Of a stretch of DNA of 64,000 nucleotides, positions 1 through 64,000 are shown piece after piece. Below the pieces are notes generated by a model. That model was not told the origin of the DNA. It made no database searches and was given only the letters and a program-made list of their open reading frames with translations. Numbering within the stretch: position 1 is the first letter of the stretch; each line of letters starts with the position of its first letter. Made by a program: the position numbers and the translations under genes. The stretch comes from Myrmaecium sp. VS I D KN 1 (lineage: Eukaryota; Ascomycota; Dothideomycetes; Valsariales; Valsariaceae): contig JADQAV010000007.1 of the NCBI GenBank assembly GCA_019775845.1, forward strand, positions 310,390 through 374,389, given 5' to 3'.

Positions 1-155
1 AAGGAGGGACACGGGCCAAAAAGACGACCCTCACGTGCGGACATCCATGCATCAATCAGCACAGCTGCTGGACGACCTCCGTTTCACCTCTGACAAGTTC
101 CCCGTTTCTTTTGTGCATCTCTCTGCACCGCTCAGGCCAGAGAAGTCCGCCAAGG

Positions 156-1719
156 ATGAGCGTCGCTCTCAACACTAACAAGCGGAAATTCCACCAGCTT
201 ATTGATAACCTCACCGCCAGTTCACCTGCAAACAAGCGTTCTGCACTCGGCGATCCGCATGCCAACGCTTCCTCGAGCTCGCTTGCCGGCCGCAGCGAAC
301 CGCCTTCAAAGCGCTCCAGAATTTCCTTCGGAGGCTCGGCCAGCCTCCACGCTTACAATCTGGCTTCGCGACTTGGCACCTCCTCGGCGAAAAGCAGCGT
401 CCGTCTAATAGGAAGACATGGCAAAGAGAAGGAGACTACCGAGCGCAAGCAGCCTAACTACATGCCTTGGAGCCGCGAACAGTTCTTAGCACGGTTGAAG
501 ACGTTTTCAGATGTCAAAGTGTGGACCAGCAAACCGGATGCCGTCAGTGAGGTGGAATGGGCAAGGAGAGGGTGGAGCTGTGTCGGGTGGAACACTGTTG
601 GCTGTAGAGGGGGCTGTGAACAGCGAGTTTCTATCCGGCTCAAGCCCGGTTCAAAGGACTCCGAAGGAAAGGAAATACCGAATACCGAAGATCCGGAAGT
701 GGAGGTCGAGAACGAGGTTGTTCAACGATTCGCTGAACTGATTGTGACGGGCCATGATGAGGGATGCCCATGGAGACGGAGTGGATGCAGAGGTACGGTT
801 CCATCTTTTTTGTTATGAGAAGCTTCGCTGATTTAATGATATAGCCGACATCCTCCACATACCTATAGCGAAACGCGATCAATGTGCACAAGACCTTCGA
901 CGGCGAATACACTCCATTGCAGCTTTGGGGGAGAACCTACCTCCTGCTGGGAGTATTGTCATACCGGAGCCATACGCCTCGCTGGAGCAACTTACGGATC
1001 TCATCCCCCCAGGCTATCTTGAGACAGACGGAGAAACAGCTGCAGATGCAGCTCCCCACCCCGACCAGGTTGCCCTTGCCTTCGCAGTATTCGGGTGGAG
1101 TGGTAACAAGGTCGAAGGCTTGCCTATTGCAACCTGTGAAGACTGCTTCCAGAGGATCGGCCTCTGGATGTATAAACGCGAGAGGCTCAAAGAGATGAGC
1201 GAAAAAATCGGCGTTGACGAGGCACACCTCCAGCTCAACCTGCTCGAGCTGCATAGGGAACACTGTCCTTGGAAGAACCCAGACACCCAGGCAAATCCCA
1301 AGAGCGGTCCGTACGCCAATATGGGAGCTTTTGACACCCTCATCAAGTCCTTCGAGAGAGCGCGGAGACCGTCTGTCAATGTCAGCCCCAGAGCGCCTTC
1401 CGTTGTGTCCGTCGCTGGCACAGAGGATGATACAGAGAGCGTCGTGGTGGAAGAGACGGAAGAAGAGAAGGATAGAAAAGTGGACGAGAGGGTTAAGGGG
1501 CTAAGGAAGTATATGGCTAAGATCAAGAGCTTGACAGCCTCGAGCTCGAAACCGCATACTATCAACACGCCAGCGGCCAAAGGATTGGCTAAATTCAGAA
1601 GACCGAACACTTCACACTCGGCCGGTAACTCGGACCAAGCGGCTACCACTGCAGCAACTCAGCCTCCCTCCGGCAGTACGGAGGGGAGACCCTCCACAAG
1701 CGTTGAACGCTCCACTTAG
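156..1719 (+). CDS. rsm1: Rsm1/NIPA-like C3HC zinc-finger protein (mRNA export factor)
   Basis: Two exons joined by one intron at 793-844 (GT-AG) give 503 residues in a continuous frame. The ATG at 156 is chosen because no ATG lies upstream in frame. The first domain (about residues 102-215) shows the zf-C3HC pattern: YMPWSREQFLARL, RRGWSCVGWNTVGC, then a GHDEGCPW His/Cys segment that the intron follows closely. The second domain (about 305-355) has the Rsm1 pattern with CEDCFQRIGLW and LHREHCPWKNP. The rest is low complexity, with Ser/Arg-rich ends and an acidic stretch near residue 405. In fission yeast Rsm1 takes part in poly(A) RNA export; the animal homologue NIPA/ZC3HC1 sits at the nuclear basket. 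Nuclear location is inferred from the family. The gene converges on the SNF2 gene downstream. Confidence 0.88.
793..844 (+). other. intron of the Rsm1-like gene
   Basis: A 52-nt GT-AG intron. Its donor GTACGG follows the codons for the zinc-ligand segment CPWRRSGC, and its acceptor ATAG restores the frame with the split Ala codon G|CC. Without it the frame stops at 816-818. Confidence 0.85.
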
Positions 1720-2392
1720 ACGGTTTTAAGTGGTTGCTTTGCGGTGCTTTTCTCCTTGGTTTTTCAACCCTATCAACGTCTGTTTCTAGTTATTGTCAAT
1801 TTGTATACAAAAGAATCCCTAGGGAACAGGAAAGAGCATGGTGTTGGCGAGGCGTCTTGCAGGGTTTCCTTTCTTCTTCCAGGGTCATGTCAGGTAGTCG
1901 ATTCCCCGTCAGTATCAAATTTGCAAGCTGAATGATGAATAAATGCACAGTGCATATCGAGCCCTTTCTTGAATCGGATCTTTGATGTTTTCCTTACTGG
2001 AAAAATATCAGGCGTTTGTTTCGTCATCTTGAACCTTTTCTGGACGTTTTAGCTCGCCTATGACCATAAACAATGCACGTCTCTATATGCTAACCAATGA
2101 GAACTGAAGCCAGTGAAATTTATATCAGTCATCTTGAAAGGACAAAGTCATGTTGAGAAATCCGAGACCACTCTACGTACAGCATGTATGTTACGTCAGG
2201 CAAAGGCACTTCCTTCCAACAATCAGGCGGCAAACCCGCGGTCTCCTTTCAGAAGCCACGAAAGTAGATGGACAAAAAAGAAAAAGAGACAAGAGAGCTC
2301 TCATAACATCATGATCCGAAAACCGTCCCCACATACGTGCAAACGCATCAACTGAACGCCAGTGTATCCGCATATTCGTCCTTCATAACCGG
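1720..2392. other. convergent 3' intergenic region (Rsm1 / SNF2)
   Basis: 673 bp between two converging stop codons. It is moderately AT-rich and contains AATAAA-like sequence near 1937 (gaataaatgc), suitable as a polyadenylation signal for the plus-strand gene. I see no coding potential, repeat or RNA gene. Confidence 0.5.
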
Positions 2393-5300
2393 TCATCGTC
2401 TTCCATACACCGCATGCTCTGTTCGGGGGCTATACTGCCTCGCCTTCTGCATCGCCGCTCTCCGAGCCGCCTCCCGTTCCGCCTCTCGTGCCGCGACATG
2501 TGGATTCAGTCTCGGCACCCCCGTCGAACCGCCCTTGGTTGGGCTCTCGAGCACCCTCGTCCTGCCAAAGATGTTCTGGCTTTCGGTCGGATCGTCCGCA
2601 TGGCGGGCGTCGTACTCGGCGTCCCGGCGGAACAGGCTCAAGATGTCCTTCATGCTGAGCTTGTTGATGTTCTTGGTACCGCCCTCGATGGCAGCGTTTG
2701 CCAGCTTGCGCTTCGCCTCTTGTAGGTCGAGGATGCGCTCTTCGACTGTATCAGCAATGGTGAGACGGTACACGATGACATCAACCGTCTGATTTAGACG
2801 ATGAACACGGTCGATGGCCTGTTCTTCGACGAACTGGAAGTCGATATGTTAGCGCGAGAGCTCCCGGGAATTGTGCAGCCGAAAACAGCAACTTACAGGA
2901 TTCCAGAACGGCTCGAGGATGACCACCCTGCTTGCGGCAGTAAGGTTGAGACCCAAGCTACCACACTTGAGACTGCAGAGGAGAACCCGTGTCTTCGGGT
3001 CATTTCGTAGGCGGTTCAGGCTCGCTTCACGGTGGTCGTTGCGCATACTACCGTCATATCGTGTAAAAACGAAACCTTGCTGTTCCAGGTAGGGCTCAAC
3101 GAGGTCAAGCATCGAGGTGAACTGAGAAAACACAATGACCTTGTGCTCCGGAGTCTCTCTCTTCAGAATGTCCGTCAGGTATCGGATTTTCGTGGATGCG
3201 ACCAAGCCGGAGTAGTCATCAGATTCAACAGATACCTCCGTTCCATAGTCGGTCTCAACCTCTGTTTTCTCGTCCTCATCTTCAGACTCAATACCCCGCT
3301 TACCCTCCTCTTCATCCGATGTTACCAGGTCAATGGCGTTCTTGTTCGTCCTCCCTTTCTCCTTTACGTCGGATGCGTATGACAGCTGGCTACTGTCGGT
3401 GTCATCTTTGGAGATAAAAGAGGACATATCTGTGCTTTCGTCTCCTTCAATTTCAGATGCTGAATCTGTCGGGTTGATCCAATCGCCGCCGCCTTCTGCG
3501 TCCTCATCGTCAGTACCACCGGCTTCGCCATCTGAGTATTGCTGTTCCCGTTTTGGAACGACCCAGTCGCCGTCTTCCTCGTCGTCGCTGTCCATCACCA
3601 CCATGCGTTTCCGGGCAGCTCTTAGCCGGTTTCGATCCGCATGATCTGGAGAGTTTGAGGATGATATCTTGGACTGATCATCATCCGATTCAGGGGCCTT
3701 CTTAGAGTCCTTGGCGTCCTTTTTCACCTTAACCCGCTTGTGCTTCTCGCGCGACTTCTTCTGTGTAGCCACAACGGCCTCACAGTCAGAGCATCTAATG
3801 CTTCCAGCTTCCGCCTCGGCAGGACTTAGGTCGATTTGGCATACGTCGCATTGTTTCGTTTTGACGGATAGACCACCTAGCAAATCTGCAAGATCGTCTG
3901 CGTCAGCCGACCTATCGTTCTTAGATCTCGTATCTGACGTTGTCTCAAGAGCATCCTTGTCGTGCTTTAGCTCCCCTCCTATAAGTTCCGGGTGATTACA
4001 GGCTTGTCTCAACCTCAAGAGCAAAACCAAGGCACCAATGTAGTCCTGCTTCTCACCACCCATCATCTCCGCCAGGCGATCTTGCGCGCGCGAAGAAAGA
4101 CGGTTGTAGAAGGCACGCTCTTGAGGAGTGAACTCAGCAACGATTGTTTCGACCTTGCGGTCGACGATGCGGAAGCCACCCTTGTTTTCTCCATATTTCG
4201 ACGGCTTGCCACCTGCGTTCAGCGCTCCATCCTTCTTCAGAATATCTTTCGTGCGCCGCTTCATGAATGCCTTCAAGAAGAATTGTAACCGCTTCATCGC
4301 TAAGCCGCCACGTCCGTTCTTCATTGGACCGGTGATCTGCTCCTTCCAGTTTCTGAGTTCGTTATAGGGTTCGATCCGAAGAAACCTGATAAGGCTCTGC
4401 AGCTCGTCAAGGTTGTTTTGCATCGGTGTTCCACTTAGACACCAACGGTAATGCGACGTAAGAGCATAGCATGCCTGGCTCATTTTGGCGTTCCGATTCT
4501 TGATCGTGTGCGCCTCGTCGAGGATGACGCGGTACCAGTTGACGCCGAAACAGCCAAATCTCGTGGAATCATCGCAAGAGGCATGCTCAGAGGCCAATAT
4601 ATTGTAAGTCGTGATGACCACGTCATATTTCTTCAAGACGTCTGCGCTCTTCGTTCGGTTGGGACCGTGATGTACAAGAACCTTCAGACCATGGCTTTTT
4701 AGAACTCGCGATTGAATCTCGCCCTCCCACTGCTTTATCAGAGCCAGAGGTGCAACCACTAGTGTTCCTTTTCCAGTGCTGGGTGCGATCTTGTTTTTTT
4801 CCTTCTTCTTTTCCTTCTTATCTTCGTTAGGGTCCGTTGGAGGTCGAGGGTTGGAAAGAATAAGAGCGATGGACTGGATAGTCTTTCCAAGACCCATGTC
4901 ATCTGCTAGGATCCCTCCTTTGGGGAGCACGCCGTTCTTCTTCTTTCCGACTTCCTTGTTCATCATCCAGGAGACGCCATCTATCTGGTGGGGAAGCAGC
5001 CTAACATTGAGGCCTTCCACATAGCCTTCTTCTTCTTCTTCGTCCTCTTCTTCCCCTTCCTCTGCTACCTTTTCTTGATCACTGACCTCCAGTGCTGCTA
5101 GTTTCTCTGTGAGTGATTCTGCACCACCACCTGCTCCGTTCTTCTTTTCCTGCTTGCGGCCTCGCACCCGCAGCCGTGGCCTCTCTTCCTCCTCCTCGTC
5201 GAAAGCTCCTTCCAGAAGAGCTTTGATATTTTCGGTCGCCTTGCCTGAGTCAACATAGGCATAAGCATCGGCTGCCCCAAATGGCTCATTGCGAATCGCA

Positions 5301-6157
5301 GCATCCGGATCAAATCTGTCTTCGTCATCATTTTTCGTAAGATCAACGGTCTCTTGAGCTGCTGATAAACGAGCAGCGAAGCCATTGATAGGCTTGAAAC
5401 TCTGAATAGGCTCTGCTGTAGAGAATACTGGGCGTTGTGCGGCGGGAGTAGTGGGTGGTCTGGAGTTGGACGGTCGGGCAATCTCCACAACGCCCTCGGC
5501 ATTGTACGGGTTTCGATAAGGAGGATTGTGATTCGGACGATTTTTGGTCAGATCATCACGATGGTGCTCTGGGCGGTTTCCGTTCTTCGGGATGTTGAAC
5601 AAATGCGCAAACTGTGGAGGAGGAGCCTTGGATTGCGGGCGAGGCTGCTGATACAACGGATTTCGCAATGGGCTGGCTTCGCCGAACTTGGGCGCTGGAC
5701 TCGCCGTCAGGTCGATCGGGACGGGCTCGACCGTTCTCGGTGCACGAGGAGCTGCAGTGTTCGGCTTCGACGGCGTTACTGCAGGATAACCCGCAGGCTG
5801 GCCATACTGCGGGGCTGTCGGTTCGCGTTCCCTGACCATCTTGTTTCGTGCAGTGTAAGCGCGGGAGTGCTGTCCTCGTCTGTCTGTGTAGATGGCTCCA
5901 GAGTCGGCGTTGCGTTGTATTCCCACGGCGGAGTCTGGTGTAGAGAGGAAGGTCTTATGTTGAAAGTCGCTTTCGTCAAACAGCCCGCTAGAGTCACCGA
6001 GCTTGTCAGGTGAAATGTCGGAACCGTAATATTGCAACCCTCTGGCTTGGGCTGGTGACGGAAGCGGCGTCTGTAACGGTTCGGGCGGCCGTTGGGACGA
6101 GATCGTGTTCACTGGGCGAAATTCTCGGCCTGGACGCGGTTTCCGGGAGCCGTTCAT
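2393..6157 (-). CDS. SNF2-family DNA-dependent ATPase, Rad5/Rad16/Ris1(Uls1)-like
   Basis: Two exons (6157-2897 and 2833-2393) give 1233 residues. The N-terminal ~380 residues are disordered and Pro/Asn-rich. The ATPase core follows: LLPHQIDGVSWM (~385), Walker A DDMGLGKT (~417), Walker B DEAH (~546), SGTPMQNN. A small Cys4 cluster (CDVC...CSDC, ~768-790) lies between the lobes, then about 200 residues rich in Asp/Glu/Ser. The helicase C lobe runs from ~1000 (KVIVFSQFTS) to the end, with FWNP joined by splicing to FVEEQAIDRVHRLNQ. Insertion of a zinc-binding unit between the lobes is typical of Rad5/Rad16/Ris1 proteins, but here the spacing fits a four-Cys ribbon better than a full C3HC4 RING. 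The expected role is ATP-driven remodelling or translocation on chromatin during repair. Met 6157 is the first ATG in the frame; a four-codon upstream ORF (6166-6177) just precedes it. Confidence 0.85.
2834..2896 (-). other. intron of the SNF2 gene
   Basis: A 63-nt minus-strand intron with donor GTAAGT at 2896-2891 and acceptor CAG ending at 2834, phase 0. It splits the conserved EPFWNP|FVEEQAIDRVHR motif, which confirms both junctions. Confidence 0.92.
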
Positions 6158-6866
6158 GGATGGGTTCAGGATGACATTGCCCACTCTTTCTGATGTCTGC
6201 GTTGGCGGTTCAGTTCTGGTGCCTGAAACGAACGAGCCTTGGCTCCAGATTGTCACCCTGGCAACGAGCCTGATACGCTGATAAGACGCGTTTTTCTTCT
6301 ATCCGCACTCTCTGTCGCGCCGCGTCTCAGCAACGACATCGTGTACTACTCTATGCTCGCACACTGTCTCAGGTAGGTAGAGCGTGTGTATGGTACACCA
6401 CGAATGTCGCTCCTCTTTCTCAATTGCAGGCTTCCCGGAAGCAGTGCAATACTTGGGGCAATACCGTATCTTAAATATCGCAGCAATTGAGCAAGAAGAT
6501 CAACCTGCAGTGCATCAGTTCAAATCGAAGAACCTCACGCACTATAGCCCTTGGAAGATTGGTCATTTCTGAACTCCTCCAAGTTACTGGAGTCCAGACT
6601 CTTACTATTCTCACCTGGTAACCTCTACACCACCATTGATATGACACTCATATTCACAAATCGGTCGTCCGCACAGGAGCCTGACGAAGACCCACACAGT
6701 AGCTAACATCTGTCACTTTACTAGTGATATATACAAGTCCAGCGCCTCCATCGCCTTTCTCGTCCCTCTCCTTTTCTCGTTCTCATTTCTGCGTACGCCT
6801 GAGCCAGCCAGCAGAATCCAATTCCGCGGTTTATTACGTGACAGGTTGAACAAAGTGCTATCAAAC
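6158..6866. promoter_or_regulatory. upstream region of the SNF2 gene / 3' flank of the isochorismatase gene
   Basis: About 700 bp between the SNF2 start (minus strand) and the stop of the next minus-strand gene. It must carry the SNF2 promoter. I see no TATA box that can be defended, and no conserved coding sequence. Confidence 0.4.
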
Positions 6867-7621
6867 TCACTTCTCCTTCTTCAACAACTTGATTATATCG
6901 GACGTGTCCACCACATCGCCAAATGCGAAACCAAATGCCTTCAGACCAGCCAGATGCTGCGACTTGTTCGCGCTGCCGCATGCGTCACGCACCAGGTAAG
7001 TCTCGTAACCGCGGTTGAAAGCGCTGCGTGCAGTAGTATCGCAGCAGCAATCTGTAGACCACGCACATCTCAGCATCCCGCCGGCGTAGCATGCATGACG
7101 TGAGGAGCCTTGGAGCTGTGGATAGGGGACAGGAAAGAGAGCGAACCAGACGGCGGTCCTCGAGGAAATCACAAGAATAGTAAAGAAGTCCCAGTAAGAA
7201 CGAAATCAATAATTATAAGAACGACATTCATACCTGTCATGACCCCGCATACCACCACGGTGCCTACCTCTTCCTTCCTCAACACGCCCTCCAGGTCTCC
7301 AGGACCCAAGAAAGCATCATAAGTGTTCTTATCTACAATGGCATCATCACTCCGCACCAACTTCTTCACCTCAGGAATGAGCTGCCAGTCCTCGCTGCCG
7401 TATTGAATGCTGCCCTCCGGGCCCCACTTGCGCACCAGCTGGTTCGTGTACGGCGGCGTGAGATCCTCCTTCTTGTGCCCATGTTGGGTGAAGATGGTAG
7501 GCTGGCCGGCCGCTTGGAATGCCCGGACGAGCTTGGTCACGTTGGGCAGCGAGACGGCTGTCATTTCGACGAAGAAGTTTTGCATGTCAATGATGAGGAG
7601 GGCGGTCCGGATGCCCGCCAT
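6867..7621 (-). CDS. isochorismatase-family cysteine hydrolase
   Basis: Two exons (7621-7234 and 7051-6867) give 190 residues, the usual size of the family. The ATG at 7621 starts MAGIRTALLIIDMQNFF, the standard first beta strand carrying the catalytic Asp (about residue 12). The catalytic Lys is in VDKNTYDAF (~97). Splicing joins CGVMT to DCCCDTTARSAF, which rebuilds the nucleophile loop with the catalytic Cys near residue 132, the middle of three consecutive Cys; the C-terminal strand follows (GYETYLVRDACGSA). The family includes isochorismatases, nicotinamidases and other amidases. The substrate cannot be read from sequence: no metal-binding His cluster typical of nicotinamidase is evident, so a generic cytosolic amidohydrolase is the safest call. 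The two NMNAT genes of the NAD pathway lie far off, at 33-37 kb, and give no support for a nicotinamidase. Confidence 0.86.
7052..7233 (-). other. intron of the isochorismatase-family gene
   Basis: 182 nt, unusually long for this window. The donor is GTATGA at 7233 and the acceptor CTACAG ends at 7052, phase 1. It interrupts the codons of the catalytic Cys loop. Confidence 0.82.
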
Positions 7622-8403
7622 TGGTTCTATCTCGGTCGGTGGCGGGGTTTGGGAAAGGTGTTGCTGGTTTGAGACTATCCAGTCAGTCCTTGTGCCGGCG
7701 GATTGAAGACCCCCTCGTGAGTATGAGGCTTCGAGTGTGCGAGAACTGTCCACGATATTCTGAGTGTCAGAGTGCAGGGTGCATTGAGAGAGGGGTGGGA
7801 GCGCTGATTGTTGGTATATGTAGATCTCTCAGGTGTATAAATCGCACGCTTACGGCGTAGTCACCTTCCATATCCACAGGTAGCATAATCCTAGCTAGTT
7901 CCACTCAGCAGCCTCATGATGATTCACCCCAAGCACGGTAGATAGCCAGCCCAGCTAGGGAGCTTCGCCGAGTCAAGACTGTGGTGTCTCAAAAGCTATA
8001 GTTCTTTGTACCTTTTGTTCGATGTATTTATTATTCAGTGATATTGATCCCAATGGTTGTTTTGCTAAGAGCACTGCTTCAAGTAGGTAAATAGTAGTGA
8101 TAATATCTTTCCGAAGGTAAAGGTTGCCTACAAATGGTAAACCCTACTATACTTATGTGAAGAAACAGGTTCTCTTGAGAGCTAGAGACTAGATTTATAT
8201 TTTTATTATATATGTTCTATGTTCGTCAACCTTGATCTCTCCTAGATTCTACGGTAACCTGTTAAGAGGTCGCCGCATGAAGCGATCTTTGCTCTGAAGT
8301 ATCTCGACTGATGTCGGGCCCTTCCTGCCTTACGGGCGGACATGACCCGATGCATAGGTACCTAAGGTATGAAGGCCACTCGCCTTGCTCTATACAAACC
8401 CCT
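7622..8403. other. intergenic region upstream of the isochorismatase gene
   Basis: About 780 bp; the part from about 7990 to 8240 is AT-rich. It holds the promoter of the gene at 7621 and the 3' flank of the alpha/beta hydrolase. No coding or RNA gene was recognised. Confidence 0.4.
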
Positions 8404-9898
8404 CTAGGAAAGTGTTTGCCTGAACCATGCGCCAACACGCGCCACTTCCTTTTCCCATCTCCCGCCATCCTCACCAATACTCCAGAGGCCGACTCCTGGC
8501 GTTGTTACGAGGACTGCCTGTTTTTCTGCTTCCTCTATGGCTACTTTCCGCGCCAATTCATCCAGGTCAACGTCCTCATCGCCCCAGTTATCTAAAACCT
8601 TACTTTTCCCGTGCCGAGCCAATGACGTCTTAGCTAAACTCCTCCTCACCAGCCGTATGAATTCTTCGCCCTGATCATGCAGGACGTTCTGCTCACCCAC
8701 GCTGAGACGGAACAGAGGAAGGCTGAGCCCGCTGTTGACGGGAGGATAGGCTCGATAATACTTCCGAGACTCAACCAGCTCTTCACGAGTCTTGTTGACG
8801 AAACGCGGAACTCTCGGCGATGACGCGTCTTCAAGGCCACTAAGGAGTGCGAAATCAGTGTCACTCGGGTCATGGAAGGGGGCTTGCATGGCAAGGTCGT
8901 AGAGATCGTGCTCAGTGGGTTCGGGATCGGAATATTTCAACTGCGTAGCACTGGAAGAATGATCGCCAGATTCGCTTGAGGGTTTGGTAGATTCATCATT
9001 GTCGGCAACAGTCTGGACTAGGATGCTTGGGGAGCGGAAGAAATGCGTTGCGGAGGCATAGCGATCGAGGTAATGGTCAGGTTTGCGGAAGAAGTGTCTC
9101 CGAGCCTTTAGAAGCGTCGAACTGGGCAGGACCCGACAATTCGCAAATCTTTTCCAGGAGGGCTCTGCTTTTCCCTTAGGATCTTTGGTCGGGGCCGGAC
9201 TCCCAAAGAGATCGTCCCCAAGCTCCAGAAGAGTGGCCAAGTCCGTGTACGGCAGTTCGGTTGAGAAGCACCAGTCCAGGATCGGCGTGTTCAGAGCCGC
9301 CGCGATGACTCTGTTCGTACCCATACGACATTCTGTGACCGCCAACATGGCAGCAAGTCCACCCCCGACGAGCTCTCCACATACCCCGAGGCGATGCTGC
9401 ATTCGTCCTTTTCCGGGGGTAAAATCAGAAGACGGGAGCAGATTTTCCAAGATCCAGTCATAGCCAGTCAAGACATCATGTACTGGTACTGGATACTGGA
9501 AGTCGTCTCCTAAGCGGTAGTTGATCTTGACCACCGTGGCGTTCGCCGACGCGGAGAGCGCAGAAACAACCTCATCATCCCGCGTCTCATATGGCTCTGA
9601 CCACAATGGACCAGACGGAAGATAGATAAGAATTCGCGGAATCGATACACCAGTCAAAGGATGGTAGATGCTGTGCAGTGGTCAGTCAGTCGATCAGTGA
9701 AGATGTGGCGCGTGCATATGGTAGGGACGAAACAACGGCAGGCTATTTGGCAGTCTTACTTGAGTTTCAAGGATCCGCTCGAGCGACACTCAATATCAAC
9801 CTCCTCACATCTGGCGGCCAGAATGGAAGAGTAGTTTCTCCGACTATGCCGCCATATCCGCCAGGGACTGGGTTGAAAAGGGCATGGAAGGCGAGCAT
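8404..9898 (-). CDS. alpha/beta hydrolase (esterase/lipase-like), gene model with a frame break after exon 1
   Basis: Exon 2 (9670-8404) encodes about 420 residues of a fungal alpha/beta hydrolase: IPRILIYLPSGPLW, a YRLGDDFQYPVPVHDV strand and turn, and GVCGELVGGGLAAML where a GxSxG elbow would be expected. The elbow reads G-E-L-V-G, so the usual nucleophile Ser is absent at its standard place; I recall a similar GELIGG motif in fungal relatives. An upstream segment from ATG 9898 reads LFNPVPGGYGG and GETTLPFWPPDVRR, which looks like the true N-terminus. A good intron (GTAAGA donor 9759, CACAG acceptor 9671) separates the two, but the phases disagree: exon 1 ends in phase 1, exon 2 needs phase 2, and the conserved frame meets a TGA at 9772-9770 just before the donor. 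The gene may be broken, may use another donor, or may contain a sequencing error. Confidence 0.62.
9671..9759 (-). other. probable intron of the alpha/beta hydrolase gene
   Basis: 89 nt, donor GTAAGACTG and acceptor ACTGCACAG, both strong in sequence. The acceptor feeds the conserved IYHPLTGVSIPRI start of exon 2. The donor is uncertain because the upstream conserved frame does not reach it in the right phase. Confidence 0.5.
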
Positions 9899-11270
9899 GA
9901 TGAAGAGTGGGGCGCAGCCAGCGGTGAATGAGCATCTGGAGATGCTATCCTATCGCTGACGGTGAGGATGTTGGCGTTGGTGTCGTTGCGGCATCCACAA
10001 AGAGATAACAGTCGCAAAGCTACAGTTGTATTGTAAGTACTACTCGGTGCAACAAATAAGCGACACACTGTTGGTCGATGGGTACTGGTCTGCTGGCAAA
10101 CTGGATCACACTCCAATTTACACATATAGATCAGTACTGTCGATGGAACAAGCCTTGTGCAAGGACTTCTTTTAACAAAGTGCAGTGGTGTTAAGCAGGG
10201 TCAGGCGGGATTTGGGAGCATGATTGACAGGGGGACGGGTTAGGTAGATATAGTAATCACTTATGCAGAGGTAGCCTATACAGAGTAGTAGCCGTATATT
10301 ACGATATTTAAATTTCGAGTAATTACTAGTACAGTACAAACTGTGACCGCCATTTCTGACAGTACTGAAATACAGCATTGCGGCTGGCTTGTCTTGTCAG
10401 AGAGGAAGAAAGTTAATGTCATGGGTGAGTACTGTACCATGTAATTCGTCAATACAAGTTTTGTAGCGTACTAACTACTACTATACACTAAATACATTTG
10501 AGAATCTCCGGAGTCGTACAGATTGCGCCCCCTTATTTCTGCCCCTCCGCCCATCTCTCGCCCCTCTGTTGCAGATCCGCGGGCGACCAAAGGGGGTTTA
10601 GCCATGCGCCGGTGACAGGCTCGCCGCCTGGCCAAGTCGCAACAGGCCGTTGGCAAATTGACCCCAAGAACAACCCCCCGTCTTCTGTATGGCTGGCTGG
10701 TCGCTGCTGAGGACCGCCCCCAAATCCTTCCAGCATCCGCCATCCGCCATCCAGCATCCTTCTCCGAGCGACTCTTCCCTCTCCCTCGTCCCCCTCTCCT
10801 CTCTCTACTCGCCGCCCTCCATCTCCTTCATCCTCGGACACCTCGAGGTTCACGCCTTCGCCGCTACTACCTTGTTGCGCAGCCACATGTTTCCTCGCGC
10901 CCGAACCCTTCACCACTTCTCCTGATTTCCCCCACACAAACCAACCTTCGTCGCTCCTTTTCACCTTGGTCCTCATTTAAGCATAAGTTTCGCGTCTGTC
11001 TGGTCAGGACTCTAATCACGATACAAACTACCACCTGACCGCTTCACAGCCACCTCGAGGCCGACGCACGCGAACGATACCCCTTGCATATAGACTTGTC
11101 GCACGCGAGCCTCATCGCCATTCATCTCCACTTGCAGACACACCAATACCGATATAGAAGCATAGTGGCCTGGCCTCACCCACGATAATCAACACGGCGC
11201 GGGTTATCTTCCGCGGTAGATCTTGGTAACGACTCGTGCCTGGGACCTCTCTCCCAGAGCGCAGTACACC
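9899..11270. promoter_or_regulatory. divergent promoter region between the hydrolase (-) and the GT32-like gene (+)
   Basis: 1.37 kb between divergent starts. The half near the hydrolase is AT-rich (10200-10500). The stretch 10720-10980 is strongly pyrimidine-rich on the plus strand (runs of C and T), as is common in promoters and long 5' leaders of filamentous fungi, and fits the leader of the gene starting at 11271. Open frames antisense to this tract are composition artefacts. Confidence 0.45.
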
Positions 11271-13228
11271 ATGGCCGACGGACCTCGTCTTAAGGGCTTC
11301 TGCATCCTGCTGAGGAACCTCTGCTTGGCAGCCGCAGTCTACGCACTGATTTTTGGTGTGGTACAAATATCTCGGAATCCGTCAGTCGCCGCTAAGGGCA
11401 AGCTGGGCATACCGGCGTTCCTAGACAAAACCGGTCCTACGGAATTGATCGAGGCTACCAAGACCGGAGTAAAAGTCAAGTTTGCCAGCTCCTCGAAGAC
11501 GGTCACGATCAACCCTCACGCCAATGTTTTCAACCGTCCAGTAAGCGCAGTGAAGCTGAACGATGCTTACTTGGGCTCGCGGCCCCATGTTGACACCGAG
11601 GCCAACCTCCATATGCTGGTCGAAGAGTGCAGGGGAACCTATAATGGGATCGAGAAGATGAGAAACGTTTACGAATGCCTTCAATTTCTGGCCAATGATG
11701 AAAGCAGATATTACTTTCTTCCGGAAAAAGGCAATCGCGCCAGCGAGCAGGATCCGCGCGAGGCCGAATACAATGATGCTGACGGTCATGGCAACACTCT
11801 CGAGCGGTATCCCGCAGTGGAGGAGGCTATCCCGCCCTCCAAGGACTCCATAGGCACCTGCCCGGGGCCGATCATTCTCTTCCACACCTATTGGACGGGT
11901 CCTGCTACGTGGCGTGTGGAGGCCTTCATCAAGAGCTATCTGCATACGCAGAACTTGGCCTGCTCGCGATTGTGGATCTGGCTAGACAGTGATCGCAACC
12001 CCAATGCTGTGGAGGATATGCTGACTCGCGATGCACTGTTTGCACGTTTTCTTCCGCTCGTGGAGCGCGGGGACATCACTCTCAAAGCCTGGAAATTCCC
12101 TTCGCGAATCCCCATCCCGAAGGAAGAGGAGGGAAGCGACATTGTCTATTACAAGAACCCCGGCAAGCCAAACTCCAAAGGGGAGAAGGCCGTTGCTGAG
12201 GGTATCATTGAGGACAAGGATGGCCAGCAGTGGATCCAGCTCACCCCAAAGCAGATGACGTTCCTCCCCGTGGCTGTATCCGATGCGATGCGCTTTATCG
12301 TTCTTCACATCCACGGTGGCTCCTATTATGACATGGACGTCCTCATGCTCAGGGATATGCGTCCTCTCTTGTTGCCAAAGGAGCACTCTTTTGCTGAGCG
12401 CTGGGCTGCCCACCCCCACCCCGGTGATTATAACACCGCGATAATGTCCTTGACGGCTAATTCCAGCCTGTCGTCCTATCTTCTAAGGGGTGGCGTGCGC
12501 ATGGGGCTGAATTTCCACCCCAGAGTAATTGGTCGCATGGCATGGAAAGACGGACGAGACCAGGAGTTCCTGATGCTTGAGACTGCTGCGTTCGACCCTA
12601 TCTGGACGGAATTCAACTGGGACCGCGAAGGTCGATGCACAGTCCCTTGCCTTCGCGACTACAGTGCTGCGTTCAAGGGCAAAGCTGGCGCGCTCAAGGA
12701 CGAGTGGGAAAGCTATGATGGAAAGCCACTCGAGCTGGTGGACCTGTCCAGAGCATCGAAGGATGCCTCCGATCTCCGTCTTCGCAGCGCCTCCAATACA
12801 ACCTCCAATGCGAGGGATGACGTCCCTGCTTCTGCTGCCGCGCAGAAGGGTGGCGCACCTGACATCCCCGACTCTTTCGTGGCAACTCATGATGAAGAGG
12901 CCGAGCTCCGCAAGGCAGGTGCTGTCGCTGATTACCGTCTTGAGGAGGATAAGTTCCCGCCGAACAACCGCACGCTGGAGAACTTCTTCCGTGGTGCTTG
13001 GACGTATCACATCCACAACCAGGTATGTCAATCTGTGCTACTTGAACTTCGTCTATAGGAAACTAACTCGCCATGTAGTGGCTCAAGCACCCGGAACCCT
13101 CGTCCTGGATCAGCGTCCTGGAGCATGCGCATGACGGCTTTTTCGCCGGTGAGCGCACCAACATGTACGGCGAAAAGTGGAACGGACCACCGGTCATGCC
13201 CTACAATTACTGGCCGGAGTTTGTGTGA
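11271..13228 (+). CDS. type II membrane glycosyltransferase with DxD motif (GT32-like)
   Basis: Two exons (11271-13022 and 13079-13228) give 633 residues. ATG 11271 lies in the context CACCATGG. A single hydrophobic segment (about residues 9-31, FCILLRNLCLAAAVYALIFG) acts as a signal anchor, giving a Golgi or ER type II topology. The luminal domain shows ILFHTYWTGPATWRVEAF, then SDAMRFIVLHIHGGSYYDMD, the hallmark of sugar transferases with a DxD motif (Asp354 and Asp356), which bind the metal and nucleotide sugar. The C-terminal exon supplies HNQWLKHPEP and a final PYNYWPEFV. Relatives include Och1- and Sur1-type mannosyltransferases. The acceptor cannot be told from sequence; glycolipid or N-glycan mannosylation is the family expectation. 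Three pairs of Asn-X-Ser/Thr sites suggest the protein is itself glycosylated. Confidence 0.82.
13023..13078 (+). other. intron of the GT32-like gene
   Basis: 56 nt, donor GTATGT and acceptor CATGTAG, phase 0, joining HNQ to WLKHPEP. An alternative AG at 13057-13058 would not keep the conserved reading frame. Confidence 0.85.
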
Positions 13229-14480
13229 ACTCTCGCTTCAGTCATGTGCATCCCGCCTACGTTTCCCTCTTTTGAAAGCCTTGTTGTTGTTGTTGTACCC
13301 GCAATACGGCACCTTTGATGATTCTCGAGAACTTTTTGCGATTTGCAATCCCTAGACGGGTTCACGGGGCGCCGGCGTAACATTTAATTGTCTGGTTTTT
13401 TTATCCCCTGCTCTTTCGTCCTTTCCCTGTCCGCAAGCCAGCACTGCATTCCTCCAAAATTTTCTGCAAGATTGATGTCGTTTTTTTGTTTTCTTTTTTC
13501 GCGCATGCATGTCACCGCCTTTTCTCTGTTCTTTTCCCACGCCATGCACGTCGCTTTTCGCATGGACGCCTTTCGTTTCCCCCGTTTCGGAGTACCGGTC
13601 ACACGTGGTGTGGAAGTGTTCTTGTTGTTTGGGTGTGAGAGGAGTTGATTTCTTTCTTTCTTTCTTTCTTTCTTTCTTTCCTTCCTTCCTTTCCCTTTAC
13701 ATATTTAGTTTCCACACTTGTTCCTTCGTTGTAAATGTCGATAGCTTGGAAAAAGAAACCTAAGGGCGGGTGGGTGTATATACATGCGCGCGCACGGCGT
13801 GTATATGTGCAGGAGGAGAGCCACCGAACTGTAGGATACCATTCGATACATAGTCTTTTTTTACCACCATTGGAGGGGGAAGATAAGGTGTAAAGTAAGA
13901 AAGAAGAAAATGATGATATTATTCCACGTTGTTCATGTGAAGGCATTGTACCTTGATGACGGAATTGCGCCTGTTTTAACCCCTCAAGGAAATACAGTGA
14001 TATGGGTGCTGCCCTTGAGGGTCCATATCACAATCGCCCTGGGTAATCATGTGGACTTTGGCAACGCTAGTCCTGAATGAAGTGTGGATATGATCGATGG
14101 CCTTTTAATGGAAAAAATGAGAAAAAAAAAGACCCCCAAAAGGCTCGTCTGCCACCCCACTCGAGCTATATCACATCACACAGGCGGACATTGGACTCGA
14201 AGAAGGCCCGAGAAGGAGACATTTATTGTTCGTCACGAATGCCGTCGTCATGGATACATAACTATGCTAAGAAGGATACGCTGCCACCGGGTAGATGCTT
14301 AGTTTCCTTACCACCACCACGAATTGCCCTGATACTACATCAACATGGTATATACAGCCTTTCTCGTTTCTGACTGAGAAGAACCCAGAGGGCGGTCTCT
14401 CCTCAGGAACCGCCGTCCACTCCTTCTGATCGACCTTCCGATATAATAAGTTCATAGACCCATCTTCAGATCTACGGTCC
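13229..14480. other. convergent 3' intergenic region with microsatellite
   Basis: 1.25 kb between the stops of the GT32-like gene (+) and VPS27 (-). It is T-rich on the plus strand up to about 13730 and contains a TTTC microsatellite (13649-13692). No coding sequence was recognised. Confidence 0.5.
13649..13692 (+). repeat. (TTTC)n microsatellite grading into TTCC
   Basis: About eight tandem TTTC units followed by TTCC units, in the 3' flank of the GT32-like gene. Confidence 0.95.
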
Positions 14481-16854
14481 TTATAACTCAATCAGCGCCT
14501 CCTCGACCTTGGGTTGCTGCGGTGCTTGCTGGGGAGCGGATGGGAAAGCTTCCGCTCCATATGCAGGAAAGCCGGGAGGCTGTTGCCATGGGTTAGGAGG
14601 CGGCAGTCCGTGTTGCGGTGACAGTGGCTGCTGGACCTGTTGCTGTGAAGCTGGGTTTTGCGTCTGCCAATTCGGCGTTTGGGGGTATGGAGGTTGAGAA
14701 CGTTGTTCGGATGGCGACATGGGCGCTGTTTGGACCCCCGAAGATGGGCCATGCTGATGATACATTTGTGGTGGTTCTGTTTGAGGCGGAGCGGAGGGTT
14801 GAGGTTCCGAGGCAGGTACTTGTGGTTTCGATTGCTCGCCATAGTAGTAAGCGGCTGCGGAGTCTTCTGAGGGAATGATCGGCTGGGACGGTGTGTATTG
14901 AGAAGGTAGTTGGCTAGGACGGTGAGATTCTGGTGAGCTGCTGGATGCGGGGGGTTGCTGCTGTTGATAGGCCGCATTCGGCGGCGGTTGCTGTGAGCCA
15001 GGGGTTTGGCCACCATAAGAAGGGAGCGAAGGGTATGGTTGTTCGGGTTGTTGCGGCGCTGCATACGCAGTGGTGTACGAAGGAGGCATTGACGACTGCT
15101 TCTCATATTGGCCATAGGCTGGTGTCGGTTGTGCACCAACGAAACCATACGTCGGCTGTGGACGTGCGTAGGTGTCTGGTGGTGCTGGACTGCCTGTATA
15201 GAAGCTCTCTGCGCCGGACGGTCCCTCCATTCCTGGCTGGATGCTCGGATATAAAGTGGATGTCGGACGCTGGAAACCGTAGGCAGAAGCGTGCGGGCTG
15301 TAAGTGCTGGAGAGACGCTCCTCAAGCATACGATCATAATATCGGACCACAGTTGCAAGCTTTGCATGGAGATCCAGCAGTGTGTCTGCGCATATTAGTT
15401 ACCGTTTAGAGTATCAATTTAGGAATGACTGACCATGTTTGCTCATGGTTTCCCCATACGTTCTGGCCAGCTTTGGCCGAAGCTTTCCTATGCTTTCGTA
15501 AAGTTCCTGGATCTGAGGCTCACGAAGTATGGTTCCAGGAGGTTGGTGTTGCAAACGTTCTACTAATGTAGCGAAGAGGTGTATATTCTCAGCCTCGACA
15601 GGTGTAAGTTCATAATCGGTCTTCGGCGGCAAGACACTGCCATTCGTCGTTGTTTGTTGCTTGAAGGCCGCCGCGTGTTTTTTCTTCTGTTCTTCCATAT
15701 CTGCCAGAGAAGCAGCAATAGCAGCCTTCAATTCCGGGTCATCATCGTCATCCGGTTGCGGTGCTGTCTTGGCACTGGTGGGTTGGTGAGACTTGGCTTG
15801 TTGAAGCTGAGATTGCGGGATATATCCAGCCCCAGCAGGCGCTTTCGCTTCCTCCAAACTCATCTCCAGCGCTCTCTTTAGGTCCGCGTCAAACGTATCT
15901 TCTACACGCGCATCTCGAGGTTGCACTGAGCCCTGGTATAACGTCTTAGACGACTTAGAAGCGTCGAATCCCTTCGGGACAGGAGTAGATCTCGATTTAT
16001 CCGTCAACTTGACATAGCAGCCATCGTCTACCCGGACGGGCTGCATGATGCCGAGGTGAGGTAAAGGAAGCGACTTGCTGGAGCAAGCGCCACAGAACAC
16101 GTTTCCGCAGTTCCGGCAATGATGCTTGCGATTCGTGAACGTAAAAGCGGTGCGGCAGCGCATGCAGACATCGGAGTCGGTCCATTCCGGAGGCTGCTGT
16201 TGAGTCAGTTGTTTACTTCCTGCAGAACTAGCCAGGTGATTCCTTACCGCGCTACTGTCGAACATACTGCTCGCGACCTCGACCTTGGGGGGGAAATGGA
16301 AGCCATCCCTTTGCAGCTCTTTGTATACTTCGTTGATATAAACCAGATTGCTCCGGCCTTCAGTAGCGGTTGCCCAGGACTGAATGAGGTCCAGAATCTT
16401 GGTCTTAACGGCTGGGTCGGGCGTGGCCGCTCCATGTGCTCTGAGGATAGATGTGAGGTTGTCCATAAACTCCCGTGAGGCGATCTCATTCATGAAGTGG
16501 GTACCCCCATTCTTGACACAGGTATCCGTGAGCTACACGCGCGGATCGTCAGAGTAATCTATAACCGATACAGCCTCACGACGGGTTGCTTACGGTCAGT
16601 GCTGCGAGCTGCACGTTCGGGTTGCTATGCCCGATACGCCGCTTGAGGGAGCGCATGGCCTCCTTGGGCTGTACTGTCTTGGATCTAATGATGTCCGATA
16701 TCTCGAGGTTCAAAGCTATGTCTTCCCTGCGCGTTGTCAGCGGCGTCCTCCGGTGACCGTTATGGTCTGTCTTCACTACGTACAGGCTGGAGGAGGTAGC
16801 ACGCTCGACCTGCTCGTCGAGCGCGCTGTTCGAGGACGCAAACCAGCCCGCCAT
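14481..16854 (-). CDS. VPS27: Vps27, ESCRT-0 subunit (VHS-FYVE-UIM)
   Basis: Four exons (16854-16784, 16726-16594, 16532-15434, 15385-14481) give 735 residues in frame. In order: VHS domain (~8-145; [34 protein letters not shown]), FYVE zinc finger (~185-245) with all signature parts (WTDSDVC, RKHHCR, RVDDGC), two ubiquitin-interacting motifs ([15 protein letters not shown] ~282-296; [18 protein letters not shown] ~332-348), a helical region (~385-475) for pairing with Hse1, and a Gln/Pro-rich tail with PSAP motifs suited to binding Vps23/Tsg101. The protein ends in LIEL, a clathrin box as in yeast Vps27. Vps27 binds PI3P on endosomes and gathers ubiquitylated cargo for multivesicular bodies. 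It is divergent from DOA4, which acts later in the same route. Confidence 0.97.
15386..15433 (-). other. VPS27 intron 3
   Basis: 48 nt, donor GTCAGT and acceptor GCGCAG, phase 1, joining SKH to [10 protein letters not shown]. Confidence 0.9.
16533..16593 (-). other. VPS27 intron 2
   Basis: 61 nt, donor GTAAGC and acceptor GTGTAG, phase 0, within the VHS domain between AALT and LTDTC. Confidence 0.9.
16727..16783 (-). other. VPS27 intron 1
   Basis: 57 nt, donor GTACGT and acceptor CGCAG; the split Leu codon CT|G rebuilds the conserved TSSSLEDIALNL. Confidence 0.92.
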
Positions 16855-17520
16855 GCTGGTAACCCGGTGCGCGGTATTTGCTCGAAGCGGCGGTCTCTGG
16901 AGTACAGTCGAGGGAGCTGGCTACGCAGAGAAGCGGGTGGCGCGGCGGCGGTGGAGAGGCAGCAGTTGAAGCAAGACAGCAAGAACGGCAGTTCGTACGG
17001 TGGTGAGTGGTGGAGAGGCGGCGATGCCAGTGCAGGCTGTGATAGCTCAAGTTATTACTAGTAGAGTGGTCGGGAGTGTTGCTGGAGCTTACCTTAGGCA
17101 GCTGGCATTGGAGGGACGGCCTTGGCTCGATCGATGCCCGCCCGCCCGCACGGCTGCGTCACCGCCACACTTGGGCAGCGCGTACCCTGGACACTGCCTG
17201 GAGTACGACCGACCTCCGGAGCCTCGACGTCGCCGCCATCTCATTCCAATAATAAATCCAGCAAGCCCACCGCAATCGTCACAGTTACACATTCACGCCC
17301 AGCACGACGCAACCGTAAACACTTCCGGTGTGATCCAGATACTCTCTTCTTGTCCGGACTGTGCCAGCATCCCGCACGTCGCCACCGGCCCTCCTCTCAG
17401 CTCTCCCATAAACGCAGGCCTGCGATTACTCCGCTCGTAGCTCGAACCTCCGCGACCAGGAATACGCTGTCGAAATCTGCCGGAGCAGACCATGTACGCG
17501 ACAAGCTTCCAGTGGCAGAT
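16855..17520. promoter_or_regulatory. shared divergent promoter of VPS27 and DOA4
   Basis: 666 bp between the two start codons. Both genes serve the multivesicular-body pathway, so this is a candidate bidirectional promoter. An in-frame upstream ATG for DOA4 exists at 17134; the residues it would add have no family character, so the region is treated as non-coding. No specific factor site could be assigned with confidence. Confidence 0.6.
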
Positions 17521-20500
17521 ATGAGCGCAGCTGCTCCGCCTCCGCCTTCTCGACCTCCGCCCGGCGCGCCTGTGGGCGGCTACGATAGTCGAACAGCTGG
17601 TGCTGGTGCTAGCCAGTCTCGGGGAGGCGACATGTCTGGACAGAGCGGCAGACGTGCGCTACCTCACATCAATGACCTTAGAGCCAAGGCGGAAGAAAGG
17701 GTTCACCAGTTGTTCTCGGAATCCAGACATGCGCCGGTATGGCCATCCTGCCATCTGCCAAATCCTGCTGAGCACTTGCTGATTTGACAAAGATCTCCCA
17801 CCTCCTGGAAGCCGCTACACGAGCATCTACCGCTTCGAAGGCATATGCGGATTTCCGGCGCCCAGATGCAGCTTACGTTGAATTTTTAGTAGCTTCCGAC
17901 CTAGTCCTCAACTACATTCCAAATCATAAGGACTTCACCACCCTCAAGGCTGGGGAAATACCGCATATAACCAAATCATACAATGAATTGGTCCGGGTAG
18001 GTTCTCAAGCATGGACATAGGACTAGAATGTCCAGCTGACTTCGCGGCCAGTATATACGAACCGAACAAGACCGATTCGACAGCATCAAGGACATCATCT
18101 CTAACGAGAACAAAAGAAGCGGCATTGCCGCTCGGACCGGGCGAGGATCAGACACACCTGGCTCGCGGCCGAGTAGTGCTGGCCAACAGGCGGGAACAGG
18201 AAGACCCACAGCCAGAAATCCCCGGTACTCTATGCCCCCAAGTCCATTGCCACGAACGGATCGCGACAGTCTTAGGCCTACTTCGCGAAGCTCAGTAGAC
18301 CTTCCGCCCAGCCTCATCCCAGGCAAAACTGCGCCTGCAGGCGCTCCTGATTCGCCGCGGCGTCGCCCTCTTGTGAACAGCAAGCCTCCGGGGCTTCAGG
18401 GTCGAGCCGTCGAGGCCGATAGCGGTTCTCACGATGGATCAGCCAATTCTGTAGACATCCTAGCACAGCGCTTCGCTCGCCTGAGGCCCAATGGGTCACA
18501 GAATGGACTGGCTAATGGATTCGCAACGGACGTCACTGTAGACCCGCCGGCATCTTTGCCGCCAGTCTCGGACCTGACGGTCAAAATGCCTTCCCCAACC
18601 GACTATATTGCTCCAGCCCCTCGACCTCTAGGCCCTAGGAGTATGCCAAACGCGCCAACTGGGCCTCCTCATCCCCCAAAGCTACCGCTCAATACTAGTA
18701 TTCCTCCTTCGCTCCCGAAAGCACCCAGTCCTACATATAGCCCCGCGCGCAACCTTTCCACACCTGTGGGTATCGAGCAGCCACGGTCTACGGCCCGAAG
18801 CATGGTAGGCAGCGGAGGAAGAAACGCTTCTCCACATGCTTCAAATGGCACCAATGACTCCTACTTTCCGACAAATGCGTCCACTCCTTCCAAAGCCGTG
18901 CGTCGGAAATCAGTCCATCTCCCCAGGGAATTCCAGATCAATGCCGAAAAACTTTTCGACTATCTGAAAATGTATAACATCCTGCTCATCGACGTGCGAA
19001 GCCGGTCAGAATTCGACGAAGGCCACATCTGGAGCCAGCGGATCATGTGTATTGATCCTAACTTCATTAGAGAAGGTATGTCGGCGGAAGAGTTGCAAGA
19101 TTCGCTCGTACTCTCGCCGGATGAGGAGCAGACATGGTTCAGCCAGAGAGACCAATTCGACCTGATCGTTTATTACGACCAATCCACGCCTTCTACCGAC
19201 TTCATGAATAAGACCCAGAGGACGGCAGCGGAGAGCGCTCTGAAGTATCTGCATGATGCACTCTATGAACTCAACATAGAAAAGCCCTTGCAGAGGCCGC
19301 CGATCCTTCTTATGGGAGGGCTTAATGCCTGGATAGATTTGCTTGGCCAGCAGTCCTTATACATGTCTGCAGCTGCATCTTCGCGAAAGGTCGGCCGTCC
19401 TATACAGAGGGTACCCGTCCCCAGCAATCAATCTAGAATCAATCTTCAGAGACGCCGACTTCGAGAGTATAATCCCATGGATGCGGAAGAGGAAAGGAAG
19501 TGGCGCGAGCAAACACGGAGCGAACGAGTAGCATTGGAGCAGCGGTCGGCTTCAGAAGATTTCATTAATGGCCACGGTCCTGAGTTGCCACAGATCTATC
19601 GCACGACAGAGGACTTTTTACGAAGATATCCCGATCCAGCCACGATCGAACAGGAGTCCATGGTATTGCCACCTCAGCGTTCTCATGTTCCTGCAACTTA
19701 TCAAGCTCCTTCCGTGCCCGCGGTACCGTCGCGGCCGCCGCCTTCTGTTCCTCGAGTCAGTTACAGCGGGGTCCATGAGCGTGATCACCCTCGATATGGT
19801 TCCCAAGACCGTGGGGCACAGCTTCCAGCATACGTGCCCCCACGAAGTCACCCCCAAAACCGTATGCCGAAGACCGGCCTGATAAACTTCGGGGTCACAT
19901 GCTATATGAACTCGACTATCCAGTGTCTGAGTGCCACGCTGCCCATGACGCGGATATTCCGCGAGAATCGTTACCTGAATCTTGTTCAGCGCGATAATTG
20001 GAAGGGCTCCAAGGGACTGATGTCCGAAGTCTACGCGACACTAATCCAGAGTTTGTGGCAGGGAGATGTAGGCGCGTGTCGACCGACCTCGTTCAGAAGA
20101 CTGTGCGGTAGACTCAACAAAGAGTGGGGGATCGACCAACAGCAGGATGCGAAGGAGTTCCTCGAATTCCTTCTGGATATCCTGCATGAGGACCTGAACA
20201 CCCAGTGGGCGCGGTCACCGCTGAAGGAGCTCACGGAAAAGGAAGAAGCTGCACGGGAAAGTCTTCCGAAGCCGCTAGCAGCTTACTTTGAATGGGGGCG
20301 CTACACCCACCGGGAAAAGTCCATCATTAGTGATCTCTTCGCCGGTCAGCACGCCTCACGACTTCGCTGCACCGCCTGCCACTTTACCTCCACCACCTAC
20401 GAAGCGTTCTTCAGCATCAGCGTCGAGATACCCCGGGACCGGCCGGCCGATCTTCGCGACTGCCTTCGCAGCTACTGCGCCGAGGAGCGTCTCTCCGGCG

Positions 20501-21012
20501 ATGAGGTGTGGAAATGCCCGAACTGCAAGAAGGAGCGCGAGGCCACCAAGAAGATCACCATCACCCGCGCCCCTCAGTTCCTCATCGTGCACTTCAAGCG
20601 CTTCTCAGCCGGGCACCAGGAGCGGGCGCGCAAAGTCCGCACCCCGATCGAGTTCCCCCTCGACGGCCTCAACCTCGAACCGTACATGATGCCCCCGCTG
20701 ACGGCGCCGGAGGAAGACTTCGTCGCCCGGCGCAACGGCCCGGACCTGCTCCAGCGCGTCAAGGCCGACCCGGCGATGCGGCCGCCGTACGTCTACCACG
20801 CCTACGGCGTCATCCGCCACCTCGGCGCCACCCTCGGCAGCGGCCACTACGTCAGCCTGGTCAAGGACCCGGCCCGCGGCTGCTGGCTCCAGTTCAACGA
20901 CGACAAGGTGACCGAGTTCGACCCGCACGCGCTCCGCGGCGCGGATCGCCTGCAGAACGAGCAGGCGTACATCGTCTTCTTTGAGCGCGAGGGCGTGCAC
21001 AGCGCGTTCTGA
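17521..21012 (+). CDS. DOA4: Doa4-type ubiquitin carboxyl-terminal hydrolase (rhodanese + USP)
   Basis: Three exons (17521-17736, 17793-17996, 18052-21012) give 1126 residues. The N-terminal helical region (ALPHINDLRAKAEERV ... FRRPDAAYVEFLVASDLVL, about 40-150) resembles the MIT-like part that ties Doa4/USP8 proteins to ESCRT-III. A rhodanese-like domain follows (~435-580; NILLIDVRSRSEFDEGHI), then a long Pro-rich linker and the USP domain from ~748. The Cys box is NFGVTCYMNSTIQCL (Cys757) and the His box SGHYVSLV (His1072), with a CxxC pair (RCTAC, KCPNC) for zinc. Doa4 recovers ubiquitin from cargo at late endosomes before inward budding. Base composition changes within the gene: from about 20340 the third codon positions are almost all G or C. 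Convergent with the CUE/Smr gene. Confidence 0.95.
17737..17792 (+). other. DOA4 intron 1
   Basis: 56 nt, donor GTATGG and acceptor CAAAG, phase 0, joining SRHAP to ISHLLEAAT. Confidence 0.85.
17997..18051 (+). other. DOA4 intron 2
   Basis: 55 nt, donor GTAGGT and acceptor GGCCAG, phase 0, joining YNELVR to YIRTEQDRFDSIKDII. Confidence 0.87.
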
Positions 21013-21798
21013 TCCGCTCCCCGCATGTACGCATCGGGATGTTGTCAGGGAAGGTTACATGGTTGCCCGGCGAGCGAGAACGGGCCTTGGTGGCACATTC
21101 GGACTCTTGTGTCGTCCTTTATCGTTCAGTGCGCATGGAGAGAGAGAGGGGTTCGGCGGATTGCATATCACCACGGCGTTTTTGACCGGCTTCATTTGTT
21201 CACGTGTCAAGGTTTGGTATTGTGCTGTGGGGCGAGGGGGAGAAACTGGGAAGTGCTGTTGTACTTGAGAAAGGACCGTCACTGTCCTCTCTTGTTTCTG
21301 TCTTGAGAATCGTGTATATCAACCTAGCGGTACATGTCTGTTTTTCGCGTCCTATCTTCTCCGCGCCCCCCTCCCGTCTTTTGCTTCGTCCTTGTTCTAT
21401 GCCCATCTGTATTCAGTCATTGTTGGTTGGGTGTCCGTTTGTTTTCTTCTCCATGTTCTGTCTGCCACCGTAGATTTTAGAACCGCTATATATCCAAGAC
21501 TTTTCGAGGCCGGAGACGGTGCTGAAGATGAATGTCGTTCTACATACAATGCTAAATCGGATCCGGTGACATGATTCTAATAGCTGCCTTTCCCAATTTT
21601 TTGAGACAAAAACAAATTGATCGTGAAGATACATCCCCAAAAGGCAACCGAAATAACACCAACGAACCATTATCGTTACGCGCCCTTCGCTCTCAATGCA
21701 CCAATCGAGATCTAGAGATCTAATAAGAAAGATAACAACAAGAAGAGGGAACATTCCATCGCCGCCACATACCAAACACCTAACCAAGCATCTTCACT
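21013..21798. other. convergent 3' intergenic region (DOA4 / CUE-Smr)
   Basis: About 790 bp between converging stops. The GC-rich coding composition falls away here to ordinary AT-rich intergenic DNA, especially after 21480. Nothing else was recognised. Confidence 0.5.
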
Positions 21799-23576
21799 CT
21801 ATCTTTTCCGCGCCACTCCAGTCACAACCAACGTACCACTCCCGATCTCAACCCGCCAGCCATCACGCATCAACGCCTTGCTGACCGCAGGACCCAACTT
21901 ACTCACCCCGCTCTCGCTATGCCGGCCCATACCCGTGATGATCCGGTAGGCGTGACCGGTACGGGCACCGGTCCTGATGCGGTCCTCGCCCAGCCCGGCC
22001 CACCACGCGGTGACGCGCTCGCGGGCGATGCGCACGGCCTCCTTGACGGCGACGCCGTGGAGGTCGAGCTGGGTCGGGGAGGACTGGCGGGCGACGAGGG
22101 CGTCGGCCTCGTCGGCGGCGGCGGCCCGGAGCGCGGCGTCGTAGTCGCGGCCGAGCTGGCCGTAGTAGCCGGCGGCGGCGCGCATGAGGTGGTCGGACCG
22201 GCCGCGCCGCCAGGCCGTCGAGGCTTGGCTGAAGGCGTGGTGGCGGGCGGCGCGGTAGGCGGTCGTGGTCGGCGGGACGACGGGGGAGATGTCGGAGCGG
22301 GAGGAGCGCGGCGAGGGGGGCGGGTCGGCGGAGGAGGAGGAGGAGGATTCGTTGAGGCGGAGAGGGGCGTAGCGGGGGATCACTTGGAGGCTGCCGGCGG
22401 GCGAGGGACCGGAGGAGCGTCGCCTGGAGGCGGCGACGTAGCGGGCGACTTCGCGGGCGGTGGAAGCGGAGGGGTCGGTCCGGCGGACGAGGGCGAGGGC
22501 GAGGTCGAAGGGCAACCAGGGGAAGTCGTGGACAAGATCGGTGGCATCCACCTCGAGGTCCGGACGGTCGGGGCGGTCCGACGCTGAGCTGCTCCCCGGG
22601 CTGGCGGCCTCGCGGGCGTCGGCGTGCAGGATGGCCATGACGGTGCGCTCGACGGAGGCGCCGTTCGCCATGTACAGCGAGCGCACGCTGCGGACGGGCA
22701 TCTTCAGCCAGCCGGCCAGCTTGGTGACTTCCTCGCTGCCGGCCTGCCACTGGTTCCGCACCGGTGATGGCGCGGCCTGAGTCATCTCCAGCTCCAGCCC
22801 AGGTTGCCCATGACCCCGCTCCATCGCCGTCTCCATCTCCATCGTCGCTCCCGCCGCAGCCAACTTCTTCTGCTTCTTCGCCTTGCCCTTCTTGCCGCGC
22901 CGCCCACGTCCGCCTATCGCGGCGTCGTCGTCCGCATAGAAGGCATCCACGCCTTTGGTGACCACCTTCTCTTGTCCTTCCTCCGCCGCGTCTTCAAAGT
23001 ACACGTGATTCAGCAGCTCGTCCGTCGCCGTGTCCAGGCTGCCGTTGCACTTCTGCAGCACGTACTGGATGAACGTCGGTTTCAGCGTGGGGAACGTCTC
23101 GACGAGGCGGAGCTCCTTGGTGGCCATGTCTCCATCTTCCACCTCGGCCGCATAGTACGTGCCGGGGGACGGCCCCTCGGACGCGCTCGTGGATCCGGGG
23201 CCGGATCCATGGGAGAACGTCAGGGACGACAGCCCGTTGGACACGCTGGTGATGTCCGACTCGGACGGCGAGCTGCCGTCGGACCGCTGTCCGTCCCCCT
23301 CGTGCGCGCCCCCAGCGCTCCCTGACGGATCGAAGCCGCTGTCCTGCTCGAATGCTGCCGTCTCCGTGAACTGTGCTAGGATCTCGCGGGTCTGCTGGAG
23401 CGCGTTGCCGTTGCCGGCGAAATCGGAGTAGATGGCATATACGACCGTGGGGTCGAGCGGTGGGCAGAATTCACTCTTTCCGGGACACACGGTGAGCCTT
23501 CGCTGCCAGAAGTCGGAATAGGTAGGACGAGCGAGGCACTTACAACTAATACCGACCGGTCGTCCGTGTCGTCCAT
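21799..23576 (-). CDS. CUE2: CUE/Smr-domain endonuclease, Cue2-like
   Basis: Two exons (23576-23544 and 23502-21799) give 578 residues starting MDDTDDRSVLV and joined to RRLTVCPGKSEFCPPLDP. A CUE-type ubiquitin-binding helix bundle follows (VETFPTLKPTFIQYVLQKC ... ATDELLNHV), and two further segments (EEVTKLAGWLKMPVRSV and ATDLVHDFPWLPFDLAL) look like weak CUE/UBA bundles. The C-terminus has the DUF1771 helix (YRAARHHAFSQASTAW) and an Smr domain with LDLHG and TGMGRHS, the two catalytic signatures of Smr nucleases. This order matches yeast Cue2, which cuts mRNA at collided, ubiquitin-marked ribosomes in no-go decay. That role is inferred from architecture. The middle is very GC-rich with Ala/Arg/Ser-rich linkers. 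Without the 41-nt intron the frame stays open, so an N-terminus lacking MDDT is the alternative. Confidence 0.8.
23503..23543 (-). other. short intron of the CUE/Smr gene
   Basis: Only 41 nt, donor GTAAGT and acceptor GGCAG, phase 0. It is short even for a fungus. The intervening sequence is open in the downstream frame, so retention would not give a stop, but it would remove the only upstream ATG from the frame. Confidence 0.65.
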
Positions 23577-24414
23577 GTTTCTTTCTGAAGGTCGCTGGAG
23601 CTACAAGTGTACTGGCGAAGAGCATGCTAAAGCGAAAGGAGGGCTACAGTGGCAATGGATGGAGAAGCAAAGTGTGTTTCAATATCGGGTGGAGGGAGCT
23701 TCAGCAATCAAGCGTGAGCGCTATTTGAGACAAATAATCCAGCTGGCCAAGTGTCCGCGCAGCTTTGTGGTGTGCTGAATCGATGACGAGTAGGAGGCTT
23801 GGCTGGCCCCCTGGAATCGCTTGCAACCTGAGGCACTCGTACAACTTTCTGTACTCCGTACTACATATCGAGCTTCGGTGGACGAGACATTCAATTACCA
23901 TACCATACTGAACCAACACATGCTCGACACGTATTGAAGTATGCAGCAAACCCATTTCACTTGAATCGTTCATGCTGTAATAAGAAAGTGATGTACACCA
24001 TAAGAACTAAGTAAGCAGATAATTAATCTCTATGGTGCTGATCCCCGTAGCACCACCGTTCAAGCCACCCCACCCCGTACAGTAATTCCGATAGAGAAGA
24101 GTCGCACACAACACCAGTTACCCGTCCATGCCTCAACTTCAAAGAGAAAAGATAGGACCCCTGGAATTCCCGCAGAGCCATATCATCGCATTGCCGCAAA
24201 GGAGAGGGGATGTGAGTTCGTCCGAAAATCGAATTCTTCGAGGAAAGCCAAGAATATAGATGATGTTGAAGAAAAATGCTTGCACCAGTGCGATGAGTTG
24301 GAAGACCGCTACCAGCGATCGAACACGTGCGCCCCGCCCATATCGCCAGTTCAGTTCAAATTGTGCGTCCAAGCGAACCGGATTTCATTATTTCATGAGT
24401 TGCTTTGAGCAAGC
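23577..24414. other. intergenic region (CUE-Smr promoter / UFD4 3' flank)
   Basis: About 840 bp between the start of the CUE/Smr gene and the stop of UFD4, both on the minus strand. It contains the 11-mer GTACTCCGTAC at 23851-23861. No coding sequence was recognised. Confidence 0.5.
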
Positions 24415-27400
24415 TTAGGAGAGGTGGAAAGCGCCCTGGCCTTCCTTGGTTGCAATCGCCAGCTTCTCGCGGAGAATCTCCAGGGTACTATAATCGGGCA
24501 TCTTCAGATAGTTCACACACGTCATCACGCTGGGAAGGTAGTCATCGGACGTATACGGTGGCTCGCTCGGCTTGCACACCACGGTGAACATGGGCGTGAG
24601 AGCTTTGAAACCTACAGAGTACGTTAGCATACTTTGGATCGACAACGAGAGCATCACATTCAGACACGTACCTCCGATTGGGAGCTTAGGACTCCCGGTC
24701 ACGAATTGTAAGAAATCTCGTCTCTCGGTTTGGTTGAGCTCACTCATGACTTGCAAAAGATTGCGAACGCTGCGACTGTCCAGGTTGAACCCGTGGTCCG
24801 CCTTGACCGAATCCATTAAGGCTTTGGATCTGCTGTTAGCTCGAGTAAGGAGGTAGACGGGCATCGAAACTTACTTTCCAGGGACCAGTCTTCCTCAACC
24901 CGACCGAACAACATGACAAGTTCGTCAGGAGTAAACGCACTCAGGGCCGTGTAAGGGAATACCTCAGAGAAGCCAGAACGGAAGGAGTCGACCTGTTTTT
25001 GCACCCCAGTACCCAAAGTGAAATCCAGAACTCTGTCGACATATAACGTGACGTTGTCAATGTTGACCGGAATGTCGGATCCGCCCGGGATCAATTCGAT
25101 ATGGGGATACCCGGGGAGAGTGAAATCAAGAGCGAGATCTTCAACATGCACATCATTGACTGTTATCTCTGCGCTTGCTCGCACTTTCTGGGCTGGCGTG
25201 AGTGACGGATCTTCGTCGACCTGCTTCTTAGCGTTGGCAAACTGTTTGAGAAGTTTAAGGGACCTAGCCAGTCCCTCATCGACCGAGGCGATGGCGCCGA
25301 GGGAAGGCTTGACAGCTAGACTGCCTGAACCAACACGGAAGAACGTGGGATTAAATGCGATATCAATGATCCTGGAGTCCAGCATTGAGCGTGCCACGAA
25401 TTTGCCGAGAATCCGGAAAAAGTGAAGGATACGCTTTCCAGCCTCCGTTTGAGCGAATTCGTCCGTGATTGGTGCCGGGAAAAGACCTTGCTTTCCGAAC
25501 GCGTATTCGTCGTCTTTATTCGACTCATTCTCCCGCCACAACTTCAGTCTCTTTTTACAGAACTCCCTTGAGACTGTAGAATAGAATTCAAGGGTCGGAC
25601 CAAGACCGGTGCCCACTTCCTCGAAGTACTCCACCTCCAGGATGCTTGGTGAATCACCATACATTTCCATCACCTTGATACCAGACTCGAGAATCTTCGC
25701 TCGCGAGATTCGAACCTTTTGTCGTTGGATTCGACCGAGGAACGGTCGATCATTGTGACGGGAATCGCTGGTTGTTTGTGAGTTCTGCCAACGCGTCATT
25801 GAGCGGGAGTAACCAAATGACGTTGATTGGAGGAACAAATGGCGAGTCTCGAAGGGGAAAAGGAAAGGATACAATCGAGCAAGATCCTCGCTCCAGGTGG
25901 GGAGGCAGTTGCTCGCTACGATAAGCGGCTCCTCGAGTTGACGATTCAGCTTGGCTGTCAGTTTCGTGTTCACAAATTGTGACAGTGGCTCTCTGTTTAA
26001 TTTGACGTTTTGTTTGTTCTCTGCTAGGACGTCTTCGATATTCGCGTTCATTTCGTGCAGAATGCTCAAGAGCCGCAAGATGGTGGAAGTCATTGGGTTC
26101 TTATCCAAAGACAAGGGTAAACCGGACTCCGCCGCGACCGAAGATGTAGGAGAACGAGGAGTAGAGCTGGCAGGTGGAGGACCAGGGACCCGTTTAAAGT
26201 TAATGGTATGAATCGCAGACCATATCGTGCGAGACGAGATGTCGTTGGGAGACATGGGGTTGAAGTGAACAGCTCTATACACAGTCGTATCGTTCGCTAA
26301 CCTCTGTCCATTGACACTGAACTCTAGATGCCAATCCTGAGGTGTAGACTGGACGGCAGCGGCATATGAGAAAGGCTGCCGACCCATTGGGGCACCAGGC
26401 GTTTGCGGAGATGGGGTTCCACGAGCAAGTGCAGCAAGTCGAGCGAGACGCTCACTTGGTGTCTGTCGACTCGTAGCAGGATTGTGTACAGGAGTAGCAA
26501 CTCGCGTGCCGTCCTCACGGCGTGCCGTAACTTTGCCAGTCGATGCCACCTCCATGTTGACGGGTGCTTGCTCAGCGCCCGGTGTTTCATGGTCATCCTC
26601 CAGGTCGTCAACAATTGCATTGAGAGCATCGTCATCTTCCGCAATATCTTCGTCAGATAAACGCTCCTCATCCGCACATTCGAGTTGCTCATCATCCCCG
26701 GAAGGCTTGTTCAAAGGAGGCGGCGATGGCGGGGCACTGTCCGGCGCTTGATTCCTGCGGCTCGATCTAAGAGAGGATGATGTGCCTGGAGTAGAACCGG
26801 AGGCTGCAGGTGCTGCCGTAGAGGCTTTAGGCGTCTTCTTTGCTTGAGATCGATTGGTAGTATCAGAAGCAGTGGGAGGAGGAGGCAACGGCCCGTCTCC
26901 ACGGCCAGCCAACGCCGCTGCATAGGCAGCAATGGCATTAGATACATTGTCTCTCGATCTCCTAGGGCGTTCCGCAAGACTAATCCGGGGACGAAGGTAA
27001 TCATCTAGCGCCTTGAAAGTCGCTACGGCGTGGATTGATACCATAATGTTTCGGTAGCCATGTGGAATACCAGATTCCTCATCAGCCACTAGCTTTAGGC
27101 GAAGTTGTTTGGCAAGCATGGAAGCGGCGCTGCTCCGATTGCTGTCGTAAGGATTTTGATGGACCGTGATTACTTCGAAATGTTCTGATCTGCTCAAGAG
27201 GTCCTGCAGTTTGCTAACAAGGATGCTGAACGGAGTGGATGGGGAAGACGCGGTAGTAGTTTTCTGCTTGCCTTGGGTAGTGTAGCCCATGAACGCTTGC
27301 AAGAACGCCATTTTGGCTTCTACCGTGGGCGGACTGTCGTGCTGAGAGAAGATCTCGAGAAGGGAGTGGATGACTCCGGAGGTTAGCAGCTCGTAACTGG

Positions 27401-30102
27401 TAATGCCCTCTAAAGCGTCGCCATCGAAATAGACCGCAAGCCGGTCGAAAAGAACTCCAAACTCAGACACCCGTCCCTGAGCGTAGCACGTCTTGATCTC
27501 GCCGGCTATAGATTTCAATTGGTCGAGGATAGAGGATGCCTTCGCCTTGGTGGACCGAGAAGTATCGATCTCGTAAGTCTCTTTAAATGCCTTAGCACGG
27601 AGAGTGACAAGATCTTCCTCGCTCACTGAGCGCAAGGGAGGTGCCTTCGACGACAAGTAATTGACAGAAGATGAAGCCGAATCAGAATCGGAATCATTCT
27701 CTTCATGATCAACACGGTCCTCGTCATCGTCATTATCTGATCGTTCATCTTCCTCTTCCTCGTCATCTGGGTCATGATCCACATCCATATCCTCAACTGA
27801 GCTTCTGCCAGACGAATTGGCTGGTTCGATCGCAATGGCAGTCCTACTACTCTTGAGCGTCTCTTCCAAGGACGTACAAGTACGGCTTGCTAAGCTCGAA
27901 ATCTCTGCGAAGACACCTTCACGATAGAACTGATATCGGTAGATGGGCTCGAGCCGTACGAGAAGTAGCTCAGCAGCCTGCAGGGCGTACTTCACAAGCG
28001 AAGTGTGCTCCTTCTGCGTGAAGATGGAGGCAAGGAAGGAAGCATATGGTACGGTACGAAGGGCATCTTGCAGTATATCCGTGCTGAGATTAGAAAGCAT
28101 CTTCAAGTGGGCCGTCAAAACTTTCTCGCGGACCATCAAATTTACTGTACTGGAATACGCATCGGTCAAGGTCGGTAGGAGGATAACAGCGAATCGCTTG
28201 AGTTCCTCGGTACACCCCTCAAGAAGTTCGATGCGTTTCTCATTGGAGGCCTTCCTTGACGCACTGGAGCCGGGTAGCCACGATTGTTCCATGGACTCAT
28301 CATCCAGGCCTTGCATGTGTGCTAAGCCATTGAACGAGATGTCCGGTAGCAGCTCGCAGATGACATTCAGAGTCTCGAAGATTTGCTCTCGAGGCCGATG
28401 AATCAGCGCTTGCATGACCACAACACTGTCGATCTTGGTGGCAATATCTTCTGTGCCGCTAGGTGGAGAAGTGCCAGTGAGTATCTGATATAGTGTATCC
28501 ACCACGTTCATCCGAAGAAGTTCAACTGAAAGCCTAGGGCTTGCTCGGGCGGTATACCAAAGCGTCTTCAGGAATAATGTATGGATATTCGCGTTGATCA
28601 TATTGGTCGATCCGGGAATAAGTAACCCTAGGATAGCTCTCAAGAGGTCGGTGCTCACAAGCTGCTCAAGCTTGTCGTCCCTCGTTCTAAAGCTTTCAAC
28701 CAGCCGTGTGACCGACAAGCAAGCTTGCTCAACCACCTTTTGATCGCTGCTCCCGAGAACGTTGAGCAAGGTCGGCATAGCTTCTTTCACCATATCAAAG
28801 GACTCCTCGGGGACATTCCGAGAGCAATTCGCTACCGTGGTCACCGCCGTCCTCTGTGTTCCCGTTGCAAAGAATTCCAAGGGCGTGAGGATGGCATTAA
28901 GACCACCTTCTCTGACTATCGTTGCCGGGAACTCCACCGAGATTTTTTCTAGTGTACTCAGGGTCTGCTCGGCCAATTCGATGTCACTGATAATGAGAAG
29001 TTTAGAGCACAGTATGGGGACTGCACCTCCATATACAACATTGGCAGTCGCCGCAGGAAGGGCCTCCATGAGGTTGGCTAGGCAGCGGCACGCGTAGAGC
29101 TGAATATCTGGAAGAACGAACTCCTCTGCACCAGGAGGGACATCCAGAAACTTGACCAGTTCTTTGACATACTGATCTGGAGAAAAATGGCCCGCGAGAT
29201 TATCTTCAGTCGACACGAGCAGGAGTTCAGAGAAATCTTGTAGAGCAGAGAGTTGCACGGATATGTCGTCCGACCGCATGTTCTCCAATATCGTACGGAG
29301 ACGAGACGACATGCCCGACATTATACCGCTCAGGGCACGGAGCGTATGTGAAAGGCCTGCGGGCCCTCCAGCACGGCTGAGAAAGCCAGTTCCAAAGGGG
29401 TCGTCATCATCCTCTTCGTCCTCTTCATCCTCTTCAGCGTAGTGACGGTTCACTTCTGCCTCGTCTTCCTCTTCTTCGCTATGATCGCTGTCGCTTGGTC
29501 TGAGAACGGTACCAGTTTCCGCCTCGGCACCATCGGCGCTGTCATCCATCGCTAAGTTGTCATCGTTCTTCGAGCGAGTTTTTCGGGTGCGCCGACTTGA
29601 TGAAGCGTTGGTCGGCGGGACGGCATCTAAAAGTTTAGTTAATACGTAGGGGAAACGCAGAAGAGGTTGCCACGCCGTGTTACCTTTGCCACCCTTCTTC
29701 CTCGACGTACGCTTGCTGGTCGACGGAGCGGATTGGGCTGGTTTCTCCTCGGAAGGCTCCGTGGAAGGCCTTCCCGTACGTTAGTATCGATCCCCTCGAT
29801 GCTGGATTCCCGTATACATACCCAGCGCTTGACATCGCCGTATCGTTCCGCTTCTTACGACGGCTCGTACTACCCTGAGCTGGTGGTGGCGGGGGATTGC
29901 GTTGTTCGACTTTGGCTCGCTTAGACCGTGTTCTTGAGGGCGGGTCCGCTGATTCCGGCTCGATGGGGCTTGTCTCTCGCGGAGGAGCCTTTCGCTTACG
30001 GGCGTTTGACGGTTGAGATAGAGTAGCGGGTGGGGGAATCGGATTCGGATTGGAAGAACCTGCTGAGAGCCTCGCAGAAGAGCGAGTCACTCTGGAAGAC
30101 AT
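24415..30102 (-). CDS. UFD4: Ufd4/TRIP12-type HECT ubiquitin ligase
   Basis: Five exons (30102-29822, 29769-29684, 29626-24875, 24821-24672, 24611-24415) sum to 1822 codons without a break: 1821 residues. The first ~160 residues are basic and Ser/Pro-rich (ARKRKAPPRE, STSKRTSRKKGGK), then an acidic run. Armadillo-like repeats (~200-560) begin at SSRLRTILENMRSDD and include LQLYACRCLANLME-like helices. A long disordered acidic middle follows, then the HECT domain (~1440-1821) with VEYFEEVGTGLGPTLEF, IPVNIDNV and the catalytic Cys1788 in SVMTCVNYL; it ends GQGAFHLS. Ufd4 adds ubiquitin chains to ubiquitin-fusion and N-degron substrates in nucleus and cytosol. The acidic linkers explain several long shadow frames. 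Intron 3 uses an unusual purine-rich acceptor. Confidence 0.95.
24612..24671 (-). other. UFD4 intron 4
   Basis: 60 nt, donor GTACGT and acceptor CTGTAG, phase 1, joining LPIG|G to FKALTPMFTVVC in the HECT C lobe. Confidence 0.9.
24822..24874 (-). other. UFD4 intron 3 (purine-rich acceptor)
   Basis: 53 nt, canonical donor GTAAGT, acceptor ATCCAAAG with no pyrimidine tract. Upstream AGs within the same 15 nt lead to an immediate stop, while AAAG gives the family sequence EDWSLE|TLMDSVKADHGF. Confidence 0.83.
29627..29683 (-). other. UFD4 intron 2
   Basis: 57 nt, donor GTAACA and acceptor CTTTTAG with a TTAACT-type branch sequence, phase 1. Confidence 0.85.
29770..29821 (-). other. UFD4 intron 1
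   Basis: 52 nt, donor GTATGT and acceptor GGGAAG with an ACTAAC branch sequence, phase 2. It produces the basic stretch STSKRTSRKKGGK. Confidence 0.8.
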
Positions 30103-32830
30103 GAGACTCTGATTGCTTGGTACCGATGAAGATGTGCCCGCAACGCAGACTGTGGCCTAGCGTCTAGGCCTCGCAGCTGTGCCGAGAAAGCAAGGTGAGA
30201 GGATTGTTGCAGGATGCAGCAGATGACTTGGGTTGGGAAGCGAGATAGGAGAGGTGGGATGTACCTGGAAGGGGAGGAAGAGGTTGGAGTAGAGGCGTCC
30301 AGGTAATGTGATCCGGCTGATAGTCGACGCAGAGGGTCCATACCACAGTGAATCTAGGACACCGCCATAGGCGGAACAAGCGAAGGTGCCCGAAGTGTGG
30401 GGTACGTCAAAGAGCGTGTGCGGGTGACAGCAGAGCGAGTTGTTCGAAGCGACGTTGGTCAAGCCCTTAGCACTCGTTGCTCTGCGATGGTGAAAGGTGG
30501 TGGCGAAGGGGTGGACCTACAGTGAGTAGGTTGGCGGATGCGGTCGTATGGCGGGCTTGAAGATGGAGATATCAGTCAGTTGTCCGAAGCTTGGCAACGG
30601 CAGGGGGGTGCACTACTCCAGTAAGGTACTCCTAGCATCCGTGCCAACAGCACCCACTAAATGTATGTATATCCAACCGCAGGACCTGGCAGTTAGTACA
30701 TACTTATTCACCCAACGATACTACTCTCCATGGATGCGCTTTGGCTTCCGAAAGGTGTCCATATACTGATCGCTGCCATGTCCAGCTTAGCTGGTTTTGC
30801 TTGGACCAATGATTACCTGATGGGACATCATCGTTTCAACTTCAAGTTCACGTCCGGGCGAGTAGATTTATGCTATTCATCACGTAAACTATCATTCGAC
30901 GCTTTGGCACGTCCACATCGCCCCCTATCTTCTAGCAGGAGAACCTACATAGGTACTGCACCTACTACAATACGAAATCCCAAAACGTATGTACGAACTG
31001 GAACGTCCAAACGTCTGTAAATCAACCTACTGCTTGCCAGTCTTTCCCTGCCGGCCCGCGGAAGTGGAGTTTCCAAAACAGGAAATCTAGGCGTAACACC
31101 CGACATAAAACGGTACCACGGAGTTCCAAGAGATGGCTGCCGGATGACATTGCTGTCCAAGTACGGTTTCACTCGCTCCGGTTGTTATTAAACTATGGAC
31201 AGACGAGGAGCAATCCAAAGCACCTGCAGAAGCGCCCTGCTGTCTCAATCCAGGTTCCCGCTGCTACTCCATGTACTGACGATATTACGCGTGATTGGAA
31301 AGGGTTGATCCTGCCCAAGCGAGATGAAGCAGACAGAGAGCAAATTACAGTATCATTATGGCATGCAGTTACTGACTGAAGTACGACTATTAGCTGTAAT
31401 AGACACCGAACCCTTGATGAGGAGTGCTCAAAAGCCAACGCGCATTGCCGTCGCTTGCTATGTAGAGTTCTTGGTTTGCTTGAAGACGGAAGATCATGTT
31501 CTTCACAGACAAAACCGTCTGTGTAACTGCAACAGGGCTGAGTCTGGCGGTAGACCAAGCCAGACCATATGAATCCGAGAACATTGCGTGCAAACCAGCA
31601 GGCAGGTGTGATATCTTATGGAAAAGGAGCAAGCGCATATAAGATAATTTCTGCTCGCATCGGCATTACCTCCAGAAACTAAGGAAGCAAACTGAGGTCA
31701 GATGCTATCGTGTGATTATGTATCCAGATATCGTGTCACGGCTGGTAGCGGGACGCAAGCGGCCGTTCAAGCGGACGTTCGTGGGGCAGCAACGACCTTC
31801 CGGTGTTTTGACATCGCCCATCCAGGCTGTGAGCATCCCGCTCGTCAACGGAGGCGCGGGTTGCGGAAAGAAGTGCGATCTAGCAAAATCAAGTGCATGC
31901 AGATGGATTGAGGAGATGACAGCTCCTGAGAGAAGAGGATTCCTCCCACGATAAATATGTATGTACTGTATGCAGTTCAAAGAAGATCGGCATCAGATTG
32001 CCATCCCGCAAGCCCGTTCGGCCGTTCGGGGGCTTCGGGGAGAATGGATGAGCAAAGCAAGCACGGCAGGCAGGAAGGCAGGCAGGCAAACAGGCAGAAG
32101 CGAGTAAGAGAGGTGGGGTGGGGTGGAGGGAGGTCGAGATCTCGGTGCTGCCGAATTTGAGTTCCCCCGCGCCGCGCACTCGGCCGCGCACCGGGCTGCT
32201 ACCTAACCAGCATGAACTTCGCTTTCGTTCTTTTGTCCTCAGCCGACCATCGCTTGCCTCTTTGCCGGTGCCGGTTGGATGGTGTGGAATTGGGCACTCT
32301 CGTCTTCACTAAATTAGCGTTGCCTGCCTATGCTATTCCCTCAACCATTCCCTATTACTACTAACTGCCGTACTGCTAAAACGTAGGTACCGGTACTAGG
32401 TACTCCCTCCTACTAATAACCTCCCGCTACCTCCTCTTCCTCCACCCTTCTCACACTTCTCCTCATCCGCCTCCTCCTTCCGTCTCTCCTCCTCTCTCCA
32501 TCTTTGACCGAGTCTCCTCTTGCCATCATCATCATCACCATCGTGTTATCTCGTCTGCGCCATCCCCGAACCTCCGGCTTTGCGGTTTTCCGGCCTTCTG
32601 ACGGTTTCTGCGGCAGCCTTGTTTTACTCATCCGGCCCCACCGCTGCGAACCTCTGACTGTGCCTACGCAACCCTACCCCTCCGCAAACCGGAGTCCGGA
32701 AGTCAAGCGCTGCAAGGCGACAGTCACTCGCAGTACATTTCGCATCACTGGCAGTCCTCTGCCACCGCTCAAGCGCCTCAAATCCGCCGGCTGCCCAAGC
32801 CATTTTGTTGTGAAGGCATCGCTCTCGACC
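30103..32830. other. 2.7-kb intergenic region between divergent UFD4 (-) and NMNAT-1 (+)
   Basis: It contains both promoters. From 30550 to 31980 the sequence is of mixed composition without convincing coding signal. A (GGCA)-type tandem tract lies at 32064-32097, and a strongly pyrimidine-rich plus-strand tract at 32400-32640 probably belongs to the NMNAT-1 leader. No transposon ends were found. Confidence 0.45.
32064..32097 (+). repeat. imperfect (GGCA)n tandem repeat
   Basis: Units of GGCA interrupted by single-base variants (ggcaggcaggaaggcaggca), about 0.75 kb upstream of NMNAT-1. Confidence 0.85.
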
Positions 32831-33811
32831 ATGTCGTCCGCAGCCAGTCCTGCCTCGTCCGCGCCCTCTTCGCCCCCGCTCAGCGAGCGAAGCACCCCCA
32901 CCCCTCCTCTGCCGGAAACTCTTCCCAACCTCGAACCCGAAGCGCACATGACGTTGGAAACCTACCGCTTCCCAACGCATCGGCTCTCCAAGACCCTCAA
33001 GGATCCCAACCGAACGCCGCTGGTGCTGGTTGCCTGCGGCTCCTTCAGCCCACCCACCAACCTTCACCTCCGCATGTTCGAATCCGCCGCCGATTACTGC
33101 CAGTTCCAAACCGACTTCGAGGTCGTCGGCGGCTTCATGAGCCCAGTCGGCGATGCATACAAGAAGGCCGGCCTAGCCAGCGCGCAGGATCGCATCAACA
33201 TGTGCAAGATCGCAGTGGAAACCAGTTCCGACTGGATCGCCGTAGACCCGTGGGAGCCGCTACACAAGGAATACCTACCCACCGTAAAGGTTTTGGACCA
33301 CTTCGAATACGAGCTTAATGAAGTACTTGGTGGGATCAGCACCCCCGACGGAAAGAAGAAGCCTTGCAAAGTGGCACTGCTGGCTGGTGCCGATCTGATT
33401 CAGACCATGAGTGCCCCGGGGGTGTGGGCACGCGAAGATTTGGACAGGATCTTGGGCCATTATGGCGCGTTCATCCTCGAGCGAAGCGGTACCGATATCG
33501 ACGATGCCTTGGCCAGCTTACAGCAATGGAGGGACAACATCCGGGTCATGGAACAGCTCATTCAAAACGATGTCAGGTCGGTAGTCATCGTATGATACAG
33601 TCTAAGTTGAAAGGCTAACGACTTCTTCAGTTCGACCAAGATCCGTCTCTTCCGGAAGCGGGGCATGTCTATCCGCTACCTGATCCCTGACGGCGTGGTC
33701 AAGTACATCTACGAACATAATCTCTACACAGATGATGAGAAGAAAACCAAGTCATCGGACAAGGGCAAGTCCAATGCCAATGCGGAGGCTTCGAAGGTCG
33801 CCAGTTCCTAA
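32831..33811 (+). CDS. nicotinamide mononucleotide adenylyltransferase, paralogue 1 (one intron)
   Basis: Two exons (32831-33576 and 33631-33811) give 308 residues. After a Ser/Pro-rich leader of about 45 residues comes the adenylyltransferase core. The nucleotide-binding motif is [16 protein letters not shown] (from ~69), followed by [48 protein letters not shown] and, across the splice, [18 protein letters not shown], equivalent to the ISSTxxR motif. NMNAT joins NMN or NaMN with ATP to make NAD or its deamido form; fungal enzymes of this type are nuclear or cytosolic. The positions in SPPTN differ from the SPITY/SPLTY seen in most fungal members, so this copy looks the more divergent of the pair. 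The second NMNAT gene lies 1.26 kb downstream in opposite orientation. Confidence 0.93.
33577..33630 (+). other. intron of NMNAT-1
   Basis: 54 nt, donor GTCGGT and acceptor TTCTTCAG, phase 2. It falls at the same codon region (QLIQNDV|SSTKIR) as intron 9 of the paralogue, though in a different phase. Confidence 0.88.
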
Positions 33812-35071
33812 AGGCGGCGTACCTCGAAATAGCAAATTTCTGCTATGATCCTCCATGTAGATGCTACCATCTCCGGATTCGAGCCCCTGCGTGTTTATCG
33901 GGGAACATCTCTTTGGGCGAACGTCCCTGAGAAGGACAATTGCCTTGCCCGCGTCCCTCTTTCATTTTCCGACAATCTTCAAACTGTACAGTGGCTTTAG
34001 TATCGCACGGGAGACGTGTGCCAGCGCGAAGACGGATGCACCGGATTAAGTGATACCACACCTTCTATCTATTTTTAAGGGTTGCAGATGAAGCTCTATA
34101 CCATCAGAGACAGAGTGCTCCTGCCTTTGGATTAGACATCGCTGGTCCTTTACAACACCACGAAAATAAACGGATAACGGAGATAATCGTACGTTTCGGC
34201 ACCGACCCGGGATGGAGCTGGATGACTCCCGGTCAAAATGCAACGAAACAAACGGCCATGACCACGGTTGCTTACATGCCATCGGCCCGGACATACTTCT
34301 CTTATTTTTTTTTCTTCTATTGCTTCTTTTCTCACGTTTCTTGGGACGGCTCAACGTGTTGATACCGCGTCATCTGTTTCAGACCCTCTTCTTTTTTGCT
34401 CCGCTATTCCGCCATATTGTTTGCGTACGTCATGCGCAACCGAGCTACACCAAGCATATGGATAGCTACTCTCAGTCGCGCCGTACACCTCTCACACATT
34501 CCCTCTTTTCATTTCCCTCCTGTTCCCTTTCCAGAGCGGCGTTCGGCGAGGCCTTCTGCTCTCCTCAAATTTTCTCTTTTTGCTTAGGATACCATGTACT
34601 GCACTTTTATACCGTGCTTTTTTTCGAGTCTTTTTGTTTGTTTGAGAGAACGTTTGGACATGTTCGGGAGATGAAAGGAGGAGAAAAAGCGACGAAGCCA
34701 GACAACAGCTGTTGTTCGGTGCCGCCCCCGCTCTACAGTGAGATTTTCAAAAAATGCATAGTCCATTTGATATCAACGTCTTCTCCTTTGTCTCCGTCGC
34801 GCCTCCTGTTCCTGTCTGCTGCCTGCAGCGTGAAGACGAAATCTGGTAAACCCGAATCGTGATCGTCATCTATTTCGTCATCTCCAAAATCTTTACTAAC
34901 CAAAAAAGAAGGAGAAAAAGGAGAAGGGGAAAAAATAACAAGCGAGAAAACGCCTCCTTCCCCACGTCCTTTCTAGCTCTCTCGTCTCTATCTCTCTCTC
35001 TCTCTCTACACACCCTCTGCCCTTGCTCTGCTTCGCTTGCTCGTCACACCAACCTTACCTTACGCCTTCTC
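33812..35071. other. convergent 3' intergenic region between the two NMNAT genes
   Basis: 1.26 kb, T-rich on the plus strand (34290-34680), with a CT dinucleotide tract near 34990-35008. No third gene or direct repeat of the flanking genes is visible. Confidence 0.5.
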
Positions 35072-36895
35072 TTACGACTTCTCCCCCGCCGAGCCGACCT
35101 GCTCGGGCGCGGCCCCCGCGCCCTCCTTTCGACCTTCATTGCCGTCGTCGGTGTAGAGGCCGTGTTGCTCGATATATCTACGCCAAGGCCAAACGGGGGA
35201 GGAAGGGTGGAAATCAGCAATGTCGCTCTTACGGAAGCCTCTTAAACAAAGAAAGAAAGAAAGAAGGGGAAGAGCGGCAAGCGCGTCTGGCAGGGAGGGG
35301 AGGATGGGGGCTTACGTGATCACCGGCGGGGGGACGAGGTAGCGGATGCTCATGTCCCGGCGGAGGATTAGACGGATCTTGGTGGAGGAGACTGCCAAAA
35401 AAAAAGGGCGACCCGGGCGAAGGGGGTTAGCGAAGGGGGGTCTGTGTTGGTGAGGGGGGGAAATGGCGGGGGGGCGGGGTGGGATGGAGTGGGGTTTGGG
35501 GAAGGGGAGGGGGGGGGGGGGGAGGCGGTGGTTCGTAAGTCCGGTGGGAAATGAGGGGGGAAAAGGGAAGGATTCTGAAGGAATTGGGGAGGGGGAACTT
35601 TGGATGTTGGCGCGCTACGAAATGTCCGCGTGGTCTTTCGGCGATTTTGTTTTGTTGATTGACGGCGTGAAGATGGATGGGCTTACCGTCGTTTTGGATG
35701 AGTTGGTTGACGACGTAGATGCGGTCTCGCCATCTATCTAGGTTCTGCAGGGCTTCGTCCATGTCGGTGCCGGCGCGTTCGATGATGAAGGCGCCATCTG
35801 TTTGGCGTGGAAAAGGAAGAAATCAGTGATGTGTTTGCAGCAGCACTGGGGAAGATACATTGTCCCATTGATCGCTGGATGGATCGTGTGTGGAGTTGGA
35901 GTCGCGATGGATTACATACATTTGCCGAGGATGTGATCCAGATCGCTGGGATGCCAAACGCCGGGCGTAGAAAAGGTGTGGACGAGGTCGGCGCCGGCAA
36001 GCAGCGACACTTGGACCTTCTTCTCTTCTTTGCCGTCCGGGGTGGTCAGCTTGATCTTTGAAAGTTCGGTGTCGAAGTGCTATCCAGGGTCAGCGAAGGA
36101 TGGGTGAGGAGGGTGAGCGCGCAAGCTGGTACGAACATCAAGGACGCGGGCTGGAACTTGTTGTTAGCGAACACTGATATGCATCCCAGATATTTCTTGG
36201 GGCTTCCTGACCTGTGGGTTGATACTCTTTTTGTAAAGGCTACAGTCATGGTATTTAGTGGTGAGTCGTGGATAATCTCCAAGGCTGGGGGGTTTTTGTG
36301 GAGGCCTACCTCCCATGTATCTACCATGATCCACGACGAGCACTCTTCTACCGCCAACCGGCACATATTGATGCGATGATGCGCGCTGACCAAGCCAGCT
36401 TTTTTATACGCATCATTCACTTGGTTTGGTCAGTAGATGCGGTCTCTCTCAGTGGGAGTCTACCGTGCGACTGACCAGGGGAAAGATAACCGCCGATCAC
36501 CTCATACTCGCTGGGAGGGAGTTCAGCAAGGCGCGATAAAACAGGCCAAGGCCACTTACGTGTTGAACTTGGTATAGTCCGCAGCTGCCTCGAACATGCG
36601 TAGGTGCAGATAGGTCAGAGGGCTAAAGGAGCCTTGGAAATGTCAGGATATGGGATGGCGCATGTAGGATGCAAAGAAAGCAGCTTTTACCGCATGATAC
36701 CAGGACGAGAGGGGTCTATAGGGGATTCACACTCGTCAACAACTATGTACAGTATCATGAATTGTCCGCAAGAGGCCAAGCGACGGCAGCTGAAGTGGTA
36801 TGGAAAGTGGGTTCACATACCCTTTTGGGGTTCTTCAGAGTGGTTCTTAAGCGGTTGGTGGGGAAGGTGTAGTTTTCCGGATCCTGCGCAGACAT
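35072..36895 (-). CDS. nicotinamide mononucleotide adenylyltransferase, paralogue 2 (ten introns, intact)
   Basis: Eleven exons, read on the minus strand: 36895-36821, 36715-36691, 36632-36560, 36510-36476, 36419-36310, 36239-36212, 36150-36137, 36079-35920, 35797-35687, 35391-35316, 35177-35072. Every phase agrees and the total is 813 nt: 270 residues. It starts [16 protein letters not shown] and carries [18 protein letters not shown] (~33-50), [52 protein letters not shown] and [18 protein letters not shown] (~212-229). The core motifs match the usual fungal consensus better than those of paralogue 1, and the Ser/Pro leader is missing. The protein is complete, so the fragmented open frames reflect introns and not decay. 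Exons 2, 6 and 7 are only 25, 28 and 14 nt. Intron 7 uses a GTTCGT donor. Confidence 0.88.
35178..35315 (-). other. NMNAT-2 intron 10
   Basis: 138 nt, donor GTAAGC and acceptor GGCGTAG, phase 2. It contains a TTTC-repeat tract (TTCTTTCTTTCTTTC on the minus strand). Confidence 0.8.
35392..35686 (-). other. NMNAT-2 intron 9 with G/C homopolymer runs
   Basis: 295 nt, donor GTAAGC, acceptor TTTTTGGCAG, phase 1. It is C-rich on the coding strand, with an uninterrupted run of 14 G on the plus strand (35509-35522) and several shorter runs. Confidence 0.8.
35509..35522 (+). repeat. poly-G run
   Basis: 14 consecutive G on the plus strand inside NMNAT-2 intron 9, flanked by more G-rich sequence. This is a likely place for length errors and a possible G-quadruplex. 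Confidence 0.9.
35798..35919 (-). other. NMNAT-2 intron 8
   Basis: 122 nt, donor GTATGT and acceptor CCAAACAG, phase 1, joining ILGK to [10 protein letters not shown]. Confidence 0.85.
36080..36309 (-). other. NMNAT-2 introns 5-7 around two micro-exons
   Basis: Intron 5 is 36309-36240 (70 nt), exon 6 is 28 nt, intron 6 is 36211-36151 (61 nt), exon 7 is 14 nt, and intron 7 is 36136-36080 (57 nt, donor GTTCGT). The joined product reads [23 protein letters not shown], which aligns residue for residue with [22 protein letters not shown] of paralogue 1. Confidence 0.83.
36420..36820 (-). other. NMNAT-2 introns 1-4
   Basis: Intron 1 is 36820-36716 (105 nt), intron 2 36690-36633 (58 nt), intron 3 36559-36511 (49 nt), intron 4 36475-36420 (56 nt). 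Exons 2 (25 nt), 3 (73 nt) and 4 (35 nt) lie between them. Donors are GTATGT, GTAAAA, GTAAGT and GTCAGT. Confidence 0.85.
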
Positions 36896-37548
36896 TATGA
36901 CATGAAGGGAAGAAGGAGGAGGGAAAGTAGAAATGGATAATCTCGTTCAAGCGACGTCTGAAAGGATATCTGGTAGGTGATGTTCAGGTGCAAAGGTGGT
37001 GAACGATGTGAGTGAGGCTGGGGAGGGACGATCGCAGGGTCCAATGTGAGATTGGTCGGGATTCCTCAGGTTTAGCGGGTGCCGGCTCCTCGTCCTCTAG
37101 AAGGTGCTCGCGATGACGTCTTATCGCTGTGGCGTTGCATCCACTGGTGGCAGTCTGCAGCCTTCAGCCTCGGCCGCGGCCACTGGCAGCTCATGATAAG
37201 CCTCTAAAGAAACTGATAAACAACTTGAGCGGATACTAGTATATACTGTAAGTACGAACCGTATTTGCATACTGTACAGTATATATACACAATCAAAGGC
37301 TTATACCATACACACATTCTTTCATCGTCATCATGAAGTATTTAGTAAGGTAAGCTATCTATAACTACTAATCTTCTACGCCTCATCCTCGCCTCCTTGG
37401 GTGAGGGCAATTGATGTCATGCTCTTCACTGGCAGTCAATCATCCGTATCTCTGGCATAAATCTTTGATGTCGTCAAGCATCCTTGACAGTACCCTAGGT
37501 CAGCGACCGCGCCAACGGCGAATTTGATGGAATGATCAACTAATGCAC
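36896..37548. promoter_or_regulatory. NMNAT-2 upstream region / 3' flank of the fructosamine-kinase gene
   Basis: About 650 bp. It contains a perfect 14-bp palindrome, ATACTGTACAGTAT (37269-37282), in an AT-rich stretch (37230-37380). No gene was recognised. Confidence 0.45.
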
Positions 37549-38653
37549 TTACTGTTTCCTGAGCTTCTTGTCGGTCGGGAAGAGGGCAGACACATGCGTG
37601 TTGAATCTCCTATCCGCTTCGTCAGCTTGGTCTCCGCATCCCAGAACCATGGCAACAATCAGGACTGGCTCACAGTTTATACAGGTCCAGCCGGCCGTCG
37701 TAGTCTTCCTCAGGCTCGGATTTGGGCATGTAAGCATGATAGGCATCCAAGTAATCCGGACCAAAGCGATTGCAAGCCGGTCGCCATTGTCCGAACTCGT
37801 ACTCGTTATGGGCGTAGAAGCAGCACGCATCGAACACCAGAGGCTTGCCTGACCTTGCGTCGACGCCGGCATTGGCATGCCACAGATCCCCATGAACGAG
37901 GCATGGCCGTACTGACCGACCATCACTCTCGAGCGGACGGAGTAGGCGAGGGATGACCTTGTCGAACAGTACCGGGAGCATCATTTCAATGGCCGGATTG
38001 TATCCGTTGGCTTCAGATTCCAATTTGAGAGCATACCGCAAGCTTTTAGTGAAGTACACCTCCCAACTGTCTTCCCAGTCGTTCAGCTGAGGCAAATTAC
38101 CATTGAACGTGCTGGTATGGAAACCAAACTTGCCATTGGGAGACCTGCTGTTCCCGTGAAGCGCTGCCAGCAAGGCACCGAACTCACCCGGCCGTGGCAT
38201 CTCTTCCTTCATCTCTCGGAACTCAGAGATCAAGAAATGTGCATCTGGCACCGTCTCGTACGAACCCCAGCCGATCGGCTTCGGCACGAAGTCTGGTAGC
38301 ACATCATGAATCGCTCTTAAAGACTCAAATTCCCCTTGCACTATGTTCTTTCCTCGCTCTTGCCGCAACACTTTGACAAAAAACGCTGTCCTGGTCTCAT
38401 CGGATAGTTCGACATCCAGGCGGCTCGTTTGGGCAAAGAAGCTCACTCCGTGGTCCCTAATCGATATCACTCGACAGCCTTGCGGTAACACTGTGTGCGC
38501 GTGAATACGAGAAATACTTCAACCTTTTGACGTCTCGTCTCGTAGAGCCAACGTACCTGCGGCAAGCCCAGGATCAATCGTTGAATCTTCTTCCTTCGAG
38601 TCGAGACTTTCTGGAGCATCCTCAGAAGCAGTACTTTCTAGCATTTTATGCAT
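37549..38653 (-). CDS. fructosamine/ketosamine-3-kinase family protein
   Basis: Three exons (38653-38557, 38490-37674, 37609-37549) give 324 residues, typical for the family. The protein begins MHKMLESTASEDAPES, and a second Met three codons on is an equally good start. It then reads VLPQGCRVISIRDHGVSFFA and continues as a protein-kinase-like fold: FFVKVL with the ATP-binding Lys (~76), PIGWGSYETVPDAHFL, LAALHGNSRSPNGKFGFH, VHGDLWHANAG with the catalytic Asp (~231) and LVFDACCFYAHNEYEFG for the metal site. The short last exon adds RFNTHVSALFP, which is conserved. These cytosolic kinases phosphorylate the sugar of glycated lysines so that it falls off (deglycation); in fungi the physiological substrate is less certain. 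Confidence 0.9.
37610..37673 (-). other. fructosamine-kinase gene intron 2
   Basis: 64 nt, donor GTGAGC and acceptor GGATAG, phase 2, joining LDLYK|L to RFNTHVSALFP. Confidence 0.85.
38491..38556 (-). other. fructosamine-kinase gene intron 1
   Basis: 66 nt, donor GTACGT and acceptor CACACAG, phase 1. Confidence 0.83.
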
Positions 38654-39174
38654 GGGATGATCACTGGCCCTGTCGTTGAGATGGAGATCCTGGATGTCGA
38701 AAGTTCAATCTTCGCTCTGCCGCAGACTATCCTCAGCAGCCGAGCTCAGCCTTCCGAGGCGCTTAAGCTTAATAATGAGTGGTCACAACATCGTTGCCCA
38801 TAATATACTACTCTATAGCCAAGAGTCGTGTACTTCGCCGAAAAAAGAGCTTTTAGCAATATGGCTACTCGAATTAGATGAACATGTTACAGTCACAATC
38901 TAGGTACCTGGCAAAAGAAACTCCTCGAGAGATTTACATTACATCAATGCCGAGGTGATCTACGTCTTATCCGGGCTTGGTCCCTGGCGACAGGTTTCAG
39001 CGCTTGCAACCTGGGCGGCTAACCGCAACGGGAAAAGAAACAACAACGCCGCCAGAGCAGCTTCTGGCTACCTTCAATCCAATTCTCCCCTCCGCCGACC
39101 GTTGCATTCCGCAAGCCCGCATTCCCCGGGGATTTCCACTCGTTACCGTGTTCTAGCCCTGCGCCAGCACTCCA
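38654..39174. promoter_or_regulatory. divergent promoter between the fructosamine-kinase gene (-) and exgD (+)
   Basis: 521 bp between start codons, with an AT-rich segment at 38765-38945. It is the only space available for both promoters. No specific site is claimed. Confidence 0.5.
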
Positions 39175-41710
39175 ATGCCACGGGAAGCACCTCGTCCCGA
39201 CTACAACTCCGACCACGACCATTACCGTTACGAACGCAGACGGGAGCGATACAGTAGTCGAGACGCAGACGGGTCCCGAGAGAGGATTAGAAACCGAGAT
39301 CCGGACCGGCAACGGCGCCGCAAAGGTCATCGAGCCACTGATAGCAATGGCGAACCTCTTCCGGGATATGGCAACCGTGAATCAAAAAGCCCTACCCCGC
39401 ACAAGGAGCGCCGTGAGCGGCGTCACTCCCGCGGACAGGGCTCGAGGAGCAGGAATCCTAATCCGCTCTCTACCGATGCCTTAGCCTCGCTTGATAAGCG
39501 CAACTCGAAGCAGGGCTGGAGAAATTACGATCATGAATATGTTAAGAAGGTCAGGAAAGAGGAGGAGAAGCTTGAAAGGCAAAGGATAAGGGAGGAAAAA
39601 ATGGAGAAAGCGAGAGCTTTAGAAGCGGAGAGGGAATCCAAGAGGCAATATGAAAGTGATCGAGAACTGGAGAGGGAGAAGGTGCGAAGGGCAAAGGCTG
39701 CCGTGTTTGAGGAGCAGCAGCGGAGAAGCTACACCGATGACGAGACGGACGAGCGGTTCAGGGGCAGGTATTTGAGCGAGGAGAGGAGAGAGCATCACAG
39801 CGCTGAAGAAGGGAGAGAGAGGAGGCGGAGGAGAGAACGGCGGGGTTTAGAGCGGGATATGGTATACGATCCCCCGACGAGGAAGAATAAAAGCAGGGTT
39901 GTCAGCGGTCCTCTTCTGGAAGAGGGAGGGAATGATCCGGATTATGAGTTCTACGACCAGATGCCCGAGAAGCGCGGAGGTGCGGGCACCGAACTGCTTG
40001 AGTCGGAGGAAGAGGAACGTAAACGGAAGAAACGGAAGAAACTATGTAAGATCTGATCTACTTATTTTCTTCTTGAGACTGCAGAATCTGACTGGATTAC
40101 CAGGGATCATTGGAGGGGTCATCGTTGTTCTCCTTGCAATCATTATCCCGGTAGCAGTTGTTGTGTCCAACAAGGACAAGTCATCCAGCGACGACGTGGA
40201 CTCCGCTGCACAGGACGACTCGAAGCCGTCTAATAGCAATCTCAAGAACATCTCGGAAGATGACATACCTGCGGCCGCGCAGGGCACGATCCTGGACCCG
40301 TTTACATGGTACGACACGGAAGACTTCAATGTTACCTACACGAACGAGACTGTCGGCGGGCTCCCCATCATGGGGCTCAACTCCACTTGGGACGACAGCG
40401 TACGGGCCAACGACAATGTCCCACCTCTGAACGAGACTTGGGAGTATGGGACGATGCCGATCCGAGGGATGTGTTTGGGGGGCTGGCTTAACTTGGAACC
40501 CTGGATCACGCCCTCTTTTTTCGATCAATACACGACCAGCGAAGGCATAATTGACGAATGGACGCTGACGAAGACTCTCGGCTCGAAAGCCGCGTCCACC
40601 CTGGAGAAGCATTACTCGGAATTCGTTACTCGAGAAACCTTCGAAGAGATTCGAGCAGCTGGGTTCGATCACGTACGGCTGTCCTTCAACTACTGGGCCG
40701 TGACTACGTACGATGGGGACCCTTACGTACCCAAGATCTCGTGGCGATACCTTCTCCGGGGCATCGAATGGGCACGTCAAAACGGCCTGAGAGTCAATCT
40801 CGACTTGCACGGAGTGCCCGGCAGTCAGAACGGCTGGAACCATAGTGGCCGACAAGGAGTGATCGGTTTCCTGAACGGCACAGATGGCGATCTCAACGCA
40901 CAACGCACCCTCGATATTCACAACCAGTTATCTCAGTTCTTCGCGCAGCCGCGCTACAAGAATGTCGTCACCATGTACGGCCTCATGAATGAGCCGCGCA
41001 TGGTGGATCTCAACACCGACAGCGTGATCGAATGGTATAACAAAGCGATCCCGCTGATCCAGGGAAACAACATCACCGCCATCATCGTCTTCGGCGACGG
41101 CTTTATGGGGCTGGACAACTGGCAAGGGAAGCTCCAGAACTACACGAACCTGGTCCTCGACGTGCACCAGTACGTCGTCTTCAACGTCGATCAGCTCGTG
41201 CTGGGCCACGCGGACAAGGTCAACTTCGCCTGCGCGGCCTGGACGTCCCAGACGGTCCGCAGCAGCAACAACTCGACGGGCTTCGGCCCCACGCTGACGG
41301 GGGAGTGGAGCCAGGCGGACACGGACTGCGCGCACAACCTCAACAACGTCGGCGTGGGCACGCGGTGGGAGGGCACGTACGACACGGGCAACTCGAGCAC
41401 CTCCGTCCTCGACCCGACCTGCCCGACCAAGGACAGCGCGTGCGAGTGCGACGACGCGAACGCGGACCCGAGCGCGTACAGCGACGCTTACAAGCAGTTC
41501 CTCTACCAGTTCGCCCTCGCGCAGATGGAGAGCTTCGAGAAGGGCTGGGGCTGGTTCTACTGGACCTGGGTGACGGAGTCGGCGCCCCAGTGGAGCTGGA
41601 AGACGGGCATGGCCGCCGGCATCCTGCCCTCCAAGGCCTACGATCGGGACTGGAAGTGCGCGGATGGCATCACGAATTTCACGACGGCTGGCTTGTCGGA
41701 GGAATACTGA
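39175..41710 (+). CDS. exgD: ExgD, membrane-anchored exo-1,3-beta-glucanase (GH5)
   Basis: Two exons (39175-40045 and 40104-41710) give 825 residues. The first 290 residues are a very charged cytoplasmic tail (Arg/Glu/Lys-rich, e.g. RKEEEKLERQRIREEKME, probably coiled coil), ending in a basic cluster before one membrane anchor (about 291-312, WIIGGVIVVLLAIIIPVAVV). The extracellular part has many Asn-X-Ser/Thr sites and the GH5 fold: GMCLGGWLNLEPWITPSFF, FDHVRLSFNYW, LHGVPGSQNGWNHSG, the acid/base Glu587 in GLMNEP and the nucleophile Glu691 in LTGEWSQAD. The enzyme releases glucose from 1,3-beta-glucan at the cell surface and remodels the wall. Acceptor 40103 was chosen because it alone restores the phase. 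The last third of the gene is much richer in G+C at third positions. Confidence 0.95.
40046..40103 (+). other. exgD intron
   Basis: 58 nt, donor GTAAGA and acceptor ATTACCAG, phase 1, splitting the Trp codon T|GG at the start of the membrane anchor. The stronger-looking CTGCAG at 40080-40085 is out of phase. Confidence 0.88.
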
Positions 41711-44700
41711 GGCCATGTGGGATGGGAAAACGGAAGTAACGCGTTTTGCGCCGTCACGTTTGGTCTTGGTGTATCCCCCCCGAACCTTTTGTTCTTGGAT
41801 ATGACATGTTTGTTTGAATCGAGCGTCATTCCTATCCTGCGTATATCCCTTGATTTCCAATGTCCGTTTCATTTCTTTGTTCTCATGATGTTGATGGAAG
41901 CGATGAGATTTCGGTTATTGTTTCTCATTTCAATATATAGAGTTTGGATATGTATAACTGTATATAGCAAGGTTGGTACACGTATCTTTATTAGAGAGCG
42001 AAATATACACACAGATAATGGCATTAGACAAGGACAGAGATGGTCAAAAAGTAAAAAGCGGGTTTCCTCGCGCAGAGAGTTCAATTTGCCATTATACGAC
42101 CGACACGAAAGCAAGGCAGGCCGGAAGGAAGGAAGGAAGCAGATTCTCGAAGCTCTCGTCCCTCCCGAGCGGAACACGCAGCGCATGGCCCCTTTCCCAT
42201 CCATCCATCCATCGTCACCCTCAGGAGGATCCCGAGCGCTCATCAGCGTTACTCCATCGATGCTATCCTACCTCGAGGAAACCCTTCCGCCACCGGCTCA
42301 GCAATCGCTGCTGCTCAGAAGAGAGAACAGGGCTTCTGCCGGATGGACCGTGATTTGATACTTTCTCACCTTCTAGCGAATAAGGGGTAGTGAAATATGA
42401 GATAACAGGATGTCTTATGCTTCAGATAACCCTGAGAGAGACAAAGAACGAGAAGAGCGCGAACGGAGAGAGGACGGGAGAGTGGATGGATGTTAGAGAG
42501 CGAGTTGATTTGGAATTTCTTGATTTGGAGTATTTGGATGAGAAAGGTACTGGTGTTTGAGGAGGAAAAACGAGGGGGGTTGACGATTGGAAGATGAATA
42601 AGAGATAGAGGGGAAATAGTAGGCGACATTTGAGGAATCTGTTCACCTACATACATACACCCCTTGCATTCCCTTCCACCACGTCCGTTGTCCGTCTCAG
42701 TCATCAACTAAATTGCCACGGGCCCCCGTCGTTTCTCCACCTCTTCAACGCGATGATGGAGGAAAAGGGGGTGAGGGCGCAACGGTGATAACAAGGGGGA
42801 TCCCAGTATGACGCAGTAGAACGAACGGATACTAGAGGTGCGTATAACGAGAAAGGGCATTTGGAATGCCCTTGTGGAGGATCTGCCCGTCGCAGCGGAT
42901 GATCGTAAATAAGAACTAGTGGACATGCGGAAGCTGATACAGAAATAGGATATGAGCATTCCCGCATCCGGAAGCCAGATGGCCGAATCCATCTATGTTT
43001 CAGCTGGATGATTTCCCGGAAGGCCCGGAAGGGAAATGGGATTGCCCAGATACGGATGTAGGTGTGCGGAAGACACCAGACGGTATGTAACTTCATGCAC
43101 CTCGTACATATGTATACATATACAAGAGCCGTCCATTGGACATGCCTGAGTTGGAAACATGTTAATACTTACAATATTTACTTCCATCTGAGGAGACGGA
43201 ACAGCTTATTCTTCCCAACAAAGGGCAGTGAACCATCCTGGTACCGCGTCCTCGATCGCAACGTGGGGGGGCATTGGGGGGGGAAGGCGCAGCGGCACGA
43301 AAAGGCTTCTCGTCAGCCCCGTAATCCCGCCCCCGCCATCCGCCGCGGCCCCGCCGAAAAAAATCAACGTAAGCAAATCACGAGAAGGAAAGAGGGGAAG
43401 AAGAGAGGGAAGGATGATCGACCGGCGGTACGACGCCCCCCGTCCGTTCACCGTCCCGGAGCCGCCCGCACCCGTCCGAGACCCGTGGCGTATGCGCCTG
43501 AGGGCGGGCGGGTGGGGTGGAGGGGAGGGGAGGAAGCTGCACGGTTGCGGCGTGGGGATGGAGGGGGCGCTGAGGTCAGCCTCTCCGAACCTTTGTGTGG
43601 TTCGTGAGGTGTGGGGGAGGATGAGGTGAGCGGTGGGAAAGGGAACGTGACGTGAATGCTGGGGTTGAAATCCGTAAATATACGAGGGCAGCGGCAGGAC
43701 TCGATGAAGCAGCTGGTGAGGACGATGGACAGTGTAATGGTTGAGCGAAGCGTAAGCTGGTGGTAAGCATGTGCGTTGCGACTGGATTTGTCGGTGAACG
43801 AGAAGACACACATACAGGGCTGAGACGTCAAGGAACGCATGTGGAGATGGAACCCCTCGAGGGGTCGATACGTATCGTCCTGTAGCTTTCCTCGCCATGG
43901 AGGGAGCCATGTTTGGGGTTTTGGCAAGGTCTTCCCCCTCCATGAGCGGAAGTGTGCTTCTACCAGGCGCCTCGGCGATGAGTTGGCAGACCGGGTCTCG
44001 ATGCAACGAGGCACGTGGATGGAAAAAGGAAAAAAAATGAACCGGGTAAACATGAACGGGCTTCTAGAATATCTCGACGGTTTTCCTCGATAAGACGAAA
44101 TCTAACAGGGGCGTGTGGGTGTGCGTATGTAAATGTGGGTGTGCAGGTCACATCCGATGAATCGAGGGCGGCTGGCTCGTGGTCGGCGGCCGGTACGCGG
44201 TACTTGAAGGTCCCGCGCGCTTGTGCGAGGCTCGCACTGCTGCTGCTGCTGCGTGCAGGCGCGTGGTAGACATGCAGAATCGATGACGGGCGCGAACCCT
44301 CGGAGAGCTTGGAAAGGGGGGAGGGAAGATCAGCGCGCGTCGACGCAAAGACAACGACAGGATGGCGAATGCCAGGTTTGAGCGATCCTCGAGGTTTAAG
44401 ACACGGTGAGCTGGTCGCTGTTGGATTTGCAGCAGGCAGCGCGCGCTGTGCGACCGAGCCAACAGCCTTTCAATCTGCCCCCGGGGTACATCGAGATGCG
44501 ACCGGGAAACGGTTGGGGGCGGATCGCCAACGCAGCAACGGGTGGCGTAGGGGGGGAAATCTGTACGGTTATTGATCTGGTGGTCATCTGCTCCGCTCCG
44601 CCTGCCCTGCCCTGCGGAGCAATTCAGCCTTTTTCCCCTCGAGGGCAGTAAGTTCTGTCGCCATCCCAGCGCGGAGTTGGACACGTAGGCCGGCCGCTGT

Positions 44701-47302
44701 TTACGGTCTGCATCTCGTCTCGTGTGCGACGCCCGCTTTCGGGCTTGTGACAGCTGTAGTCGTTCAGCTCGGGCAAGGCGCTCAACAAAACACAGGATCA
44801 TCCATGCGCGACGTCAGAAACAAGGAGACGGTGGGAATGACGGCATGCGTCGTGAGATGTGATGTGACATAGAAAACGCAAGCCATCAGCGGTGGAGAGC
44901 AAATGATATGGGAACGACTGACAGTGGAGAACCACAAGGCTCGTGTATCTCCGATGCCCCTCGAGGTCCAACCTCGACTTCTCTCCAGAGATAGTGATAT
45001 CTCCCCAGCAAGGCATGTATGCCACACCACCGCGACGGGATGGTACTTGGACAGTTGCATTGGTCGCCTCGGACTGACGATCGACTCATCAGACTGAAGT
45101 ACCCAGTAGAAGCCCTTCGATTCGAGCTTCGGGAATGAGAAGGATGGCTGACCGCTGCGCGCGGGTAGTTGACCTCGAGAAGCAGCCCAAAAAGTAGACT
45201 GCGTGTCTCGCATGTTGTATATCTTCCGCAACCAATCGCGGCGGGATGAAAGGTGACTTTACGTGCGATGAAGCAGCAGATAATCAATTAGGCTGTTAAG
45301 CACCCCTCAAATCCTGGCAATTTTCAGCAAGGGGGAGCGTGCAGAGCCGCCAGAAGAACGTGTACTGAACATACTTAATACCATACCTACCTACTGTACA
45401 TCCAGATGGCGCCGCGGGGCTGTTGTTTCGACCAGCTTCCGACTCCGTTTAATATAGTCGGAGAGCCCGGTGGGAGGGGATACATTAACAGTGACATGCT
45501 GCCCTCATTTACCGACCGCCAGGGCTGAGCCGAACCGATCTCGAAGGCTTCCCTAATGGGGAGAGCATGGTTACTGCGCACTTTCGAGCACACTCGAGGA
45601 GAAAAGAAATGCCGGATCATGGATGGATTGTACTGTACGATGTCACCGGTACAGGACATTCTGGGCCGCACACTGCTCCTCCAAATCTCCGCCAACGAGG
45701 GCAATCAATCGGCCTGCTCGATCTGACGAACAGACACACAGGCAAGGGTCGGGGAGCGGGTGAGATGGTAGCGAGCCGTTGGCAGCGAGCGGCTTCCCAG
45801 AGCCCCGGGACGAGAAGAAAACAAGGGCGATGATAAGCTGCTGCACGTGCGAAATGCAAGCTGGAGCTCCTTTCAGGGATCGCAACCGGAAGGTGGGTGG
45901 TACCGTGGCGTGGGGGTGTGTTCGAAGGAGCGGCCAGCGGGCATGCATGTGAGCTTGGCTCCCGGCATGTGCTTGTCAGCAAACGCGATCGCTTCTAGAT
46001 GCTTCCCCCCGTTCCTCACACTGGTGACATAGCTATAGTACTGTAACGGGAGCAGAATAAGGGAGGGAGCAATTTGTCAGTTTTGGTTTGAAGAGATGAA
46101 TGGGGGTAAGTCAGTGACAGGCGAGCTCTTGTGACCTCTCAATCTCTGACAAGATGCAGTCGAGATACGCGGTGCAGTGACCGAGCCAAGAAGACAGGAG
46201 AAGAAGGACCCATAGCTTGGGTAGACTCTCAGCAGTGAGTTCTCAAAGGAAGACTCTCCGATCAGGGGCCGTCTGTTCATTGCAAGAAAGCGGCAGAGAG
46301 GGCCCCGTGGGCCAGCTCATGTACATGGTATTGGGATCTCGCGACTTCCAAGGAACGGACTAAGCTTCGCAAGCGGAAGTCCCAAAGACCAAGCAAGCGG
46401 TAGCTCGTTAGAGGGACGCATGCCAGCCGATGAACCTCATCATGGGCAATGCGTCGGCCACCACGCGAACGCGCAAAGGAGCGAAAACGCAATGTCGGAT
46501 ATTTGATGCTGGAAAATGATACGGACCAGGGGGGATCATGGCCGAAGGAGTTCCGGGATGCCTCTTCCGGGTGCCAGGAGGCGGGAGGAGGAGGATGGGG
46601 GGGCTTTCCGAGGTCGAACTCAAGGTACGCTGGTCCTCTCGCGGGGAACGTCTTCCGGCCCCCCTGCTTACCATGCCACCGGCAACGCTGCAGGACAAGG
46701 GGAAGCCCACCACTCACCCCATCTTGCAATGCCGGGAGCGGCGGGCGGTCGCTTGGTGGTGGTGGGAAGCAGGAACGGCGCATCGAAAGGAACAGACAAA
46801 ATCCACAAAGGAGGCTCGATGGTCACAGCGCCGGCTCCTCTCCATTACCTTGCCGATGTGACTGACCTATAATGAAACGGCCGGCGGTTATTGGGGTTTG
46901 AAGGATCGCTCTGGATATCGGTATGTAGTACAGTACCTAGCACCGAGCGGGTATAATGGTGAGGCGGTTTAATAACTGGCTAGTCCGCCTTCTACCCCAC
47001 GAATGGTGGGGTCCGGGGTCCTCGTTATCCCCGTCTCTCGTCCCGTCGATGCTAATGACGGCAGTGAATTAACAAACAGCACTGCCGAGTTAGCTTCGAG
47101 CGACGCAGCCGTACGTTGCCGACTTTAACTCCAAGCCGGCGAGGTCTATAGCAAGGAAGATGCATCCCCCTTTTCTTATCCTAAGTGAGCGCAGACCTCC
47201 TACAAAATGACCAGGGTGTTTAAGGGATCTAAATACTGGAACTGCTATAACGTTAATGTGATGTGATGTAATGTGATGTAATGTAATATAATGTAGTATG
47301 TA
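41711..47302. other. 5.6-kb gene-poor region left of the transposon
   Basis: No open frame here shows a recognisable domain, plausible codon use or a consistent splice model; the longest frames (e.g. 43206-44006 and 44148-44801, minus strand) are Pro/Arg/Ser-rich products of GC-rich strand composition. Visible structure is limited to small tandem tracts (CCAT units near 42196-42211), a 7-bp stem hairpin (46994-47012, ACCCCAC / GTGGGGT) and the tandem tract next to the transposon. The 41711-42000 part is the exgD 3' flank. Confidence 0.5.
47255..47300 (+). repeat. TAATGTGATG-type tandem repeat abutting the transposon
   Basis: Degenerate 5-mer units (AATGT, GATGT) repeated about nine times, ending two bases before the left TA target site of the element at 47303. 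Confidence 0.85.
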
Positions 47303-47333
47303 CACCCCCGTTGCGCAGCCGGTGGTTAGCGCT
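47303..47333 (+). repeat. left terminal inverted repeat
   Basis: Starts CACCCCCGTTGC and ends GGTTAGCGCT. Compared with the right repeat it differs at positions 8, 13, 14, 15 and 21. Confidence 0.9.
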
Positions 47334-49350
47334 GTGTTTTAGTAGGGGGGAAGCCGGGGCCCCTTAATATTAGCTCGTAACGCTACTAGATATCGCTATT
47401 AGCCTAGTAATACCTTAGCTACCTAAAAATACCCGAAAATTAGGTTATTTAGCTATATATTTACTTCTTTTAAAGTATCTTAAAGCTATAGGAGTTATAA
47501 AGAAGGATTATTAATAATAGTATTAATTAATTAATAATTTAAAGGATTTTAAATCCTCCTAATTTCTTCTATTAAAATAGGCTCTAGAAGTACTTCTAGA
47601 GCCTAATAAGTAAGTATAAGTAGTAGAATAAATAAGGTAGATTAGAAGCTTTAATATCTATTATTATTATTATAGTTTTTACTTAATTTCTTATATAAAT
47701 AGTAACTTCTAATAGATTTAATATTAGTTCCCCGACCGAGGCTAACCTAGTTAACTTAGCCGAGGCTTATAATATTTATTATTAGATAGATAAGTATCTA
47801 CTACTATATTAGCTACTACTACTAGTAATACCTTATCTAATTAAATAATATAGTATTATTATTAACCCTTTTAATTAGACTCGCCGTTAGGCCCTTCTAT
47901 ATACCTTATATTCCTCTATTAAAGTGTTATTTAATATAACTCGCTAGCCCCTAAATTAAAATAAAATAATACTTAACTAACTTTATATTATATTATAGTA
48001 AGTAGCTACCGAGCTTATAATACCGACCTATAATAAATACTAATAACTAAGTTATTTAAATATACTACTAAACTAATAGCGTTTATAGTAGTATAGTAAT
48101 ATAATATACTTATTAAATATTATATTATTAAATTTATTACTTAAAGCGCTAAGTATAGGCGGTTAACTTATATAGAAGTAAGAAGTATATTAAAGCTAAA
48201 GTATAGTACTATACTAATATACTAAATACTAGCTATTAAGAGCTATTAGAGATACGTAGTAGTTATAAAGCTATATCTTACGCCTTTAAATAAGTAATAA
48301 AGACTGCAGTTTATATAATAATATAATAATTAGATAGGTAATAATTAGTATTAAGTAAGTAATCTTTTTATTTAGTTATAATATTAAGGATAGATAATAC
48401 TACTACGTCTAACCGCCTTTAAAATAAATTAATAAGAGCCTTTATTAGAGTTTTACTACCTTAGTACTTACTTTTTTAATTCTAACTTAATACTATCTAG
48501 ATTATCTAAATAGACGAAAGTATAATATATAATAGAAGCTTTTTATATTTATTTATAACGCGTAGACCTAATAAACGCCTAATTAATAATTACCTACGTC
48601 CTTAATATACTAGATAGTTATTAACTATAATTTAGAGCGCTATTAATAGCTATAGTAAAGAGCTATTACTTTTCTAAAACTTAGCCTAGGGAACTATTAA
48701 TATAGTAACTTATTAGAAGTACGTTATTCCCCTAATTAACTAGTTCTTTTTTAATATTATATTACTCTCTAATAGAGCCTGCTTTATTATATAGAATAAT
48801 ACCTCTTATTATATAGTAAAAGCGTTTATTATTAAGTTTAACCGCCGCTAGTTTCTACTACTTAACTAAGTACCTAACTTACTTAATTTAAATTTAATTA
48901 AGATAGTCTAGAGCTATATTAAGCTATAGCTTCTAAAGCGAGTACTATAGCTAACTATTAAAGACTAGATAAGATAGGCTATTTAAGAGGAATAAGATAA
49001 TATAAATATAATACTTATAGTAGAGGTAGTAATAAGTATACCTTAATACCTTAGAGCTATAGTTATAGCTAGTAGCGGCTATATATAATAATAATTAATT
49101 AATACTATAATATAATAGTAATTAACTAGGGGAGTAGATTTATAGAGTAGTATTACTATTTCGGTCTATTAAATTTATTATATATAGCCTATAATACTAA
49201 AAATAATTAAAAACCTAAAAAATAGCCTACTTTAGCCTTAATACTATATCTATACCGTTTAATATATGCCGTTATATTCTAAAGCGCCTAATTAGCTGCG
49301 ATTTAACAGGGGTTCGATGATGGCCAATGCTTATAGTGGCTTGCAGAAGG

Positions 49351-49381
49351 AGCGCTAACCGCCGGCCCTGCAAAGGGGGTG
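49351..49381 (-). repeat. right terminal inverted repeat
   Basis: Reverse complement of the left end; read inward it starts CACCCCCTTTGC and ends GGTTAGCGCT. Confidence 0.9.
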
Positions 49382-52300
49382 TAATTTCCCCCTGACCGTG
49401 AGAAACGTCCGGACGGGACGGCCGCGGTCCGCGGAGTGATCCTAGACCAAGCTGGGACGGTACACGAGTCAGCCGAAAACACACTCCGCACCCAACTCCC
49501 TCGCCTCGATGGGCTCGCTGCTCTCTCTCCCGGTCGAAACGAAAAGGGCGCCGCTTGCGTTCGTGCGCGCGCAAGATGGAAAGCCTTTTGGAGCAGGTGT
49601 GAACCTTCGGGATGAGACACACCGTGCGTACCACCGTGACGGAGCCGTTGGGTTGCTCCGGGTTCCTGATTCAGGTGCCCAAGCATCGCTGTGTCGTCTG
49701 GGCGGGTAGGACATAGACTTGGCCCAGATTGCAGGCTCGTATCTCAGGTACAACTACATCGAGTCGATAGCACAGTAATAACCATGGATACAGGACTCAA
49801 ATCCGCATCACATATACTACGACGGGATGGAATCGGATTCCAGTGGTTGACAGCGCTTAACGTACGGCACGACTGCGACGTTGATTGGGGCGTGGCCCAG
49901 GCGAATGAGCAGAAAGGCACCACCCGGCGTGTCCTGCAACTCTCCTCGGGCTGCTGGTGATGCTGCAGCCGGGTCGTTGCATTTTGACATTTGACAGTTT
50001 GGAGTCGCTGTATAACGGCATTCGCTTGATCTCCCGTACAACGCCGACAGCAAAGAGGACTCACTTGGCGAGAGAGCGGAAGAAGTAACAGTCGTTCATG
50101 TGTGGTAGAACTTATTGCCAATTCTACGGCAGTTACACTACTTCATGGGGACTTGTCGTTGCCTTCCTCGTTGAAGCCGAAGACCCTGTCGGGTAGTAGT
50201 TGTGGTACCTCGCCGACGGTCGGGAGCAAGGGACTTTGCGTTCCAGAAGAGGAGAGCAGCTAGAACAGCTGGCTCAATCGAGGCTTCTCACCCACGAGTT
50301 CGCGTCGGCGTTGTCCGCGAGAGACTGTCATACCGTGCACTCAATGTCACTGCTGCGGTAGAGCCTAGCTCTCCGATTGCTCTCCAAATCCCTCGGCGCC
50401 CTGTGTCCTCCATGACTCCTCGCTATTGAGGACGAACTCCAGGCTATGCGGTCGTGACCCGCTGGGCGGATGCGAATGGGCACCTGTGTGAGCTGATTAT
50501 GGAGTGCTAATTCTCCGGATCGTCAGCCATCCCCGCCGGCCACTGGGGTATTTTCGGGGCAAATTCACCCCAGACTCCAGTCTCTGGGGTTCTAGGCCAA
50601 TCAGGTCTCCACGCTCGTTGTGGGGAAGGCTCGGTCGAGACAACCAACAACTGTGCACGGAGGGTGTTGACGCAGGTTCCGAGCACCTGACGACGTCAAT
50701 GTGGAGATGGAGATTTCACGGGGTAATATGACGGGCACAAGCCGTTCCCGTCGGCTATTTTGTGAATCATGCAGGTCCTGAAGTAGCAATTTGACTGCAG
50801 CCGCGCCTTCCTGAGGCTCGTTGTAGATCGTCTTCAGCACACCCGCCTCACCCCAGGAACATTCCAGGTTAGAGGTCGTCGTGAAGCGCGGAGGCTGCGA
50901 CAACTATGAAGGAATGCTCTTGGTACAGAAGCAATCAGCCCATAATGACAGCCCTGGACAGGCGGGCGAGCGGTTGCGACAGGCCGACGAGAGTCGGTTG
51001 AAGCAAACATGGGCGCCGGGACCGCGCCGCGGGCTGCCGTGCAGTCTCCTCCACATGAAGATGCCAACCGCCATTGGTTTCGGATGGCCATCTCCCTCTG
51101 GTTGTGCCGTCGTGTTGTAGCGAGCTGTACGACCGGCTCGTGGAATCATGCGCACCGTGTGTGGGCGGGCAGCCGTGTGAATGATGCTCTGTACCCGCTT
51201 GCCGTTGGGCATCGTGCAGCCTTGTGCTCTGCCTTCGCCGTGACGGCGACGGTAATGCGCTTTCCGCCTGGCAGTGTCTCACAAAGCTCGCTCGCCCGTC
51301 GTCTCCTCCACACGAGGAGGGGATCCGGCTGATGTGCAACGTGGTTCCCCTCGGCTGCACGGTCGCGGTCGCGGGGAAGAAGGCATCAGAGCAACGAGCA
51401 GTCAGAGCGGGCTCGTAACTGTACCTGCGCCTGCGCCTCCAACGAACCCGAGCGAGTGAGAAGAGACGACGGGAGGGACGAGACAGGAGGGTCGACCGTT
51501 TGGCCGTACGGAGTACGCGGATAGGCAGGCAGGCGGGAGAGTCACGGGCGCCTCAGGTTTCTTTCGGTTGCACTCAGACATGTGACCGCGGTCGGTCGTT
51601 GCGCCGGGGAGTCCATGTGACCCGCGCCCCTTGCTGGCCTTGTCGCCGCTTCCGACCAAACTTACTCCGTACGCCGGAGGAGAGGACCGTTTAGAACAGA
51701 CGAGAAGGGCTTGCTCATGACTGTACAGTGCCGTTTGATATGTGACCGCACACACCGTGTCCTGTACGTGCTCCATATCCGTCATCCTCCTACCAGTAGG
51801 TACCTACATACTTCTTGGGTTGCCTTGCCTCACCATCGCTGCCTCCTGGTGCCGTATCTCATCTCGACCACTCTGGGCTCCACATCGCCAGTCCTTCGTC
51901 GGAAGCCCAGGCACATCATCGCGTCGGAAGGTCCCGATGCTGGCCGGGAGTGAGAAGAGGAGAGGTCGCAACGCTCCACCCGCCGCGCAAGAGTTTTCGT
52001 CAAAGTCGCTGGTTGCAGCCCAATCCGCGGTTTCAAAAGCGCCGGGAGTGAAAAGAGTTTGGAGGGGGGCTGTTATTAGGCAGACGGCCGAGAAGAATTC
52101 AAAGAAAAAACAAAACACGCGTGGGTACCGCTGTACCGACCAACCGGAGGTCGGATGGAGTAGGATACGCAGAATCTTCGCTCGCTAGCAGGGGCGCAGC
52201 CGGGGGGGCTTTTGTGGGCCGCGGCTGTTGGCGACGCTTCCCCGAGCAATCAGGGGGCGCGGAGTAAGCGGCGAGTGGCCGCCAGCGAGGATCCGTCGAG

Positions 52301-53935
52301 GGGCACCACTCCAGCTGGCCCCGGCCGGCAAGGACGCTGCTTGCGGCGATTCCGCGAGGTTACTCCGGCCGGTTCAAGTACCCTGCGCTCCCGGCTGGCA
52401 TCGTCACGGGGGAAGGCAGGAGCTGGAGGGCAGGAGGCGCACTAGTCGGGCGGGAGTGGATGTGGGAGGGCGCAGTTCCGCCCGGCGCGGAGGATGCGAG
52501 TATGCCTACCGAGCTTTTGATGCAACGTGAGCGTTCCTTACAACATAACATAACATAAAAATTCCGACCAGCTTCAGCTTGACAGTCACCCTGGTAAGGT
52601 ACCATTACTTACCGAGCTGGCACGTCTATGCGCGAGGAAGAGGGGGGAAATACTCCGAGTAATGATCATGACATACTACTCGGTACCTACCTTACTGCCT
52701 GTCCGACCACAAGCCAACCCACGCCTGCGCCGCCGAGGACCTTCGCTCACCGCAACCATGCGTCCTGGGCTGCGTGCGAGGTAACCTCCCGGTCTTCTCT
52801 CCCTCTCCCCATGTGCTGATCAAACACACGGAGAAGCTCAGAAGCCAGAAGAAGAGAGAGGGCAGGAGGTGCAAGGTTCAACGGTGTCCCAGTCGGTCAA
52901 AGGAAGCGGTGCTGGCGGCGAGTCAAGGCCGGTGGCAGCTGGGACGGTTCAGGCCAGATGCGGCGAGTCAGATCGGCGAGGGGCTTCTCGAAACCTTCTA
53001 ACGAGAGGAGAAAGTGGGCCCGGTACCTTAACTGGCGGCGAGGAGCGCTGCCGACCTCGTGATCGGGCACCCCACGCCTCCAGCCCCGGCAGTAGCGTTC
53101 TCTCGTACGAAAACGCGACGGAGGGAAGCTGGCCAGGTTACCATACGCATCCAGATTTTATTACCGCCAGCGCCAAACTCGGTATACCACTCACTCGTTC
53201 TGGCCATGGTGAGTGAGGGCGTGACGGATGGAGTGTCCGGACGAGGCGCAGGGTATGAGAGGCATGGGAACGTCCTTTGGGACCCAGATTGGTCCTGGAA
53301 TGGCTACGGACCGCAACTCTAATCGAGAACGGAAAGGGAATCAGCATGATTCTCCTTGTTCCCGTGCTGTGTGCCATCGTTTACCCCTCGTCCCGTGCGA
53401 AAGCCGAACCGAGAGACGCTGGAGGGGAAGCCACAAATGGTGGTTTTCTCGCACGTGAAAGACGGATGGAGGGAGAGGAGGACGGAGGAGGCAGTTCCAG
53501 AAAAGAAGAACAAACTCAACGCCCGCTGCTTTGACTACGAACGGAAGGTGGAGGGTGTACCGAGTACCAAGGGGTACACCACCCAACGATGCAATGGGTG
53601 GAATAGGAAGAGAGGGTGTGGGTATGTGGTATGTACTCCGTGGGCGAGGAGGAGATGGGAGAGTGAGAGAGAGAGGGGGGGTGAATGGAAGAGGAGGTGT
53701 GTCGGAGCCCCTGGCAGGCAACGCAACGCACGCACGCACGCATGCACAAGCAAGCAAGCCAACAAGCAACAGATCACCGGTACTTGAGTTTCGAGAAAAG
53801 TGGAAGCACCGACAACCGAATGAAGAAAGAAAGAGAGAAGAAATAATCAACAACAAGACGTCCAGACCCCGATACCCATGACTGGGACCAGGACCAGGAT
53901 GAGAACTGGAAGTGAATAGCTCTTCTCCATGGAGG

Positions 53936-53958
53936 GTGGATGGATGGATGGATGGATG
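53936..53958 (+). repeat. (GGAT)n microsatellite
   Basis: Five to six GGAT units in the gene-poor region. Confidence 0.9.
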
Positions 53959-54560
53959 CCGTGGGTACAGTACTAAGAGTAGAGATGGGCACACTCGCCC
54001 ACACAATTGGCAACACCTCGACTTTCATCCCCCCATCTCATCCCCATCCCCTCCTCCTTCCGGGCGACCACCCACGCCCCCCATCCCATCTGATTATCGT
54101 GCGCGCGCGGGCGTGTGGCCCTGGATCACCCCCCTTGGCTGGACCTGCTGCTCCGGCCTGGGTGATCCTTTGGCCCCTGTCCGGCTGTCCGCTCCCCTCC
54201 CCAACCCACGACCAAGCCCCCCTCCACCTCTCGGCCACCCACCGCTCGGCCACCCGCGCCCACAGGCTCCCACACACCCCTTGACCCCCCATGTGTCGCC
54301 GTATCTGCAGTAGCGTCGCGCCTTTCTTCCTCCCCCCCTTCCCCCCTCCGGCCCCCCCCCCCTGCCCGTGGCTCCTGCGCTGGGGCTGCAGGCCGACAAG
54401 GGTGCGTGTTCCGGTAGTGTGGGTAGAGGGGCGTTTGTATGGCGTGCGACTTGTCAGGACAAAGCACAGCGCCATTCCTCCTCCCTCCGCCGGCCTTGTT
54501 GTTATTATGTACCAGCCGCCCCAGTTTCCCACCGTCCATCCCGCCAGCCGCGCCCCCCAG

Positions 54561-54589
54561 TCCCATCCCATCCCATCCCATCTCATCCC
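54561..54589 (+). repeat. (CCCAT)n tandem repeat
   Basis: About five CCCAT units with one variant (CTCAT), about 530 bp upstream of the DUF1752 gene, in a pyrimidine-rich leader region. Confidence 0.9.
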
Positions 54590-55113
54590 CGGCCGGCCGA
54601 CGCAAACCACACTGACCTCCACCACGACTTCGACCACGACTACTAATCACCATCACCACCACAACCTCAACCACGACATCTCTCTCCCTTCTCCTCTCGC
54701 CGTCCTCTAGATATCCCAACCGTCGGCAGCTTCATCATCATCGTCGTCTTCCACACGCTCGCTACTCACTCACCCTGCGTCCGACGTAGCCAAGACCTGC
54801 ACCACCCGCGACCTACAGTGCTCCACCTCCGCATTCCCGGCTGCTGCACACGCATCTGCGTCGTCCAACCTCGCCTTCCGTACCGCATCTGGAGCATGTA
54901 TCGGACCCTATGATCACAAGCTTTCCCAGCAGCACGCCTTCATCACCAATCCCGTACCAATTCGTCTCGACTCCAGAGGTTGTTCCCTCGCCTCGGAACC
55001 TGCAGATCTTGACGCAATCACCGCCGAAAACAGCCACCGAGGCCTAACCTTCGACCGCCTTCTTCGCACCACTTATATAACCAAACCACAGTGGTGCGCC
55101 CTCCACACCCGAC

Positions 55114-56930
55114 ATGCCTTTTCGTTCCGACAATCCCATCGTCAAGGTGGAACCGGGTTCCATCCATACCATCGACACCACCAACGTTGAGAACCTGTTC
55201 GGACTGTGGTCTGGTAAGACCTACCCACCTTCAAAAGACCGCATCCTCCCTCATCCCGTCTACTCTCCTTTCTCAATGCCCGCTCCGCATCCCTCTCTCC
55301 CCCACCCATTTTGCTGACAGTACTTTTTCTCATCTCAACAGTGTTTTCAAAATGTTCGGGATCAATGGAAGATGGTAAACGCCTAGAAAACCTGAGCTGG
55401 CGCCTTTGGACGAGAGAAACATTCTGTTGCGCGCCTGACCATCACGCTGTCCTGTCGCCTCAATGGTCCTTTGCCCGCCGGCCTTCGCAGGAGGCTGCCG
55501 CAGTCCCTGAACTTTCTTCCAGCGTCGAGTCGCGATACTCCGCCGTAGAAGACCCAACCGGCACCCTCAACCGTTCCACCTCCTCCCTCTCCCGACCCGA
55601 GCTCGGACGACGCGATTCCACCGACAGTCGTACGCGCGGCAAGGAAAAGCACATTACCCCGACCGACCTCGAAAAAATCGTCTATTCCATCAAAGAGAAG
55701 AAAGAGCTCGAACCGCTGTCGCCGCTACCGCTCGCTCTCCAGCCTTCTGCCACCGTCCCGAATCTGACACAGCCCCAACCCGAGCAACGAGATACCACCC
55801 CCCGGCCCGCTTCCCCTCCGCCGCATATGCTTCCCGAATCCTCGACGTCCACTGTTGCCACTGCCATCGGCAGCGATATCTCAACCATGAGCCCCGCCGT
55901 AGGCTCAGATGCGAGCACTGCCACTGACATGAGTTCACACAGCGTCGTGCGGGGGTTTGAACTGGGCCGTGCGGCCTCCTTTCGCCACTCCACCACCCAA
56001 CTTGCCCCTCCAGCACCGGCACCAATCCTGAGGAACTCCCACTCGCCGCGTTTGGACATGCCAAGGAAGAAGCCTGCCGTTTTCACACTCGGCGGATCCT
56101 CAGATGAGGGCGGAGAGAGCTCTCTGGAAAACCACTTTAACCATCCCATGCGGAGCTCCTTGACGGATGGCTTGAGGAAGCCTGCGTACGGACGAAAGCA
56201 GCCTTCTTTCAGAGAGAAGGTCGAGATCATCCAGCAAGGCAGAAGCGCTTCTGAGAGTGAAGAAGCCATCGAATCTGAATCGGACGACGACGACGACGAC
56301 TCGGAAAACGCCATCGAAGATGACGATGAGTGGGAAGATGATGACGCTGAAGAGAGTGGCACCTCCAGCCCCAACCCGCAGGAGCTATTCCAGCGGGTCG
56401 ATTCACGACCCAACTTGACCTCCCGACGGTCGCTGTTGACCACGCTGATGCATGAGGGGGACCGAAGAGCAGCTTTACAGAATGCGGCCTCGCGATCGAC
56501 CCCTGCCCTTCGTCGGTCTAGGACATCATCGCCGAACGGACCTTCGCTCGGTACCTCCCCCGACTCGGATGACGAGGGTCTTGAGATGCGCCCTCGACAG
56601 ATCCCTCGCTCAAAGCCCATCATCATGACCACCTCCAACACGCATCAGCCAGCACTCTCTCCTCGCACCACCCGCCGTAACATGATGACCACGGAGTTGA
56701 CCGAGTCTCTTCGCAAGCATCTCCTTTGGGAACGCCAGCAGAAGAACTCTACCACCAATGCCGCACTCAAGCGCAGGCACACTTCTACTGACGTGAAGAA
56801 CCTGAAGCAATACCCAGGTGAAGGCCAGCCTGGACCTGTTGCCGGCTATCCGGATCTTTCGAAGAACAACAACTCCTGGAACGCCTACTTTGACCACGGC
56901 CTCCAGGAATACCACGAAAAGGGATGGTAG
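55114..56930 (+). CDS. DUF1752/DUF3295 protein (AreA-N-terminus/Mks1-like regulator)
   Basis: Two exons (55114-55213 and 55342-56930) give 562 residues. The N-terminus reads VENLFGLWSVFSKCSGSMED and KRLENLSWRLWTRE, the DUF1752 motif also present at the N-terminus of the nitrogen regulator AreA and in yeast Mks1. The C-terminus (TTELTESLRKHLLWERQQKN, then HGLQEYHEKGW) fits DUF3295, which in fungi often accompanies DUF1752. Between them are Ser/Pro-rich disorder and an acidic run (EEAIESESDDDDDDSENAIE, ~387-407). There is no GATA zinc finger, so it is not AreA itself. A regulatory role in nitrogen or stress signalling, perhaps by docking a phosphatase or kinase, is possible but is inferred from domain company only. 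Confidence 0.82.
55214..55341 (+). other. intron of the DUF1752 gene
   Basis: 128 nt, donor GTAAGA and acceptor TCTCAACAG, phase 1; it splits the DUF1752 motif at GLWS|VFSKC. Confidence 0.9.
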
Positions 56931-57740
56931 ATCCTATCATCTATTACCATATATGATGCGGGACACCGTCTCCTGGCATCCGAACGCATATTATCATTAT
57001 AACCACGATTTTGCGCGTGCGCGGAATCATCCCATCGAAATCGTTTTTATTTTTATCTCATGACGCATGGAAGCGACAAGGCGTTTGGGTTCATGACACA
57101 TCTTCGTCTTGCTAATTGCATCATTATCGTTTCGTTATCAGCCTCTTTCAGATACCATTTCCGGCACTACTTGGCCTCAACCGAAGGCCTCACGATTACT
57201 TGCTTTTCGAAGCTTCTTTTTGTTCTCTCGGGTACCACTCGGCGGTTCTCTCTTTCCTTCCGGGACAAGGATTACTCTACTGGCTCGCGCTGGATGTGAT
57301 GGGTTTTACTTGGATCTTTTCGTGGCGCCGGGCACAACCATGTATACACACATGCGCTAAACCGCTTGGATTGTATAATCTTTCGTCAAGCCCCATGGAT
57401 CGACTTTGTACTTTTACAGTGACGAGTAGATTTGTGGCGCAGAGGAGCGATGTTGTAACGGGAGGGCGATGCGTCAGAGCGTTGTTATATTATTTATCTT
57501 CTCTGCTGGCACCTTCCTGGCGTTACCATTACTAGGGATCGTTGGTAGTAGGGCTTATTCATTTGGAGGATTGGTATGTGATACTTAGTACTAGTAATCG
57601 TTTCTTCCACCATAAACAATTCAAAAGATTCCCAGTCAGAACCTTCGCGCTTGAGACCTTTTGTCGCCGCTCTGCTCTATCCCTAGTACCTACTACTAAC
57701 TACCACATCAAATGCTGGCATTCTGCTCACCACACCACCC

Positions 57741-57772
57741 GCACCACCACCACCACCACCACCACCACCACC
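57741..57772 (+). repeat. (CAC)n trinucleotide repeat
   Basis: About ten ACC/CAC units, non-coding. Confidence 0.92.
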
Positions 57773-57887
57773 GCCTCTTTCGCGGCGTCCGGCACCCCCA
57801 CTTTTTTCATCTCCTGGATGTTCCGACAGGAAGGCAGAAAATAATGAAGAAAAAAAGATGGGTCCCCCGAGGATTTCCGCACCACTG

Positions 57888-57911
57888 CCCCCCCCTCCCC
57901 CCCCCCCCCCC
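57888..57911 (+). repeat. interrupted poly-C run
   Basis: A near-continuous C tract broken by a single T, followed by CTCTCTCTC. Confidence 0.9.
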
Positions 57912-58606
57912 TCCTCTCTCTCTCACCCCACTTTTCTTCGTCTCGCGCGCGGTCGCGCGTGCGTGTGTGCGCGCTCACCGCACCACGCACCACGCACTAC
58001 TAGGTACGCACACCAAGAAATCAGGTACAGGTACATGTTGATGTTCCTGGAAAGCAAACGTAGATGGGATGGTTTGGGTATGAAGGGGAGATGCTATGCG
58101 TTGAATTGTGTACTACATAACTGTGTATGCTTCTTCTCATGTCGATATTCTCGCTCGCTCTCTTTACATACAAACTACATATACAAGCATAAGTATCCAA
58201 TCTACATTACACATTCCACTCATAGCAAGCTGGGTCAGAACTGTTCAACCGATCGATCGATGTACTAGTATACATCATGTACCAGGAAAAAATTCCCTGA
58301 TATCATATTTTTTCTTCTTCTCCTCCTTCTTCACGTTTCATGCTACAGCGGAGCTCGGCTCAACATGCGCTCTTGTCTCTCTCTCTGCCTTTTCTTCCTT
58401 CCTGACTCGACATATGCATTACATACATCTTCTTTCCACCGCCGGGCCCGGTCGGACGGTGAAGAGAAGAGAGAGAGTGTGCAGGGAAGGGGGAAAACCA
58501 GCCAGCCCCTTTCGTCATTGTTCGGCTTTTTCGGCGGTTGGGTGTTGTGGGTGGTGGGCTTTTTTTTGTGGATACATACGATGACGGAGAGGGAGAGGGC
58601 TGAGGT

Positions 58607-58654
58607 ATACGTACACACGTACACACGTACACACGTACATACGCACACACACAC
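58607..58654 (+). repeat. (ACGTACAC)n tandem repeat
   Basis: Four ACGTACAC-like 8-mers grading into CA dinucleotides. The motif alternates purine and pyrimidine throughout, which favours Z-DNA. Confidence 0.9.
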
Positions 58655-59454
58655 TGGCTGTGTGAAATTGTTATACACTGGGCTTGTTTGATGGGATCAC
58701 CTCACGCATTTCATATGTGTTCGCAAGTAGCTCTCCTTCATGAAGTGATGCTAGGGGGATTTTCGATCAATGTATCCATCGCTTAATTAGTGCCTTAGGG
58801 CTTCCGCGAACGCACCGCACCGCACCGCGCTGTAGCTTTGGCGGCTCGCGGCGGCGGCGCGAGCATGCATGCATGTCATGATTGACGATGGATGATGGGC
58901 GGATGGCTCATCCTCTGCTCAACTACTTCCTTGAGATGGGTTCCTTGTGAATATTTCATGTAGATACAGAAGAGAGGAGTCAGCTCACTATTGTCTTATA
59001 TTCTTTGTACCTACCGGGTTTATGTCACGTAGATATACTGTCAATGGGCACACTCTTCATGACTCTTTGAGCGTATTGACAGGCATGATTGAAGTCATAG
59101 TATCTCATCCTTCCCAATATTTCAGAGATTTGGCTTCTCGATCTTACGAATTGTATCATCTCATCAGGAGGTCGTTCTATCTGTGTCATCATCAGTACAG
59201 ACCTACGCAGTGGACTAGTAGACGACGAGGACGCTTCGACCACCAACCTTCCCCGGATCGCCTTGCACCATCTCGTCAGCGTGGACATCTGCCGCCTCGA
59301 GCTGCATCCGGGCACGCAGACATCTGGCACATCACCCGCCGAACGGTCCATCCAGCTGTTTCGATCTCCTCTCCTCTCTTCTCCTCCCCTCCAGATCAGA
59401 GAAATCCATCCTTCATCGTTACTCTCCCCGGCAGAGACGAAACGCCCTATCACG

Positions 59455-62400
59455 ATGGGGAGTCCCGCTCCATCAGACGGCCGTCCGGTGGTCGCATCGG
59501 ACGAATCCAACCGTCTCGGTGAGTTACCTGGTATGTCGAGTTGATGCGTTGGCTAGTCGTCTGCAACCTCGGTCATCTGCTCACGTCCCCCCTCAGGCAT
59601 CACGGCCTCTGAGTTGGCAGCTCCTCAGCCTCATCGACCAGGCCCTGCGCCACCCCACCGAGGGAAGCAGCGGCCTTGTCGCTTCTTCGCCTCCCAGTCC
59701 GGTAATTGCTGACGTTCCCATGATACCTCCGTTGTCACCGCCTTGCTCCCCTCGTCTTTGTCTGTGACCGATCCTATCTCTCTTTTCTTCCGGTTCTTCC
59801 AGGGTGACCCTCGTCCGAGTGGGGGTTTCATGCCTGTATCTGTACTTTGACCATCGCTCAATCGCACCGATCCGTCTCTTTCCCAACACCATTCAAGCTG
59901 ACTTCCGATATCACACCGGTGCAGGCTGCCGCGCTGGCGATGCTTGTCCCTTCTCCCATGACCTCTCCGCGGCGAGAGGTCGTCCGCAGACGCAGAGGAA
60001 GCAACCGCGCAACCCCCAGCAACCACCACCTGTGGCAGGAAACGCGGCGTCACCGGCGGCAGACGCAGCGCCGGCATCTCAGGGCCCGTCCGGAGGAGCC
60101 GTCAGGGGAGGAGGAGGTCAGCCGAAGCAGCATGCAGTAGACAGCTCCCGTGTCGTGCAGCGCCCGGTCCCACGCGCGCAGGTGGAGGATCCACGGGAGT
60201 TCCAGTTGTCACAGATACGCCGAAGGTTTTCGCCCAAGGAGCAGAAGCAAGCTGATTCGACCGTCCTGGTCTTCAAGTTGCCGCCGTCTGATCCGGACTT
60301 TCCGTTCGAGATCGAAGCGCTGGAGTGCGTGCTCGAGGTGCCCAATGGATACCCAGCGAATGGAAAGCCGAGGCTCCGCGTCACCAATCCTGAGATGGAG
60401 CGAGGTTATCAAATCAACGTAGAGAGAGGCTTCGATTCTATTGTGGCAAAGGCCCCTGGAGCTACTTTGCTTGATTACATGAAATCTCTCGATAAGCAGC
60501 TGGAGACCATCCTGATGGCTCCGAAAGCCGAGATTATGAAGCTGGTGATCCAACCCAACAGGCCAGCTCCAACGGCAGAAACATCCGCTCCAACGCGGCT
60601 CCCGGACCTTTCTTCTCATGCTCCGCCCGTCCCGGCAACAGCGATTGCTCCTAAGGCCTCCCCAGTCTATAGCTTCGAGCAGAAAGCGGCTGCGGGGGCC
60701 AAGCGCGAGCTTGAGCTCCGTCAATTGGAGGCAAGGCTCGGCAGGCTACCAGGCTTCGTCAAACATCCCAACGGTCTTGAATACACCATCCCGGTGGAGC
60801 CGCGCAAGAGAAATCAGTTGCCCGCGTCTCTTCAAGCAGTCCGACATGTCAAGCTATCAGTGCCGCCCCTATACAACCTCGAGCCTTGCACCATAGGAAT
60901 TCTGGGGGCTGATGGCGAGGATGCAGCGAAGGTGGAGCGTGCATTTAGGCAGCGGGTTCTGGAGAACCCTGCACAGTCTCTCATGAACCACATTAACTAC
61001 GTATCGCAGAACATGCACATCATGGCTACGGAGACTCCACCAGACACTAATAGAGCGCCTCCACCTCCGGCAGCGGAGGCCGTCCCGGAGACTCCGCAAG
61101 CTCCCGTCCCCGAGGCTGCCAATATCAGCAAGCCTCCCCTAGCCGACGAGGATCGGCCGCATGTGGTGCAGATTCCGCGTCCACCGGAGTGGTCACAGGT
61201 CGTTGGGGACGGCAACGAGGACGACGAGAGCAGTTCCGAATCATCCGATTACGAGTCCGAGGATGATGAAGCCGAAGAAGACACGCACGCTGACGACACT
61301 CCAGCAGCCACTCCCGGGCGCATCTCGGCGGAGAAGGGCATCCTCATGTCCTTCCCTGAGCTCGAGCTGTACGGGATCGAACTGCTCGAGTTGGTCTCGC
61401 TATGCATCACGGTCAAGTGCAATCGCTGCAAAGACACCACCGATGTGTCGGGCCTCAAGAACAACGAGAAGGGGGACTACAGCGGCATTCGCTCGGAATC
61501 TTGCAAGAAGTGCGCCAATTCAATGGGTATTGGTAAGACGGTTTTCTTTTCGGACATGCCAGTGTGGTAGATCTATATCAGAGTCGCTCACTAACTCACT
61601 CCTTCACAAAGGCTATCGAGCGGATCTTATGCATGCCAACTCCTTCCGCGCCGGCTATCTCGATCTAGACGGTTGCGTTGTTGCGGATATGCTGCCCAGG
61701 TGAGTTTCTGCCGCCGGCCGGTCGTCGCGTCAGCGTTGGCTCATTCTGACGTCCGCCAGCACCTTCATTCCGACTTGCTCGGAATGCTCGACGCCATACC
61801 CGAAGCCTGGCGTCGTGTCGGTACGGGGAGATCAATCGATTGCCATCTGCCGGGAATGCCATAAGAAGATGGGTAAGCTCAAGCGAGGAGGGTTTGGGGG
61901 TCGAATGCAAGTGCGCTGATGCTGTATCGAAAGTCTTCCGGATTCCTGCCGTCAAGTTCCTCCAGGTGTCCGCGAATGCCGGTACGTATCAAGGGAGGAC
62001 AAGGAAAAGCGTGCCTGAGTCGGTCTCTCCTACCTCGTGACCCGACTGACTTTTGGTGTTGCACAGTGCGGGCAAGCCGTGCCGGTCCGAAAAAGGTAAG
62101 TGTGAGTTTCTAGAAACATCCATGCCGCCAGCCTTGCGCTTCCGATCCACGCCCGGCCTCCGCCGCAAAGCATGGAAGCTTTGCGCAATCCACCTGAGCT
62201 GTTAACCTCACCTTGTTAACCTGGCGTTCTCTAACTCATTTACTGTAGAAGACGGAGAAGTTGGGCGTGCGCGCTGGCGAGGAGCTGCCGGATCGTGGCC
62301 GGTGCAGCCACTACAGCAAGTCGTACCGTTGGTTCCGGTTCTCGTGCTGCGACAAGGTCTTTCCCTGTGATCGGTGAGTGTCACTTCGCAGCCAGTTGAG

Positions 62401-63629
62401 GGACTCCTTGATGGATCGGCATGACAATCGATCCGACTTGATTGAACGTGGGATTTTCTGACGAGCACAGCTGCCATGACGCAACGGCAGGTCACCCCAA
62501 CGAACATGCGAACCGGATGATCTGGTGAGTCCCTGCGGAACCGATTATTGGTGATGTCAAATCCCCAACCTTTTCCCTTTTTTCCCTCCGTCGGCCCCCT
62601 TGCCTTTCCCGAGACGGTCGGACGTCACTTGCGGTGTGACCGTAACTTAACTTATCGGGACCACCGTACTGGACAGCTGCGTACCGTACTCGTCCGCTGA
62701 CTCCGCACGGGAAAGCCCCACCACACCCTTACGTTATGTGCTCTTCCCCCCCTTGCCTGCCCTTCATCTTCCCCACGTCGACGATCTCCCCAGATCCACC
62801 CGAGGTCCGTTCCGCCGGCACCAGGGTGATCGTCGGTTGATTGGTTGGCTGATTGGTTGATCAATCGGGTCAGGATGGGGGTGTGCGCTAGTAGTCCTGG
62901 CCGGCCTTCCCCATCTTCTTTCCCCACACCCACACCCACACCCGCCCCCGGACTTCCTTCAAGTTTTCCCCACGTGAACGTCACTTTAGTTACCCCCCAC
63001 CACCTGCACTTCCCTCCGACCGTGCTGACATCATCATCGTCACCTTCCTTACCTACTTACCTACTTGTCCCCTTTTGCATGCATTCTCATGTTGCATCGA
63101 GATGATGATGATGATGGACCGAATTCGCTAACCCTCCCTTCTTTGGGCTTTCGCGGTCTATCAGTGGATTCTGTAAGCCTACCCCCTGTTCCAACCTTTT
63201 CCCTTGTTTTGATTGTTCTTTTGACGTCGAATTTCTTTGTTTCGCGCTGACCACGATGTTGTAGGCTCGCGGGAACAGCATTTCCGACCGAAAGACTGCC
63301 GGTTCTGCCACGCTTGGCTGACGGTCAAGCCGGGCCATGGTGGGTTTTGGGAGGGTGGGAAAGGTAAGACCAAACTCGATCCTGGCCTTCTTTTTCTCTT
63401 GCGCTTCTGCGCTTCTTTTTTCTTTTCTTTTTTTCTCTCTTCTTTCCCAATCTGTCATGTGCAAGGCATGTGTACCTGCAGCGATAAGCTGTCTTGCATC
63501 GTGATGCTGCCGAGCATCAAATCCGTTGAGGATGAAAAAACAAGCGTAAATGAGGTCTTCTGCATGGACGCACCAAGCCTCTGCATCCGGACAGGATCTA
63601 GCGGTATGCTGCTCCGCTGCCGACTGTAA
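59455..63629 (+). CDS. CCCH and CHY zinc-finger protein (twelve exons; 3' end uncertain)
   Basis: Exons: 59455-59518, 59597-59701, 59925-61532, 61612-61699, 61760-61872, 61934-61981, 62067-62095, 62249-62373, 62471-62524, 63165-63172, 63265-63363, 63466-63629; all phases agree, total 834 residues. The exon 2-3 junction rebuilds one CCCH finger (Cys49, Cys58, Cys64, His68: RPCRFFASQSG|CRAGDACPFSH). A middle region (~120-390) has an RWD-like stretch (FEIEALECVLEVPNGYPANG), then acidic disorder. Paired CxxC motifs (CNRC, CKKC, CSEC, CREC, ~565-660) precede the CHY finger (~700-775): GRCSHYSKSYRWFRFSCC, FPCDRCHDA, ICGFCSREQ, CRFCHAW, FWEGGKG. CHY fingers bind three zinc ions; the function of such fungal proteins is unclear. 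Exon 12 is weakly supported: family members usually continue with a basic TRDR...KDPRKYKR tail, not seen here, so the true last exon may lie beyond the window. Confidence 0.8.
59702..59924 (+). other. CCCH/CHY gene intron 2
   Basis: 223 nt, donor GTAATT and acceptor CCGGTGCAG, phase 1. It interrupts the CCCH zinc finger between its first and second Cys. Confidence 0.83.
62525..63164 (+). other. CCCH/CHY gene intron 9, 640 nt
   Basis: Donor GTGAGT and acceptor TCTATCAG. It is the longest intron in the window. Its acceptor leads into an 8-nt exon. Confidence 0.72.
63165..63172 (+). other. 8-nt micro-exon of the CCCH/CHY gene
   Basis: The sequence TGGATTCT lies between an AG (TCTATCAG) and a GT (GTAAGC). 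It supplies the G-F of the conserved CHY sequence ICGFCSREQ, completing both flanking Cys codons (TG|T and T|GC). Joining exon 9 directly to exon 11 loses the frame and the motif. Confidence 0.72.
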
Positions 63630-64000
63630 GCCGGAAAGCCTCCGCGGCGTCCCATCCCGATGCGTCACGGCTTTTAGTTCCCCGTGGTGGAAACTTTTGG
63701 CGGAGAGACCTTGGGGTTTCGGCCACAATTATGACGGAAGCGGAATCTGCATGTTCTTTCTCCGTCTCCCCGGTGTCTACATTTCTTCTCTTTCCCTTCC
63801 GTCGAATACTCCATTCGGCCAAGATGGTGGGTCTGGGAAAGGAAACGCCGGGAAGCTCTATCTTGACCACCACTACCGTGGCCCGCCTCCGAAGTATCCA
63901 GTCTGCCGGAAACGAAAGGGCTCGAGAAGAAGGGAGAGAAATACCGCACGCCACCAGGATTCCGGAGGGTTGGAAACAATCAACTGGGTAGAAGCCCCAA
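63630..64000. other. right edge of the window
   Basis: 371 bp with no recognisable coding exon. It could be the 3' flank of the CCCH/CHY gene or an intron leading to a last exon outside the window. Confidence 0.4.

Follow-up and report, generated by a model that had tools for sequence, protein, structure and literature searches.

Two adjacent, converging NMNAT paralogues with one and ten introns in an ascomycete genome

The stretch of DNA analyzed here (the window, 64,000 nt) contains two intact genes of the NMNAT family that face each other with their 3' ends (Table 1). A sequence-only reading of this DNA had placed both genes, and its coordinates are exact to the base. It had described gene 1 as having a single 54-nt intron and a Ser/Pro N-terminal leader, gene 2 as having eleven exons and ten introns in a frame that closes to 270 residues, and the two as convergent paralogues, 1.26 kb apart, with very unequal intron content (one versus ten); all of these descriptions are confirmed. 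The Ser/Pro-rich leader of gene 1 comprises about 40 residues and is without counterpart in gene 2. Third-position GC is almost equal in the two genes (0.725 and 0.712). No similarity longer than 12 nt was found between their flanks, compared over roughly 1 kb on the upstream and 0.6 kb on the downstream side.

Table 1. Features of the NMNAT locus (positions in the window; intron and exon numbers follow the direction of each gene)
Feature	Position	Strand	Details
Gene 1, NMNAT paralogue	32831-33811	+	ATG to end of stop; 308 aa; two exons, 32831-33576 and 33631-33811
Gene 1 sole intron	33577-33630	+	54 nt, phase 2; GTCGGT...CTTCAG; CTAAC branch-like site
Interval between converging genes	33812-35071		1,260 nt; 3' ends face each other
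Gene 2, NMNAT paralogue	35072-36895	-	270 aa; eleven exons (in order 75, 25, 73, 35, 110, 28, 14, 160, 111, 76, 106 nt)
Gene 2 intron 1	36716-36820	-	105 nt, phase 0
Gene 2 intron 2	36633-36690	-	58 nt, phase 1
Gene 2 intron 3	36511-36559	-	49 nt, phase 2
Gene 2 intron 4	36420-36475	-	56 nt, phase 1
Gene 2 intron 5	36240-36309	-	70 nt, phase 0
Gene 2 intron 6	36151-36211	-	61 nt, phase 1
Gene 2 exon 7 (micro-exon)	36137-36150	-	14 nt; encodes most of ARVLD within TARVLDHF
Gene 2 intron 7	36080-36136	-	57 nt, phase 0
Gene 2 intron 8	35798-35919	-	122 nt, phase 1
Gene 2 intron 9	35392-35686	-	295 nt, phase 1
Gene 2 intron 10	35178-35315	-	138 nt, phase 2

The coding sequence of gene 2 comprises 813 nt (270 codons and a stop, with no internal stop), and the frame closes exactly across ten introns with GT-AG borders. 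Judged from the sequence, chance is ruled out as the source of the predicted eleven-exon model, because the protein is 63.7% identical to that of gene 1 (165 of 259 aligned residues; 62-64% across alignments), because it aligns with solved NMNATs across the exon junctions, and because retention of any single intron breaks the reading. Retaining intron 1, 3, 7, 8, 9 or 10 introduces an in-frame stop, and retaining intron 2, 4, 5 or 6 shifts the frame. A perfect (5/5) match to the branch-site consensus CTRAY is present in eight of the eleven introns of both genes, the exceptions being gene 2 introns 1, 3 and 5; shuffled introns yield such a match in 8-27% of cases, intron by intron.

Both encoded proteins belong to the NMNAT family. 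The curated cut-off of TIGR00482 (112.45 bits) is passed by gene 2 (156.7 bits) and by gene 1 (153.6 bits), and Pfam PF01467 matches gene 1 with an E-value of 4.1e-16. Both proteins keep the GSF-x-P-x-T-x-x-H (GxFxPxTxxH) and SSTK[IV]R stretches of the solved NMNATs, which we take to be motifs of the family, and both would be expected to convert ATP and NMN or NaMN to NAD or NaAD. The nearest solved relative is 9iw1 (328 bits and 59.9% identity with gene 1, 312 bits and 56.9% with gene 2), whereas human NMNAT1 (PDB 1kqn) shows slightly higher identity with gene 2 (47.9%) than with gene 1 (45.2%). The pair stands within the same TIGR00482 family as these eukaryotic enzymes, at 57-60% and 45-48% identity, respectively. 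A two-residue GG stretch is common to gene 1 and 9iw1 and absent from gene 2. Relative to the solved NMNATs, gene 1 is distinguished by its Ser/Pro leader, and the C-terminal tails differ. Gene 2 had been proposed as the better match to the family motifs, a claim that fails: TIGR00482 places it slightly ahead, 9iw1 reverses the order, and the solved NMNATs themselves vary at the two motif residues in question (L/Y in gene 2, P/N in gene 1, I/F in 9iw1, I/N in human NMNAT1, P/F in 9rpk). The structure predicted for gene 1 by itself was of poor quality (mean pLDDT 34.2).

The genome comprises 25.66 Mb in 66 contigs. Its short introns and its gene content, such as PF11702 with a GATA_AreA stretch at 55218-56927 of the window, suggest a filamentous ascomycete, probably of the Pezizomycotina. 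A Pfam profile search found PF01467 in gene 1 and at two other loci, L001 and L003, and missed gene 2 because its exons are short. The statement on further copies therefore rests on a protein search of the genome with gene 2, in which all nine matches at E up to 1 fell within gene 1 or gene 2; no third NMNAT copy was found by this search, which a copy with shorter exons or one in an assembly gap could escape. The open reading frames of L001 and L003 read, by eye, as choline- and ethanolamine-phosphate cytidylyltransferase-like, and neither is counted here as an NMNAT. Scans of viral contigs and of other genome contigs returned no fungal NMNAT from elsewhere, and the single match, in Clostridium (L013, 23% identity), was left out of the comparison as a distant bacterial relative. 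Among the literature titles listed, none was found on fungal NMNAT paralogues. Two NMNAT paralogues within one ascomycete are known from yeast, where NMA1 and NMA2 are intronless and dispersed; the present pair differs in being adjacent, convergent and unequal in introns.

Divergence between the two genes is considerable, with dN of 0.33 and dS of 2.0 (NG86). At fourfold sites 33 of 79 are identical, compared with 28.4 expected from composition. Synonymous sites are saturated, and the duplication is consequently judged to be old; the two copies have apparently been kept under purifying selection. In a tree of six rows (gene 1, gene 2 and four solved relatives), for which the program warned of long branches, gene 1 and 9iw1 formed a group (support 82/86) that left gene 2 outside. 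Default (mixture-model) trees gave the same grouping in four of four taxon sets with 81-86% bootstrap, and the simpler model gave the same order in the four sets with 54-74%. Constraining the two genes to be sisters was not rejected (p-AU 0.125-0.203, with four solved relatives and long branches). The gene tree had been put forward as a way to date a local duplication. An old date stands, by way of the saturated sites; a local, lineage-specific duplication is neither indicated nor rejected by the trees, gene 1 plus 9iw1 being the best arrangement and sisterhood of the pair not rejected. Because the synonymous sites are saturated, the flanks dissimilar and gene 1 placed with 9iw1, the data argue against a recent local duplication.

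The same trees bear on another candidate origin of gene 1, as a one-step retrocopy of spliced gene 2 mRNA that landed alongside and then gained one intron. A retrocopy should keep no parental introns, and none of the ten gene 2 introns is found at the exact site in gene 1, one being 4 nt off (11% by chance). The best trees, however, do not make gene 1 the sister of gene 2, even if the arrangement is not rejected, and a free retrocopy would be unlikely to land beside its parent. At this age a poly-A tract or target repeat would hardly survive. Such a one-step origin is regarded as quite improbable.

The intron that lies 4 nt off is the near-shared site at NDV|SSTKIR, which the sequence-only reading had taken as an argument against a simple copy. 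The gene 1 intron (phase 2) projects to nt 635 of the gene 2 coding sequence, and gene 2 intron 9 (phase 1) lies at nt 631. The two sites are indeed close and in different phases, and the genes share no exact intron site. As an argument about history the coincidence nevertheless carries little weight, because 11.4% of alignable positions fall within 4 nt of one of gene 2's ten introns. Sliding, independent insertion or chance can each account for it.

Intron density is 12.3 per kb of coding sequence in gene 2 and about 1.1 per kb in gene 1. Across 13.2 kb of profile length, nine chaperonin genes of the same genome have a minimum of 12-15 introns, or at least 0.9-1.1 per kb. This lower bound counts 12 introns between matched stretches and three suggested by in-frame stops, for 15 in all, and it excludes one C15 match within a 2,541-aa frame judged to be another protein; actin and UQ_con search results were left out of the density count. 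Much denser genes are present as well. Six introns interrupt the 618 nt of a Rab7-like gene, and four interrupt the 591 or 579 nt (depending on the acceptor) of a Rho1-like gene (both named by eye), giving 6.8-9.7 introns per kb. These two small GTPase loci were selected for fragmented-looking matches and so document the presence of dense genes rather than their frequency. Their introns are 44-151 nt long, a range comparable to that of nine of the ten gene 2 introns (49-138 nt), with intron 9 longer. Gene 2 is at the high end of the intron-dense class in this genome, above both GTPase genes. Because intron-dense small genes exist here, gene 1 may be the exception within that class.

Published reconstructions offer a wider frame for these values. 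In PMC8476143, the fungal ancestor is given 7.6 introns per kb, the Pezizomycotina ancestor 0.98 and present species approximately 0.47, and loss outweighs gain across fungi. Estimates for Dikarya in PMC3174169 are 3.7-4.7 per kb. With these means, the Poisson probability of at least ten introns in 813 nt is 0.10 at the density of the fungal ancestor, 0.001-0.006 at that of Dikarya and 1.4e-8 at that of the Pezizomycotina ancestor.

Intron positions were also compared with those of human NMNAT1, for which PMC7956282 documents introns at c.299 and c.439 through its text and the naming of variants. The first maps 1 nt from gene 2 intron 7 and the second lies 58 nt from the nearest gene 2 intron; for these two documented sites, a coincidence within 1 nt by at least one has a chance probability of 7%. 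A further human boundary, which we take to lie at c.115, maps 1 nt from gene 2 intron 3. With this further site included, the chance of at least two of three sites within 1 nt is 0.4%, and none of the three coincides exactly with a gene 2 intron.

The sequence-only reading had offered two histories, loss of introns through a cDNA-derived copy or gain in gene 2. The choice was a fair one, and on balance the evidence favours loss in gene 1. Under the gain history the ancestor would have been intron-poor like gene 1, and most of the ten gene 2 introns would postdate the duplication. In its favour, the density of gene 1 is close to the chaperonin lower bound, gene 2 exceeds even the ancestral means in the published reconstructions, and massive gain in a single fungal gene has a precedent. 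The basidiomycete alpha-amylase underwent massive intron gain after transfer of a bacterial gene (PMC3584928), and its family includes examples of intron sliding, in one instance by a single base pair; both cases are fungal with unequal introns, but the NMNAT here is an old eukaryotic gene. Introners or introner-like elements, which could place many introns in one gene, are reported in Pezizomycotina (PMC9860276). An introner origin of the gene 2 introns is not supported, as neither similarity among the introns nor a second genomic copy was found in the searches made. Compared among themselves, the introns show no match longer than 10 nt, and against the 64-kb window none longer than 18 nt, the longest being to a TTTC repeat. 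Genome searches with the whole of gene 2, and with introns 1, 8 and 10 singly, found no second copy; introns 2-7 and 9 were covered by the whole-gene search, and an abundant intron family could be missed because simple repeats and highly frequent words are passed over. An end-repeat signature of break repair, beyond that of shuffled sequences, is absent from ten of ten gene 2 introns. Against gain thus stand the lack of a repeated intron family in the searches made and of any direct-repeat footprint, the two introns 1 nt from human sites, the other dense small genes of the genome, and the published loss bias (PMC8476143). Gain of most introns in gene 2 is accordingly regarded as rather unlikely, and its stricter form, a burst of gain without introners in a lineage with reportedly dominant loss while gene 1 stayed near the density of larger genes of this genome, as a little more doubtful still.

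The reading preferred here, held with moderate confidence, is that after an old duplication the introns present in gene 2 are for the most part ancestral and were lost from gene 1. We infer both the direction, loss, and the cDNA route. The starting point would be the old duplication of an intron-rich, small housekeeping NMNAT gene in an ascomycete with few introns overall. Gene 2 would have retained most of the ancestral introns, perhaps with some later gains, as seems true of some other small conserved genes here. Gene 1 would have lost nearly all of them, probably because a spliced cDNA recombined with it or gave rise to it, and its one intron would either have been inserted later or have survived with a 4-nt shift. 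Evidence leans toward this retention and loss through the published loss bias, the lack of intron copies and of end repeats in the searches described, the two near-human sites and the dense GTPase genes. Against retention, the density of gene 2 exceeds the fungal, Dikarya and Pezizomycotina ancestral means, none of the human sites matches exactly, c.439 is 58 nt off, and no exact site is common with gene 1. When loss proceeds through a poly-A-primed cDNA, introns toward the 3' end are expected to go first (PMC2395259); the only intron of gene 1 is near its 3' end, which speaks against a simple version of that route.

Acquisition of gene 2 by horizontal transfer from an intron-rich fungus would also account for the contrast in intron density. 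The near-equal third-position GC of the two genes, the resemblance of nine of ten gene 2 intron lengths to those of two other genes of the genome, and the fact that gene 2 is not the nearer of the two to 9iw1 make this very unlikely.

With retention in gene 2 and loss in gene 1 as the working interpretation, the locus sets an intact copy that lost its introns beside an intact copy of the same gene that retained them, a neat natural contrast between the two outcomes, and orthologues of related fungi on a tree would let the eleven intron sites be scored as ancestral or new. For NAD biology nothing unexpected emerges beyond a second copy; through its Ser/Pro leader, gene 1 may differ in location or expression.

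The 14-nt micro-exon of gene 2 (36137-36150), the NMNAT paralogue with eleven exons, is backed by a protein alignment spanning the exon, and the introns on either side of it measure 61 and 57 nt. Intron 9 of the same gene carries a run of 14 G (35509-35522), which reads as C on the strand of gene 2.

The other genes considered, in the window and elsewhere in the genome, are listed in the table. The HECT domain of the TRIP12/UFD4-like gene is divided between two frames, in a pattern such as would arise from an intron near the 3' end. The GH5 glucanase-like protein appears, by eye, to contain a membrane-like segment.

Further genes in the window and intron-dense small GTPase genes elsewhere in the genome (C21, C11), the latter named by eye
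Feature	Position	Strand	Remarks
TRIP12/UFD4-like HECT ubiquitin ligase	24418-29780	-	
Fructosamine kinase-like gene	37673-38518	-	directly upstream of gene 2, same strand
GH5 glucanase-like protein	39851-41707	+	PF00150
Rab7-like gene (L014)	C21:241400-242500		6 introns, ~0.6 kb coding sequence
Rho1-like gene (L015)	C11:242500-243700		4 introns, ~0.6 kb coding sequence
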